Shown here: piece after piece, positions 1 to 64,000 of the stretch
How positions within the stretch are numbered: position 1 is the stretch's first letter
Layout: each line of letters begins with the position of its first letter
Source of the DNA: Powellomyces hirtus
Taxonomy: Eukaryota > Chytridiomycota > Chytridiomycetes > Spizellomycetales > Powellomycetaceae
Direction of reading: 5' to 3'
Assembly: GCA_025526995.1 (NCBI GenBank)
Contig: JAHLKG010000005.1
Coordinates: 496,001-560,000, forward strand
DNA length: 64,000 bases
The notes under the pieces: generated by a model
What the model was told of the DNA's origin: nothing
Databases searched by the model: none
Seen by the model: only the letters and a program-made list of their open reading frames with translations
Position numbers and translations under genes: made by a program

Positions 1-17
1 AATGTTCAGTAACTTAC

Positions 18-1380
18 CCATGCTGAGCTGCTACGGCGTTCTCAGTAGAGACATACAAATTGGATGCCGATGTATGCGCTTCGTCAGAATGGCCGCGAAA
101 CTGGTCTTGGAGCCAGCTGAGTAGCTCCTCCGGCTTCATGAAAGTTCGATACGTCAGGAGAAACTCGCTCATATACGACGGCCCAGCTAAAAAGAAAGGG
201 ACGACGGTTAAGATCATTCCCCTCCGGTCTGAACAAGTGCTAAACCTACATTGCTTTGGCTGTATTAGCGCTTGCAGAAGCTGCTCTCGCGACCCACTGT
301 ATATTTGTCCTGTGCCTCCTAGCATATTTGCAGCCATCTTTGCCGATGAGATAGTGCTTGCGGAACCCAAACCTCTGGTGGGACTCAACTGCACTGCCTG
401 CAGATACTTTCCGAAAATGTTTTGAACCATACTAGGCGTGACGGGTTTTATGAGGATATCATTCATGCCGGCAGCGAGGTATGACGTTCTCAGGTCCGGG
501 CTATCCACGCTGGTGACAGCAATAATGGGTACAAGCCGGTTTTCGCCCAAGATGCGAGCGCCAATAGCTGCTGGAGACATGGAACCCTCTTCAACCGAAA
601 ATGCAGGAGGAATGTTGCCGCGAGACGTCGGCCGAGATATACTGGCGGCACGACGACGACGACTGAGAGTCCCTCCTGCTGAGAACGCCGAAGGGCTTAG
701 ATCTGACCCAGTTTTCGACTCAGTCAGTTCTTTTATCTCATTCATTAGGTTGGATATTGGCAGGCCCACATGCTCCCCGCGGATGAGTTTTGTAGCTGCC
801 CATCCACTCAGGACTGGCATCTCTGCGAACCGACAGATTCTGAGTCAATTGATATGTTTTCCGCACAACTCACGTAAGGTCGTACCGATATCCATCATGA
901 TCAAGTCATATCTAAAGGCACGACAAACAAATGTCACTATCAAGTCTGGAGTTGAGGGAAATGACATGAAGCTCACCGGCGGAATTCCAACGCTTGAAGA
1001 AGTTTGAGACCATTGTCGAATATATCATCTGATTCGGTGTAAACTCAGTATCACATGCTCCCTCAGAAGTGCTGAGTTGCAATTACCATTTGAAACGTTG
1101 ACCCGGAAGAACTTTTTTAAAGATTTCTAAAGAACGGGTGGGTATTAGAGCAACACCGACCAGCAGCATTTGTGCATCATACGTTTCAAATTAATTACCG
1201 TGAGGATTTTCTGAACGACCAGGTTATCATCCTTGAACAGCCCCAAATCGACGCATTAGGATAATTCTTGTCTGAGATATCTATACAATTGAACCAACTC
1301 ACCACAATTGCCACTCTGAATTCTCCATAGTCCCCTCCCACAATTTCTACACCCTTCTCTAATGGCTTTCGTAAAAACAT
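18..1380 (-). CDS. Response-regulator receiver domain fused to RasGEF N-terminal domain (3' part beyond window)
   Basis: Seven exons on the minus strand: 1303-1380, 1199-1231, 1087-1126, 977-1043, 886-911, 250-822 and 18-186, then a GT donor leads off the left edge. The first 329 residues are present. Residues from about 16 form a two-component receiver. The acidic pair is in VAIVDDNLVVQ, the phospho-acceptor Asp in LIMMDIEMPVLSGW, the Thr in IIAVTS and the Lys in ILIKPV. About 75 Ser/Arg-rich residues are inserted between helix 3 and strand 4, as in fungal Ssk1-type receivers. Near residue 275 a RasGEF N-terminal domain begins (SEFLLTYRTFMKPEELLSWL). Presumably the catalytic RasGEF domain follows outside the window. 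The start ATG at 1380 has an in-frame stop just upstream. Choosing the donor at 885 rather than 876 restores the canonical DIEMP loop. A phosphorelay-controlled Ras activator is inferred, not shown. Confidence 0.85.
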
Positions 1381-2250
1381 TTTGATTTATTGTGCGATGA
1401 TGATTGCGGCAGGTTCAGAAAGTGCGTTGATCGGCAACAGCGACGTTTTTCTAGAGCCCAAGTGATTTAACAATTTTCCAGTTGTTATGAAGGTCGCTGT
1501 CAAATTCGGATTCAAAGATATTGGGCAGCCGAAAACCAGGTAACATCTGCCGCCACATGCATAGCGGAGTTTGGGTGCAGCGGACGCTTACTCAGCAAGC
1601 CACGTCTACCTCATTCAATCCATTCATTCCATCCACACACACATTCCAAACTCTGCTCCTAGCGCTCCGCATATCGGACGCCAACTTCGGACGCGTCTCT
1701 CGCGTGCCGTCACTCACGCCCATGTCACGTTTTGGCACGCACAAAAATTACTGGCGGGATACAACAACCCGTTTAATCCGTTCTTCCCATCGCACGTTTA
1801 TAAAGTTCTCTGATGGAACAACATGGCTTACCGCTACGTCTTACCCTCCGTTGATTGGAGAGACCAGCTGGTGGGACAGCGATACTTCGTCTCATCAGCG
1901 CAAGCTCCGCCAAAGTTGTACGTCAAGGTCGCCTTTGACCGAGTGTGACGGCACGTTCCGATCCCAGGGGCTCCTCTAACTCGCACGGGAGTACTGGCGC
2001 CGGGCCGCAGACGCGTGCCGGTGACTCAAGCGACAACGATGCGCTATGACGGTGGCACCCGGACGACCGGCGACGGAAATTAGCGTACATCCTTTTTTTT
2101 ATTTCAACGCGATGTTCAAGACGAGTGCCTCTTCTCGATGTTTGACATCGCTTCGCATTTGTCTTGTCACTTCATTTATCAGAAATACGTCTTAACAGTC
2201 CTCCCAAGAACCTATTCCTACAAAGATTTTGTTCGACATCGTAATCATTG
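1381..2250. promoter_or_regulatory. Divergent intergenic region between receiver-RasGEF and GATA genes
   Basis: These 870 bp separate the starts of two genes that run away from each other, so both promoters should lie here. The open frames inside (for example 1521-1979) have low-complexity Ser/Thr/His-rich translations, no family motif and no splice support, and I do not regard them as genes. There is a T-run near 2091-2101 and a short stretch of repeated CATTC/CCATCC words near 1613-1640. No clear TATA box or factor site can be assigned by eye. Confidence 0.5.
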
Positions 2251-4387
2251 ATGGCCCCTCTCGTGCTGAAAGTGAAGGGCAACGAGAGTGATTTCTCGTC
2301 TTTTGCAGATCTGGAAACGGACGACGATCTTGGTATGTTTTGAAAGTCTGGAACGGAGAAATCTTTGAGATGTCCATTTCGGTCGCACCCACCCAATATT
2401 GATGGAACATTTCTCTATAGCACGCGCATGGAAGACTTGTACCAAAGTGAAAACAGAGCTTGTGAACGGAAACCGCCTCGAAAATCTGTCATGGCGTCTA
2501 TGGCACCTTCATCAGGCTTTGGATCATCTGAGCCAGAAGCAGTTCCGTCGCATTGCTAGCAAGGCATCCCGACAACTCGATGAAGCGGATGTAAAAACTC
2601 CATCGCTTCTCGCAGAACGATCGCCGCGTCTGTCAGACGCCGTGGACCATCAAATAGAGTCACTGCCTTCTCAAGTTTCTTACTTTCTCCCAGAGGAGAT
2701 CAAAAACATTATGTTACCTGCCTCAAAGCCGGCCATGGAAACTGTCCAAGCCCCTGCCCAAGACCCTCCATCCACGGCCGCAAGCGCAGCAGTTCCAACC
2801 GCACCTCTAGCGGACATCACTCCTGCGACATTAGGTACCGTACAAGGGGACCCGGAACCCATCTTCTCATCGGCACAGGAAGTTGTTCAGAATATGCATT
2901 CCTCAATGAACACATTCAGTGGCTTTGATTATTCAATGTCCGGATATGGATTCTCGGACGACATCTTTGACGATTATCTGCGCGACTCGGTGGCTGGATG
3001 GCAGGCTTCGATGGGGAATGCCCGAGTCTCGATGCAGCCTCATGTTAATTCAAGATCAATGCCACAATCCGCCATGTCCAGTTCGGCATACTTTGGAGGC
3101 GTGTCCTACGCCGCAGAGTCAGTGCGCACGGGTTTCGATATGGCGGCTTCCACCTTTGTGGATCCACCTCAAGCTTTCACGTCTGCTATGCTACCATATA
3201 GTGATTGTCTTGCTTCCTTGGAATCGTCATACCTCACCACTCCTGGAACGCCGTTGCAAAGTCAAGTGACGCAACATTCCAGCCTTCCGAATCCTGGCTC
3301 ATACCAATCCAGCCTGTCGGTACACAACATCCAACCCGGAAGTGCTATACAGCCTCAGAACAATCAGATACCTTCCATTGATTCTTCCGCGCAATGTCTT
3401 CTATCTTCGGTTCACGTTCCTGCTCAGCAAGAAATCAAGTGCGAGCAGCAAATGCCTATCATTGAATCGCGAGGACAACAACAGATGGTTGCATCACCAC
3501 AACTTATGCCGAGTAATAAGGAACTCGCGGAGGCCCATAGCCTGCTTGGTCATTCACTGCACTCGAGCGTCGAAGAGCTTTCCCGCTTGTCACTCTCGTC
3601 GACATCTTCGACAGAATCAGCTCAGATCTCCCGGCCAATATCAGTCGCTCCTTCAATGAAGACGGCCGCGAGCGCACTAACACCTATCCCTCCCCGCGCT
3701 AATCGGAACGTCGCTTGTGCTGGCAACAGTGACGGAAAACTGATGTGCGAAAACTGCCAAGTCACTTCCACTCCTCTTTGGCGCCGCTCCGCTAACAATT
3801 CGATTCTCTGCAATGCTTGTGGCTTGTACTTCAAACTGCACAATACGAACCGTCCCAAGAATCTGAAGCCTCAGGCTGCTCGGAAGGATCAACCCGTCGA
3901 AGTCGTGCAAGCAACGTGCTTTAACTGCCATACAAGCAACACACCATTGTGGAGACGCGATGACGCTGGACGCAACCTGTGCAATGCTTGTGGGTTGTAT
4001 GTGAAGCTTCATGGTGCCATGCGCCCGCTGTCGATGAAGACGGACGTGATTCGCAAACGTCAACGCTACGAAAACGTTGGTGCCGCCCGGAATGGAAAGA
4101 AGAAAGTGAAGAGTGAATCAGATCTCGATGTCAACGGTTGCGCCTCATCCGAATCTACGTGCGCATCCCTCCCTTGTTTGTTGGCATCTGCGGAGCAGTC
4201 TCTTGCATCGCAGACTTCTCTTCTGGAATCCTCACCAAGCTGTTCAACGGTTACATCGCATCTTGGCAAGCCACTGGGCAGTGTTCCCCATGTCGACAGC
4301 AACTACGATTTCGCAGCAGCGCTGATGGCATACGAGGCTGGTATGGCGAACGCATATGCCGTCGACCCACAACACGCCTTCGGATGA
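2251..4387 (+). CDS. AreA-type GATA transcription factor with two zinc fingers
   Basis: Two exons, 2251-2332 and 2421-4387, encode 682 residues. The upstream exon ([13 protein letters not shown]...) is chosen because splicing yields [15 protein letters not shown] followed by [10 protein letters not shown] (about residues 46-55). This is the GATA-AreA N-terminal motif known from fungal nitrogen regulators. Two type IVa fingers follow at about 470 and 527, each C-x2-C-x17-C-x2-C with TPLWRR and LCNACGLY. The linker is short, and a basic tail (IRKRQRYE) follows finger two, as needed for DNA binding. The middle is Ser/Gln/Pro-rich and probably an activation region. By family it should bind GATA sites in the nucleus and control nitrogen or iron genes; which one cannot be read from sequence. 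Fungal AreA has one finger, so the two-finger layout is notable. A coding-like stretch in another frame overlaps the 3' end (see 4356-4535). Confidence 0.92.
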
Positions 4388-4535
4388 CGACATCTGCGAA
4401 ATGCTACGCCACGACGTCGAGCGCCTACAAGACCCGACGGAGGACCGGTACACGCACATCTGCGTCGAACACCAGCGTGTGGTCGAGTCAACCGTTGGTG
4501 GCATCGTCTTATGTTCTACTGTAAGAATCCCTTAG
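4356..4535 (+). other. Coding-like 59-codon frame overlapping the 3' end of the GATA gene
   Basis: In the +1 frame relative to the GATA gene, an ATG at 4356 opens a frame to a TAG at 4533-4535. Past the GATA stop it reads [19 protein letters not shown] and continues through another 30 residues rich in Glu, Arg and Val. Its codons end mostly in C or G, like the real genes nearby. It could be the true C-terminus of the GATA protein if a base were missing or gained near 4380, a small overlapping gene, or an exon (a GTAAGA donor sits at 4521). No domain is recognised. The alternatives cannot be separated from sequence alone. The remaining bases to 4676 show only A/T-rich 3' flank. Confidence 0.3.
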
Positions 4536-4676
4536 TGAAGTCATCTGATCTCAATTTTTGGTATACTTTGTCTGCTGGTTCTCATTCTCAATCAAGTCCT
4601 CAACCTCAAGTGGTATGCATCATTCTATTTCTACATCAGCTTAGATCTAGAGTCTAGAATAAGAAAACAAAATAAT

Positions 4677-5810
4677 CTACAGTTTCTGAGCGTTGTACTC
4701 GCTATAATCTGTATATCCCACCGAATCCTGAGTGTAGAACGTTGCCCTGTTATAGGGCGTCAATGTAAGGTTGTTTCTCAGTCTCTCAACAAAGTCAGGG
4801 TTCGATATGTAGTATCTCCCAAAAGCAACCGCGTCGGCATAGCCAGAGCTGATCGCTTTTTCCGCGCTGTCTCTGAGGTAACCACCGGCAACGATAAAGT
4901 TGCCGCTGTAGGCGTCGCGAAATGGTTGGAGGACCTGCTCCTCGGCAACATTCGCATCTGCCCTATCCGTGGATCCCATGATTCTGGGCTCGACGACATG
5001 GACATATGCGAGCTTGAATTTGTTGAGCTCCTTCAAGACGTACGTAAACAGCGGGACGGTGTCGGTCGTGCTGATGTCACCAAAGATTCCCCAAGGAGCC
5101 AAACGGATGCCGACTCGGCCAGCTTCGCCGCCCATTCCGGCAATAGTAGCTTCAACCGTCTCGATCAAGAACCGCGCCCGGTTCTCAATGCTGCCCCCGT
5201 ACTGGTCCGTTCGGATGTTGGTTCCATTTTGCAGGAACTGATCGACGAGGTATCCGTTGGCACCGTGAATCTCCACACCGTCAAATCCGGCCCTGCGAGC
5301 TCTCTCGGCGCCTTGCTTGAAATCATCGATAGTGGACTTTATCACTTCCAAAGACATCTCACGAGGTTCAGGCGCACGCTGAGAGGTTCCGTCGGGCAGG
5401 ACGACTTCGAAGTTGGCCTGAACAGCCGAGGGGCCGTACGGTGCTTCGCCGTTAGGCATGTTGGCCTTCTGAGAGGACCGTCCACAATGCCAGAGCTGCA
5501 TAAAAAAAATTCCCTTTTTGTCGTGCACTCGCTTCACAATTTTCTTCCACCCTGCTTCCATATCGTCGTTGTAGATTCCAGGAATATTTGGCCCAGTGTG
5601 AGCATACTCGTTAATGGCCGTGCCTTCGCTGATCAGGAGACTGCCCTCGGTGGCCCTCTGCTCGTAGTAGGTTCCCATGCGGTCATTTGGCACATTGTTG
5701 TCTACTGCGCGGCAGCGAGTAAGAGGTGCCAGAACCACTCGGTGTGACAGAGTCACCTGCGGAGACAGGACGAGAGGAGTAAACAGGTTGGGTGAAGTGA
5801 CCGGGGACAT
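4677..5810 (-). CDS. Old Yellow Enzyme family NADH:flavin oxidoreductase
   Basis: A single exon of 377 residues starting MSPVTSPNLFTPLVLS. An in-frame ATG at 5957 would add 49 Cys/Arg-rich residues that do not fit the family, so the ATG at 5810 is preferred and gives normal OYE length. It is an FMN-dependent TIM-barrel enzyme that uses NAD(P)H to reduce activated alkenes such as enones and oxylipins. Visible marks: LAPLTRCRA near the N-terminus, FMQLWHCGRSS in the FMN pocket, the substrate-binding His-x-x-Asn with the following Tyr in EIHGANGYLVDQF, YGGSIENRARF, and the C-terminal FMN phosphate-binding stretch AFGRYYISNPDF. The natural substrate is unknown. It lies tail to tail with the GATA gene across 289 bp. 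Close relatives are plant OPR-like and fungal OYE2-type enzymes. Confidence 0.95.
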   Translation of the reverse strand: MSPVTSPNLFTPLVLSPQVTLSHRVVLAPLTRCRAVDNNVPNDRMGTYYEQRATEGSLLISEGTAINEYAHTGPNIPGIYNDDMEAGWKKIVKRVHDKKGIFFMQLWHCGRSSQKANMPNGEAPYGPSAVQANFEVVLPDGTSQRAPEPREMSLEVIKSTIDDFKQGAERARRAGFDGVEIHGANGYLVDQFLQNGTNIRTDQYGGSIENRARFLIETVEATIAGMGGEAGRVGIRLAPWGIFGDISTTDTVPLFTYVLKELNKFKLAYVHVVEPRIMGSTDRADANVAEEQVLQPFRDAYSGNFIVAGGYLRDSAEKAISSGYADAVAFGRYYISNPDFVERLRNNLTLTPYNRATFYTQDSVGYTDYSEYNAQKL

Positions 5811-6532
5811 TATACGAAGGTTTTGTGTTCGACACCGGGAATGTTCGCAGCAGCAGCAGGACCGACAGAATGTCCTTATATATTTACGATACTCCGACGC
5901 ATATTTCAAATCACCTGCTATTGTGGGCGCGACCGTCACACACTGCGGGCTTCTCATTAGTAAAACGTAAAACGAAACAATTCAGCTAAGCAGTGCAGAC
6001 GTTGATCAACACTTTGAAGGTGCTCGTCCATCTGGGTAGTAACTATCTACTTAACCGTATTCCCTGTATTCCTCATTGTTGCAGGTTCTTTGAGGCTTGT
6101 GACAGTCAAACCGACCTTGTACCCGAATTACTGGACCTCGCCGGTGTGCCGAAGCCCTGGAGTCCTCCGCGACGAGCATTGCATAAGCCACGACGCGTCA
6201 CGACTCCGCTCGCCAGGTACAGCTCACAAGTACCTCAACATGTATTAAACGACCGTCTACGGTACATGATTAAGCTCAGTCTTTGAGGGGATTAGCACAT
6301 GCTGGGGACCTCCACGCACATCTCACAAAATAAATATAAGGGCCACTCCACCAAGCATCCTACCAACAGGAATAAATAAGACGATAAAAAAAAGACTATG
6401 TGCATAAATAGGGCCGAGTCCACCCAGTCCGTAAGTTCTCCTTGTGTGAGCGGTGTGCGGCGAGTTCTCGATGGGTGGAAGAATAAAAAAAGTTTGTACA
6501 AATCCCAAGCGAAGGGCGACGAATAGCGTCAA
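5811..6532. other. Intergenic: OYE upstream region and zinc-cluster gene 3' flank
   Basis: These 722 bp lie between two minus-strand genes. They hold the promoter of the oxidoreductase and the 3' end of the zinc-cluster gene. I see no RNA gene, repeat or credible open frame; the small frames are unsupported. Confidence 0.5.
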
Positions 6533-8198
6533 CTAGCGCAGGGATTTCTCCGGGGCGAAGATATTGAGGGGAGAAACAAAGTGTCGAGGTGGGGATGTTG
6601 TTGCCACAGGTTTAGTTCCTGTGACAGGGGTGAGATAAACGTTGGAAGGATTGTGCATGCTGGAAGCTACGTCAGAGTCGGAATCGTAGAGCGAGGAGAG
6701 CGAAGGGCTCGTAACTCGTTCAAAAGGGATAGGAGAAGAGCGCGAGAAGTCGCTAAAAGAGGACGAGGCGTAATCGGTGAAGGATGATTGGCGCCATTCA
6801 GCATCTTTGCCTGGAAAGGGAAGGAGAGTCAGCACATAGTCATGCCGACGAAACAGATTTTCCGCCCCTTACCATGTCCTCCCACGTCATTATAAATCCC
6901 CGTGGTTGATTGCGATCTCTTCGTAGACGGTCGCGATCCGGATTTGCGCCTAATACGCATGCATGAGCTGCCCAGGCCAGCCTCGGTGCAGCGCATGCAT
7001 GGAGTTGAAGCGTCGCACTTGTGAGCGAAGAGCTTGCAGCGGCTGCAAGATGACACCTTCTGAATCCGCGACATTTTTGAATAAGCAGGCTCATCATTCT
7101 CCTTATCATCGAGCTCGTATCGCTTTCTTTTCGTCTCGTGCAACGGTGGAGATATGTCGGACTTCTCAGATGATAGGCGAACGTATCGAACAGGAGCTGG
7201 GGTGTAATCCCCTCCATAGGAGAAGGTTCCAAAATTCATGGCATCTTCTGGTGCGGGGAAGCCATGAAAAGGAGGGTGAAAGACCATCGGAGATGACATT
7301 TGGTCTTGAGAAAAGTCCGATGATGGGCAAGGCAGGTCCTCATAGGTGTCGTCCTCGGTTTCTTGAGAGAAAGATTCTTGAGAGCTGAGGGTGTCATCGT
7401 CTGTTGTTAAGGAAGAGTCTTGGGCGAAGACACTCATGAACCGAAGGGGTATAGGACGGGCGGTAGACTCTTTGGCGGCGAAAAGCTCTCGGTGTGGAGA
7501 CGAAGCACAAGTCGGCGGAGGTGTTGGACCGGTGCAAATCTTCAAGGCTGCGGCGGTTTGCTTGGCGTGCGCAAGCTGATCGTCTGATGGGTAATTAACA
7601 TGGAAAAGAGGAACAGGTCCATTATTCATGGGTGTCACAGGAAGCCATGCTGCGGCAGACAGTCTCTCAGGACTTTCATCCAGCGCCCCAGTTGTATCAA
7701 TTGATGAAGCACTGGATGCTGCCTCCGCGATTTCTTGTTGAGCCTGGGACAACACATCTTGACCGAACATGTCTGCCATATAAGGGTCAAGGTTGAGCTT
7801 TGACACATCTACATATGGATTCGGCTTGTGCACGCTCGGATTATAGGCGAATTGATGAAGTCTCATAATCTAGAAAAGCATGTAAAAGGGTTTGAGTTAT
7901 AGAGCCAGAGAACGATGTAGGGGTCTTTGTGCAAAGCTGCCGACGCGTCGCGCCGAAAGAGGCAGGCGTGGACCCTGGGGACCACATGCACTTTTTTTTT
8001 GCAAGATGCTAGTGCCCAACGCCGAAATGATGGCTTTTAACAATGATAGCAACCATTTTATAGGCAACCGGCACGCAGCATGACGACTGCAGAATTGCAG
8101 AGAAAATGATACAGAAAAAAAAATAAACTTACCAAGCCCATGTCCAGAATGGAGGGTGGGACATTGATGTCGCCGGCGTTTTCCGTGGCCATCAACAT
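6533..8198 (-). CDS. Zn2Cys6 zinc-cluster protein with the cluster late in the chain
   Basis: Three exons, 8133-8198, 6873-7869 and 6533-6810, give 446 residues. The first exon (MLMATENAGDINVPPSILDM) is joined across a 263 nt intron; the last two are joined by a 62 nt intron in phase. A zinc cluster lies at about residues 297-325: CSRC, then KLFAHKC, STPC, MRC and SSC, giving C-x2-C-x6-C-x5-C-x2-C-x8-C, followed by basic RIRRKSGSR. The rest is low-complexity, rich in Ser, Pro and acidic residues. By family it is a nuclear DNA-binding transcription factor. Oddities: most fungal zinc clusters sit at the N-terminus and are followed by a fungal-specific middle homology region, which I do not see; the usual basic RxRKxK stretch between cysteines two and three is also weak. 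Targets are unknown. A further upstream exon cannot be excluded. Confidence 0.8.
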
Positions 8199-10203
8199 GT
8201 TGTACACAGTATTGTGCAGTAGTGAATTTGAGATCGTGTGCAGATGCCAGAGGCTTGTGGCCGAAGATAAACTGCCAAGATGAGCTTCAGATGGGAAATG
8301 TGGCCGAGTGTGAATTTCTCGAGCTGTGCTGATGTCGATGCAGCAGAGCGGGGCACAGAGCGCTGAAGAGCCACACAGTCGATCCGGATGATGCTTGAGA
8401 AGGAATAGAAAGATTAAGGAAGGTCTTGAGGACTAAGGAATTGCCATCCAGTGTTGCGGTTGAAATGGTGTGCAGAGGTGCGCGTGAGGCCAAGACACCA
8501 GCGAGAGGGTATGGCGGTTGTGGGATAGAGTGGATTGTTGAGATCACACTTTGCGAGGGTCTTGCGAGGGTAGCCTTCAGTGAAAAGAGAGTTGAGAACG
8601 TCGAAGGGCAACAGTAGATAGGGGGGGTGTGAACTGAAGTATGCGAAGAAAAGGACGCCTCAGAAAACACAACTCAGTGCCCAACAACAAGGGTCTCAAA
8701 TCAGTACTTGCACCCTGAGCAGGACCGTCGCTGAGGTAGTAGGTACCGGTCGCGCTGGTGCCAGGATGGTCCGCGCTTTTTCCAGCCTTCCGTCGGATGG
8801 GAGTGAATCGCAGGGGTTTTACTCGCCAGGGGTTGAAAGTGACGCGCGAAGAGGGTTGGGTGGTTCAATTGGTTGTACGCAATGCAGGTGCAGCCAGTAG
8901 GTTCTTCATGATCCCGAAATCCACCGGCAGCCGGTTTGTGCACACGCACCATATGTGCAGACATGCAAGCGAAAATACAATCCTTCCAGACTCCATCCAA
9001 TGCAAATGCCTCCTCGCGTTGTGTTTTATGTATCACAAACTCACCTTCCTGGCCCTGATCTTGCCAAATCAAGCGAGGGCCCTGTGTCGCGACTGGGGAG
9101 ACGCTACTAACAGGCAACTTGGGGAGGTTGAGACACGCGAACGCGCCTCCGTTTGGGCGAAAAGAAATAGCGCGGCGTGGAACGTCGTCCCCGTACCCCA
9201 CCGTTCTCCGTGACACGAGGGCGATGAAATTGAAGGAAGCTTTGTGATTTGCAAAGCTAGAAAAAAAAGGGGGGTGCGAGGGGTTTGCTATGAAAGAGGA
9301 TGAAGGAGAGAGGTGGTGGGGTGGCGGCCCGCCTGCTTATATTCCTTCTGCAACGACACGCAGAAACGAGTTTAACCGTCTGAAGAACGTTTTTTGCCCC
9401 TTCCTTCTCCTCCCTCCCTCCCTCTCCATCGCAGGGCTTTCCGACTGAGCCCCGCGCATTTCCGAGTCTTTGATGAATTGCTGCGTACCCACCAGTCCTA
9501 CTGTGCGTATGGCGTAATGAATGCATGAATTTGATTTTCTGTAAGATTGAGGATGCGTTAGTCGCATCAGGTTGTGCGTTTCCGGACAGTCGGGATCTGG
9601 TAACAGGGCAACGCGCCGGCTGGACGGTTCGCTCCAACTGTGCCAGATCTAAGATTCGATTTGACGATGACGGCCGAGTAGTAGGACAAATACTAATACC
9701 TTCGCAGCAGATATCTTTGATACTACGAAGTTTACTACTGTACAATCCGGATGCACAAGCCATTGCATCCCATCTTGGGGCATCCGGCTGGTTGGAAGCC
9801 AGTCATTAAGACATACTGTCTCGTCAGCACAAACAAACACTTTTAGTCGTCGGTCGATAGGAAATGTCTCATCATAGTAAGGTTCCCAAACGGGACGGCG
9901 CCATAATCAGAGAAGCTCACGGAGCCTATACATTGAACGACGCTGGAACTGTCGTCTATCTTTCTATCTTGTAAGAATCCCAACCAGTAGATTCTTCAAT
10001 GGTAGGCAAGTGCGCGATTACGTACTCGGGTCACATGACTCATAGCCTTGGGTCACTTGTCGAGCGTTTGTTCCCCAACGCTTCTCAGGCAACTCTTCGG
10101 TTTCCCCCCACAACTTCCCAACAACACTTGCCTGTAGCATTGTGACGTCCAATCTTTCGAACAACTTCGTTTTCTACGACTACTCTAGGAGGTTTGTGCG
10201 GCG
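8199..10203. promoter_or_regulatory. 2 kb divergent intergenic region without a supported gene
   Basis: This is by far the longest gene-free stretch in an otherwise tight window. It separates the zinc-cluster gene (-) from the Mpe1-like gene (+). Open frames exist on both strands (for example 8701-9216 minus and 8758-9213 plus, lying on top of each other). None has a family motif, and overlapping frames on both strands suggest base composition rather than coding. There is a pyrimidine-rich tract near 9393-9432. A 36-codon frame at 9864-9974 (MSHHSKVPKRDGAIIREA...) might be an upstream ORF. Long leaders or an unseen noncoding RNA are possible. Confidence 0.45.
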
Positions 10204-13200
10204 ATGTCTGTCGTTTTCTACAAATTCAAGTCCGCCAAAGACTATGACACATGCACTTTTGACGGCACCAATATTTCCGTGTTCGACCTGAAGCGGGAAA
10301 TCCTCGTGGCCAAAAAGCTTGGAAAAGGAACGGACTTTGACTTGGCTGTGTTCCATGCTCAGACGAACGAGGGTAAGTCATCAGCGCCATTCTGCGTTAT
10401 CTGTTAGAAATATGAGGTAGATATAGCTTGTTCGGAAGCAACCACAACGGGGGAGGATAGTTATCTCAAAATCACGGATCGATTGCCAGTGGAGTGTGCG
10501 ATCTTGTTCTGTCTGGTCTGTCCACTTTCGTGGGCGCTCGAGTGGGCAACCAACTATTTCCGCTGGTCGTCGCTTCGTAAAAGAAAAAGAAAAAAATCAA
10601 TAAAAACGAAAGCTTTTTGTAAATAGAACTTGTTTGTCTCTTGTGCAACATTTACGTGGGCTTGCCGATGGGAAGGGGTTGCGACTTGCTCTCTTGGGAA
10701 GAATCAATGGAAGAAAGTGACTTTGTGTCAGTCACTCAGTTGTGGAAGATGGACGGTACTTGGATTCATATTCTAGATGAGTATAAATTGATAACATAGA
10801 ACCATCCATTATCTCATCGAATTTTTCCTCCTTCTTCATCGCATATTCCCTTGTGTATTCTCTCCGTATTTATCAATGTAAAGAATACAAAGATGACATG
10901 TATCAGATTCCGCGAAATACTTCGGTCCTAGTATCACGGCAACCAGCGACAAAGCCGGGGAAAGGCACTGCGCAGAAGTACTTGACAACCTCAATGCCTA
11001 CGGGAGCAATGTTAGGCGGATCGCGGGCCCGTGCGGCACCGCAGCCTGCAGCCACTTTGCCGAAGCATCATACGTTAAACAATCGTGCCCCCCAGTAAGC
11101 TCTGTCATCCTCTGCACGTCATGGGGCGCCCACATTAACCTTTTATTGGATAGACCCAAAATCACAACTCCGGGAGAAACCCCCAATAGTGAGATCACCG
11201 GCGAGACCGAAGAAGATCGCATCGCCAATATGTTCAAGATGCAAACCGAGCAATGGGCTGAAGCTCAGGACAGAATGGCGCAGTGAGTTTTAAATGTTTT
11301 CTTCATCCAGATTACACTCCCGCAAGTACTAAAAAGATGTTGTGACAGTCAAAAGCCAATACCGCGTCAGTACCATGGTGCCAGTCGGGGCGGCTTTCGA
11401 GGAGGACATCAACAACAGGGCGGGGATCGTGCAGCATCTCAAGGGGGCGAGGGACATACTCAAGGTGGATGGCAACAGCGTGACTATCCACAGAGAGCAC
11501 CTCCTCCTGGGTATATATGCTACAGATGTGGTCAAAAAGGTGAGCTTCAATGTCACTTTCAGAGAAAACTTGCTGAGATCAACGAAAATTGCAAAATCTC
11601 ACGAATCTTCCCATAGGGCACTTCATCAATACTTGCCCAACCATTGGCGATAAGGAGTTTGACCGACCGAAACTGAAGCGCACCACAGGAATCCCGAAGA
11701 TCTTCCTCAAAGTCGTTGATGACAAGCACGCGGCTGGGGGCGGAGTAATGGTCACCCAGAACGGGGAGCTGGTGGTTGCTCAACCGAATGAGTATGTGTG
11801 CCACGTTCGTCGCCTCGCCTTAGGTCACTTGCGATCCTCTCAAATATTGATAATGGCATGCTCGTGGTTTTTCCTTCTTATAGTCAGGCCTGGGCCGATG
11901 TGGCAGCCCGGAACAAGAACTACCTTGGCGCTGGAGACGTGTATGAGATGGCTCCAGTGCCAGACGAGCTGGCATGTGCAATGTGTACGAAACTGCTCAG
12001 AGATGCAGTGCAGACGCCATGCTGCCGAACGAATTACTGTGATGAATGTTCGTGCTGCTTTTTTTTTTTTTTTTGCCACCGTGGACTATCCTTGGCCATT
12101 AACGCGTTATGTTTTATTAGGTGTCCGAACGCACTTGCTGGACAATGAGGATCCGGATAAGCGATTAAAGTGTCCAAATTGTAGTTCGGATCTGTCCCCA
12201 GACCATCTCATTGCGAACAAAACTCTGCGACAAGCAGTTGATAATCATATCAAGGATTTCATCAATAGTAAACGAAATGTTACTGCTTCACCGTCTCTTG
12301 GCCCTGCAGCCTCTGCAGCCACTCCAGCTCCCATTCCACCGACAACTCAACAATTATCATCCACCAGCGCTGCCAAGGCTACTCCAACAGTCCCGTCGAC
12401 AAGTGCGACCTCCACTGTCACCCCACCAGTAGCACCCATTCCGTTGCCAAATATCCCGGTCATCAATCGCCGGCCAGCTGCAGCAAAACCATATAAAATC
12501 ATTGGTCAATCTAAAGCTGCAGATGGTGGCACATCGAATGGAGCCTCGGCGTCGGGAAATAAGAGCGTAATAACGCGAACGGACACTGATCAGGTAACGT
12601 TGCGCGCAGAGCGCGATAAGAAAATACTTGAAAACCATGCTGATGGTATTGTTTCGACAGGAGCAGAGGCCGCGCAGAAACTCACTCAGCCGGTATCCTC
12701 CAAACGACTATCCACATGCGGGTGACTTTGGGGGCCCATTCCCTCAAATGTTTCCTCACCATGGTGTAGGACCTGGATTTATCTCGCCACATATGCTGCC
12801 ACCAATGCCAGATTTCGACCCACGCTGGGGGATGATGGCACATGGGCCTCCGATGCACGCACGTCCCTTCTGGGATGGGCCGATGCATGCAATGCCACCC
12901 AGATACGGCCCCCCACCTCATGCACAACGAATGAGTTACGGACCAGGGCCCGGCCCACAAGAGTATTATGGCGAGACATGGCGCGGTGGATCCAGAGACT
13001 CATTGTAAGTTTTCCCACTGTCCATTTCCAATGAATTCGTGACAGCCATACGCGCCGTAGAACTAACTTAAACCATTGCTATCTATTTACAGCCAGCGAG
13101 ATTGCTCATACCATGATCCCTCTCATCCATTGTCACAACCACATCAGCAGCAGTCCCGCCACCCTTCGACCAGTCGCACAACTGGCAAACGCCAGCGGAA

Positions 13201-13249
13201 TGATGACGATGTGATCGATGTGACTTCCAAGGCGGCAAAGTTGGATTGA
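10204..13249 (+). CDS. MPE1: RBBP6/Mpe1-type pre-mRNA 3'-end processing factor (DWNN, zinc knuckle, RING)
   Basis: Nine exons: 10204-10372, 10884-11094, 11154-11282, 11349-11539, 11617-11791, 11884-12047, 12121-12593, 12661-13004 and 13093-13249, giving 670 residues. The order is that of RBBP6/Mpe1: an N-terminal ubiquitin-like DWNN domain (MSVVFYKFKSAKDYDTCTFDG, then LKREIL and EYKDDMYQIPRNTSVLV), a CCHC zinc knuckle (CYRCGQKGHFINTC, about 228-241) and a RING-like finger (CAMC, TPCC, YCDEC, CPNC, about 318-365). A low-complexity tail rich in Pro, Met and Gly follows. Family knowledge: it belongs to the cleavage and polyadenylation factor and acts in the nucleus in mRNA cleavage, perhaps also as a ubiquitin ligase. 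The first intron is long (511 nt). The intron at 12048-12120 carries a run of about 16 T. A symbol is given by family resemblance only. Confidence 0.95.
10373..10883 (+). other. Long first intron of the Mpe1-like gene
   Basis: This 511 nt intron is five to eight times longer than its neighbours. It has a GTAAGT donor and an AAAG acceptor just before the EYKDDM exon. An A-rich stretch lies near 10578-10622. I see no conserved RNA shape, but a long first intron can hold regulatory sites or a small nucleolar RNA, and this was not resolved. Confidence 0.6.
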
Positions 13250-13777
13250 AAAATGCACAGCGGAACTTGCCGTTCCGGGCGGCTATCCGTGCTGCTCACC
13301 GATTCTCCATGTTGACAGTTATCAATATACAATTTTTGCAAATATTTCGTCCAAGCCACTTGGTTCACTTGGGATATGACATCATGGCGGAGGGCGTACA
13401 ACATCATGACTCATGGCCACTTTCACGATTTGCGTGACTTTTATCAGGTGCGTGCATGCATGGCTGTGCCGCACGGACCCTTGCAGGGAGTGCTTGCCCA
13501 GGCCTGTTGTCCGTTGGCCTGAGAAGGGACGTTCTCACCAATCCCTCAATTCTCAAAACTCAATTTAAAAACATTCCCCGCAACCGTCCGCCCACACATA
13601 CGGAATCATACAGCATATCTATATCCCAAACAAGTAAGTCAGATGGCCTCTTATTTGCACGTACGGGGTCGTAGACGATATGGAATTGACTATTGGCGCT
13701 TTTTTTGTCCACTTGTCGCATGTGAATAGAATTACAGATTTCTTTCTCCACTTTGATACACAAGTTATACGAACATC
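13250..13777. promoter_or_regulatory. Upstream region of the pseudouridine synthase gene
   Basis: These 528 bp lie between two plus-strand genes and hold the 3' flank of the Mpe1-like gene and the promoter of the next. I see no supported gene, RNA or repeat. Confidence 0.45.
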
Positions 13778-16700
13778 ATGGTCACTGATGAATTGGCCTA
13801 CTATTCAGTCAACGAGAATGGCGTAACTTTGAAGGCTGAAGGTCCAAAGGGCACAAAGGCGATCCAGGAGCCTGCCAGCGCCGAAAAGAGAACGGAGATC
13901 CAATACGATGAGGACGTTACGCACGATGTCGTTGGTGTTGTTGCGACGTCCTCCAACGACTTTGCTTCAAATGACAAAGCAACTGTTTTGCCGCCCGTTG
14001 ATGAGTCAGGCCTGAGCCCTTCGCCTGTTCCCTCAATTTCGGTCAAGGGCCATGACCCACGCTACAACAGGTAAATTGGTTGTTCCCACTGAATGAACGA
14101 ATACCATAAATTTCTCCGTGTTCTAAAACAACGCCGCAATATTGCAATTCACAGGGATTACAACATTGATGTACTCTACTACAAACCCGACACATATCTT
14201 ATCACCAACAAGCCATGGGATCTTCGCATTGACGGCGACACAACTAGCTGCCCTACGGCCGAGTCGCTGTTGTACTCACACTTTCCCCAACACGAAAAGT
14301 TGTACCTTCTCCATCAACTAGACTACGTCACTTCCGGTGTTCACTGCTGGGGACTTTCCAAGGCAGCGGCTGGCGAAGCGGGGAAGCTATTCATGAGTCG
14401 CGATGTCAAGAAAACATACTCGGCACTCGTCCAAGGTCACGTTGAGCAGGACAACTTTGTCATTGACAAGCCACTTGTCGATGATCCTTCAGAAGACCGT
14501 AAACGGGTCTATGTCGCAGAGGAGGAAGGCAAGGGCAAAGAATGCCAAACACACGTTGAGGTAGTGAAGAGGGGATACTTCCATCACGTGCCAGTGACGC
14601 ACGTGAAGTTATCTCCTGTTACGGGTCGCCGTCACCAGCTCCGAGTTCACTTACAATCCGTCGGGCACCCCATCGTCGGCGATTACACGTACGAGCAGCC
14701 GCTGACCGAGCAGGCTTTCAGAACAATGCTGCACTCGTGGAAGCTTGAGCTGCCCATACCAGGACAAGCACCTCTGCGGTTTGAAGCACCAGAGCCATTT
14801 GCAGAACTTATCAGGGATGAGCCATCTGACCGTGAGGATCTTCCAAAACGGGCAGCTCTGTCGGCTGAGTTCAAACCTGTCTCTGAAGCTTTGGCCCAGC
14901 CGAGTGTGGCACCCGAGGAGGTTACTGCAACTGGCCCTCAACGTGATGTTGAGCATGCTGAGATTACCCCAATTATTATGAGTGTGCAGGAAATCGAGCA
15001 AAAACATCACGCAGGTGCTAATGGCCTTCATCAGCATATTATGGAGGACGAGGTCTCAGCAATTCAGTCGGATCATGTCGTAAACGCGGAGCCTGTTTCT
15101 GAGGAAGTTTCTCAGGAGATTGACGCGGGCGGCGCTGCTCTCCACGTCCTACCTTCGGCCGAAGAGCAGGCACACCAGACTGTCCCGAATCCGGTCCTTC
15201 CCGTCCTCTTAGATATCGATGAGGCGGAAGTCAATCAGCAGTCAGCTCTGCTCGCTGATGTGCCTCATTACACTGTGGAGGACGAGGTTTCCCCTGTAAA
15301 ATCGGATCTTGCAGTTAATAGGCAGCCCGATTCCGAAGACGCTGCTCGGGACCTTCAAGTGGGTGGCGCTTCTCTTGACGTCCTCCCCCCAATTGTCGAG
15401 GCAGCAGAGGGATCCGCACGGGGACCTGTTGCGCCTATTCTTTTGGATCTGGAGGAGGCGGAAACCAGCCAGGAGTCAGTTTTGATCGCTAATGTGCCTC
15501 AATATACCATAGCCGAGGTGTCGGCTGTCAAATCCGATCGCGCATCTGAAGCACAGCGGGATGCGGATGAGACTGCTTCCGCGGTAAGGTGCGAAATTGG
15601 CGACATTGAAGTTCCTGATCAGGATCTGGAGGCTTCAGATGAGTCCAGCTCGAGGGAGATTGTCCCCGTCGTCATAGATTTGCAGGACGCTGCACGGGAC
15701 GAGCAGTCACCCTCTTTGGGCAATTTGCCTCAGTACACCATGGCAGATGAGGTCTCAGCTGTTGCATCCGATCGTGAAGTCCGTTCTGAACGCGACGCAA
15801 GCGAGGCTGTTCCCGCAAGTGCGGTATTTGCTGAGGCTGATGCTATGCCCAGTGTTGAGGACCGAGAAGAGTCCAAGGCAAACCCTGCCACTGGGGCGCC
15901 TGCAGACCTGCATGAAGCCGATAAAACCAGTCAACAATCGGCACACGTGAGCGATAGTACTGTCAGCCAGTCTGTTGAGGCCATCAAAGCTGCTATCCCA
16001 ACTTCTGACGAGATCAAGGTCGCTATCCCTGGCGTTCCCAACGTGGATGACGTCAAGGCTGCCCTTCCAACTGTTGAGTCCATCCAGACTGCTGTACCTA
16101 GCGTTGACGATATCAAGGCTGCTGTCCCTGGGTTGACCCCCGGCGAGCCCATCCTTCCTAGCGTGGATGCCGTGAAAGCTGCAGTGGGTCTTACGCCTAA
16201 CGAGCCCGTCCTTCCCAAGGGCGACCCTGAGGTAGCGACGGAAGCCTTGCATCCCATTGTCGACGAGATCCACGCCGTCGTTCCCGAGGTCAAGCCGGTT
16301 GCGGAAGATAAGAACGTTATTGAGTCTGAGGAGGCTATTGAAGTCCTGCACCCGGTGGTGGAGCAGATCCACGCTGAAGTGCCTGAAGACAAAGCTGTCG
16401 ATGACGCCATTATCGAGAAGCTTCATCCGGTTGTTGAGCAGATTCGCAACAAAGTGCCGGAAGTGAAGGGCGTCGATGACCCTATTGTGGAGAAGCTGCA
16501 CCCAGTTGCGGAGGAGATCCAGGCGGTCGTCTCTGAAGTCAAGCCCGAGGGAACCGTCGCTGAGGAGGTGAAATCCGCCCTTCCCGACGTTGATGCCGTC
16601 AAGGCCGCAGTCCCTGGCCTTACTCCTGGTGAACCCGTTCTCCCTAGCGTGGATGCGTTTACGTCCGCTCTTCCGAGCGTGGGTGATATCAAGGCGGCCG

Positions 16701-19700
16701 TTCCCACGGTTGACTCTGTGAGGGCTGCGATGCCCAGCGTCGATGCTGTTAAGGCCGCTATCCCTGGCTTCACCCCGGGTGAACCTATTCTCCCGAGCGT
16801 TGAAGCTATCAAATTGGAGCTGGCATCGACTGATGATGAGGGGGAATCGTCTGTGCCGGCCGTAGAAACTCAGCCCATTGATACAGCTACTTCGGATCCT
16901 ATTAAAGCACCCGTGACGCCGGTTTTGGTGGACCTGCAAGAGGCCGCAAAATTGGAATCATCATCGGAAGGCCAAAAATTATTTGCAGCTCCTGGCGTGC
17001 CCGAGTATTCCCTCGAGGATGAGGTTGAGGCCGTGGAATCTGATCATGAGGACAACGAGATTGATCGCGCAATCGTGCCGACTTCAAATGTTGATGAGGC
17101 CTCGGCGGATGCGGACATTCAGCACCGCGTCCGAACAAGCCAGGAAGATGCCAAACCAATGTTGCTCAACCTGGAAGAAGCCGCTCTTTTCGCTCCCGCC
17201 CAGCACACTCAAGATGGAGATGCAGCGGCGCCTTCAGAGCTGCCTGAATACAGTCTTGGAGAGCAGGTAGCTGCGGTCGATTCTGACTACGCGAGTGACG
17301 AGGAAACTGCGCCGAGGTCCTTGGAGGTCGCAGGTACCAGCGAAGCTATCCAGTGCGAACATGACGGCCACGATTCCGAGACCAAGGACGTAGAGAACCG
17401 GGCAGCTACGGAATCAGCGGAACAGTCAGCCGTCGATCGTCACGTCTTCACCCTGTCCGAGGTTTCCAATGCTGACAATGGAGCTGTGAAGGATGTGTCA
17501 AACCACATTCTTAATGACGCTCCCGTATACTCCCTCAACGATGAGGTATCGGCTGTTGCATCGGACTTGGATCCGTCTGATGACGATCACACGCAGCAGA
17601 TGCAATCTACAGCGGACGAGCACCTGAGGTTATCATACGAATATGAGGCCAAATGGAAGGAAGAGCGTGAGGCCGCCGACATCAAGAAGGAAGAGAGCCG
17701 CAATCTGTCGGTGGAATCGGAGGCCGCGGATGCGGCTGCAAATCCGAACGAGGACAACCAGAATGTCACGGAAGTGGAGGCCCAGAATGCTGTCGATGAC
17801 CATTTGGCGCTGTCGTACTCCTATCAGCAGGAATGGGAAAAGTCTCTCCATGTCGCTGATAGCGTAAAGGAAGGGAAAGCGGAGTCTTATCTTGCTGCTC
17901 CCTTCACTGGTTCAGTGACCCCCGCCAAACGTTCATCGGAAGAGGTTTTCAAGGAAAACGTCGTTGTTCCAGCAAAGCGCGGAGTGGACGAGCTCGTTTC
18001 TGCAGCCTCTAGCCTTCTCCCCAGCAAGAAAGCCAATATGAGCAACCCACTAGTCGCTGCCGAGGACGAGACCGCCACGACCCACTCTGTGCCCGTTGCG
18101 GAGAAGGATGTTATTAAGACACAGGAGCCTGGTTCCTCCCCATCGTCTCCTTCCGAGTCCAACGACTCTGACCTTCCCCGAATCGCGCCCATCTTCACCG
18201 GAGACCAACAGCGCGATATTCCTCTTCAGACCGCAAAGTCGTCTGTTGCGGAGTCAAAGGAAGAAGCCTCCGCAACTGACGCTACTTCCACTGTGGACAG
18301 CGACGTCGCGATTGACATCAGTGTCCCCAAAATGCTTCCTATCAAGAAATATGACGCCATCATCCCTCAAATCGCGTCCGTTTTCAATGGAGACAAGCAA
18401 GGCGAACAGGCCACATCTGCACCTTCTGACACCACCGTGTCGTCGGAGCCCGTAGCGAAGGAGGACGTTACCGAGCCCACTGCCGCTGTGGACTCCAGTG
18501 TCGCCCTAGAGAAAGCTGAGGACTTGAACAATGTTCGTGAAGTCTTCCCCGAGCCCGCAGTTAAGGAGGAGATCGGCGAATCTGCTTCTACTCTCGAGCT
18601 GGCTGCTGCAAAGGACGTGGAAATCACCAACAGCCATGAAGTTCTTCCCAATGCCGAAATTCACGACGAGATCAACGAATCCGATGATGTACGTGAAGCG
18701 CATCTCGAGCCTCCCGTTCAGCATGAGGATGGTTTGGAGCCTACTGTTGCTGAGGCGGAGGTTGTTACGCCTACTCCCGAGTTGGCAGCTGTTGAGGAAC
18801 CGGTAGAGGTCGCTGAACCCGCGGTCGAGCGCGAACTGGTCGCTGAAGCTGTAGACGCACCGGTGAGCGCCGATCATGTGGAGACCCGAGTGGAAGATCC
18901 TAGCTATGTGCGTGGAGAAAAGCCCGACCTTGTCGCTACGAAAGAGATCGCCGAATCCGCTCCCGTGCGCGAGCCGGTTGTCGAAGCTGTAGAGGAGCCC
19001 CAGAGGTCCCACGTTGAGGAGGATGTCAGCAATGTTCCTGAAGAGAAGCTTGCTGAACCTGCGCCTACGAGCGAGTTGGCTCCTGAGGCTATCCAGACAC
19101 CTGAGCGCCACTTCGACGTCGTGGAGGAAGTTCGCAATGTTCCTGAAGTCCATTCCGAGCCTGCAGCTGAACAGGAGATTCTTGCATCTGTCTCCGAGGC
19201 TGTAGTGGAGCCGGTCAAGGTGGAAGAAGTCAGCCAAAGTGCTGAAGCTCAAGCCCACCCCGAGCACGCCCTTGAGGAGACTGTTGAGCGTGCGCCAGTG
19301 TTCGAGGTCGAGGGGGAGAAAGCCGAAGTTGCGGATTCCACTCCCGTCCCCGAACTGGCGGTTGAATCCACTCGCGTGCCTGAGCAGGCAGGCAAGGAGG
19401 AGGTCGTCAAATCTACTCCCTTGTCCGAGGCGGCCGCGACGGAAGAAGTCGCTGAGACTACTCCCACGCTTGCGGCGGAGAAATCGGAACTCGCTGACCG
19501 TTTGGAAGAGTCCAGCAATGTCCGCGACGAGCATCCCGCTTTGGCGCCCAAACAGCCTGAGGTGCACGCCATTGACGAGATTCGAGTTGAGGCCATGCCC
19601 GTGAGCTCTGCTGCCCCGGTCTTGGAGCAGCGTGCAGGAGAGGCTATCGCCAAAGCTGAGGCTGGACACGCTGCCAGCGGGAGCCCCACCAAACATCAAC

Positions 19701-19876
19701 CCATCATCGCTACCCCAATCAACTCTCAAGTTGAGTCGCACCAGGAGCCCACCTCCTCTGCTGCCATTCAGTCATCCACGGCTACGGAACCGCCGTCAGC
19801 TTCGGAGGCAAAGACACCCGCTTCTGCTCCGGAGCAGAAGGAGCACAAAGCCCGAAGCTACTGCGCTATTATGTAG
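13778..19876 (+). CDS. RluA-family (RPUSD1-like) pseudouridine synthase with giant repetitive tail and CaaX end
   Basis: Two exons, 13778-14070 and 14155-19876, encode 2,004 residues. After about 98 novel residues comes an RluA-type synthase domain (about 98-350). VLYYKPDTYLITNKPWDLRI and the catalytic-Asp motif HQLDYVTSG match RPUSD1-like proteins, which also have Gln where bacterial enzymes have Arg. VKLSPVTGRRHQLRVHLQSVGHPIVGD is split here only for length; its TGRRHQLR is the family signature. From about residue 350 to the end is one open acidic region with at least three repeat types. It ends RSYCAIM, a CaaX box predicted to be farnesylated because the last residue is Met. The synthase would turn uridine to pseudouridine in RNA; the tail and lipid anchor suggest a membrane or nuclear-envelope location, which is inference. 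The tail is a single uninterrupted exon, so the fusion is not a splicing artefact. Confidence 0.92.
15000..17600 (+). repeat. Degenerate protein-coding repeat modules inside the pseudouridine synthase tail
   Basis: At least seven copies of a motif of the form P-x-Y-(S/T)-x-x-D-E-V-S-A-V-x-S-D are encoded near 15045, 15265, 15500, 15730, 16995, 17245 and 17520. Most follow a partner motif of the form P-(V/I)-L-(L/V)-(D/N)-L-(E/Q)-(E/D)-A about 25-30 residues earlier. Between the fourth and fifth copies (about 15960-16810) a second array repeats S-V-D-A-V-K-A-A-V-P-G-(L/F)-T-P-G-E-P-(I/V)-L-P, mixed with L-H-P-V-V-E-(Q/E)-I units. The DNA copies differ in many codons, so the repeats are old or under protein-level selection. 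Confidence 0.8.
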
Positions 19877-20278
19877 ACTCAGAATTTACCCCTCATATTT
19901 TTCCCGTGCGTGTACCACACATTCCCAACGACAGAGTTTCCATCGTCACATACCCCATATCATTTGTTTAGTATGTCTCATTCTTCTATAGTTTTATCCT
20001 TTGTTTAGTGATTTGACTTCCTTATTTGTAGCTTGTATTTAGTGATGTTGCGCGTTATATAGTCATCATCAGGATATTTGGCAGAAAGAGTGAACCGAGT
20101 GCCAAGATGAGAAACACAAGTTGTGTAATAAGACGATAAAAATTTGTGAATGTAAAAAGTGAAGTGAACATCAAATGAAAAAGCACCCCCACACCCTTCT
20201 CTACACACTTCTGGCGACCTTCCAGAATAAATAAATACACGAGATTCAGCCAATGATGTGCTTTCTCTACTTTGGCGA
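19877..20278. other. Convergent 3' flanks
   Basis: About 400 bp lie between the stop of the pseudouridine synthase gene and the stop of the RNA polymerase I gene. The stretch is A/T-rich and consistent with two 3' untranslated regions. I see no gene. Confidence 0.5.
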
Positions 20279-23200
20279 TTAAGCCTCCACGACCACATCG
20301 CGAACCGTGGGGATGCGGTGCTTTCTTGCTTTCCCAGACCTGGATTTCGATTTCGGGGTTTCCGGCAAAGGAACGCGAACCTCGAAAGCACCGGTTCCTC
20401 CACGGACGACCTTTCCAAGGACAATCCGGGCAGAGGGGGATTCCAGATCGTCGAAATCTCCAGAACTGGATAAAGAAAGCAAGGAGGGACGAGTTAGCCA
20501 CTGAAATTATAAATGTGGATGTGTTATAGAAGGGGGGTAACTTACAGAGTAGCAGTGGTCAAGAAATTGGTGGTAGTTTCGAAACTCATCTGGGCAAACG
20601 GACTTGGGTTGGACGCCATTCCCATTCGGTTGAAAGGCTTGTACTGTCCCTCAAAAGTCATGTAATCGGCAATAAGCGACAAGTGTCGCTTGTCGACATT
20701 GATACCATATACGGCGAAGACGGATGCAATTTCCTGCATGATGGCCGCCCGGGCAGCCTCGACACCGTACGTGTTCAGAACAGCGGCAATATCGTTGGTG
20801 TAGATTTGGCTGAGGTCGATGAGATCCGGGAACGCCCACATGCCACGCAAATTGACACCGTCGGAGCCAATGTTGATAGATTTGTCGTTTTCGGATTCGT
20901 TGGGGAGTGGGTAGGATCGGGAGATGCCGCTCACTTCGTGCATGATGACCGTTCGGCAAACGTTTTCGACCAAGGCGACCATGAGCATCTTCTTGGTCGT
21001 GGCGGGGAACTGCAGTTTGAATTCGCACCAGCGCGCGGACGGCGTGTCATCAAAGTTGTAGCCAACGATAAATCGGCTGGCACGGACGATGCGCTCAGCA
21101 CGGGTGGAGCCATCTTCGTCGACACCGTTGGCGCGAGCCTTCCGTGGCTTGCCTGCGGCGGCAGCGTCCCCGTCTTCATTGTCGTCGAGATCGCTGTCAT
21201 CTGCTGCATCATCGTTGTCGACCTTGCGCATGATCTCCTGGTCGTCTTCATCTGGCTCGTCGTAGGTGGCGTGCTGAACTCTTTTCTTGTTTTGTCTGAC
21301 ATTGCTGGCGTCACCGTCTTGACCTTCAGCGTCTGAACCAGCGTCCTCCTCGTCATCGAGAACAGCGGCTGCATCATCGGCGCCCTTTTTGCCGTTGCCG
21401 CCTTCTTCATCCCCGTTGCCGCCCTTCTTGGCACCAAACGTGCCGACGCCGACACCAATATCTTCAGGCTCATCTGACTTCTTGACCTTCGCCTTGAGGT
21501 CCTTCACGATGGCTCGGTCAAGGGCAGGTACCAGACGCTTCTCGATGACGCGGCCAAGCTCCTCTGGGGTGATACCGTGCTCAGCAAGGTAATCAACCGA
21601 GTTCCAGAACTTGAGTCGCACCGTGAGAATCTTGTGTCTCTGAAGATCGGCACCCTTGGGGCTCAGGACTTCCTGCACCGTGACACCTTCCATGATCTGT
21701 GCAAGGACGAGTCGCGAGATGTTCTTCGCAAGGGCAATGCTCTGCGCCTGTGTGACCTGCGGCAGCATGGGCAGACGCATCATGGGGGTCTTGATGCTTG
21801 CGGAAGCCGTCATGATAATTTCTCGAAGACGCGGGATACCAAGCGTGACGTTCTTTGCTCCGAATCCAGCAAAATGGAATGTGTTGAGCGTCATTTGTGT
21901 CGATGGCTCACCGATACTCTGGGCGGCCAGCAGACCGACGGCTTCTCCGGGCTCCACGAGCGAATTCATGTACTTCAGGTTCATCAGCAACTTGAAATGC
22001 TCATCGCTCACAGGCTCTCCCGACCAGGCAGTGTGCTTCAGGCCTGCTTTCACCGTTTTTTTGCTGGCGAGGTATTTGCTCGGGTTTGTGGTCACGTATT
22101 TATCCAGATCAGCGGCAAATCCTTCACTGACAGCGCCGAGAGCGCGAGATGGCGAGAACTTTTCCAGAATAACCAGTTCTCCTGGAAGGTTCTTCTTTCT
22201 GTGTCGCTTTCTCATCTTCTCGACGCCTTCCGTATCAATTCCTACCATTTCGAGTCGCTTGGGGTCATAACGATGAACGAGAGCACGGTAGTTCATGGCA
22301 CAGAAATCGAATTTCTTCAAAGATTTCTGTTTTGTCACGTCCAATGAGTCCTCACCATAGTGGAACTGCACCACACTTCCGTCCGAGTCTCGCACGGTGT
22401 GATCGTAGTGGACACGCAATCCTTCGAGCGGCTTGATCAGACATCTTTGCAGATATCCTGATCGAGATGTCTTGACGGCTGTATCAATCAGGCCTTCTCG
22501 CCCAGCCATGCTAGACAAGGTACAGTACATGTGAGACAGATGACAAGCTATACAGAACATACATGAAGAGGAAGCATTTACCAATGGAAGAAGTATTCTT
22601 GTGGCTTGATACCAGTCAAGAAACGACCTGTGATGAAACCACCAGCTCTGGCGGCGGTGTCGAAGGCGCGGAAACTTGGCAATGTTTTACCAGAAATCAT
22701 AGTTGGTACACGTCGGCCTTCCAGTTCCTGTTGTCCCAACAGACACGAGATCTGGGACACGTTGACATTGGATCCCTTTGCTCCAGAGACTGTCATCATT
22801 TGCATGTTGTTTCGCGGGAATGGTTTCAAAAGCTGATCCGGGACTGTTGACGAGATGATTTCAGAGGTGACGCGGTTGGTCCGGGCTTTCATGGCAGCGT
22901 CAAGGCCAGCCATCTTTTCATCGACTCGTAAGACACCTTCCATTTTCATCTGTAAAGCAACATTGCCTTCCTCCTCTTTTCCGTTCACGTATTCCAAGCA
23001 GGCCTCTTTTCCCATTGGCTTGCTCTTCTGGATAAGTTCGCGGCGTTTTGTATCTCCCGCCGGCGTAAGACGCAAATCATCCATGCGGCAAGAAAATCCT
23101 ACCATCTGCAGATATCCGGTAAACAGTCGTCCGAGAATGGACAAGAGCTTGCCGGCGTACGCAGGTCCGTAAACTTCGTACACTGCATGTACAAGACCAT

Positions 23201-26030
23201 CAGCACTGGCACCGAATTGCGACTTGTCCAGCACTCCAGTCAACAGATGTCCATCCATGAATAAGACGACTTGTTCTTCCTTTCCAGTTGGACCCCAAGC
23301 TTTGGCGGGGATCTTGGCTTTGGAAATCATGTTGAGCGGCTCAGCGTCACTGGTCAAGTTGAGCAGCACCGTAGTAATGACCTGCTTTCCTGTCCAAAGA
23401 CGTTTTGGCTTGAGGTATGCCGGTTCGATGGTGACGACCCTGCCCTGTTCTCCGATGATCAGTTCCTCTTCGATGTTGCCGTTACCGACCGACCCGAATC
23501 CCTTCATGCCTTCGGGTCGAAGACAGCCATATACAAGCTGCATGTATTCTTCTTTTCCGAAGACGGTGTCTCTGCAGCACATGTCCACACCTGCATCCAC
23601 GTGATCTTGAATCAGACCTCGCAATACACCGCCATCGGTTGGAACGAGGTATTGCTTGTCTGTGCGCGCAATCAACATGGCTTCCGCTCGCGCGGTTTCG
23701 GTTTGCGGGAAATGAGCGTTCATTTCGTCTCCGTCGAAATCGGCGTTGTATGTGTTACAATTGGCATAGTGCATACGAATTGTCTTTTCTCCAGGGAGCA
23801 CTCGCGCGGTGTGTGCCATGATGGAGGGTTTGTGCAAGGTGGGCTGTCGGTTGAGCAGAAGGAAATCGCCATTTCGCAAGTGACGGTAAACCTTCTTGTT
23901 GGTGTGAGAGTGAAGGTGCGAATCGGGACCGGATCCAATGTAAGGAGTGAGCAATTGACTGGCAATTGCCGTTCTGCCAGCCTCGTCAAAGGTTGCCAAG
24001 TTCACCATCGTGCTGTCCTCATTTTGCACATGCGTTGCTCCTGGCCATACGAGGGGTCCGTTGATCACAGCTCGTCGCATTTCTTTGATATTGTGATGTG
24101 TGACGGGTTCGGGATATGTGAGCTTGGTGGCAAAGACAGGCGGGATCCCGATCTCGTTGGTCTCGATATATGGATCAGGACTGATGACACTTCGCGCGGC
24201 GTAGTTGACACGCTTTCCCATCATGTGCTTCCGAAACAGACCATCCTTCTTTTCCAGCAGCTGTCGGATACCAAGTGGTGCCATTTTTCCTCCGGCGGCT
24301 AACGGCGCCTTCGAGCTGTCCATCAGGTAATTGACACTCATGGAGAGTCTGATCCAGGCGTCCACCGTGCGTTTCAAAAACTCGGATTTCCGGTCTTTGT
24401 AGACTTTGGAGCTCTGATCGGGGATGGCTGCAAGAGCCTCACGTTCTTGGGCGCGGATGTCTTGAATTACGAGATTGGCTTTCAAGATGTCCGTAAGATG
24501 CGTGTTTTGCGGGTGCTCGTACAACTGGTCATTCATCTTTGAAACAGGGCGGAATCTGGTGGGAGTGACAGATACGGCATCCAAGAAGAACATGGCATAA
24601 TTGGAACTTCTGGTTCCGCTGCCGACTACCGTGGCACCGTAAAGAAGGTCAAAAATGCTTTGTTCACGTTGCCACAGCATCTTCAAGTGCTGTTCGACTT
24701 GCAATGGTGTGAGGAATTTGTCGCGATTGGTAGGCAAAACCACGGCTTCCTTTTCTGTTCGAACGTTGTTGAGATCGATATCGGTGATCATGCTGTCCAC
24801 GGCGAGCGAAGCCAAACGAGCGCGCGTGTCTTCGTTGTCACTCTCCTCTGCGGGTGCTTGAGGATATTCGCCCTCATTTGCAGCAAGCAACTCTGCCTCC
24901 GTGCCGAAAAGCGCCTCGAATTTCAGTCCACGGGAGTCCATAGCTGACCGCTGCTTGGCACTGAGAGGCTTTTGGAAGATCTTATTCTGCCCTTCTTTTC
25001 TGAACTTTGGGCTTTGTCCTCTGCAGTTACTGCAACTCGCACTCGGAATGGAAGCCAAGAACTGCCTTTCCAATTTTCGTAGGGCCTCAACAACCAGCAT
25101 GGCTTTTTGTACCACACCCTTGGAGGGCATGTTGTCCAGGCAGTCCGTGACGTACTTTTCTATCTTGGCCAGTATTTCGTCTTCGGTCCTCGGACCAAGC
25201 CCGATCTCGGCGTCGATGTCCATACCGTCAACTTCGTCCTCGCCATCTTCGGCCTCTTCCTCGTCTTCGTCCGCCTCTTCTGCTTCATCCTCTACAAGCT
25301 TGGCCTTCTTCTGCTTCTTCTCCTTTTTGTCCTTGTTACCAGCGGCCGGCCGGATACCTCTTACGGAGACCGCCTCGTCAAGACCAGCCGCTTCGGTGAT
25401 GAGGCCAGCGTACACGAGTCGCAGTTTTGCCGAGAAGTGTGCCACTACGATTCGGGAAGAACGCAAACGATGGCAGTAGAAACAGAGAGATTGAAGAAGT
25501 TTGTACATGAGACGGAATGTGATGGGGTTGTAAACTGGTGCCGCAAGATCAATGTGACCAAAGTGCCCGGGACATGAGAAGTATCCCAGCGAACAGGTGC
25601 CACAGCTAGAGTCGACACAAGAAAAAAGAATGTATCAAAATTAGCCAGGCCTCGCTTCATTTTTTGGTGCACAATGCATGCAACATATCCCGTTTTGTGC
25701 AAAGTAACCCCTCTTCCCAGTCCCCTCCGCATGATATGTTGGCTTCCTCAACCAATCATTTGCCGTCACCAACGTTTCTCATTTCGAAAGCCCCAAAAGG
25801 CTGACCGCGTGCTCTCCCCTCAAGTTGCCAGGATAGGTCACATACCTTGCGCCCTTGTCGTGAGGTCCGAGTGCGGTATCGTAAAGTCCATTCTTTGTTG
25901 GGTGGTCAAGGTTGTCAAAGAGGATGGGATTTGTGATTTGCTTTACGGAAAGTTTCCGTATCTCGGCATTCGAGAAGAAGGAGAAGGCGACGGAGGTCAC
26001 TTCGCGGCTGACGGGATTTGAAATATTCAT
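20279..26030 (-). CDS. RPA190: DNA-directed RNA polymerase I largest subunit
   Basis: Four exons on the minus strand, 25846-26030, 22582-25605, 20546-22510 and 20279-20465, total 1,786 residues. It is the catalytic beta-prime-like subunit of the nucleolar polymerase that makes the large rRNA precursor. The zinc clamp [17 protein letters not shown] starts right after the first intron. The active-site loop [15 protein letters not shown] binds the catalytic Mg. [20 protein letters not shown] and the bridge-helix/trigger-loop region follow. The C-terminal exon reads [18 protein letters not shown], a polymerase I mark. An acidic/basic insertion ([10 protein letters not shown] and Glu/Asp runs) lies near residue 115, and an acidic Asp/Glu-rich insertion lies in the last third, as is usual for RPA1. 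The first exon and the downstream zinc exon join in phase across 240 nt. Divergent from the PP2C gene. Confidence 0.97.
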
Positions 26031-26522
26031 GGCGAAGTGAGTGCTGGATGTCTGTCGGAGTAGGGCCGCCGCCTACTGCGAGTCGGGAATTCGGGGGAAA
26101 CGAGTTCTGACGAGCGAGGCCCAATGCGCTTCCAGTGATCAGGTGCGTGAGCGGACGACGCAATTCCTTGGAAGACTCTATGCGTCCAACGAAAAGCTTT
26201 ACGCAGCCGATGATCCGGACAGAAAATATACACTCTTCCGTGCGTATGTGTATGTGTCTGGAAGCAAGCACACTTGGCAAAAAGCACGGAAAGCCGGACG
26301 GACGCACGTCGCACGCAAGTCTCAAAGTCAAAGGGGCGAGCGACAAAAACAAAAACTGTCAATAAAAGGGCTCTTTGGAAAAAACGCGCAGACCCACATC
26401 CCATTTCTAGCATGCCTCACAACTTCGCCTTCAAACGAACGTCGGCCTCACACTGACTGACTGACTGTGATTTCGGAAGGAATCAACACTTTCGGAGCGC
26501 CTCCTCACACCCCCTCCTTGCA
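26031..26522. promoter_or_regulatory. Divergent promoter between RPA190 and PP2C genes
   Basis: About 490 bp hold both promoters. A perfect (ACTG)4 microsatellite lies at 26452-26467, about 56 bp before the PP2C start. The open frames here are short, lie on both strands and lack motifs. Confidence 0.5.
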
Positions 26523-27933
26523 ATGAAGTTTTCAAGCAGCACTGTTGCTCGCAGGATATCGTCTTGGGCAGCACCTTCTTGGGGTTGTTACGCGTCGGTT
26601 CGTTTGCCAACGCAACAGTTCTACGCCTATTACAGCAGCAAACCGCAAGGTCAACCGAAACCGTCGCACTCACGCGGCGGGAGTGTGCCCTTTCGCATTC
26701 ATGTGGATGACTCGCCTGGAGTTGTTGCTTCGCTGACGGAGAGGGGCGACCGACGTGAAAACGAGGTGATTTCTCTTCTGTTTGCCATGCAATGGGACCA
26801 GCTGCCGACCTCTCGAAAGTCAGCTTGAATACTGTGCGCGTAGCTCAATCAGACCGTCTTGGCCGTGTTCAGGACAGATTTGTTTCCAAATACCTTCGTG
26901 TTCCGTGTCCCGATGAACCGGGGACTCTGTTGGACATCTACTGGTTTGCAGTGTTTGATGGTCACGGAGGCGACGCCTGCTCTGAATTTCTCAAGAACAA
27001 TTTGCATGGCCACTTCGAATCCGCTCGGGCGATTGACTTGCACACAACGCTGACAGCGCTTTCCTCGATCTACGAGCGTTCTTTGACAGTAACTGATCCT
27101 CCACCATCCGCTCCGGGCAACACAACCAGTGATGGCTGGACGGATCCGCTCACAATGTCACAACGATTGTATATCGCTTTCCTGAAAGCGGAGCTTGAGT
27201 TCTTCCAAAAACACCCGTCAGAAGTGACTGAAACCTGTGGGTCAACGGCTAGCGTGACCCTGATTCGACCAGTTCATTTGAAATCCGTTCAAGACGCAGT
27301 CATCGATGTTGTTGTAGCCCACGTTGGGGATTCGCGCGTCATACTGGGAGCAGGACCACGGGGGATTGCACACCCGCTGACAACTTCGCACGTCCCAACG
27401 CTCAAGTCAGAACAACATCGCATTGTGCAATTGGGAGGGTTTTCTACGCCAGTGCCAGAAGCCCGCGGGGAGGAGCTAGTCTTGGGCGCGTTGGCAGTAT
27501 CGCGGTGCTTCGGGGATAAGAAGTACAAGAAGTTCGGCGGAGTCATTGTAGAGCCACAGATTGTTACCCAAAGGCTTGACGAAACGCATCAAGCCGCCTT
27601 TATATGTATGGTAACGGATGGAGTCTCGTCCGTAGCACATGACCAAGAAATCGTGGATGTGGTACAGTAGCGTAAAAAAACGACATACTTCTCCTGCCAA
27701 TTACTGAATTTTTTGGACAGATAAAACATTCTTCGACCCCCGAAAAAGCTTGCCGCGCCATCTTGGATCTCTCGGACTCATTAGGTTCGCAAGACAACAA
27801 AACGGTTACCATCATCAGGATGCCCGCGTGGACCGACGCTCCGCCATCCACAGCGTCAGATATCACTCGCCTTTCCCGCGCAAAGAGAATATCCGAGCAT
27901 TCCGGCAATAGGAAAGACAACCGTTCAGGTTGA
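26523..27933 (+). CDS. Mitochondrial PP2C-type Ser/Thr phosphatase (Ptc6-like)
   Basis: Three exons, 26523-26765, 26873-27661 and 27721-27933, give 414 residues. The N-terminus (MKFSSSTVARRISSWAAPSW) is basic, lacks acidic residues and looks like a mitochondrial targeting peptide. The acceptor at 26872 is chosen because it joins GDRRENE to DRFVSKYLRV, rebuilding the metal-binding N-E-D motif near residue 82; an earlier acceptor would lose it. Further PP2C marks are WFAVFDGHGGDACSEF, CGSTASVTLI, VAHVGDSRVILG, LGALAVSRCFGDKKYKK, MVTDGVSS and DNKTVTIIRM. It is a Mg/Mn-dependent phosphatase. Yeast Ptc6, the closest resemblance, acts in mitochondria on pyruvate dehydrogenase and in mitophagy, so a matrix role is inferred. 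Confidence 0.92.
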
Positions 27934-28390
27934 CGGTTCAGAAACATTTAGTATTGAGGTCTGGGGATTTCTGGACCACTATATACTGAATCATTCACAT
28001 CACCTTGCATGGTGGATCCGCTTTTTCGAGTCGCCTTTTTGTGCCTCTACAACAAAAGCGTGCTGCCTCACCGGCTACTTTGTCTATGAAGATGCTATTT
28101 GCATGGCCGGCTTTGCTATCCCTCATACCCAACGGAATGTATACGTATCTATCCGAGGAGCGCATGCGATTGTTGACGTAGAAATCGGGAACCGTCAAAG
28201 TCTTTTTGTGGAGTCCCAGTGAATCGTCTGCGCTTTCGGGCCTGATATGGTCATATATACTATACGATAAGTCTCACTAAGATACAGCAAGGCCTGTGTC
28301 GCGAACACAGCAGTTCCTTCAAATTTTGTAGTCATCATGGCAGCATGCTTTTATTCAATCAAACAAAAAAAGTTATCACAAGCATGCTAA
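27934..28390. other. Convergent 3' flanks between PP2C and F-box genes
   Basis: These 457 bp lie tail to tail. One plus frame stays open from about 27915 to 28222, but it lacks an early start, is rich in Trp, His and Cys and has no family motif, so I do not call it a gene. Confidence 0.4.
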
Positions 28391-29371
28391 TCAAACTGAG
28401 AGGAGCGGTCGCCCACATGAACAAATCTCTGCCTTCTGCTCATCTTTCGGCAGCTTTTCATATGCAAGCTTTACCTTCTCGTAACTCTGCATGGCCTTCG
28501 CTTCTTGTGTCTCTTTGTTCTCTTCCCATAGATCGCTGAACCCCCCGTAACGGCGTGCCTCCTCTCGGATATCTTCATACGTCTTGTCCAGCAAGTCCGA
28601 ATAGTTTGAGTGTTGGTGGATGATGTGCATTCGAACAGCTGTCTCAACAACTGTCTCCAGCGTCGGGGCGTCTTTACCTCCACGCATGAACATTTCTTGC
28701 AAACGAGAGTCGGATCGCGCCTTTAGGTTAACTTTTGCTAACCCATCCCTCAGTTGCTCTCGTCTGGCGACCAGGTTTGCCTTTTGTGTTTGTGCAGTCT
28801 TGCGACTTCGCTCCTCTGCTTTCTCCTTCTTGGCCACCACTCCGGTCAGTCCTCCGTGTTTTGCAAACGCAAGGCATTGAATAGAGAATTTGTCGTAGAG
28901 TCGCATCGAGGGAGCACTTCTGTAGTGCGGATTGGGAACACGTGTACATTCCAGAGTGTTGAGATCATTCTCTGTCAGATAGTAGACAGTTTTAGCGGTT
29001 GTCGCAACCATGCGCGTATCCTCATCGTCTCCCTGTCCATTCTCTAGCAAGTGTTCCCACAAGGCTTTGTTTCTTGCTGCTTCACGCCATGGCCGCGAAC
29101 AGGTTGCGAGGCGAGCTATGTCCAGTGGCTGCAGGTCCTGGGCTAACTTCCACTTCAATTCAGTAGGGAGGCCGCCCAGGGAAGGAGTGGAGGAGAACGT
29201 AATCACTGTCCTCGAAGACTCGCTAACTGTCTTGAGCTTTTTGTTCTTATCTAGGCTATCTGCGCTATCTGCATTCTTCGGGTTCAGAGGGCACCCCTTC
29301 GCTGTTACTCGCCTATGGCTCTCTGATCCACACTTGCAAGGCTTGATTACTGGTGAGAGTGTTGAAGCCAT
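28391..29371 (-). CDS. F-box-like protein with N-terminal zinc-knuckle-like motif and XPA-like segment
   Basis: A single exon of 326 residues. Near the N-terminus, CKCGSESHRRVTAKGCPLN has the spacing of a small C-x-C-x4-H-x7-C metal site. Residues about 68-112 read as an F-box-like helix bundle (GLPTELKWKLAQDL, then LARLATCSR and WREAARNKALWEHLL). Residues about 127-220 resemble the DNA-binding and helical part of XPA: TVYYLTENDLNTLECTRVPN, MRLYDKFSIQCLAF, then a long charged helix with KKEKAEERSRK. A Cys pair (CSCGRP) is near the end. F-box proteins select targets for SCF ubiquitin ligase, and XPA recognises damaged DNA; a link between ubiquitin and DNA damage is only a guess. The XPA likeness is by eye and should be treated as moderate. 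Divergent from the Thi6 gene. Confidence 0.75.
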   Translation of the reverse strand: MASTLSPVIKPCKCGSESHRRVTAKGCPLNPKNADSADSLDKNKKLKTVSESSRTVITFSSTPSLGGLPTELKWKLAQDLQPLDIARLATCSRPWREAARNKALWEHLLENGQGDDEDTRMVATTAKTVYYLTENDLNTLECTRVPNPHYRSAPSMRLYDKFSIQCLAFAKHGGLTGVVAKKEKAEERSRKTAQTQKANLVARREQLRDGLAKVNLKARSDSRLQEMFMRGGKDAPTLETVVETAVRMHIIHQHSNYSDLLDKTYEDIREEARRYGGFSDLWEENKETQEAKAMQSYEKVKLAYEKLPKDEQKAEICSCGRPLLSV

Positions 29372-29726
29372 TCTTTAACCAGACTATCTTTGTGTCTACC
29401 AGTAAGGTCAGGGGGATGATCATTTCGCCTAAGGACTTAGGGTTAGGGTTAGGTACAATCTAACGAAGGAATCTTGCGCGCGTCGCGTTATTTGGACAAT
29501 TCGGAATTGAAATCACTCCGTTCCTGGAAAGGTCGTTGTAGTGTGGTCTGCGAATGATGAGCCTACCGGGAAAAAGCAGCCAGCTATACATAGGGGCCCT
29601 GCACAAAGTGTCGATGGTTCAAAACCTCAATTGCTTCAAATGTGGCTGCTGGCATGGCGTGTCACTGGATCGATCAACGGTACGCGGAGCTCTCCGGCCT
29701 CTTTGTCTTCCATAACTTGGCTTGCA
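29372..29726. promoter_or_regulatory. Divergent promoter between F-box and Thi6 genes
   Basis: About 355 bp hold both promoters and the telomere-like repeat at 29437-29453. A plus-strand frame from 29541 is continuous with the Thi6 start and would add 62 residues, but these do not resemble the family. I see no thiamine riboswitch motif here. Confidence 0.5.
29437..29453 (+). repeat. Interstitial telomere-like repeat (TTAGGG)
   Basis: Two full TTAGGG units and a partial third stand in a row, 66 bp upstream of the F-box gene start. TTAGGG is the telomere repeat of most fungi and animals. In several fungi the same word in promoters is bound by Tbf1/Teb1-type Myb proteins. The context is clearly internal, with genes on both sides, so it is not a chromosome end. 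Confidence 0.85.
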
Positions 29727-31393
29727 ATGTCCAAACCGAGCTTCGACTTGTCACTGTATCTTGTCACCGACCAAAGCCTCCTTCCGAAAGGAAAGGATCT
29801 GGCGGAAGTGGTCGAAGCGGCCATCGAAGGGGGTGTAACGCTAGTGCAACTCCGTGAAAAGACTCTGGACACAAGATCATTTGTCGAAACAGCTCAACGC
29901 ATTCTCAAAATATGTCGAGCTGCCAATGTCCCACTGCTGATCAACGACAGATTGGATGTAGCGCTTGCTATTGATGCAGACGGAGTGCATCTCGGTCAGA
30001 ACGACATGCCTGCTGCGACTGCGAGAAAGTTGCTCGGCCCCAACAAAATTGTCGGTGTTACTGTCGAAACAGTTGACCAAGCCTTGCTGGCCGTGAAGGA
30101 CGGAGCTGACTATCTGGGAACCGCCGCGATCTTTGCGACCAACACCAAGAAGCATCCCGACTCGTTTAAGCCGCTTGACTTTGAGGGTGTCAGGGAGATC
30201 TTGACCGCGGTTGCTCACGTCCGAATCCCTGTGACAACAATAGGTGGAATCAATTTGCAGAATGTGGAGGACGTGCTCTCGAAAACGGTTTTGACAGATG
30301 GATCTGGATACCGGCTGCAGGGAGTGGCCGTCGTGTCAGCCATCATTGCACAGTCGGATCCCAAAGCTGCCTCCGCTGCCCTGTTGGCAAAGATTCGTCC
30401 TTTGACAACATCTAGCCCGTCAAAGTCCCTCTCTGGGGCTGACGCAGCCGCCTCGATACTGGTGGAGCAGGTTGCTGATGCCTTCAACCTCCTCAGGGCT
30501 AAGAAACCTCTGATTCACAACATAACAAACTATGGTATGCGATGCATATTTTTAACAGCACAGTGTTTCCTCTACTAAACCGTCCTTGGACAGTCGTTAT
30601 GAATGACACAGCCAACGTCATTCTTCAAACGGGCGGATTGCCTGTTATGGCGCACAGTAACGAAGAAGTTGCCGACATCACAGCAGTGTCTCAGGCTTTG
30701 GTCATCAATATTGGTACACTATCACCGCAATGGATCGATGGAATGAAAATCGCAGGAAAGAAGGTCAGCTTCACAGAATACCTCAAGGAGAAAGTTTGGC
30801 AATGACTAAACGTGTCTGAGTACTGCTACCAGGCAAACGAAGTATCCGTACCTATCGTTCTGGATCCCGTAGGCGCGGGCTTCACCCCATTCCGCAAGAA
30901 AACCTGCATGGAGCTGATACACGAGCTGGACATCACCATTATCAAAGGCAACGCTGGTGAAATAGGAGCCATCGCGGGGATGGAAGGCCTGGAAATGCGC
31001 GGAGTCGAAAGCGTCGGAACCATGGAGGACCCGGAACAAGCCGTGCGAGCCCTGGCCCACGATCTGAAGTTGTGTGTGGCCATGTCCGGAGCCGTCGACG
31101 TCATCTCTGACGGAACCAGAACCGTGAGTATCAAAAACGGAAACGAGTGGCTTGGTACACTTACCGGTACTGGATGCTCGACCACCGCTATGATTGCGTG
31201 CTTTGCGGGCGTTGTCAAGGATCCGTTGGTGGCGGCTGTGGGCGGATTGCTCTGCATGGGCATTGCGGCGGAAGTCGCAGTGAAGCGAAACGTTAATGGG
31301 CCGGGAAGCTTCAAGGTTGCGTTGCATGACTCCATCTTTGGTTTGACAGATGAAGTCATCCGGGAAAAGGCACGTCTCACGGTAGCGAATTAG
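29727..31393 (+). CDS. THI6: Bifunctional thiamine-phosphate synthase / hydroxyethylthiazole kinase
   Basis: Three exons, 29727-30534, 30594-30763 and 30833-31393, give 512 residues. The N-terminal half (about 1-225) is ThiE, which joins the pyrimidine and thiazole phosphates to make thiamine phosphate: LSLYLVTDQSLL, GGVTLVQLREK, LLINDRLDVALAIDADGVHLG and the phosphate-binding VTTIGGIN. The C-terminal half (about 250-512) is ThiM, which phosphorylates hydroxyethylthiazole: PLIHNITNYV, VMNDTANVILQTGGLPVMAH, VPIVLDPVGAG and GTGCSTTAMIA with the catalytic Cys. The ThiE-ThiM fusion is the normal fungal Thi6. The start at 29727 (MSKPSFDLSL) is chosen because upstream residues do not match. It lies tail to tail with the FANCM/Hef-like gene across 308 bp, where I see nothing but 3' flank. 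Confidence 0.96.
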
Positions 31394-31701
31394 AGTTGGC
31401 GTACACGTATACGAAATAGTCAGTTAGGCGATTCAGCATCAATGTCATAATATTGGACTGCTGACAACCACAGCGTTTTCATATGACCGAATGCCACATG
31501 TATGTGGCTCTTGGGACTCCAAGAACGATGGAGCGAATCTCAAAATTGTTGCACAGTACATTCAGAATGTATGTACAAAGGGAGGGCAATCGCCGTGCGT
31601 CTCCCCAGCACTCCACTATTACTCAATATTAGAAATGCCCATCTGCCACACCTACTTGACTATTGACACTACTACGTCTCATAAGGGGGTATATATGCTC
31701 A

Positions 31702-34700
31702 TCAGGCAAATTCCACATCTTGCTTGTCATTGGCTTGCTTCGCCGGGACAGCCGATGCTTGCAAAAAATTGTGAATTTTCTTAGCGCGGCCCAGACTCAG
31801 ACCAGGTATGCGAGCCACCATATCCGCGGGCGAGCAGTTGACAAATTCTCGCAGCGATTTGAACCGTGAGTTCATAATGGCGATGGCCGTAACATCAGAA
31901 ACGCCGGGAATGGACATCAAGAACTGAACAGCCTTTGTGAAGTCCACTTAGATACTACGAAAACGAGGACCTGGTGACGAGGACCTGAGAACATACCTGG
32001 TTATTCTTGGCAGGCAACATATCCGGAACATCCATCGACGCTCCTTCTCTAGCTTCCTTTGTTGCGAGTGTGAAGAGCAGATGCGCACTGTAGTCTATCA
32101 TCCATTATGAGTAATTTGATAGAGCACAGGTACACTGGGATGCCAATGCCTTACCAGTTGACTCGCTAAAGAGAACTGTAATTTGCATGCGCAATAGAGA
32201 CGCGATGATCCCTTCGTATTGTGCGGTAGCAGCCCTGAGATGAATTGTCAGCATCAAGTAAAGGAATGACCACAACAGAAATTGAAATCAAAAGTCTCAC
32301 ATGCTTTCGGAATTTTCCTCGTCGGCTTCAATCAAAAGGATAGGGCGATCACACATCGCTTTTAAGTTGCTGATTTGCTCGTACACGCGCTTGTTGAACA
32401 CACTGCTCAAAAGATCTGCAAACCCATATATTGCTGATGAGCATGTGCATTTGCATTGGCCATAGTGATATCTGCTGTACCTGCTCTAGTTTTGCGCTCG
32501 ACGGCGATGCGATTGCTCAGCACTACAAGTATGTCAAAATTCAGGCGTCGTTGAAAGAACCAGTATATCTCTGGAACATACCATAGTCGCCAAATGCCAG
32601 TTGTCGAATTTCCACCCTCACATTATGAATATTTCTGAGCTTGGAGCATATCTAACAAGGTGGTGTCGGTCAGACAAGATATGGCGAGCAGCTTCCAACT
32701 GTATTGTGCCATACACGTACCGATGACCTCATCTCGCGAGTATCTACAAGAATCGTGACCTTGCTTTGCACACACTGTTGCACTCGGTGTATGTGCGCAT
32801 GAGGATCGTGCTCTACAAGGAGCACTCCCTATAAGGGCAAAAATGGATCCCCAGTTCGTCTCTCGAGTTGTTCTCTTTTTGGTCGCATGTGGTCCCGTCA
32901 GCGATCACGTACTTTTTGCTCTTCTGTAAGCTCCTCAATCGGCTTCAATGGCGACGGGCCGTGCATCGCAAATGGGCTGAATGGACTTGCTTTGTTGGCA
33001 GCAAGCGCGTTGGATCGAGGAGTTTTGGTATTCAATGGTGTCATGACTAGACGGGACGAGGAGGTTTGTGGTTTGGCTGGTGTTTCGGCGAGGTAGTCCC
33101 ACTGGTCATCTTCCCAATCGATGTTCATGGAATCCTCGATTGCACTCTGTGCGAGTTCGTCAAGCTCAGGATCATCCGTCACGGTGTGTAGCGCATTTGC
33201 TTGGTCAATCCTGCCAGCGGTATCGGCCAGAAGATCGTGCTCTGCAGAGGCCGAGTCTTTGAAACGACGCGAATCTGTGCCTGTTTGTCCGGATCTTGCA
33301 TGATTCGAGAAGATAGCCCCACCGCGGCTGCTTCCCGAGTCATTGCCAGTTCCCCGCTCAAGCTTCCTTTCTGACCTTTTTTTCTGTGCAAGAGGGCTAT
33401 CCATTTCCCAACCTCCTGCCGCCGGCCCATCATTTACCTCCGCATGGGTTGGGTCTCGTGTAGAGTCCAAAAACAAATCTTCGCCATCATCATCTTGATT
33501 TTCGATCTGACTCACACATGCGGATTGAGTCCCAGGGGTTTTAACACCATGCAAGTCACTAAGCTCGTCTTCATCGTCCACAACAAATCCACTAAGCGAA
33601 TCGTCTTCTTCGTCTTCTTCGACGTCATTTCTTCTAGTGGGAGTTTCAGCGTACGGTCGTCGCCGGCGTCCAGGAGTTGAGCGTCCCCACGCAAACTTGT
33701 ATCCACCATGTGCTCGCTGTCCCATGCCTCCCATGGATGGGCTCAACAACGACTTCTGGTAAAAGGCCCGCATATCGGTTGGAGAAGCGTGCAAATCACC
33801 TGTCGAAGGTGCGGACTGTGACCCCCTTGAGCGGGCAGGGGTATCGTGATCATTCACTACAAACCCGCTCAGGTCTTGATCCCAGTCTTCCGTTGCTTCT
33901 TCATCACCACTGTGCGCACCGTCGCCGTCTGACTCCTCAGCCTCGATGTCCATGAAAGGATTTGGTTCGTTGGAGACGGACTTGCTCGGCCTTCCACTTT
34001 TCGGCTGCCGCTCTGTGCTTCGCGTTACCACAACGGTAGGTAACTTCGGAGAGCCACGATGGGCGGGAAGCTTCCTTGGAGCCTTTTTTTGCGCCAGACG
34101 GGCCAAGAGGCTCTCTACACGCGTTTGGCGAGTTTGCTTGACGGCCGGGCTACCCGGCGATTTTATGATGGACACGGGTGAGATATGCTTGTGCACCGCT
34201 TTGACTTTGCGGATACGTTTCCGTGTCGACGCGACTTGTGATGCCCATTGAGAACCCGCAAACTCATCGTCCCCTCCGAGATCAATAATTCTTCTGTTGC
34301 TCTTCACCATAAGCGGGGAGTTTTCTACACTAACAGCACCCTCATCCCTGCCAGCAGGGGCTGGCGTCCTAGGAACTGACAATATTTCGGCGTTCTCAGC
34401 GTTGAGTTTTCCCTGGAAAGCGCGTCGTGTCGGGGTTTCGGTTGTCTGCAAGCTTACATTAGAAATAGGCTCTGGAATCGTGAACTTGAAGGCTGATGCA
34501 CGCTGGGTTGTCCTCTGAGAATCAAAGACCTCCGCTTCTTCCAAAGCTTCGATGTTGTCCAATTCTGCGAAAAAAGCATCATCGACAAAGAAGTCATCTT
34601 CGGAAGGGTACGCGAAGTCGGAGGTGGTCGGTTCCAATTCGCCTTCGCAAACATTGTCTTTAGTTGAGGTCCCATTCGAATGTTTTTCCGCTGTCACGCT

Positions 34701-37700
34701 TTCAACGTGCGAAGTCGCCTTTTCTACGGGTATCTCAGAAGACCCAGGTTCATCCCATTCATCCGCGCCATGTACGAGGAGTGGCGAAGACAGCAAAGCA
34801 GGTACATCCTTGTCTTGCCCAATAGGGGATATGGCGCTTTCCCACTCCATATCCTCTGATTCCACGGGAATTGGCTCGAGCACACTTTCGTCAACGCTAG
34901 GATCAAAGATCAGGCAGCCTTCGTCATTTGCCCAGTGAAGCGATTGATCGATGTCGTGATCAGGCAGTGGTAACTCCTCCGGGGCCGCAACCGTTCCATT
35001 GTTCCCAGGACTGCTCGGTTTCGCAGATTTCGGGGGAGGCGTTATAACGTCCAAGGTTGTAGAGCCACGCTTTCGCTTGCGTAACGGTTCGTCGGCAGTA
35101 TCGAATGATAAGTACGAATCCGAGAACCTGTCCGCCGCTCCAAATTTAGCGCTCCGCAATGCGAAAGGGATTTCTGACATGAGCATCTCGTCTACGTCAT
35201 CATCCCCATCATCCATCAGGTCCTCAATGCCTCCACTCAGTCGTCTTGGCACCCGTTCCTTCATATGATTAGGTGAGCGGGTATCCTTAATCTTCTCTTT
35301 AGATGCGCGCTGGGACTTATCCTCCTTTGCACTGGCTGCCTTGGCCCGTCGCGGCTTTTTCGTGACAGGTGTGACGACAGGAGCAATCTCTGGCAGGATA
35401 TCCGAATCAAAGGCTGCGTCATCATCCGTGCTGTCATTGCCCAGATTTGCAAAAGTTTCGTCCAGTTTATCCAAATCGAGAGGACGTTTTCTCTTTTTTG
35501 CAGGTTTATTCATCGTGCTGTCTTCGTCATCTGAGTCAGATACTTGCGGAAGATCGATTTCGTCTTCAGACTCAGCAGCTTTTCTCTTCCGCGATCCTGC
35601 CTTCTTTTTGGCTGCGGTTTTTCGTGGGGCTTTCGGCTTGGGAACCTTCACTTCCTTAACCTTTGCGGCCTTCTTGCTGCGTTTCGTAGATTGATATTCG
35701 GGAATCTCCAGATGGGTTTTGACACAAACTGGTTTGGGCCCTGGCGGGAGCATGCGGCACATATCGTCGGGATACATTTGCAGCTTCTTTCCTTGCTGGT
35801 TCAGAATGGCTTTTTGCACTGACTTGTATTGTGATTGAGAGCGTTTATGAGCCTCTTCTTCTTTGCCTTCTGTTAGCAACAGCACAATTTTCCCTTCTCG
35901 TTTCCTCCCAGTACGACCCATGCGTTGCAACATTCGTATGGGCGAGTTCTGCGCATCGAAGCAAATGATAAGATCTACTTCTCCGATATCAAGACCCTCT
36001 TCTCCGATACTGGTGGCAACAAGAACGTTGTAATTGCCCTTCTGGAATTTGGAGATGACCTGCAAAAAGTATAGTCAGCATATCGTCAAGATCTGAGGTT
36101 AGAAGAGAACGCACAAACCTCTAATTGCTCTTTCTGTGTGAAGCCCTTCTTGTTCGATTTCCCAGCGGCTGCTTGTCCAACAAACGACATGACTCGCACG
36201 AGTGGGTCGTGTTCCTCCAGGGCTGTCTTGATCTCTTCGACACTATCGCGGTACTGGGAAAAAATCATCACTCGTGTTTCCCCAATCTCGTCGCTTCGCC
36301 CCTGCTGAGCTAGTCGCGCCACTTCCTCCTGATGTTCCAAAAAATGTTGTACCACTGTGATAACTAGACGCTCCAGTTTCGGATGACTCGAGAAAGTCGG
36401 CAACGTTATCATGTTTTCGATTTGCTTCATGAGCTGGACTAGATTTGGGTTTTTGCACAATTCCCCGCGGGATCTTGATACACGGCCGCCCGATTGCTGT
36501 GATTCTTGGATATAATGACTCAGGGTGCTGTAGCACGTTCTTATCCCATGCACCGTCAAGAGTTGTAGGGCGCCGGCAAGCTTTTTGAAATACGAGAATG
36601 GCTGCATGTCAGTCAATTACGTAGGACTTCGACAATGCGAAAGTAAACGCACCATCATGGCAACGCCAAAGTCTCCTTCAAGACCAGCGGCACGTCCAGG
36701 CGTCATACCGCCCCCCGATCCACGGCTTTCCTCCCGCCATCGCTCTCTTGCTTTGAGCAGCTCGTACTTTCCCATGTTCGATGCATCCGCACGGAAGAAA
36801 GCTTTGCCTTTGGCCAGTCGAGCGAGGAACGGTTCGCACACTTTGTTCAGTGCCGCTCGGATTTCAAGAATTTGACCTGACAATGGAACAGTGATTGCAT
36901 CAACCGTGCGATGGTGTATGAATGGCTTGATGTCAAGCGAGTCTTCGGTGCGGATTTCAATCCTGGATATCAGAGTGTTTTCGATGACATTCTGCACAGT
37001 TTTGATGTCGCTTCCCGGGGTGGCAGTGAGGGCCAGAATCCGAAACCGTTGGTTCCTTTGCCGAAGTTCACGAATGACTTCGCAGTAAGAATGATTGCCT
37101 GTCGCGCGATGCGCCTCATCCACTACAAGTAAGACCACTTTGTTTGCCGGGCACGTCCCGCGATTGAGATCATTTTGCATGACCTGCGGAGTAAGGAAGA
37201 AGACTCGCTTCTCCAACCAGCTGACCATACGGATGTCAGGTGCAGTGGCGCCGGTCAACTCTATAGTGGCGTCCTGCAGGTTTTCAAAGAAGGAAAGACA
37301 TCATTGTCTTTGAAAGTCAACCTATAGAAACAATTGTGCGTCTACCTGAGGAAGTCCAGTGATCTTGAAGCATGCCTCGATTTGCTGAGCTACCAACGGT
37401 TTCGTTGGAGCCATGAACACAATCTTCCCTTCAGGAAACCATCTGAAGTAGTTGAACATCATGACGGCGGCGATGAATGTCTTTCCAAGACCAGTTGGCA
37501 AAGCAACTAGAGTGTTGTAGAACAATCCTTTGGATATAATGTTGAATTGATAGTCTCGAAGTGAGACATTTGTCGGGAAAATCCATGTTTTGATGGCTTC
37601 CTCGTCCATCTTGTGCAGATCTGGAATGTATCCGGCTCCTGCAAGATCCTTTGGAGAGGTTCTTGTGGTGTCGTCATCCGCATTACCCGAAGCGACTGCT

Positions 37701-38065
37701 CTTATGGGGCCGCCGCCTGAAATCAACGTCGTCTGTTTGCTGGGCACACGGTGATATCCTGGTGCGGCTGTACGAGCCGTCTGGCCAGAAGCAGACCTGC
37801 CACCGAGAGACTCAAACAAAGTGGTTTGCCGACAGAAGGCTGATCCAGCGTCCCTTATATGATCTTTTGGCGGAGCTCTGTTGTCTCCGTCGATCGGTCT
37901 GATTCTGGTTGCGGCCCTGTGAGGATTGGGACCTGATTGCAGAGAGAAGCTGCTGGCCCCACTCGTAATTGCGGCGCCTGCTTCCTCCACGTGCGCCAAT
38001 GCCTGCAGGAACGTCTGGTCGTCCACGGCAAACTCATCAAAGATATCGTCATTTCCCTGATCCAT
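31702..38065 (-). CDS. FANCM/Hef-like DNA helicase with intact-looking XPF-type nuclease and helix-hairpin-helix
   Basis: Eleven exons: 37346-38065, 36653-37273, 36119-36601, 32913-36059, 32721-32828, 32582-32651, 32481-32522, 32301-32415, 32155-32234, 31997-32094 and 31702-31932. All phases agree, for 1,904 residues. The helicase has ALPTGLGKT (about 195), [10 protein letters not shown] (about 290), ALTATPG and [14 protein letters not shown] (about 655), typical of FANCM/Mph1, which remodels forks and D-loops. About 1,000 mostly disordered residues follow. Then comes an ERCC4-type nuclease: VDTREMRS (about 1685), [20 protein letters not shown] with Glu1725-Arg-Lys1727 and Asp1731, and NKRVYEQ. 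A helix-hairpin-helix ends the chain ([11 protein letters not shown], then [14 protein letters not shown]). This is the archaeal Hef order. Yeast Mph1 lacks the nuclease and vertebrate FANCM has a decayed one. The junction of helicase and nuclease parts rests on one 84 nt intron (32829-32912) in phase 0. Confidence 0.88.
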
Positions 38066-38477
38066 GCCTCTGTCTCACGTATATTTCTTGGCGCGGCCTG
38101 GCTTTATAGGCTAACTAGCCAAGAAAGCCATTGAGGTAACCTTCGGACTGCTCGATTTCTGCCAGATCAAATCGAAAGTTCAGCCCAAGATCTGTTTTGA
38201 AATGACGTTTGGGAGTTCTCTCCTACGATGTCTCACTTGTAAAGTGTGATGCAAACGCGTGAGCATCAATTGGGTTCATGTACAATAGTTCAGCGCCGCC
38301 GGTTGTCTCGGTGCCCGCGCGACTGAAGAAAACAACCGGTAACAGCGGTGATGCTTCAAGGAAGAATGAAAAGTACTCTCAAGTTGTTGCCATTTATATA
38401 AAGTGGGAAGAAATCTACCGCCATTTTGGTGGGTATTAGTCTACGCGGTCGACTACATGCTAATGTTCAAAAAAATA
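38066..38477. promoter_or_regulatory. Upstream region of the FANCM/Hef-like gene
   Basis: About 410 bp lie between two minus-strand genes. They hold the cyclin gene 3' flank and the promoter of the helicase gene. I see no gene or repeat. Confidence 0.45.
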
Positions 38478-40159
38478 TCAGGCAGGGCGTCTGATGGGAT
38501 TGTGGCGGACACTTCCTGGTGGATTGGCTCGCTCAGGACGGTGTCGATCCCGCGGCGGCGGAGCCGTTGAGAGGTTTGGAGGAGGTGCTGGAACTGCTGC
38601 TAACTGCATATCCACTGCCGGAGCGGGAACCGGAGCAGACTTTACCGAAGCCGATTTGACCTTAGCCTCATCCCTCTTTGACGATGAGGGAGCGGGGCGG
38701 CCAATTGGGTTGTGTCTGTGTACCGTCGGCCGAGTGCGTTGAGGCCCAGGTGTGACCTCCTTGTTTACCGGGGTCTTGCTGGGGCTGGTCGGGGATGGCG
38801 TCATAGGGAGCTACACACGTCTGCGTCAACGAAGTGTAATCGCAGATACAGATGAATGGTCGACCTACATTTGTTGGCTTCTCAGAACCACGAGTTCCGG
38901 GTCTCACGTTATTCTTCGTCTGCGCAGATCGCGGCCCTTTCCCCTGCTTTGCGAGCTGCTCTTTCCTGATGACTATGATGTCAAACACTTTCGCCATTAT
39001 TCGGGCAGTCGAGATCTCTTGTGCAAACGCTATACGGTTTGCAAGGTTGACCTTGTTAGACTGGAACTGGATCCATTCTAGGGATCGCAAGGATCCTACC
39101 ATCAAGCTTGTTCTTGCTGAGGTTCAACACCTCCCACCAAGGTTTGCCGTTGCGAGTGAGGGTCTGCTTTGTTTTGAAACATCCCAGAATCACAGCTGCT
39201 TGGGCAATTTGTGCTGGCGTTGCGCGGACAGCGAGGCTTGTAATGAGACTGTTGGGATGATATGTGTCATCAGACCAGGTCAGATTCGCTGCCGCGCACA
39301 TCTCAACAAACGTACGCCTCGTTACAGCACTTCTTCACCGACGCTTGCAAGGTTTCGGAACCTAAGCGGTAACAGGGATTAGCGGTGACTTCGAATGACA
39401 CACCAGTAGAGCGTTTCTAACCTCCAAATTTCGAAACTATGTCCCGTGCCAGTGCATGCGGGAGAGTTGGGACGAGATCCCCTTCAACAAGTCGCATGAC
39501 AAGTGTTTCGTTGGACCTAATACGTTTTTCCCACAACTGTCTCTCCTATCGAGCAAAATCAGACATCGCATCGTACACAACTATACTCAGCGGCGATAGG
39601 ACCATACCTGAGTTGTGGGAGACATTTTTTTCATAGCTGCAGCACATGTGTACGCCACGTGGTCAAGTTTCCTGAAATATCGATTCTCGCCGAGCTTGCT
39701 GCATAGGAAAATTATACTAGCGCATAACTCCCAACGATGAGTTTTCTGTATCGGAACTCTCATGAAAACTCTGTGCAAGAGTATCTTGGCCGTGTTGATC
39801 AATTCACTTGGGCTAGAAAAGACAATGTGAGGTTTTAGGCTTACACACAGCGAAGGACAATGTTAAGACAAATGCAGCTCTACTTACAGGCCCAATCCCG
39901 TTATGCTGAAGTTCGAAGATAGCTGTATGGAGCCAGAGGCGCACACCTTCTCGATGAAAATACAGGCCTGGTGGCGGGCCCAAATCTCGGCATTGACATC
40001 CCACTTTTGTGGGTCCCGCTTGCAAGTTGGGTTTTCGTATAGCGTCTGGTACTCTGTAAAAACCCAGGAATTCTTGGTGGTGTGACTGAAGGTCGGGATG
40101 GGACCTTTGGCGGACGAGGGGAGAGGCATGCTCGAGGCCGGGGTGGGACTCGAAGGCAT
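38478..40159 (-). CDS. Transcriptional cyclin (cyclin K/T, CTD-kinase type)
   Basis: Seven exons: 39888-40159, 39608-39812, 39422-39545, 39339-39361, 39100-39301, 38908-39017 and 38478-38810, for 422 residues. The first cyclin fold starts at SWVFTEYQTLYENPTCKRD and includes LGLPSELINTAKILLHRVFM and LCASIIFLCSKLGE. The second fold includes ANLTWSDDTYHPNSL, TPAQIAQAAVILG and the paired Trp of KPWWEVLNLSKNKLDEI, which matches the K/T group. The tail is Pro-, Ala- and Arg-rich. Such cyclins activate Cdk9- or Cdk12-type kinases that phosphorylate the RNA polymerase II tail, in the nucleus. The exon 4 region is the weak point: it needs a 23 nt exon followed by a 37 nt intron, and a different splice there cannot be ruled out. 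Divergent from the Arp9-like gene. Confidence 0.8.
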
Positions 40160-40634
40160 GGTTGCTTGTTGTTGTGATTGTGTGGTTGTTGTGAGATGAG
40201 AGGGCGGAAGAGGAGTGTGCTTGCTCCGACAGGTAAACAAGAGGGAGCGATCGACGACCCTGAACGGTGTACGTCAGCAATCCCACCGAATTCACCAAAG
40301 TTGTGGGGCCAGTCAAATTGTCCAAATGTCACATTCTTGGTGTGTTTCCCAGAAGCAAACAAGTGTATTATCTCCGTCGTCTGTGATTCCCTCCTTCCCT
40401 CCCTCATGGCTGCTCATCTTTCAATCAACGGAAGGTGTTATCATTCTGAGGAGAGAGTGAACAGTCGCTAATACAAAGAAACAAAACTTCCAATTGTCCA
40501 AATGCCGTCCTTGATATGGGATGCTGCTGGTTTCAGGCACACTGACAGGAGTTCATGCAATTGCGATTTTGGGGCATCTCTGCATTTTGTTTCTTAGACT
40601 CTTTCTAAGCAAAATCAAGAACATAGGAGAGGGC
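40160..40634. promoter_or_regulatory. Divergent promoter between cyclin and Arp9-like genes
   Basis: These 475 bp separate two genes running apart. The plus frame from 40521 runs into the Arp9-like start but adds 38 hydrophobic residues that do not resemble the family. I see no other gene. Confidence 0.45.
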
Positions 40635-42654
40635 ATGATCACCCAGGTGAATCCTCGGGAGAGCAGGCTCATTGTCCTGCAGACAGGTTCTTTTCAGACC
40701 AAGGCAGGCTATGTAGATCACCTAACGATTCCCTTCACGGTAAGGCAAAAGCATAATCGAAACCACAAAAGACAGGAATCGGTCCTCAGCTGCGACCTAT
40801 GATCCAATTGTGACACCGTCTGCTTCAATCTGTCTAGGCGATACCCTCAATCGTCGGCGTCCGGCAGCAGAAGGGACAATCTGGTGCCCCGATTGGAATT
40901 GGGATATCGCACGTGACGGCACCAGAGGCTGGACCCTCGGAAACCAACGAACAGGAGGATGAAGGGAAGGCTGTATTGGAGGAGAGTACTCCTACCACAA
41001 ACGTCCAACTAGAATCAACAGTAGCACAGCAGACACAAAGTTCCCCCGGCGATCCGGTCTCAAACGACGACCGGCTGGAGGAGGCACCTCCGGCGAATGA
41101 CTCGGATGCGCTTGAGAGAACGTACATCGCAGGAAGCAAGCTCGCTTCAGAAGGAATCTCAGAGGAAACGCTGATTCGTCCCATTCACAACGGCACTCCA
41201 GCAGACTGGCACGCTCTGGCGGGACTATGGTACGGAGATGACCAAAACCTGCGCTTGGATGATGTGGAATACGACTCATGGATGCGCATTGGACCGTTGT
41301 CTATAGGCAGCATATACTCCTCCGAGAATTGCCAACGCCAATCAATCGATCTCGCAATGATTGGTCGGTGCTTATGACGGTCCCCGTTTCGTGGAGCAAA
41401 GTGGAACATGCTCGTGCAACCCAGATCATGTTTGAGGAAATAAACATGCTAGCGTTTACCATTGTCGAACAGCCTCTCGCAGCTCTATATGGATGCAACC
41501 TCACAACCGGTCTTGTAATTGACATTGGTCATGAGACGACAGGTGCGTGGCTTCTGTAACTCGTCCATTAGCTGCCAACTCACGGGCTCTTCGATCAGAC
41601 GTAACTCCCATCATCGACAACAACATCATACGCTACGCTCACAAAACAATCCCACTTGGTGGCCGCGACATTGAGCTTTACCTAAAGCGGTTATTACAGG
41701 AGGACCCGGTTTTTATGTCGGAGCTTGCTGGAGCGGATCTTACCGATGAGCTGGTGCGCCACATCAAGGAAACTGCTTGCGAGGTACTTCGATGATATCG
41801 CAGCTCATTGCGTTCTCTCAATCATGCTCACGCGAGGTTCTTGTGTCCCATTGCAACAGATCAACGTGAGCCCTGAATCAGGTAGACCTGGTCCCGTGGA
41901 CGCGACAAAACGCGTATCATTTTCCGTCAATGGCAAAGAGGTAACGGACTTCCCAATCGCTTTCGCACGAGTACAGTCTTCAGGGTTGATTCTAACGTAG
42001 AGTCTTTTCCACTGGACAGTATACGATTGGGAGTGCCCGTTACCGCTGCGCGGACGTGCTCTTCGATCCTCTGCTTTTCTACGATGCTAGATCGGACCAT
42101 GCGAGCATGGGAATTCACGAAGCTTGCTACCTCGCTGTCACAGAGGCGTGCGAGCCGGAAAAGCGCACACTACTATGGGATGCCTTACTTCTTACGGGCG
42201 GCTGTGCAGGATTGAAAGGCCTTCGCCACAGGCTGGACAAGGAGCTCATGGGTCTGGTCTCGGCTTCGGAGACAAGTAATGAGTTTCAAGCAAAGGAATT
42301 AAAGTGGGCTGGTCTACCCGACTATTTTACGGCCTATAAGGACTGCCCGAATGATCTGACATATCTTGGAGCGTCTATTGTAGCAAGGGTGCGTAATCAA
42401 GTGTTGCACGAGAACTACCCGAGAAAGTCATGTGGGAGGGTGTTAAACCGTTCATCTCGCGTTGTCTCACATGTGCTCTCCTCAACCATCATCAGATCGT
42501 ATTCACGTCATCCTCCTTTGCCTATGTCACCAAGGTGCGTCAGTGTGGACCCTTCGCCCTGTTGTCGAAACGAGTATCATCTAAACATTTGCCTCCCTCG
42601 CTATAGGCTGATTATAATGAAATGGGACCAGCTGCCATCTATCTCAAGACATGA
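40635..42654 (+). CDS. ARP9: Actin-related protein, Arp9-like
   Basis: Eight exons: 40635-40739, 40838-41229, 41307-41542, 41599-41783, 41860-41940, 42020-42388, 42496-42534 and 42607-42654, for 484 residues. Actin-fold marks are VLQTGSFQTKAGYVDHLTIP (phosphate loop 1 region), WSVLMTVPVSWSKVEHARAT, MLAFTIVEQPLAALYGCN, TGLVIDIGHETTDVTPIIDN (phosphate loop 2) and LLLTGGCAGLKGLRHRL. An acidic, Gln/Ser-rich insertion lies near residues 60-120. Overall this fits fungal Arp9, which pairs with Arp7 (or Arp42 in fission yeast) on the helicase-SANT helix of SWI/SNF and RSC chromatin remodellers. ATP binding is often lost in Arp9. The acceptors at 41306 and 41859 were chosen because they keep phase and join family motifs. 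It ends 121 bp from the convergent ThrE-like gene. Confidence 0.85.
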
Positions 42655-42775
42655 GTGCCACTCAGTCTGATGACTTCCAGTCCGTATACCACTGAACAAT
42701 TCGTTCATGAACTGTAAATAAGTGCTCCACCAATTGAACAGAAAGAAGGGCGTCGGAGTGATTTGAGCATCACCC

Positions 42776-45092
42776 TCAGAAAGTCATGTATTTAAGTTTA
42801 GGCCCACGTATCGGGAACACCAATAGCGTTGCAACAAACAATCCTATTGTGATGCTCATTCCAATGATCAGCATTTGGAATGCAAAGTTAGACCCGCCAG
42901 TAGTATTGGCTCCCAAGAAGCCCAATGTACTTCGCACTCCAACACTACCGGGAACCAATAACAAAATCCCGGCCAAGATTGGCGCAACCGCAACATCGTG
43001 ACTGATCCGAGCGTACATGTTAGACGCCAAGCCGATGGCAAGCGCCGATAGAACCATGGGAATCTGGCCACCGTTTTTCTTGAATGCCTCGACATCATTG
43101 AGGAAGTATGACGTGACGAATCCCAGCGCGGATACAACCATCATGATCATCCATTGGTTGCGATGCGCTTGGAAGAAGATGCAGATGCAAACGGACATGA
43201 CCGGGAAGATAAGGAAGATCCAGTATGGGGAGACTTCTCCTATCGGGCAGTCGGCTGCGCGGTCCATGGAGATTCCCGCATCCCAGACAAGTGGGCCGAC
43301 GGACATTCCGAAGCCAAGCAACATCGCAGTGAATAGGGCGTGGAACATGCGAACAGTGCCGCTGACCATGTTCCGCGTGGATATCTCAATGATACTGATA
43401 GTCAGACTCAACCCCTAGAGAAACGTGGAACCCAAGAATTCAGATTATGCGGACAGCGCAAGAAGCACAAATGTCATAAACATACCGGTAGGAGAATGGC
43501 CAATGCACTCAGAACGACAACTGTTTCGTCCATACAAGAGGCCCCAGTGAGACTCTTGAACCCACGGACAAGCAGCCCGACAATCAGGGCGGCAACAAAG
43601 TCCAGTAAGTATGTGAAGGAGGGGTATCTTTCTGCCGCCAGACACAAAAGTCCAACCACTAGACCCAGAATGGCGGACATTCCAGATTCAAGCCAATTTG
43701 CTTTGAAGCCAATGATGGCGATCCCAAATGAAACGATCGGGAATGTCGACAGGAACACAGGCCGGGAGTAGTCTTGACCAAGGCGAATTTCGGACAATCG
43801 CTCGAGTGCTTGATCGATCATGACGCTCCCATCTGTGAGGTCGCGGCAAAGGAAGTTGACGGCAGTCAATTTTGCCATGTTGAATCCTTGCGGGGCCTTC
43901 ACGAGATGTGTACTGGACGAGTGGTCTTCGTTTCCAAAGCTGATCAGGATCAACCCGGGTAGGACGACAAAGTTGCTTTCGACGTCGAGGGCATCTGATA
44001 CAGATCGAAGGTTGTGTTCCAGACGATGGCTCGGTGATCCGTAGACAGCAAAGGCACGAGATAGCTTGATCAAAAAGTCACGGCGCTTCAGCTGACAGAC
44101 GTAAACATGTTAGAACACTCAATCTAGATGGATCATCAATCTCCGAAGGGCGATAACGAGAATCTTACCACATCCGCGTTTGCTACCCCGCTGATGATGG
44201 TATGTTCGGAACGCGCATCCTTCCATCGATCGTAAGCGGTGCCTCCTGGCATTGGCCCGCCTTCCCCGTCACATGTCGAGCAGACGCTGGGCTTGCGATC
44301 CAAGCCGAAAGCTGGTGGGGCGGTGCGAACACTCCATTGGTTGTCCGCTTCGTTATTGGAAACCTTCCGACTTGTTGCCACAATGGCTGCGATGGAGGTG
44401 AGATACTTTCTAGTGTTGTTGACGTAAGTACTTTCATTGTCGCTCGTGCCGGCATTGGTTGACGCCAAGATCCCTGGAAGATCCGCGGAACTAGAAGTCG
44501 GTATCCTGTTGTCCAATCCCAACTCGAACGTGTCAGTTTCTTTCACGTCATCCTTCCAATGGATTGTTGGGTTTCTGTGAAGGTCAGCGCGGCTTGTGAC
44601 GGGACTTGGTATGGGTGTTGGGTTGGGGGATGCGGAGGCATTAGCTGTCGGGCTTGGAATTGGAATTGGTTTTACTGCAATCTCAACGTGGTCAGCGCTG
44701 TAGCTTCGAACGGGAGATGTCGCTCGTGGGATATGGTGAACGCGAGACGGAGTTTCCGAAGGACGCCGCGAGTATGGAGGGGTTTCTTGGCTGGGTATCA
44801 CTCCTCCATTGTCTGCAGCGTGCACGCTATGGTTCACGCTGTGGTTCCTCCTATGACTGTGGTGGTGACCGCCATGGGCGCTGCTGCCTCGTCGGTGATA
44901 CGTGGCCGCTGTTCGGACGCTGCCACGCCTTAGAAGTGTAACAGGTTCTCCGGAAGAATCAAGTTTGACAATATCTGTTGCATCGTGCTCTTCCTCGTCT
45001 ACTGTCGCGGGGTGGGGGTTGAGAATGGGATTGCCCGCTGAGCCTTGCTGTGCTGGCCGAGGATGTACGAATATGTCATCGAAGAGGGACAT
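42776..45092 (-). CDS. ThrE/Prm10-like multi-pass membrane protein
   Basis: Three exons, 44169-45092, 43486-44091 and 42776-43414, for 722 residues. The first 300 residues are Ser/Pro/His-rich and probably cytosolic and disordered. Then comes the ThrE N-terminal region (RRDFLIKLSRAFAVYGSPSH, then SNFVVLPGLILISF), which in bacteria precedes a threonine exporter. At least eight hydrophobic segments follow, for example GMSAILGLVVGLLCLA, YWIFLIFPVMSVCICIFF and VAPILAGILLLVPGS. In fungi the family includes the pheromone-regulated Prm10 and YJL108C, whose substrate is not settled. Location (plasma membrane or vacuole) is not visible from sequence. All three exons join in phase 0. Confidence 0.92.
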
Positions 45093-45759
45093 TTTGCAGA
45101 CAAGCTAAACGGGACGAGAGTTGCAGCCGTGCCCTGATATCCTTCAAGTCCGTCACTCCCACTTTCGCACTCAGCACGAGGTCGTAGAAAACGTGTAAAA
45201 CCATTATGGCTTTGGTTTGACTGGTGTTGCATAACAGGACTCAATTCTTAGTCAAATGATTCCCCCGCCAGTCGGGCCCGCGATTTTTTTTTCAAACTCA
45301 TGAGACTGAACTCGCGTGGCTGTAATACACTTTTGGCGCGCCAATGACGCGCTGCGGTTGGGTGGCGGCCGCCGATGGATTTCTATACCTGTGGTAACCC
45401 ATCGTAGGCCCGGGTTTTCCCAGACCGTGGAAACTCTGTTGCTCAGTAATCCTTCTCAAAGTTCTCATGGACAAAAAAAAAAGAAAGGAGGGAAAAAAAA
45501 AAAACTAGCGGAGTTTGAAAAACTTTTTTTTTGGAAGACACGATCGATTTTGTGTCCCATCTCAATCCACGTTCCAGACGCTTGGTAGCGTGAAGCTTGT
45601 TGACCACCTGTGTCAGCAGTGGCTTAGGGATGCGTAAGCTTAGAGTTAACCAGTTTCGACAGCCTTCAAAGTTGGACATTTTCCCACTGACGTGTGCGCC
45701 GAAGTGTGACATCAAACAAATAATAGTAGCGATGCATACTATTCCGCAGGTGCAAGGTA
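45093..45759. promoter_or_regulatory. Divergent promoter with homopolymer tracts
   Basis: These 667 bp lie between the ThrE-like gene (-) and the Gfd2-like gene (+). They contain a cluster of A runs and a T run at 45473-45534. Poly(dA:dT) tracts commonly exclude nucleosomes from fungal promoters. Small frames that cross it are unsupported. Confidence 0.5.
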
Positions 45760-47010
45760 ATGAGTCATTCAATTGCGATAGTGGCGAAACAACAGTCAGT
45801 CACGACCGTTCTTTCCTCTTCTGGTCTTGCTCGAACTCCAGGTGCCTACCTGAAGATACTGCCCGTTGAGTGTCACGATCAGGTTAAAGCTTACTTCCGC
45901 CAAAAAACGTTCCTATCCAAATGGTTGAGGTCTTGGAGGTTCATGTAAGATGTCCTTGCATCAAAGATGTGACTTGTTTTAGTTACTGACGCTTTGACAG
46001 GTTCGGACGGTTCGAGGACAAGAATCTTGTCTTTGTACCAAATGAACTATTGACGATGACAAGCGAACACTTGTTGCTCATTGCCGGGAAGGCGGTTCCA
46101 CCTTGTGTCAATTTGGATGCAGAATATCTGAACGAGCGACTCATGATCAACCTCTCCGCACATAAAAACGATATCTCCAGATTGCAGCCTGTAACATTTG
46201 AAACCCCAGAAGATATTGAAAAGTTTCAGAAACATCTTGTTGAGCTCAACGCGCAGCTCAGATTGGAGAAACTAGCCGAAAAATACATGGTTGTTTTGGA
46301 AAATGCCAAACAGAAATTGGACGATCACATCTTCCTTGCGCTGGATGTAGAAGCGTATGAGGCCGACCATAGTAAGTCGTTCGTCTGACAAAACAAACAA
46401 TTAGCGCGACTCCAAAGTTCATTCGGTTGCATTTACAGCCATTCTCTTGGAGATCGGTTGGACTCTTTGGTCGCCGAAGCTGCCTAAAAGCTCACGTTTG
46501 TGGGCCAAGGTACGTGAAACCCTCTCCCCAGACACAGTAGGCATGGTCTCATAAGGGGCTTTTCCAAGCACTACGTGATTACGGACAATCTCAGGTACCG
46601 TAATGGAAGATACGTACCGGATCACCGGTACAATTTCAATCAAGGGGACTCTGTCGAAGCCACTCTGGAGGAGACTCTTGAAGAACTCAGGCACGACTTC
46701 CGTCGCAAAAATGTGGTTCTAATTGGTCATGATATCCGCTCCGACATCGAATATCTGGAGATCTGGGGACTCGACCCCACTGACTACACAAAGGACATCT
46801 TCGACACACGCGACCTTTTCGTGCCGGTGGGAATGAAGGAACAGACCTCACTCAAGACCATCTGCACCGATCTTAACATTCCGACCAAATACCTCCATAA
46901 CGCAGGTAAGCGCAGGCTGAATGTGGTACCCCATATTGTGTTTAAAATCTTGGCGTCTAGGAAATGACGCGTACTATACCATGTTGGCCTTCATGGCCAT
47001 GGTCGCATGA
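45760..47010 (+). CDS. Gfd2/YDR514C-like protein with DEDDh exonuclease-type fold
   Basis: Five exons, 45760-45944, 46001-46371, 46439-46509, 46569-46905 and 46961-47010, give 337 residues. The C-terminal half is an RNase-H-like nuclease fold: IFLALDVEAYEADHSTILLE supplies the first Asp and Glu, VVLIGHDIRSDIEYLE the next Asp, and NAGNDAYYTM a His-x-x-Gly-x-Asp-like end (HNAGND). All catalytic positions of the DEDDh type are therefore present. Yeast Gfd2 was linked to Dbp5 and mRNA export and YDR514C is a paralogue; neither has a settled substrate. The N-terminal 150 residues (VECHDQVKAYFRQKTFLSKW and a coiled-coil-like LVELNAQLRLEKLAEKYM) are typical of this group. It ends 103 bp from the convergent MAP kinase gene. 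Confidence 0.88.
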
Positions 47011-47113
47011 TAACTGTTTGTTTCGCTTGAGTTTTGTACCTCCTGAAAATCTGAATTTGTACGTAGCCTGGATTAAATCCTTATATATTGACATGATCTG
47101 CTCGGCACTGGGA

Positions 47114-48810
<1,697 letters not shown>

Positions 48811-48972
48811 GTTTGCGAATTATCGTTTGCGCCTCACAGAGATAGGGCTTCAGAAAACACTGATCCTTCTGTCACCGGCGAAACGGATTACGTGATAATC
48901 GCGTCCTCGCGCGTTCCATTATGGCTATCGACCGGCGTTCGTCAAAAAAACTCTCAAGAAACGCTGAGCAAC
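48811..48972. promoter_or_regulatory. Very short divergent promoter (MAPK and RIIa genes)
   Basis: Only 162 bp separate the two start codons, so the promoters must overlap. No site can be named by eye. Confidence 0.6.
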
Positions 48973-49414
48973 ATGAATTCTGAACGGCCCAATGTGAGAC
49001 CAAACTCAGCTCAAATAATTGACGATGCGATGCAGCAGAAGTTGAATATTGATAGGGTGTGTAATTGTTCACAAAGAAGTACGGAGAGGAGGGAACATTG
49101 CATGTATATTGACACCTGGTCATGCAGATCCAAATTCGTGTTGAAAATGAACTCTATCTACGGGAACACCCTGAAATCCGGCACATTCTGGATTTTTTTG
49201 TGAATGAGGTTTTGGTGCATCAGCCGGAGAATTTGCAAGAATTTGCTGCCGGTGCGTGCAAACCATCTTCTCGGGATTGGACGCGATCACGCGCTCATAC
49301 ATTGTAATACTTGCAGGACTGTTCTCGGACCCTGCTTTACAACCCAGAGTGGAAAAACATACGCAGGAAGTGCAGAAGCTTCAAGAAGACATGGCTGTGA
49401 TGGAAACGTTTTAA
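48973..49414 (+). CDS. Small RIIa-domain protein (RIIAD1-like, cilium/flagellum associated)
   Basis: Three exons, 48973-49056, 49128-49251 and 49317-49414, encode 101 residues. The core is a dimerisation/docking RIIa helix pair: ENELYLREHPEIRHILDFFV, then EVLVHQPENLQEFAA and FSDPAL. The tail is a charged helix (VEKHTQEVQKLQEDM). This is the layout of RIIAD1 and related proteins that dock on AKAP-like helices in radial spokes and sperm tails. In fungi such proteins are expected only in lineages with a flagellated zoospore, so the gene is a useful taxonomic marker. All introns are in phase. It is tail to tail with Utp18 across 99 bp. Confidence 0.9.
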
Positions 49415-49513
49415 TTCAACGCCACTGTCCGTAGTGTGATGGGATGCGACAGACAAGAGTGTACATGATGATGATAGATTGTGGATGCTAAATAAATAAA
49501 GATTCTACCTATG

Positions 49514-51651
49514 CTATATTGCGTCATACGCATTCAGCCTGTACAACAATACTTTGCCCTTGTCATTTCCGACAGCTACGTATCCACCTCCTGGAGAGAA
49601 ATCCAGCGAGTTGACGTATCCGAGTGGGGTCTGGGCGGTTGGCCAGTTCTTGAAGACTCGGCGGGTTGGAACATGGAGCAAACGGAGGGAGTCTTTCTTT
49701 TCTCTGCTCGCCATGGCGAGAATTTGTGAGTCATGATTGAACTTTAGAGTGGTCACTGATGTCGTCAGGTTGAGGATGGCTTTTTGTGGGGCAGGGTTGG
49801 ATGATGCAAAGCAGGACGCCTGATCATAAAGATTGACCACCCCAGAGTCGGATCTAGCAAGACGCGGCGTCAGTTGGAAGGTCCCCCGATTAGGAATTGC
49901 AATAAGCGCCTTGATGTCCTCACCCAGTAGCGATGTATCCAGACCCGCCGGATACTGCCAGCGTGGTGGCTTTCACACATCCTTCGTCGAAGAATCGATG
50001 CACACATTTACGCGACCCAAGATCCCATTGGTAAACTTCACCGTCACCTAGAGAAGAGACACCCTCCATCAGAATCACATCCTCATCGCCCCAAGAGCAG
50101 TAGTAGTCTCATACCACCAAAGGAGTAGAGTGATCGGCCATCCGCCGAAAAGTCAATCGAAGTCACCGCCCCGTTCATTTTCATGTTGCCCACCCACTGC
50201 TTGGAATCCTTTGCGACTACCATCATATGTCCGTCTCGTCCAGCAAATACCAAGAATTTGCTGTCTGGAGAAACATACGATTTGGAGTAGTTGTCTTCAT
50301 CTTGGCCTGGAACGAAATTATGAATAGCCAAGTCAGACACTGCGACGGAGAAGGACGAGATCAAACATCCCCAAGTACCTCGAATGCCCGATATGCGATT
50401 TACTACGCCAGCTTCCACGTTGTAAGTATAGAAGTACTTTCGCTTGCCAGTGATGAGAATCTCCTGGCCATCAGGGGTGAACGTGGCCTGGTGTATCGGG
50501 AGGTCCTTGATGTAAATACTCTGAATTTTGGGATTTACTTTCCCGTCGATTTGAAACAATCGAAGTGTTTTGTCGTATCCTGCCGTCAGCAGAACTGGGG
50601 CCTTGGGGTGGAATTGTACGGATTGCACGACAGCCTGGAGGATCGCAAGGAGCGTAAGGCTTAATCAACCGCGCGGGAATAACCATCGTGGTCCTACCTG
50701 TGAGTATGCCATCTGATTCGCGTCCTTCAATCGGACGACCTCCAGAAAGTCAGGGTTCAGCACTCTGGTCTGTCGTTGTGTGTCTACAAGACCCATCGAC
50801 GTCCGCAAGATCTTCAACAAATCATCACTGGAGTCGCCATTCTTCTGCTCCCGAATGCTGATCTCGGCCCACTGTGGTGTCGGATGTATCCTTTGAAACT
50901 GTTTGCGGAGCCGTGCTTCATATTCTTTGCCCGATAGCGTGGTTTCAGAATAGTCTAACCGCAACTTCCGCAGTCTCTTTTTGTCCACAATGTTGACAGG
51001 AACATTGTCATCGTCTTCCCAAGCTGCCGGTATGTCTGTAGACAGTTCTGAAGTGGGGTCCGTCTTTTCACCCCCATCCTTTCCTATTGTTACATGCGTC
51101 GGGTCGTCCGCAAGCTCAACGCCGCCGGTATCAATGAAGAATCCGAAGTCCTTTATGGTCAATTGCGTAGTGAAAGCGTGAGTGGTGTTTGCGTGAATGT
51201 CCTAATGCGACAGTCTCCTTACCTCTTCATTACTTTCATTCAAGTCATCGCCAGTTTCCGAAGGCGTTTCAACATCCGCATCTGGAGCTGACCCCAGCCA
51301 CGAGCTCTCGCTATCGACTAGACCCTTATACTCGCGCCCAATTTTGGGGCCTTCAAGAAGCCCTCCAAATACAAGATCCTCCAGTTCCAGTTCTTCGTCG
51401 TCCTTCTTTTCTGAGACAGTATTGCCCAGATCGTAAGCACCCCGATCGTTCAAGAGTGCTCCGCGAGCTTCACTAGCGGTTGGGGGCACTTTGGCATTCT
51501 TATTCTTCTTTTTGGGCTTCTTCGTCGAAAAGGTTGCTGAAACTTCAGTCACTTCTGTCGGTAAAATAGGAGGCTCAACAGGACTTGCAGCTTGCGCCTT
51601 TCGCTTCCGCGGCCTCTCCGGTACTGCGACGTGTGAAGTGCTATCCGGCAT
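49514..51651 (-). CDS. UTP18: U3 snoRNP component Utp18 (WD40)
   Basis: Six exons: 51223-51651, 50698-51150, 50379-50634, 50115-50306, 49924-50047 and 49514-49853, for 597 residues. Start MPDSTSHVAV is preferred over an ATG nine codons upstream; the difference is small. The N-terminal third is charged with a basic run (KKPKKKNKN) and an acidic stretch. The rest is a WD40 propeller typical of Utp18: VVQSVQFHPKAPVLLTAGYD, TLRLFQIDGKVNPKIQS, ISGIRGQDEDNYSKSYVSPD, the family mark KQWVGNMKMNGAVTSIDFS, GYVNSLDFSPGGGYVAVGND and a short end LYRLNAYDAI. Utp18 belongs to the small-subunit processome in the nucleolus and helps bring the exosome to pre-18S rRNA. All six exons join in phase. Divergent from the PPR gene. 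Confidence 0.95.
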
Positions 51652-52186
51652 TGTGTGCAAGGATTGTCGAATTCTCAAATTCCTTACACAAAGGTTCAGA
51701 CCAGGAACGTAAGAACGGGGTTTTCCAAGGGCTTGTTAAGCACGTGACACAATTGGTCAGCGCTTATATCATCACGTTTGTTGTTACAATGGCAACAAGA
51801 ACAGTCCTATATCAAGCATACCCCACTCCAAGGCCCATTTCTGTGAATTCATAGTAGCGATCTTCCTGCCGTAAAATCGGCACACAATGTCCAGATGACT
51901 GCTAGGAGAAAAGTACAGCGGGAAGGAAAAACAAGGTCTCAGATTACTCTGCTTTTCTGTTTAGGCTTTTTTTTGGCAGTCTGGCTCACGTCAAACTAGG
52001 ATTTTGTGTAGTTAGGGGATGTACGTACCCACTTTCCGCACTTCAATTCGTTCGCACCACCAGAGTGTCTCGAAAAGTATATCCATCAAAACACAAACAG
52101 GTCATTACGAACCAATAAACCGATCGACATAGACGGGGTGGAAGAGGGGGGAAGAGGCTGTCTATCGGAGTTCAGCAAGGAAGATC
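51652..52186. promoter_or_regulatory. Divergent promoter between Utp18 and PPR genes
   Basis: About 535 bp hold both promoters and a T run near 51967-51975. I see no gene or RNA. Confidence 0.45.
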
Positions 52187-54913
52187 ATGAGCTTGTTGCG
52201 GCGGGTCCTCCTTTCAGAAACGGCAATGCCCTGTGCTAGATGCAGTTCGCGATACCCAAATGCGCGAATGGAGTTGGGGAAGCAGCGACGGCTTTCCGGC
52301 TCTAGTCGTTCAAAGATGGAAGGTGACCCGTCACATAGTGCCACACCACGGAGACCCGATGAAGCGGCGAGGATGCTGTTTTACTACCTTGGAACCATAT
52401 CCCAACAGCGCCACCGACAAGGACCGCGGATTTCCCAGTGTTCTGTACAAGGTTCTGGGATTGCTTCCGTACGACATTCGTCATCAGCCAAAGAGGCTTG
52501 GAAAGAGCCCTGCACAGCCGCGATCGCAGATAGACAACCCCGCAACGCTTACTTCAGGCCAAAAAGCGTAAAGTTCCGACCTCCTCACAGGAATTGGAAT
52601 CGAGGCGAGTCCGTTCAAGTGCAGCATCCCGGTCATGCGAGTGTGGATGCTGGATGGGGCTTTGTAAAGTCTTATGTTGATGCTGGCTACTTTCAACTTG
52701 CCCTTGACTTCTTCAATGGAATGGTGGATAGGAAGCATTTTCCAACGTCTCAAATGTTGCAGGACATGATCATACTCTCTGACAGACCTACAGGGTTGCA
52801 GTTGTCTGCGATACTTTTCTGTCGATGGACGCGTCAGGATGAGACTAATGCACTTGACTTTTGGGAATCGCGTGCATCAGATTCTCTACGCTTTCATCCA
52901 ACAGTCATCGGACGCATCATTGACGTGAAGCTCCGATCAGGATACACGGACGAGGCGCTTGAACTCAATAAGCTTTGCGCCACAAAGAACAGTTCGGTCC
53001 CGGCTTGGGCTTGGACGTCTTTGGTCTTTTCCCTATCCGCGGCCGACCGGTTCGACGAAGCTTTGAAGATTTATCGAGAAAAGGAAGCCATCTATCCCTT
53101 CGCTCTCAAAGAGACGGCCATGGTAGCCCTGTTTTCGGCCTGTACCGAAGGCGGTTCTCTGGAAGAGCTTCGATACCTTCACAAGCAACTTGGACCGGAG
53201 GACAAGCCAAACATCGTTTGGTTCACAGCCCTGATCCACGGCTATTTTACGTTTCATGACCCCCATTCGGCTTTGCAAACATTCGAACGCATGCTGGAAC
53301 GCGGAGTTACTCCGGATTGGACGCTTTATATGCTGTTTATCAACACCGTTTCACGACATCCCTACGAAAACACCGAGCTTCTCACCATGTGGTACGAAGC
53401 CCTCTTGGCCGCAGGTCTGAATCCGTCAGTTGAAGTAATGACGAACATGTTGGCATGTTTTGCGCGCGAAAGCAACACTGTGGCTGCGGAGTTCTATTTC
53501 GGCGAACTGCTACGACAGGGGAGCAAACCGGATTTGATGGCGTATACTGCCGTCATGTATGCTTATGCGCGACTCGGTGATGTTGAAAACACTGAGAAGT
53601 GGTACAGACGGTTGATAGCGAACGAAATTCGACCCGACGGTCAGGCGCTTTGTGCTCTTATCACGGCTTATGCAAAAGCCCGAGACTTCTCCGCTGCCCG
53701 CAAGCTTTTCGAACAACTTGAAGCTCAGCTTCAACAGCCGACCTCCGACTCGATACCTGATGCCGACTCGAGGTTGGTGATGTACAATACCATGATTTCG
53801 GAGCTTATCAAAGCTGGAGAACCGGACTCAGCGATGTGGTTCTTGCGGCAGATGATGCACATGGGGTTGCCACCAGACACCTACACCTGCGTTGCAATCA
53901 TCAACGGGTACGCTCAGGCGGGTAGTCTTCGTCTCGCATTACGATTCTATCACGAAATGATCCAAGGAGGCATGGTTCCGAACAACCATGTGTACAGCTC
54001 CCTGGCAACTATCCTTGCTCAATGTCGGGCGTCCGCATCGGAAGTCCAACAATTGGTGGAAGACATTGGCGAGGGAGGGGTCCAACCGGATATGGCCACC
54101 TGGACGGCGTTGATGTTTGCTTTCGGTCGCGCCAAAGAACATGAAACTGTGATCACCATGTGGACCGAGATTGGGATCAGACCAAACGATTTGGACAATC
54201 CTGGCGAGATTGCGCAGGAGGAACCTTTGTTCGAAGTCGATGGGCAGTGCTTCATGATGTTTGTCAGAACGTGCCTCGACTTGTCTCGACGGGCTGGTGG
54301 AATGGGCTCCGAGAAGGGCCGGGCGTGGGTGGACCGCATAGTAAAAGACGGGCAGCACCTTATTGACCGGAACCTAGTCATTAATGCCCGGACGTGGCAG
54401 CTACTGATCGATGGACTAGTGTATCATGGCGCACCGGTCGATGCGGCGAAGATAGCCCTTCTGATGCTACAGCGGTTGACTGACTTGGTTTCTACTCAAC
54501 CACCAACGGAAGATACGAATGCGTATGACGAAATTGTCTCCGTCAGAAATGTCAAGAGGACCACCGAGCAAGAGGAAATTACAGCTGGTAGTTCTGCTGG
54601 CGCGACTGTACTAACAGAGTTCCCAGGCGGAAAGTGTCGGACAACGCAACTTGATCAGCTCAAACAGCTGATCAAGACGATGAAGGCGACCAAAATGTCC
54701 TCTCAGTCGATTTCCCCGCACAGTGCGCTCGAGGCATTCTGCGACGGTGCTCTGCGTTCCTTATCCTTGCATCTGCGGAAGCAAAATCACGGTGCTTACC
54801 TGGCCACCCTTCATTCACAGCTCACACAACTGCGGGAAGTCTACCCCGAGACCATCACGCGGGAAACGCTAGCGTTGCTCAGCAGTACAACTCGTCATGT
54901 GAAGAAGATTTGA
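52187..54913 (+). CDS. Pentatricopeptide repeat (PPR) protein, probably mitochondrial
   Basis: A single exon of 908 residues. The N-terminus is basic and nearly free of acidic residues (MSLLRRVLLSETAMPCARCS), as in mitochondrial targeting. From about residue 150 to 740 there are roughly ten 35-residue helical repeats; clear ones are VWFTALIHGYFTFHDPHSAL, LMAYTAVMYAYARLGDVENT, QALCALITAYAKARDFSAAR, YTCVAIINGYAQAGSLRLAL and ATWTALMFAFGRAKEHETV. Each PPR repeat typically reads one RNA base, so the protein should bind organellar RNA and affect its stability or translation. The C-terminal 170 residues lack repeats and have no recognised domain. No introns are needed. The second-base-reading residues could be tabulated to guess the RNA site. 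Confidence 0.93.
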   Translation: MSLLRRVLLSETAMPCARCSSRYPNARMELGKQRRLSGSSRSKMEGDPSHSATPRRPDEAARMLFYYLGTISQQRHRQGPRISQCSVQGSGIASVRHSSSAKEAWKEPCTAAIADRQPRNAYFRPKSVKFRPPHRNWNRGESVQVQHPGHASVDAGWGFVKSYVDAGYFQLALDFFNGMVDRKHFPTSQMLQDMIILSDRPTGLQLSAILFCRWTRQDETNALDFWESRASDSLRFHPTVIGRIIDVKLRSGYTDEALELNKLCATKNSSVPAWAWTSLVFSLSAADRFDEALKIYREKEAIYPFALKETAMVALFSACTEGGSLEELRYLHKQLGPEDKPNIVWFTALIHGYFTFHDPHSALQTFERMLERGVTPDWTLYMLFINTVSRHPYENTELLTMWYEALLAAGLNPSVEVMTNMLACFARESNTVAAEFYFGELLRQGSKPDLMAYTAVMYAYARLGDVENTEKWYRRLIANEIRPDGQALCALITAYAKARDFSAARKLFEQLEAQLQQPTSDSIPDADSRLVMYNTMISELIKAGEPDSAMWFLRQMMHMGLPPDTYTCVAIINGYAQAGSLRLALRFYHEMIQGGMVPNNHVYSSLATILAQCRASASEVQQLVEDIGEGGVQPDMATWTALMFAFGRAKEHETVITMWTEIGIRPNDLDNPGEIAQEEPLFEVDGQCFMMFVRTCLDLSRRAGGMGSEKGRAWVDRIVKDGQHLIDRNLVINARTWQLLIDGLVYHGAPVDAAKIALLMLQRLTDLVSTQPPTEDTNAYDEIVSVRNVKRTTEQEEITAGSSAGATVLTEFPGGKCRTTQLDQLKQLIKTMKATKMSSQSISPHSALEAFCDGALRSLSLHLRKQNHGAYLATLHSQLTQLREVYPETITRETLALLSSTTRHVKKI

Positions 54914-55115
54914 TTATCAACTGTACATATTACAATTACTTGTGGTGCAAAGCGCAGGACGTTTAACAATGAAATAGAGAAAGAGACTAGATGTGCAGAT
55001 CTTTTCCAGTCTATTTGCGAGGTGATAGCTGAAAAGCTGCCACCTGCGTTCCGTACTTGGTGGCTCGACCGCGCACCGGGTTTGAATGATGCATAAAGCT
55101 TCTTAAAATGTCAGT

Positions 55116-56247
55116 CTACTCGGCCTTGGCTTTGGCAGGTCGCCCTCGCTTCTTTGAGGGTTCAACCACAGGAGCCTTGGGGCTTTTGGTAGGCTGATTA
55201 TCGGAAGGAAGGCTAGCCTTCCCGGTTTTCTTGTTTTTCTTGCCGGTTGATCCAATGGCCTGAGGGGCAGGGTCTTCAGCTTTACGTTTGATGCCATTGG
55301 CGTTCTTGACGGCCTTCGCGGGAGTAGCTGCTGGTTCCTTTGTTGCCTTCGGTTTGGCCGGCGATTGATCGGGTTTCACGACCTTCTTGGGTGAGGCCTT
55401 TGGCTTGGCGTCTGGCAACTTTGCCAGAGCGGCCTTGGGGACTGGTTTCGGAGCAGGCGCAGGCGCAAGTGCGGGACTCTCAGGATCGGAAGTTTCGGCA
55501 CCCTCATCCTCGTCACCATCCTCATCGCTCTCGTGTGCATCCTCCACTTCCATAGCGGCATACTTCTTGGCAGTAGCGCTCGTCAAAGGAGGCATGCCCC
55601 TTTCGCTTCGGTATGCACCAATGAGTTTGCTATACTTTCGACGATGGGCTTCGGCTTCTTCGATGTATGGCTGGAAAGAAAGAGGCAAACCATTGGTGAC
55701 TCGTTGCAAATTGTCTTCAATAGATAGACACTTTGCAAAACTTACTGCTTTTTCTTCAGCCGTTGCTAGTCCCCATCTTCTGGCGCCTTCCGCGGTCACC
55801 TGCTTCATAGGCCACTCCGGGTGGGCATTGGTGATGGAAGCTCGGATACCGTTCAAGTAACACAGGTACGCTGCGGGAGGTCTCTTGGGCATGTCCTTGT
55901 CCTTTTTTGCCTTTCGCTTTCCCTTTGAGTCCTCCGCCGCTTCGTGGTCGACAGGGGGAGCAAGGTAGCTGGGCAAAACCTCGTGAATGAATTCCGCCAT
56001 ACCACGGATTCCATCGGCGCACGACGTGATAGCAGTGAAGAGCTGCAAGTGTTTGTTCAAGGAGCAGATAGTGAGAAAATACAGTGAGCTAACTTCACAA
56101 GCGGTGAACACATGAAGATGCGCTCCAGTCGGCTATCTAGATCCCCTCGCGGGCCTTAGTTTCACGTACCTTCACACCTGCCTCCGTTGCCATGAACGCG
56201 TCAAGAGCGGCCGACTTTTTCAACCTAGTAGAACCTTTGGGTGGCAT
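55116..56247 (-). CDS. HMG-box protein
   Basis: Three exons, 56170-56247, 55746-56042 and 55116-55670, for 309 residues. The start MPPKGSTRLKKSA follows 50 upstream in-frame codons that do not look coding. A single HMG box lies at about residues 75-145: KRPPAAYLCYLNGIRASIT, then WPMKQVTAEGARRWGLATAE and a basic helix with RRKYSKLIGAYRSERG. It is split by an intron exactly at EEKA/PYIEE. The rest is Lys-, Pro- and Ala-rich with an acidic patch (SDEDGDEDEGAE) and an AT-hook-like core KKRGRPAKAK at the end. Such proteins bend DNA without strong sequence preference and act in chromatin or in nucleolar or mitochondrial DNA; no targeting peptide is seen, so a nuclear role is likely. It is tail to tail with the PPR gene across about 200 bp. 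Confidence 0.9.
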
Positions 56248-56550
56248 GATTGATCCGATGTGGAGCGGGGAATGTGTGCCAGAAAACACGGAACAAAAAG
56301 CAAGGGCCGTGTCAACCTGGCGAAACTGTTGCTCTTTGTTTAGGAAGGGCGCGACTTGGGAAGGAAGGGCGAAACCGAAAAATGGTTTGCTTTTCAAGTT
56401 GGCTTGGTTTGATTTGAAGACTTTTGTCTGATTGAACTGAACTCAACAGTCAGTCAGTCAACACGCGACTAAGCCTCCATACGGCACTTTGGTTCATACC
56501 GTCATTCTCTTCAAGCACGGAACGGATGTACCCCACATCGTAATGGTGTG
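56248..56550. promoter_or_regulatory. Divergent promoter between HMG-box and Ima1-like genes
   Basis: About 300 bp hold both promoters. A CAGT-type microsatellite (three and a half units) lies at 56447-56460, about 90 bp before the Ima1-like start; it is the reverse complement of the repeat at 26452-26467. Confidence 0.5.
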
Positions 56551-59500
56551 ATGGCCCTGAGCCTGGTGCAAGCATATTACGGAGTGGTACTCACAGTCAT
56601 TGTAGTTGTATTGGTTATCTACGGGAAAAGGTGCGGCAATTCAGCTTGGCGATAACAAGCCTTCTACTTATGCTGGGCTTTCCACCTCAAGCTTGCTGGG
56701 TCTCCCTCAACTTCTAAAAGATCGTCGCGGCCGCATTGTCGATTTAGAATGCTTCTACTGCGGAGAACGTTCTAGGCTTCCGGGTCCCACTGCTCGTATT
56801 ACACCGTCTGTACCACCGGGATCTCCTCGCTCTCTCCGGCAGAATCCAGCTGCGTTGGTTCCTGTCTTTGACCATGCCGGGAGAGTATCGAAATGGTTCT
56901 GCCGTTATTGTGACTCATGGAATGTCTACGATAAGGTACGTGACCTTGATTCTGCCATGTTGCGAATCAACACAGTGATGTGTGACATCAATACGCTAGC
57001 ACGGGGAAATCGAGTCATACGTTCCCGAAATGCGTGACTTCAGCTCTACGCCGCAGGTAACGGCAATAAAAGGTCAGCTATCATGGATTTTGACTACTGA
57101 GGATATTGCAGATAATAACAGGGATCTCCTTTGAAATTTAGCTGCGGAACATGACGATACGGGGATGAATTCCGACTCAATCTTCTGTCAGTCTTGCGTA
57201 AGGCGTCAAACATTGCTTGTGGACGCCTTATCCCGTTACCTGCCGGATGATGATGATCCCGATTTCGAAGCCAAACTCGCTGATTATGAGAACCACCGAA
57301 CATATTTGGAACAGCGATACCCCTTAGCTTGCAAGCTATGCAGCAGACGCGTGAATGCCGAGCTCTCGAGGCAAGAACATCGACTGAAATCGCTCGTTCC
57401 AAGTTTACCGAATCCAAAGGTCTCGGACCATTCCACCGACGCAACCATTACCGCTCAATCCCAGTATTTCTCAAAGTTGTCAAGAATAGTATGTGCTCTT
57501 GGAACCATGACTTTACATGTCGCGGCCTACTTGGGTGGAGCTCTAGCGCTTGGAATACTGATGTGCGTAACTGCCTTCTCTTTCTTGTGCTGGGCTCGGC
57601 TCTTTTATGATGGATTATTTCGAGGTATACTTTGTCCTTCAAGCAGTAGCAAAGTGTGGTACTCACAGTGTTTTAGGGTTGATGTCGATGGTCAAGCTTG
57701 CGCTAATCGGAGTAGAGAGCCACGATGCAGCGTGTTTTCCTGAAGGGTTATGTTTGACCCGTCCGCGCGCCGTTTGGTCCTGTGTGATCTCCCCTCGGGA
57801 TCTTGACGAGCAATGCTTTGTCGATTTCCAAAAGTACCGAAGCCAGCTGATCTTACAAACTGCTGGAATTGCATTTGCTTTCGCGGAATTCAATGAGTAC
57901 TTGAAGCGAAGTAGGAAAACCGCTCTGAGACAAGCTGCCGTCGTGTTGGATGGCAAGGGAGTTGTAAGTTCAGCAGCAGTTCAGTGATCGAAATAGCACA
58001 GTATTTTGAACAAAGCTCCCGACAGATCTATGCCGCGCTGGTGTACTTTATTCATTTCACCATGGACCCCACCATTGTCTTTGCCGAGACTCGCATATGG
58101 CTGCGACATGTTGTCCCATGTATTTATTTATGCCTGACGATAGCTGTAAGTGGTGAAGCTAGCTATGCCGAGAAGGTTGCTCAAGCTGACAATTCTTTTG
58201 CAGGGTTTTATTCGAGCGATCAAAGTCCTCGTTGTCTTCTTCGACCCAGCGGAGCGTCGGCAGCGTCACTCTTTATTCCCTGCTAGTGTGGCAGTTACTG
58301 CCGAAAAAATTGGAAACACATTTCAAAATATCCTGCACGGGACTGAAATAACACCCTCACTGTTTGATCGATCTGATTCGGCAGTGGGAGACCTGGCCTC
58401 CCTATGCACGAGTCATGAACCGCGAACTGGAGCGCCATTTGCCCGGCCATTGAGTGGAAGTCGACAAGCAGCTAACCACGCCCAATTGCCTCTGGATGTC
58501 CCAGATCATGTCATCACGGGCATATCTGGATTGGGACTCGGACCGACTGATCCTGCAACCATTGGATCGAAGTACGGGGCTTTAGACGACCTCAAACGCG
58601 CTCCCTCTTCTACAGCTGGATTTGCATGGAGCGAAAGGCCAACTTCCTTGTTCCACAAATCTTCTGAAAACGAAGGCGCTAATCGGTGGCTTCCGGCGAC
58701 CAACGCGCCTCCGTCGAAGGGGCCGCGTGGCACTGCTGTTAAAGCATTCGGGTACTTCAACCCTCATATGTCGAATGCCCTTGCCGCATCTCCAGGAAAG
58801 AGCCCATGGCCGATCAAGATGGAAAACGAAAACACATTTGTCTCCAAGTTGCACCAGGAACGATCTCACGAGAAAGTAGGCGATCGACGTACCTCCGCCT
58901 TCGCAAATTGGTCAGGCGCAGGTCTTGGACTTGAACGGCAATCAGCGGATAGAAGTCGTGACATGTTTCCCTTTGGCAAGACGCTGCATGGTCATGCAAA
59001 TCAGAGCAATTTTGGCACTGCCTTTGGGCCCCGTCAGCCATCAAAGTCCGCTGCACAACCGCGCTTGAGATCACCTCACTTCGCGCATCATGAAGCCAGC
59101 CAACCGAGAAGACGACGACACGAGTCTCCCGAAAGTCATTCGATGGAAACCCCCATGCTCTCTCCCCAAACCTTCTTCCCACAAGAGCAATCAACAGGCC
59201 TTGAAGATCTCTTTTCATCAAACATCCGACTAGAAGACGACAACAAGCTCAAATATTTTTGGAATACGTGGCTGAGCTCCGCACTGAATGGACACCCGCG
59301 GATTGCGCAACGGTATCTGCAGCTAGCCACACCTTTCGGCCTTTTCGCGTCATGGATGGTACGTTATTGAACGGTATTTTGTTTAATTTCACTGTGACTT
59401 ACTTATGACCCGGTGATCAGGTCGTTGCGAATTTAATGTATATACCACTACTCGGCCTTGCCCTACGGCACATGATTGCAGTTGCGAAATCGCGTAACAG

Positions 59501-59947
59501 GCGCAACGAAGTGAGACCCAACCGCGCATTTGTCAATCCATCGATGGGCGACACGTACCGAAGACGTCCGCGGAGATATATCGTGAGTAGACATCGTCTT
59601 CTTCGACTCGTGAGAATTGATGCGTTCCATCGGTACCATCTCCCGCCTTGGTCTTCGCTTATATTCACTATTTGTTTTGTCTTCGCCAGTATGCTCTGAC
59701 GTCTCTGGTCCTGTGCCGAATTGGCTTGGCGTTCTTTTGGCAATTAGCCCTTCCTTCTCTCTCGAAGTCGGATCCATATGGTGCATATTCGATGGAACAG
59801 ATAGAGGACGCTGTGGAATACAACGAAGCTGCTATGGGACGCTTTCTCACCGCGCCCAGTCCCGTAGTCCTCACAATGGATCTCATTATTGGAGCGACGG
59901 CCCTGCTCTGGGAACCAGAATTTGTCAGTCCCTATGGCGCCTCCTGA
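56551..59947 (+). CDS. Inner nuclear membrane protein, Ima1/Samp1 (TMEM201)-like
   Basis: Nine exons: 56551-56630, 56692-56935, 57000-57072, 57142-57624, 57677-57963, 58026-58145, 58204-59358, 59421-59582 and 59690-59947, for 953 residues. The first exon encodes a signal-anchor-like hydrophobic helix (GVVLTVIVVVLVIYG). The Ima1 N-terminal zinc region follows: LECFYCGERS, FCRYCDSWNVYDK, IFCQSCVRRQTLLVDAL and LACKLCSRRV supply four Cys pairs. Further membrane helices are LGGALALGILMCVTAFSFLC, HVVPCIYLCLTIA and IIGATALLW. A long Ser/Pro-rich nucleoplasmic loop is encoded by exon 7. Family role: fission yeast Ima1 and human Samp1 sit in the inner nuclear membrane and link chromatin and the LINC complex. 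The donor at 57073 was picked because it keeps phase with exon 4. Confidence 0.87.
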
Positions 59948-60361
59948 CTGAACTTTCTTTTTGGCAGGGTTTTCTATACATCTAAAACTAATAAGTACAT
60001 GTGCACCGCTTAAAGTGTCCTGTGCGTTTAGTCTGGTCACAACATGTCAACGTTGAAATCCACACGCGTCCACACGTACCGAATGCGCAGCAGGAATCAA
60101 ATTTTTTTGCAAGATGGACGCATTTGCTCGTCCACAGTTGGCTCGAACCAGATCCCAATTGATGAACGCGCTTTGGCCCCATTGAGGAGCTGACCACAAT
60201 AGCCTGGTTTTTCCTGCTGGCTCTTCAAAGTTCGCACGCCCTTCCTTGCCCTCCTCTTTGCCACCTAACCTATCGTTTCCTACCGTCGCTGTCGATCCCC
60301 AACCCTCCTCACAAGCAAGGAGCTTTCTTCTCACCCGTTTTATACCAACCAACGGTGTTCT
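59948..60361. other. Intergenic after the Ima1-like gene
   Basis: About 410 bp with no supported gene. It holds the Ima1-like 3' flank and, if the next frame is real, its promoter. Confidence 0.4.
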
Positions 60362-60730
60362 ATGGCTCCCTCGACAAAGAAAGGCAAGCCCAGCGGGTCT
60401 CCGCGAAAGGCTCAACCCGCTCGTCCCACTGTCGCCCCACCAAAGCCGCGACCCAACAAGCGAAAGTCGGCCACTCCTTGCAAATCCGCCAGTCGCAAGG
60501 ACCTTGACCGGATTCCAGGAATCGTTCTCCGCATTGACTGGACCGGCAAAGTGCAAGTCGTGCGGTCATGTGGAAAAATCGCTCTCCCGCCATCCCTCGC
60601 CGCCGCAAAAGACACGCGAAGCAACTCCTCCTCCTCCTCCTCCACCACTTCCTTCCCTGCCGTAACCCTTCGCAAAGATAAAAGGAGTATAGGCGCTACA
60701 CGGAGACGACCGGTTGTGGAGCCTAGCTAA
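60362..60730 (+). CDS. Hypothetical small basic protein
   Basis: A single frame of 122 residues starting MAPSTKKGKPSGSPRKAQPA. It is rich in Lys, Arg, Pro and Ser, with a run of Ser near residue 90, and has no recognised domain. The start has an A/C-rich context and lies 400 bp from the preceding gene. It could be a real nuclear or chromatin-associated protein, the first exon of something longer, or a chance frame. Overlapping frames in other phases (60246-60665) are less attractive because they are Pro- and Ser-rich without a basic pattern. Confidence 0.35.
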   Translation: MAPSTKKGKPSGSPRKAQPARPTVAPPKPRPNKRKSATPCKSASRKDLDRIPGIVLRIDWTGKVQVVRSCGKIALPPSLAAAKDTRSNSSSSSSTTSFPAVTLRKDKRSIGATRRRPVVEPS

Positions 60731-60820
60731 GAGAACTCCCAAGGCGCATTCTATACCTACGGTGGCAGAAATGTTATGTTTGGCTTCAACTGGCATGGCG
60801 CGGGACGCGGCTCGTAGAAC

Positions 60821-61343
60821 TTAGCATTCAGTAGGCGCCTTAGCTATCAGAACACTGATATGTGGAAATATAACTTGTTCAACAGTGTGCTTGTCCCATA
60901 GGGGCGCTCTTCTGGACCCGCCCCCGGCAACACGGAGCATAATGGTGGTTCCAACATGAAAGATAGATACGATCTGGCACCTCATAGAGTCCTCTCCCCA
61001 TCCCCACCAAACCTCGCGGACCTGCTCGGCGTGAATAGGAGCTCGGGACCACATGTCATGCCCCTCTTCTCGACAGCTAACAAAACAGCCTGAGCGCCGG
61101 GGAAAAGCGCCGCTTACGTGTCAGAGCTATCACGTGTGCCTTCAGCTGACTCAGCGAAGATATTGACAGTGTGTCCAGAAAAATGACACCAACCTGGCCT
61201 ATGAGCCACAATTGATGCCCTATCAAATCTCCACATTCATACCAGATTATTTGAGGTTCTCCATTAGTATCGCGCGCAGACCAGGTGGAGCTTCGCTTGA
61301 CTGCGCGGGTGGATGGCGTGGTCGTTAGTGGAATTTGCAACAA
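60821..61343 (-). CDS. Hypothetical spliced small gene (uncertain)
   Basis: Three phase-compatible pieces, 61243-61343, 61118-61198 and 60821-61076, would give 145 residues without recognised domains. Splicing at a GTATGA donor and at a GTAAGC donor turns two poor frames into IIWPGWCHFSGHTVNIFAES and a continuous C-terminal part (VWWGWGEDSMRCQIVSIFHV). The implied introns are 44 and 41 nt, shorter than nearly all others in the window. This weakens the case. Without splicing, the two frames have no support. The flanking bases to 61610 hold A/T-rich sequence and nothing else I can name. Confidence 0.25.
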
Positions 61344-61610
61344 TTGTCAGTAACAAAGTGAAAATGCAACACAGATGAGAGATATTCAGCGAGAAGTGGG
61401 TGACGAAGTCAATATATTATGTACATTTTATGAACAAAGTGAATATATGATAATAGATGCAGTATATAGAGAATGAGGCAGTATGCGTGTGTATATGAAT
61501 GTAGACGACCGGTCCGACTGCATTACTGGCGGTGGAGGGGCCGAAAATTACGAGGTCGGCGGGAGGCTTGGGGAAGGTGGAGGTGGGCAGAAGATGAGCG
61601 ATAATAGGTC

Positions 61611-62704
61611 TCAGTTCTCCCTTTGCCGAGCTTCCATTTTCTTTCGTCTCCGGGCGGCGCCAACGCCCTCCTTTCGTGCGCGAGCCGACAAGCCCAAATT
61701 GACTTTGATTTTCTTTTTATCTTCATCGCCCGTTTCTTCAACGTCGACGATAAGGTCCTCATCTTCGATAACATGTGGCGTGGGGGTGCCGTGGGGCCCG
61801 TCCTCCGCGTCCGAGTCCAAAAAGCTGAAGTCAGAGTAGCTCTTCTTGTGGCGCGTTTGTTTGGTTGCCGGAGTGGCCGGGGGAAGCGTGAGGTTGATGG
61901 CGCGACCGACACCAGAGTCTAGACATGTGGAGCAGTACCACTTTCCTTTCGGAGGGTGCACCAGGCCGACACATGAGTAGTGAAACCATTCGATTTGACA
62001 GGACGGGTTGTCACAGCCAACCATATCGCCGTAGGATACTTGTCGGCAGATGCAGTAGAGAATCTCGTCCTCTGACGATGGAGACGTGCCCGTCGGTGTG
62101 GCGGAGGCGGACGCCGCTGCAGAGCCCCGTTTGCGAGTATCTTGATACGCATCTTGCGAAGATCCTGCGCCAGTCCCTTGTGGAGGTCTCCTTCGCTTGC
62201 GAGATGTGGTGGGAGGCATCATTTCTTCCGTCTCCAGCTTGGCAATCTGTTTTTCCAGCCGGCTGAGGTTGACTTGGAATATCTCCAGGACTCGTTGGCT
62301 GGTTTCGACTTTCATCTCGGCGTGCCGGATCGCATCTCGGTAATCCGATCGGTATCCCATCAACGCCCCACGAGCGTCATCCTCAGCGCCAATGATCACG
62401 GCACCGGACGTTGTTGGTGTCTTGCGCATCTTCATTATAGCAGCATACGATCGTGAGTTGTGCCGCATGGATTCAATAGAGCTGTGGAATGATTCATCCA
62501 GTGATCGTAGAAGCGTCATGTTGAAGGCAAACTCAGACGGGAGGTTTGATATGGCTGGATGTATCAAAAGCAAGACACTGGTCAATACGGATCAGAGACA
62601 AGTGCCCAGGGTTTTCCGCGCATAGAACTCTGCCATATTTTCATTTTTTTGCACATACATTCAAGATATTCCGCCAAGACTTCCTCTGGGTTGTCTGAGG
62701 TCAT
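61611..62704 (-). CDS. ING-family PHD finger protein
   Basis: Two exons, 62659-62704 and 61611-62554, for 329 residues. The first exon ([15 protein letters not shown]) joins [20 protein letters not shown] to form the helical ING N-terminal domain, which lets these proteins dimerise and enter acetyltransferase or deacetylase complexes. The PHD finger follows at about residues 205-255: [30 protein letters not shown] and KGKWYCSTC, with the Tyr, Gly-Asp-Met and Trp that read trimethylated histone H3 Lys4. A basic region (SRKRRRPP) lies between. Unusually for ING proteins, about 100 residues continue after the PHD finger, ending in a basic charged helix; yeast Yng and Pho23 end near the finger. 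It is divergent from NDUFA8. Confidence 0.93.
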
Positions 62705-63181
62705 GGCTGGGTTTGCCGCAACAGCCATTGGCCGAAGTTCGAATTTGCAAGTTCACAATGCAGACAACAGGAATCCCAGTATCTTTGTTTGCTGATTTGA
62801 CTTGGAGTAGTCCACCCCTTTTTCGTTCAGGACAGTTATTTTACCGCTCAGAATTTGGACAGCGGCTACTACAGCCACATGTCATGGCAAATAGTTCGTC
62901 CGTCTCTTTTCCCCATTCTGACGGGAGGCGCGGCGACCGTTTCAAAAGCGGCTGAAACCCTTTGGCACGTGAATTGTCTAGATGTGAGATGCAACTTGAT
63001 ATGGAAAGTGCTGCCAGGCAACGAACGCATGCGTCAGCTTACCGTCGCCCAGCTAGATTTGAGGGGAGAGCCCGCCTAGTACCAGCTGGTGCGATTCAAT
63101 TCGAGCAAGACCGTGCCTGGTTGGTTCTGAATGAACATCCGGAATCCCACGCCTCATTGCAAACCACACTAGTCGCCGGCC
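62705..63181. promoter_or_regulatory. Divergent promoter between ING and NDUFA8 genes
   Basis: About 480 bp hold both promoters. No additional gene, repeat or RNA was recognised. Confidence 0.45.
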
Positions 63182-63811
63182 ATGACCACACATCGCGAGG
63201 GAACGTTCGTCGAGGGCCTGTGGGTAGAAAAGGCGGGTCTGTCGCCCGAGACAGCCCCACCAGTTCCGGAAGTTGGCTGCACCTCTGCGCCGCTGGAATC
63301 TATGGCATTTTTCTTTGCCGACTACTGCAAAAAATACAATGACGACTACGTGCTATGCAAGAACGAATCCCAAGACCCTCGCCATTGCTTGAAGGAAGGA
63401 CGGAAAGTGACGCGGTGTGCGCTTGATTTGTATGTACCAAATTACTGGCATCTTCTTGTCAGCCGGTTTGTTCTGCAACGGCTGGACCTATTGTGGCTCA
63501 CTAGCCGTTGAACGTTTACAGAATCAACAAGCTCAAGCAAAACTGCGATCAGCAATGGACGAATCACTGGGAATGCCTGGACATGAACAACCATCAGCTT
63601 TTCAAATGCCGGAAAGAGGAGAAGGAGTTCAACGACTGTGTGTTCAAACGATTGGTGCGTTGCAGCTACAGTCTCCTACCTGATACATACGCACGCATGC
63701 CTACTTAATGCGTATGCGCCTTTTTCGTTGCAGGGTCTCACCAAAGTCATCCCCGAGACACCAGAGGGACAAACATCTGTTCACCTCAAGGAGAAGCCTC
63801 TTTACAAATGA
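63182..63811 (+). CDS. NDUFA8: Mitochondrial complex I subunit NDUFA8 (double CHCH)
   Basis: Three exons, 63182-63429, 63522-63654 and 63734-63811, for 152 residues. Four C-x9-C motifs form two CHCH hairpins: CKKYNDDYVLC, CLKEGRKVTRC, CDQQWTNHWEC and CRKEEKEFNDC. This is the pattern of NDUFA8 (the 19 kDa accessory subunit). Such proteins have no cleaved presequence; they are oxidised in the intermembrane space by Mia40 and attach to the membrane arm of NADH:ubiquinone oxidoreductase. Both introns join in the right phase. The gene implies that this organism keeps a rotenone-sensitive type complex I, unlike baker's yeast. About 190 bp of 3' flank follow to the window end without further genes. 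Confidence 0.95.
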
Positions 63812-64000
63812 TGAATCTAGAGGCGTTTATATATGGACCACACGTACCCACGATGGATATTGGCGCGGATGGAGAGATAGTCGCAGCGTGACCCGTCAAA
63901 CCGCAATCAGTATGCTGCTTTTGCTGAAAGAGCAAACATGGACGAGTGGTTTACCAATCCATCATACCCCGGCCTCCGGAAATAGAACGACTGTACCACT

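What the first reader, a model, noticed from the sequence alone, without database searches (positions are those of the whole stretch)
31702..38065. A eukaryotic Hef: FANCM with an apparently active nuclease
In one chain the gene encodes the FANCM/Mph1 helicase, then an XPF-type nuclease with every visible signature residue (VDTRE, GDYVLS, VERKTRAD, NKRVYEQ), then a helix-hairpin-helix. Archaeal Hef has this form; vertebrate FANCM has lost the catalytic motif, and yeast Mph1 and plant FANCM lack the domain. This fungus may therefore keep the ancestral helicase-nuclease that cuts stalled forks.
Basis: partly seen in the sequence, partly recalled or inferred. Interest (0 to 1): 0.9.

Follow-up and report, generated by a model that had tools for sequence, protein, structure and literature searches.

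The report
Chytrid FANCM with intact Hef nuclease
In this chytrid-like fungus one predicted gene joins the FANCM DNA motor to a cutting domain whose full active site, broken in human FANCM, is present, so the protein likely still cuts stalled replication forks as its archaeal relative Hef does.

Summary
The minus-strand gene 38065-31702 gives an 11-exon, 1904-residue protein: FANCM helicase, long linker, ERCC4 nuclease domain and helix-hairpin-helix, with all eight residues of the published XPF active site. Spizellomyces has the same protein as one annotated gene, aligned gap-free through the questioned splice site. The nuclease domain scores as FANCM's own: each of 8 chytrid copies scores higher against animal FANCM (111-178 bits) than Hef (84-130) or XPF-like (44-88) profiles; kinship with chytrid XPF is rejected (p-AU 1.3e-60), a deep grouping with all XPF-like rows is not (0.41, 0.35). 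The full motif is in 9 of 12 chytrid-group copies, 0 of 60 animal or unnamed copies and 0 of 2 Dimargaritales. Best reading: chytrids kept the Hef-type helicase-nuclease ancestral to FANCM; activity is inferred. The domain pair was already reported in four chytrids (PMC11061109) and read as a FANCM-XPF fusion; new here are the orthology and the intact active site. New variant of a known kind. Main doubts: no transcript, no assay, unknown dimer partner.

The parts
31702..38065 (-). Whole predicted gene: FANCM/Hef-type helicase-nuclease, 11 exons, 1904 aa
   Evidence: orthologue P0001 annotated as one gene
36998..37567 (-). DEAD/ResIII motor domain (residues 167-332; GLGKT 192, DEAH 292), spans intron 37274-37345
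   Evidence: coordinates
35901..36280 (-). Helicase_C domain (residues 555-661), spans intron 36060-36118
   Evidence: coordinates
32913..36059 (-). Exon 4: end of helicase and the long linker; ends in the block GPSPLK...LT.EQK; no MHF-binding domain
32829..32912 (-).
   Evidence: gap-free alignment across it to P0001
32721..32828 (-). Exon 5, carries VDTRE (32747-32733)
32582..32651 (-). Exon 6, carries GDY (32591-32583)
32481..32522 (-). Exon 7, carries ERKTRA of ERKTRAD (from 32499); the codon of D1731 is split over the next intron
32301..32415 (-). Exon 8, completes D1731 and carries NKRVYEQ (32395-32375)
32069..32747 (-). ERCC4 nuclease domain (residues 1685-1804) over exons 5-10
   Evidence: 77 bits; coordinates
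31759..31926 (-). Helix-hairpin-helix domain (residues 1831-1886), both hairpins with PG
   Evidence: HHH_5, 30 bits
31702..31932 (-). Exon 11 (last), HhH and stop

Best explanation
This predicted gene encodes a FANCM-type helicase joined to an ERCC4-(HhH)2 domain with every active-site residue, likely kept from a Hef-type ancestor rather than newly gained, and it would likely work as a eukaryotic Hef that remodels stalled forks with its helicase and cuts them with its nuclease. Shown: the encoded domains and residues, the motif in chytrid relatives, its absence as a full set in the 62 animal, unnamed and Dimargaritales copies examined, and higher profile scores to animal FANCM than to Hef or XPF-like proteins. 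Inferred: that the exons are spliced as predicted, that the ancestor had the same enzyme, that the protein dimerises (I guess as a Hef-like homodimer, since no FAAP24 was detected), that metal-dependent cleavage happens, and that its substrates are stalled forks and flaps.
Confidence: 0.7

Rival explanations
1. The active-site residues are kept for metal or DNA binding, and the domain serves as a docking and dimerisation platform as in human FANCM-FAAP24, without cutting.
For: Human FANCM's ERCC4 domain has no detected nuclease activity (PMC3905867 passages) yet binds duplex DNA (PMC12263834 passage); net charge is no higher than in animals; several invertebrates keep nearly all residues.
Against: All nine motif sites are invariant in 7 chytrid rows over diverged sequence, whereas the animal copies depart from the motif in many different ways.
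Confidence: 0.2
2. A chytrid ancestor fused FANCM to an XPF endonuclease (the published reading).
For: PMC11061109 passages propose this; a deep grouping with all XPF-like rows is not rejected (p 0.41 and 0.35).
Against: A union with the two chytrid XPF rows is rejected (p-AU 1.3e-60), as is one of the window domain with its own genome's XPF (2e-11); XPF-like profile scores are lowest for all 8 chytrid rows; animal FANCM and archaeal Hef have the domain in the same place.
Confidence: 0.05
3. 31702-32828 is a separate gene beside a Mph1-like helicase gene.
For: The helicase frame reaches a stop at 32898; PMC11061109 notes only one transcript supporting the joint model in any chytrid.
Against: No in-frame ATG before VDTRE and a TAG just upstream; gap-free homology to P0001 across the join, and a GPSP block before it in the window protein, P0001, P0009, P0013, P0022, P0023 and P0032.
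Confidence: 0.04

Closest known systems
Archaeal Hef (helicase-associated endonuclease for fork-structured DNA)
   Different: Mostly 710-850 aa frames in the loci versus 1904; the window protein has a linker of roughly 1000 residues; its helicase lies in the eukaryotic clade (100/100); many Hefs read ADY where the window protein reads GDY
Animal FANCM (human FANCM-FAAP24)
   Same: Closest named helicase family and C-terminal domain; same domain order
   Different: Human motif is CDXnERRX3E with no detectable nuclease activity (PMC3905867); 0 of 60 animal or unnamed copies have the full motif; no MHF-binding domain in the window gene, though the same scan finds it in P0001 and P0009
Fungal Mph1/Fml1-type FANCM without the nuclease
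   Same: Same helicase; other fungal hits, e.g. Mortierella species, are listed without PF02732
   Different: They lack the listed nuclease domain; S. cerevisiae Mph1 and S. pombe Fml1 themselves were not examined (recalled)
FANCM-XPF two-domain proteins of four chytrids (PMC11061109: Chytriomyces confervae, Powellomyces hirtus, Rhizoclosmatium globosum, Spizellomyces punctatus)
   Same: Same architecture, very likely the same protein family
   Different: Read there as a fusion of FANCM with XPF; the passages I saw do not discuss this active site (the word 'catalytic' occurs once in the main text, about FANCJ)

Membership tests
FANCM | FANCM-type SF2 helicase | tested here: met
   72% identical to Spizellomyces and 78% to Geranomyces helicase; eukaryotic clade with animal FANCM 100/100
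FANCM | C-terminal ERCC4-(HhH)2 closest to FANCM | tested here: met
FANCM | MHF-binding domain (PF16783) | tested here: not met
   Absent from residues 1-736 and exon 4 (where P0001 and P0009 ring), no genome match (no control rang). Many FANCMs also have none listed, so it is not a universal mark
FANCM | Partner FAAP24 | tested here: inconclusive
   PF17949 gave no match in the genome; small intron-split genes can be missed
Hef | Helicase and ERCC4 nuclease in one chain | tested here: met
   (splicing predicted)
Hef | Intact GDXnERKX3D active site | tested here: met
Hef | Belongs to the archaeal Hef clade | tested here: not met
   Helicase falls with eukaryotic FANCM: FANCM that would work like Hef, not a transferred Hef
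Hef | Homodimer | not testable with these tools
   Only a monomer of the Spizellomyces domain was modelled
Hef | Nuclease activity on forks | not testable with these tools
   No assay
XPF (ERCC4) | Nuclease domain of XPF descent | tested here: inconclusive
   Union with chytrid XPF rejected; grouping with all XPF-like rows not rejected

The most novel reading that the evidence does not exclude
The FANCM of the last common ancestor of fungi and animals was a true Hef, and chytrids still run it: a single-chain eukaryotic fork-remodelling helicase and active fork endonuclease. Its nuclease died separately on the animal line and in Dimargaritales, and the whole domain was lost in other fungi, so the human Fanconi scaffold is a dead enzyme whose living form survives in chytrids.
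Probability: 0.55. Interest if true: 0.85.

Novelty: new variant of a known kind. Interest (0 to 1): 0.72.

Why it matters
Archaeal Hef was called unique within its nuclease family in having active helicase and nuclease domains (PMC3905845 passage). A eukaryotic copy with an intact active site makes it testable how FANCM turned from enzyme into scaffold, whether FAAP24 pairing came with the loss, and what a fork-cutting FANCM does beside XPF and MUS81. It would also correct a published reading of the same proteins as a gene fusion.

Tried and rejected
Separate nuclease gene: rejected on the missing start and the gap-free homology. Chytrid-age XPF fusion: rejected. Net charge as a sign of DNA-cutting ability: no separation. 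Grouping chytrid FANCM with all XPF-like rows was not rejected; adding MUS81 and two more XPF-like rows did not change that. In tree 1 the joined MUS81 row was very long (2.94) and fell beside Hef, so I dropped it; it was back. The tree rows were chosen by me: 20 of the 60 archaeal Hefs with a strong nuclease hit, 8 of 12 chytrid rows (P0002, P0021, P0023, P0029 left out as broken, short or unnamed), 14 of 60 animal or unnamed rows, both Dimargaritales rows, 4 XPF-like rows (6). None of the XPF-like rows is named XPF by a source; I read them so from domain and length. A PCNA-box pattern search did not match the window's [10 protein letters not shown]. A search for FANCM with this domain in other eukaryotes by a consensus query gave 7 chytrid proteins and one XPF-like protein; no wider survey was possible. 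FANCD2, FANCI, MHF1, MHF2: no matches, absence not shown. Eight paper searches showed, in their listings and the passages I read, no paper stating that a eukaryotic FANCM keeps an intact nuclease site; subscription journals and preprints are not held.

Full report
WHAT IS THERE. On the minus strand, 38065-31702, an 11-exon model reads 1904 residues without an inner stop. Pfam finds DEAD/ResIII and Helicase_C in residues 1-736, and ERCC4 (77 bits) and HHH_5 (30 bits) in residues 1601-1904; exon 4, which holds the linker, adds only the end of Helicase_C and a sub-threshold Cas3-like match to the same stretch. The eight residues that PMC5983712 defines as the human XPF active site (passages) all have the same residue at the matching motif position: D1686, R1688, E1689, D1715, E1725, R1726, K1727, D1731.

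ONE CHAIN. The helicase frame ends at a TGA (32898) inside what we read as intron 4. The exon-5 frame meets a TAG directly upstream and has no ATG before VDTRE, so the domain cannot start there without another exon. Spizellomyces punctatus SPPG_08433 (P0001, 1886 aa) aligns through the join without a gap, and a GPSP block just before it recurs in P0009, P0013, P0022, P0023 and P0032. PMC11061109 says one transcript (XM_016756588.1) supports the Spizellomyces model (passage). Other models stop or gap at the window's intron sites: P0013 after REVKC (intron 5), P0012 and P0029 after ERKSRS (intron 7), P0021 and P0023 near ESM (intron 8), P0014 at PDKKN (intron 10), and Geranomyces P0010 and P0011 at intron 4. 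This looks like read-through into introns rather than true loss; I infer it from protein ends alone.

WHO KEEPS THE ACTIVE SITE. One search listed the best 120 of 3960 hits of the Spizellomyces helicase (only the 7976 candidates sharing most words were scored). With the other hits and the window protein, 78 of 126 sequences have a detectable ERCC4 domain. Of these 78: chytrid group 12 (one, P0029, unnamed and placed there by me), full motif in 9; the exceptions are P0002 (garbled stretch at GDY), P0012 (broken after ERKSRS) and P0029 (broken at the same place, and with A for the glycine). Animals 57 and unnamed 3: full motif 0 of 60; five (four amphioxus records, one chiton) have all but the glycine. 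Since many archaeal Hefs read ADY, the glycine may not matter, so those animals could be partly retained too. Dimargaritales: 0 of 2. XPF-like: 4 of 4. In 7 chytrid rows all nine sites are invariant against 43 of 150 columns (6.8e-6 by simple drawing; shared descent makes this figure too small).

ANCESTRY. All 80 loci hold the helicase, and 60 of 80 also a nuclease domain of 70 bits or more in the same frame; two more matches (L041, L058) are too weak to count. Some of the rest are cut by contig ends or frame breaks. The helicase tree of 52 rows separates eukaryotes (100/100) from archaea and does not show an Asgard origin. Intact in Hef and chytrids, broken in animals and Dimargaritales: retention with separate losses is the simplest story, but the wider eukaryotic survey is missing: the consensus search returned 7 chytrid FANCMs and one XPF-like protein.

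SETTING. The same genome has genes that I read by eye as XPF (C10), MUS81 (C2) and EME1-like (C1), and an ERCC1 (C13, Rad10 family), at other places, and this gene holds the five strongest FANCM matches. FAAP24, MHF1, MHF2, FANCD2, FANCI and the MHF-binding domain gave no match; for MHF2, FANCD2, FANCI and the MHF-binding domain no control rang either, so absence from the genome is not shown. Within this gene the missing MHF-binding domain is better controlled: the same Pfam scan finds it in P0001 and P0009 but not in exon 4 here, nor in Geranomyces P0010. By helicase identity the nearest protein is Geranomyces (78%). Geranomyces belongs with Powellomyces to Powellomycetaceae (recalled for Geranomyces; for Powellomyces), so the window is probably from that family; its name was not given.

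HOW IT LIKELY WORKS. By analogy with Hef, whose helicase and nuclease domains are both said to be needed to rearrange forks in vitro (PMC3905845 passage) and whose nuclease domain is said to cut the template at a stalled fork with a leading-strand gap (PMC5717133 passage), the motor would regress or unwind the fork and the C-terminal dimer would cut at the junction. An N-terminal [10 protein letters not shown] (residue 79) recalls the PCNA-binding box of other FANCMs, but a simple box pattern did not match it. All of this paragraph is inference.

PRIOR WORK. PMC11061109 (passages read) reports the two-domain protein in four chytrids and speaks of a fusion event; in those passages this active site is not mentioned. 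PMC3905867 (passages) and PMC12263834 (passages) describe the human domain. No paper in the listings and passages of eight searches states an intact eukaryotic FANCM nuclease.

VERDICT. Confidence 0.7 in a retained, probably active nuclease.

Noticed in passing
P0062, P0079, P0089, P0093 (amphioxus), P0061 (chiton): These animal FANCMs keep every active-site residue except the glycine (CDxnERKx3D); they may also be worth a nuclease assay.
   Followed up: partly
window 32913-36059 (exon 4); P0010: The MHF-binding domain found in Spizellomyces and Borealophlyctis FANCM is absent from the window gene and Geranomyces P0010; a lysine-rich tract follows the helicase instead.
   Followed up: yes
own genome G000: No match to FANCD2, FANCI, FAAP24, MHF1 or MHF2, while ERCC1 was found; possibly a reduced Fanconi pathway, but absence is not shown.
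   Followed up: partly
P0010, P0011, P0012, P0013, P0014, P0021, P0023, P0029: Public FANCM models of chytrids (P0029 unnamed) break off or gap at the window's intron sites, so the nuclease is probably under-annotated in chytrids.
   Followed up: partly
window, end of exon 4 (about 32955), and P0001, P0009, P0013, P0022, P0023, P0032: A GPSP block, SPLK in the window protein, P0001 and P0013, which looks like a CDK site (recalled), stands just before the nuclease.
   Followed up: no
L041, L068, L080: Some Lokiarchaeota Hef-like helicases have no clear ERCC4 domain, beside relatives that do.
   Followed up: no
window 29511-31393, + strand: The convergent neighbour looks like a two-part thiamine synthesis enzyme (phosphate synthase plus thiazole kinase); name recalled from the reading frames, no family search made.
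   Followed up: no
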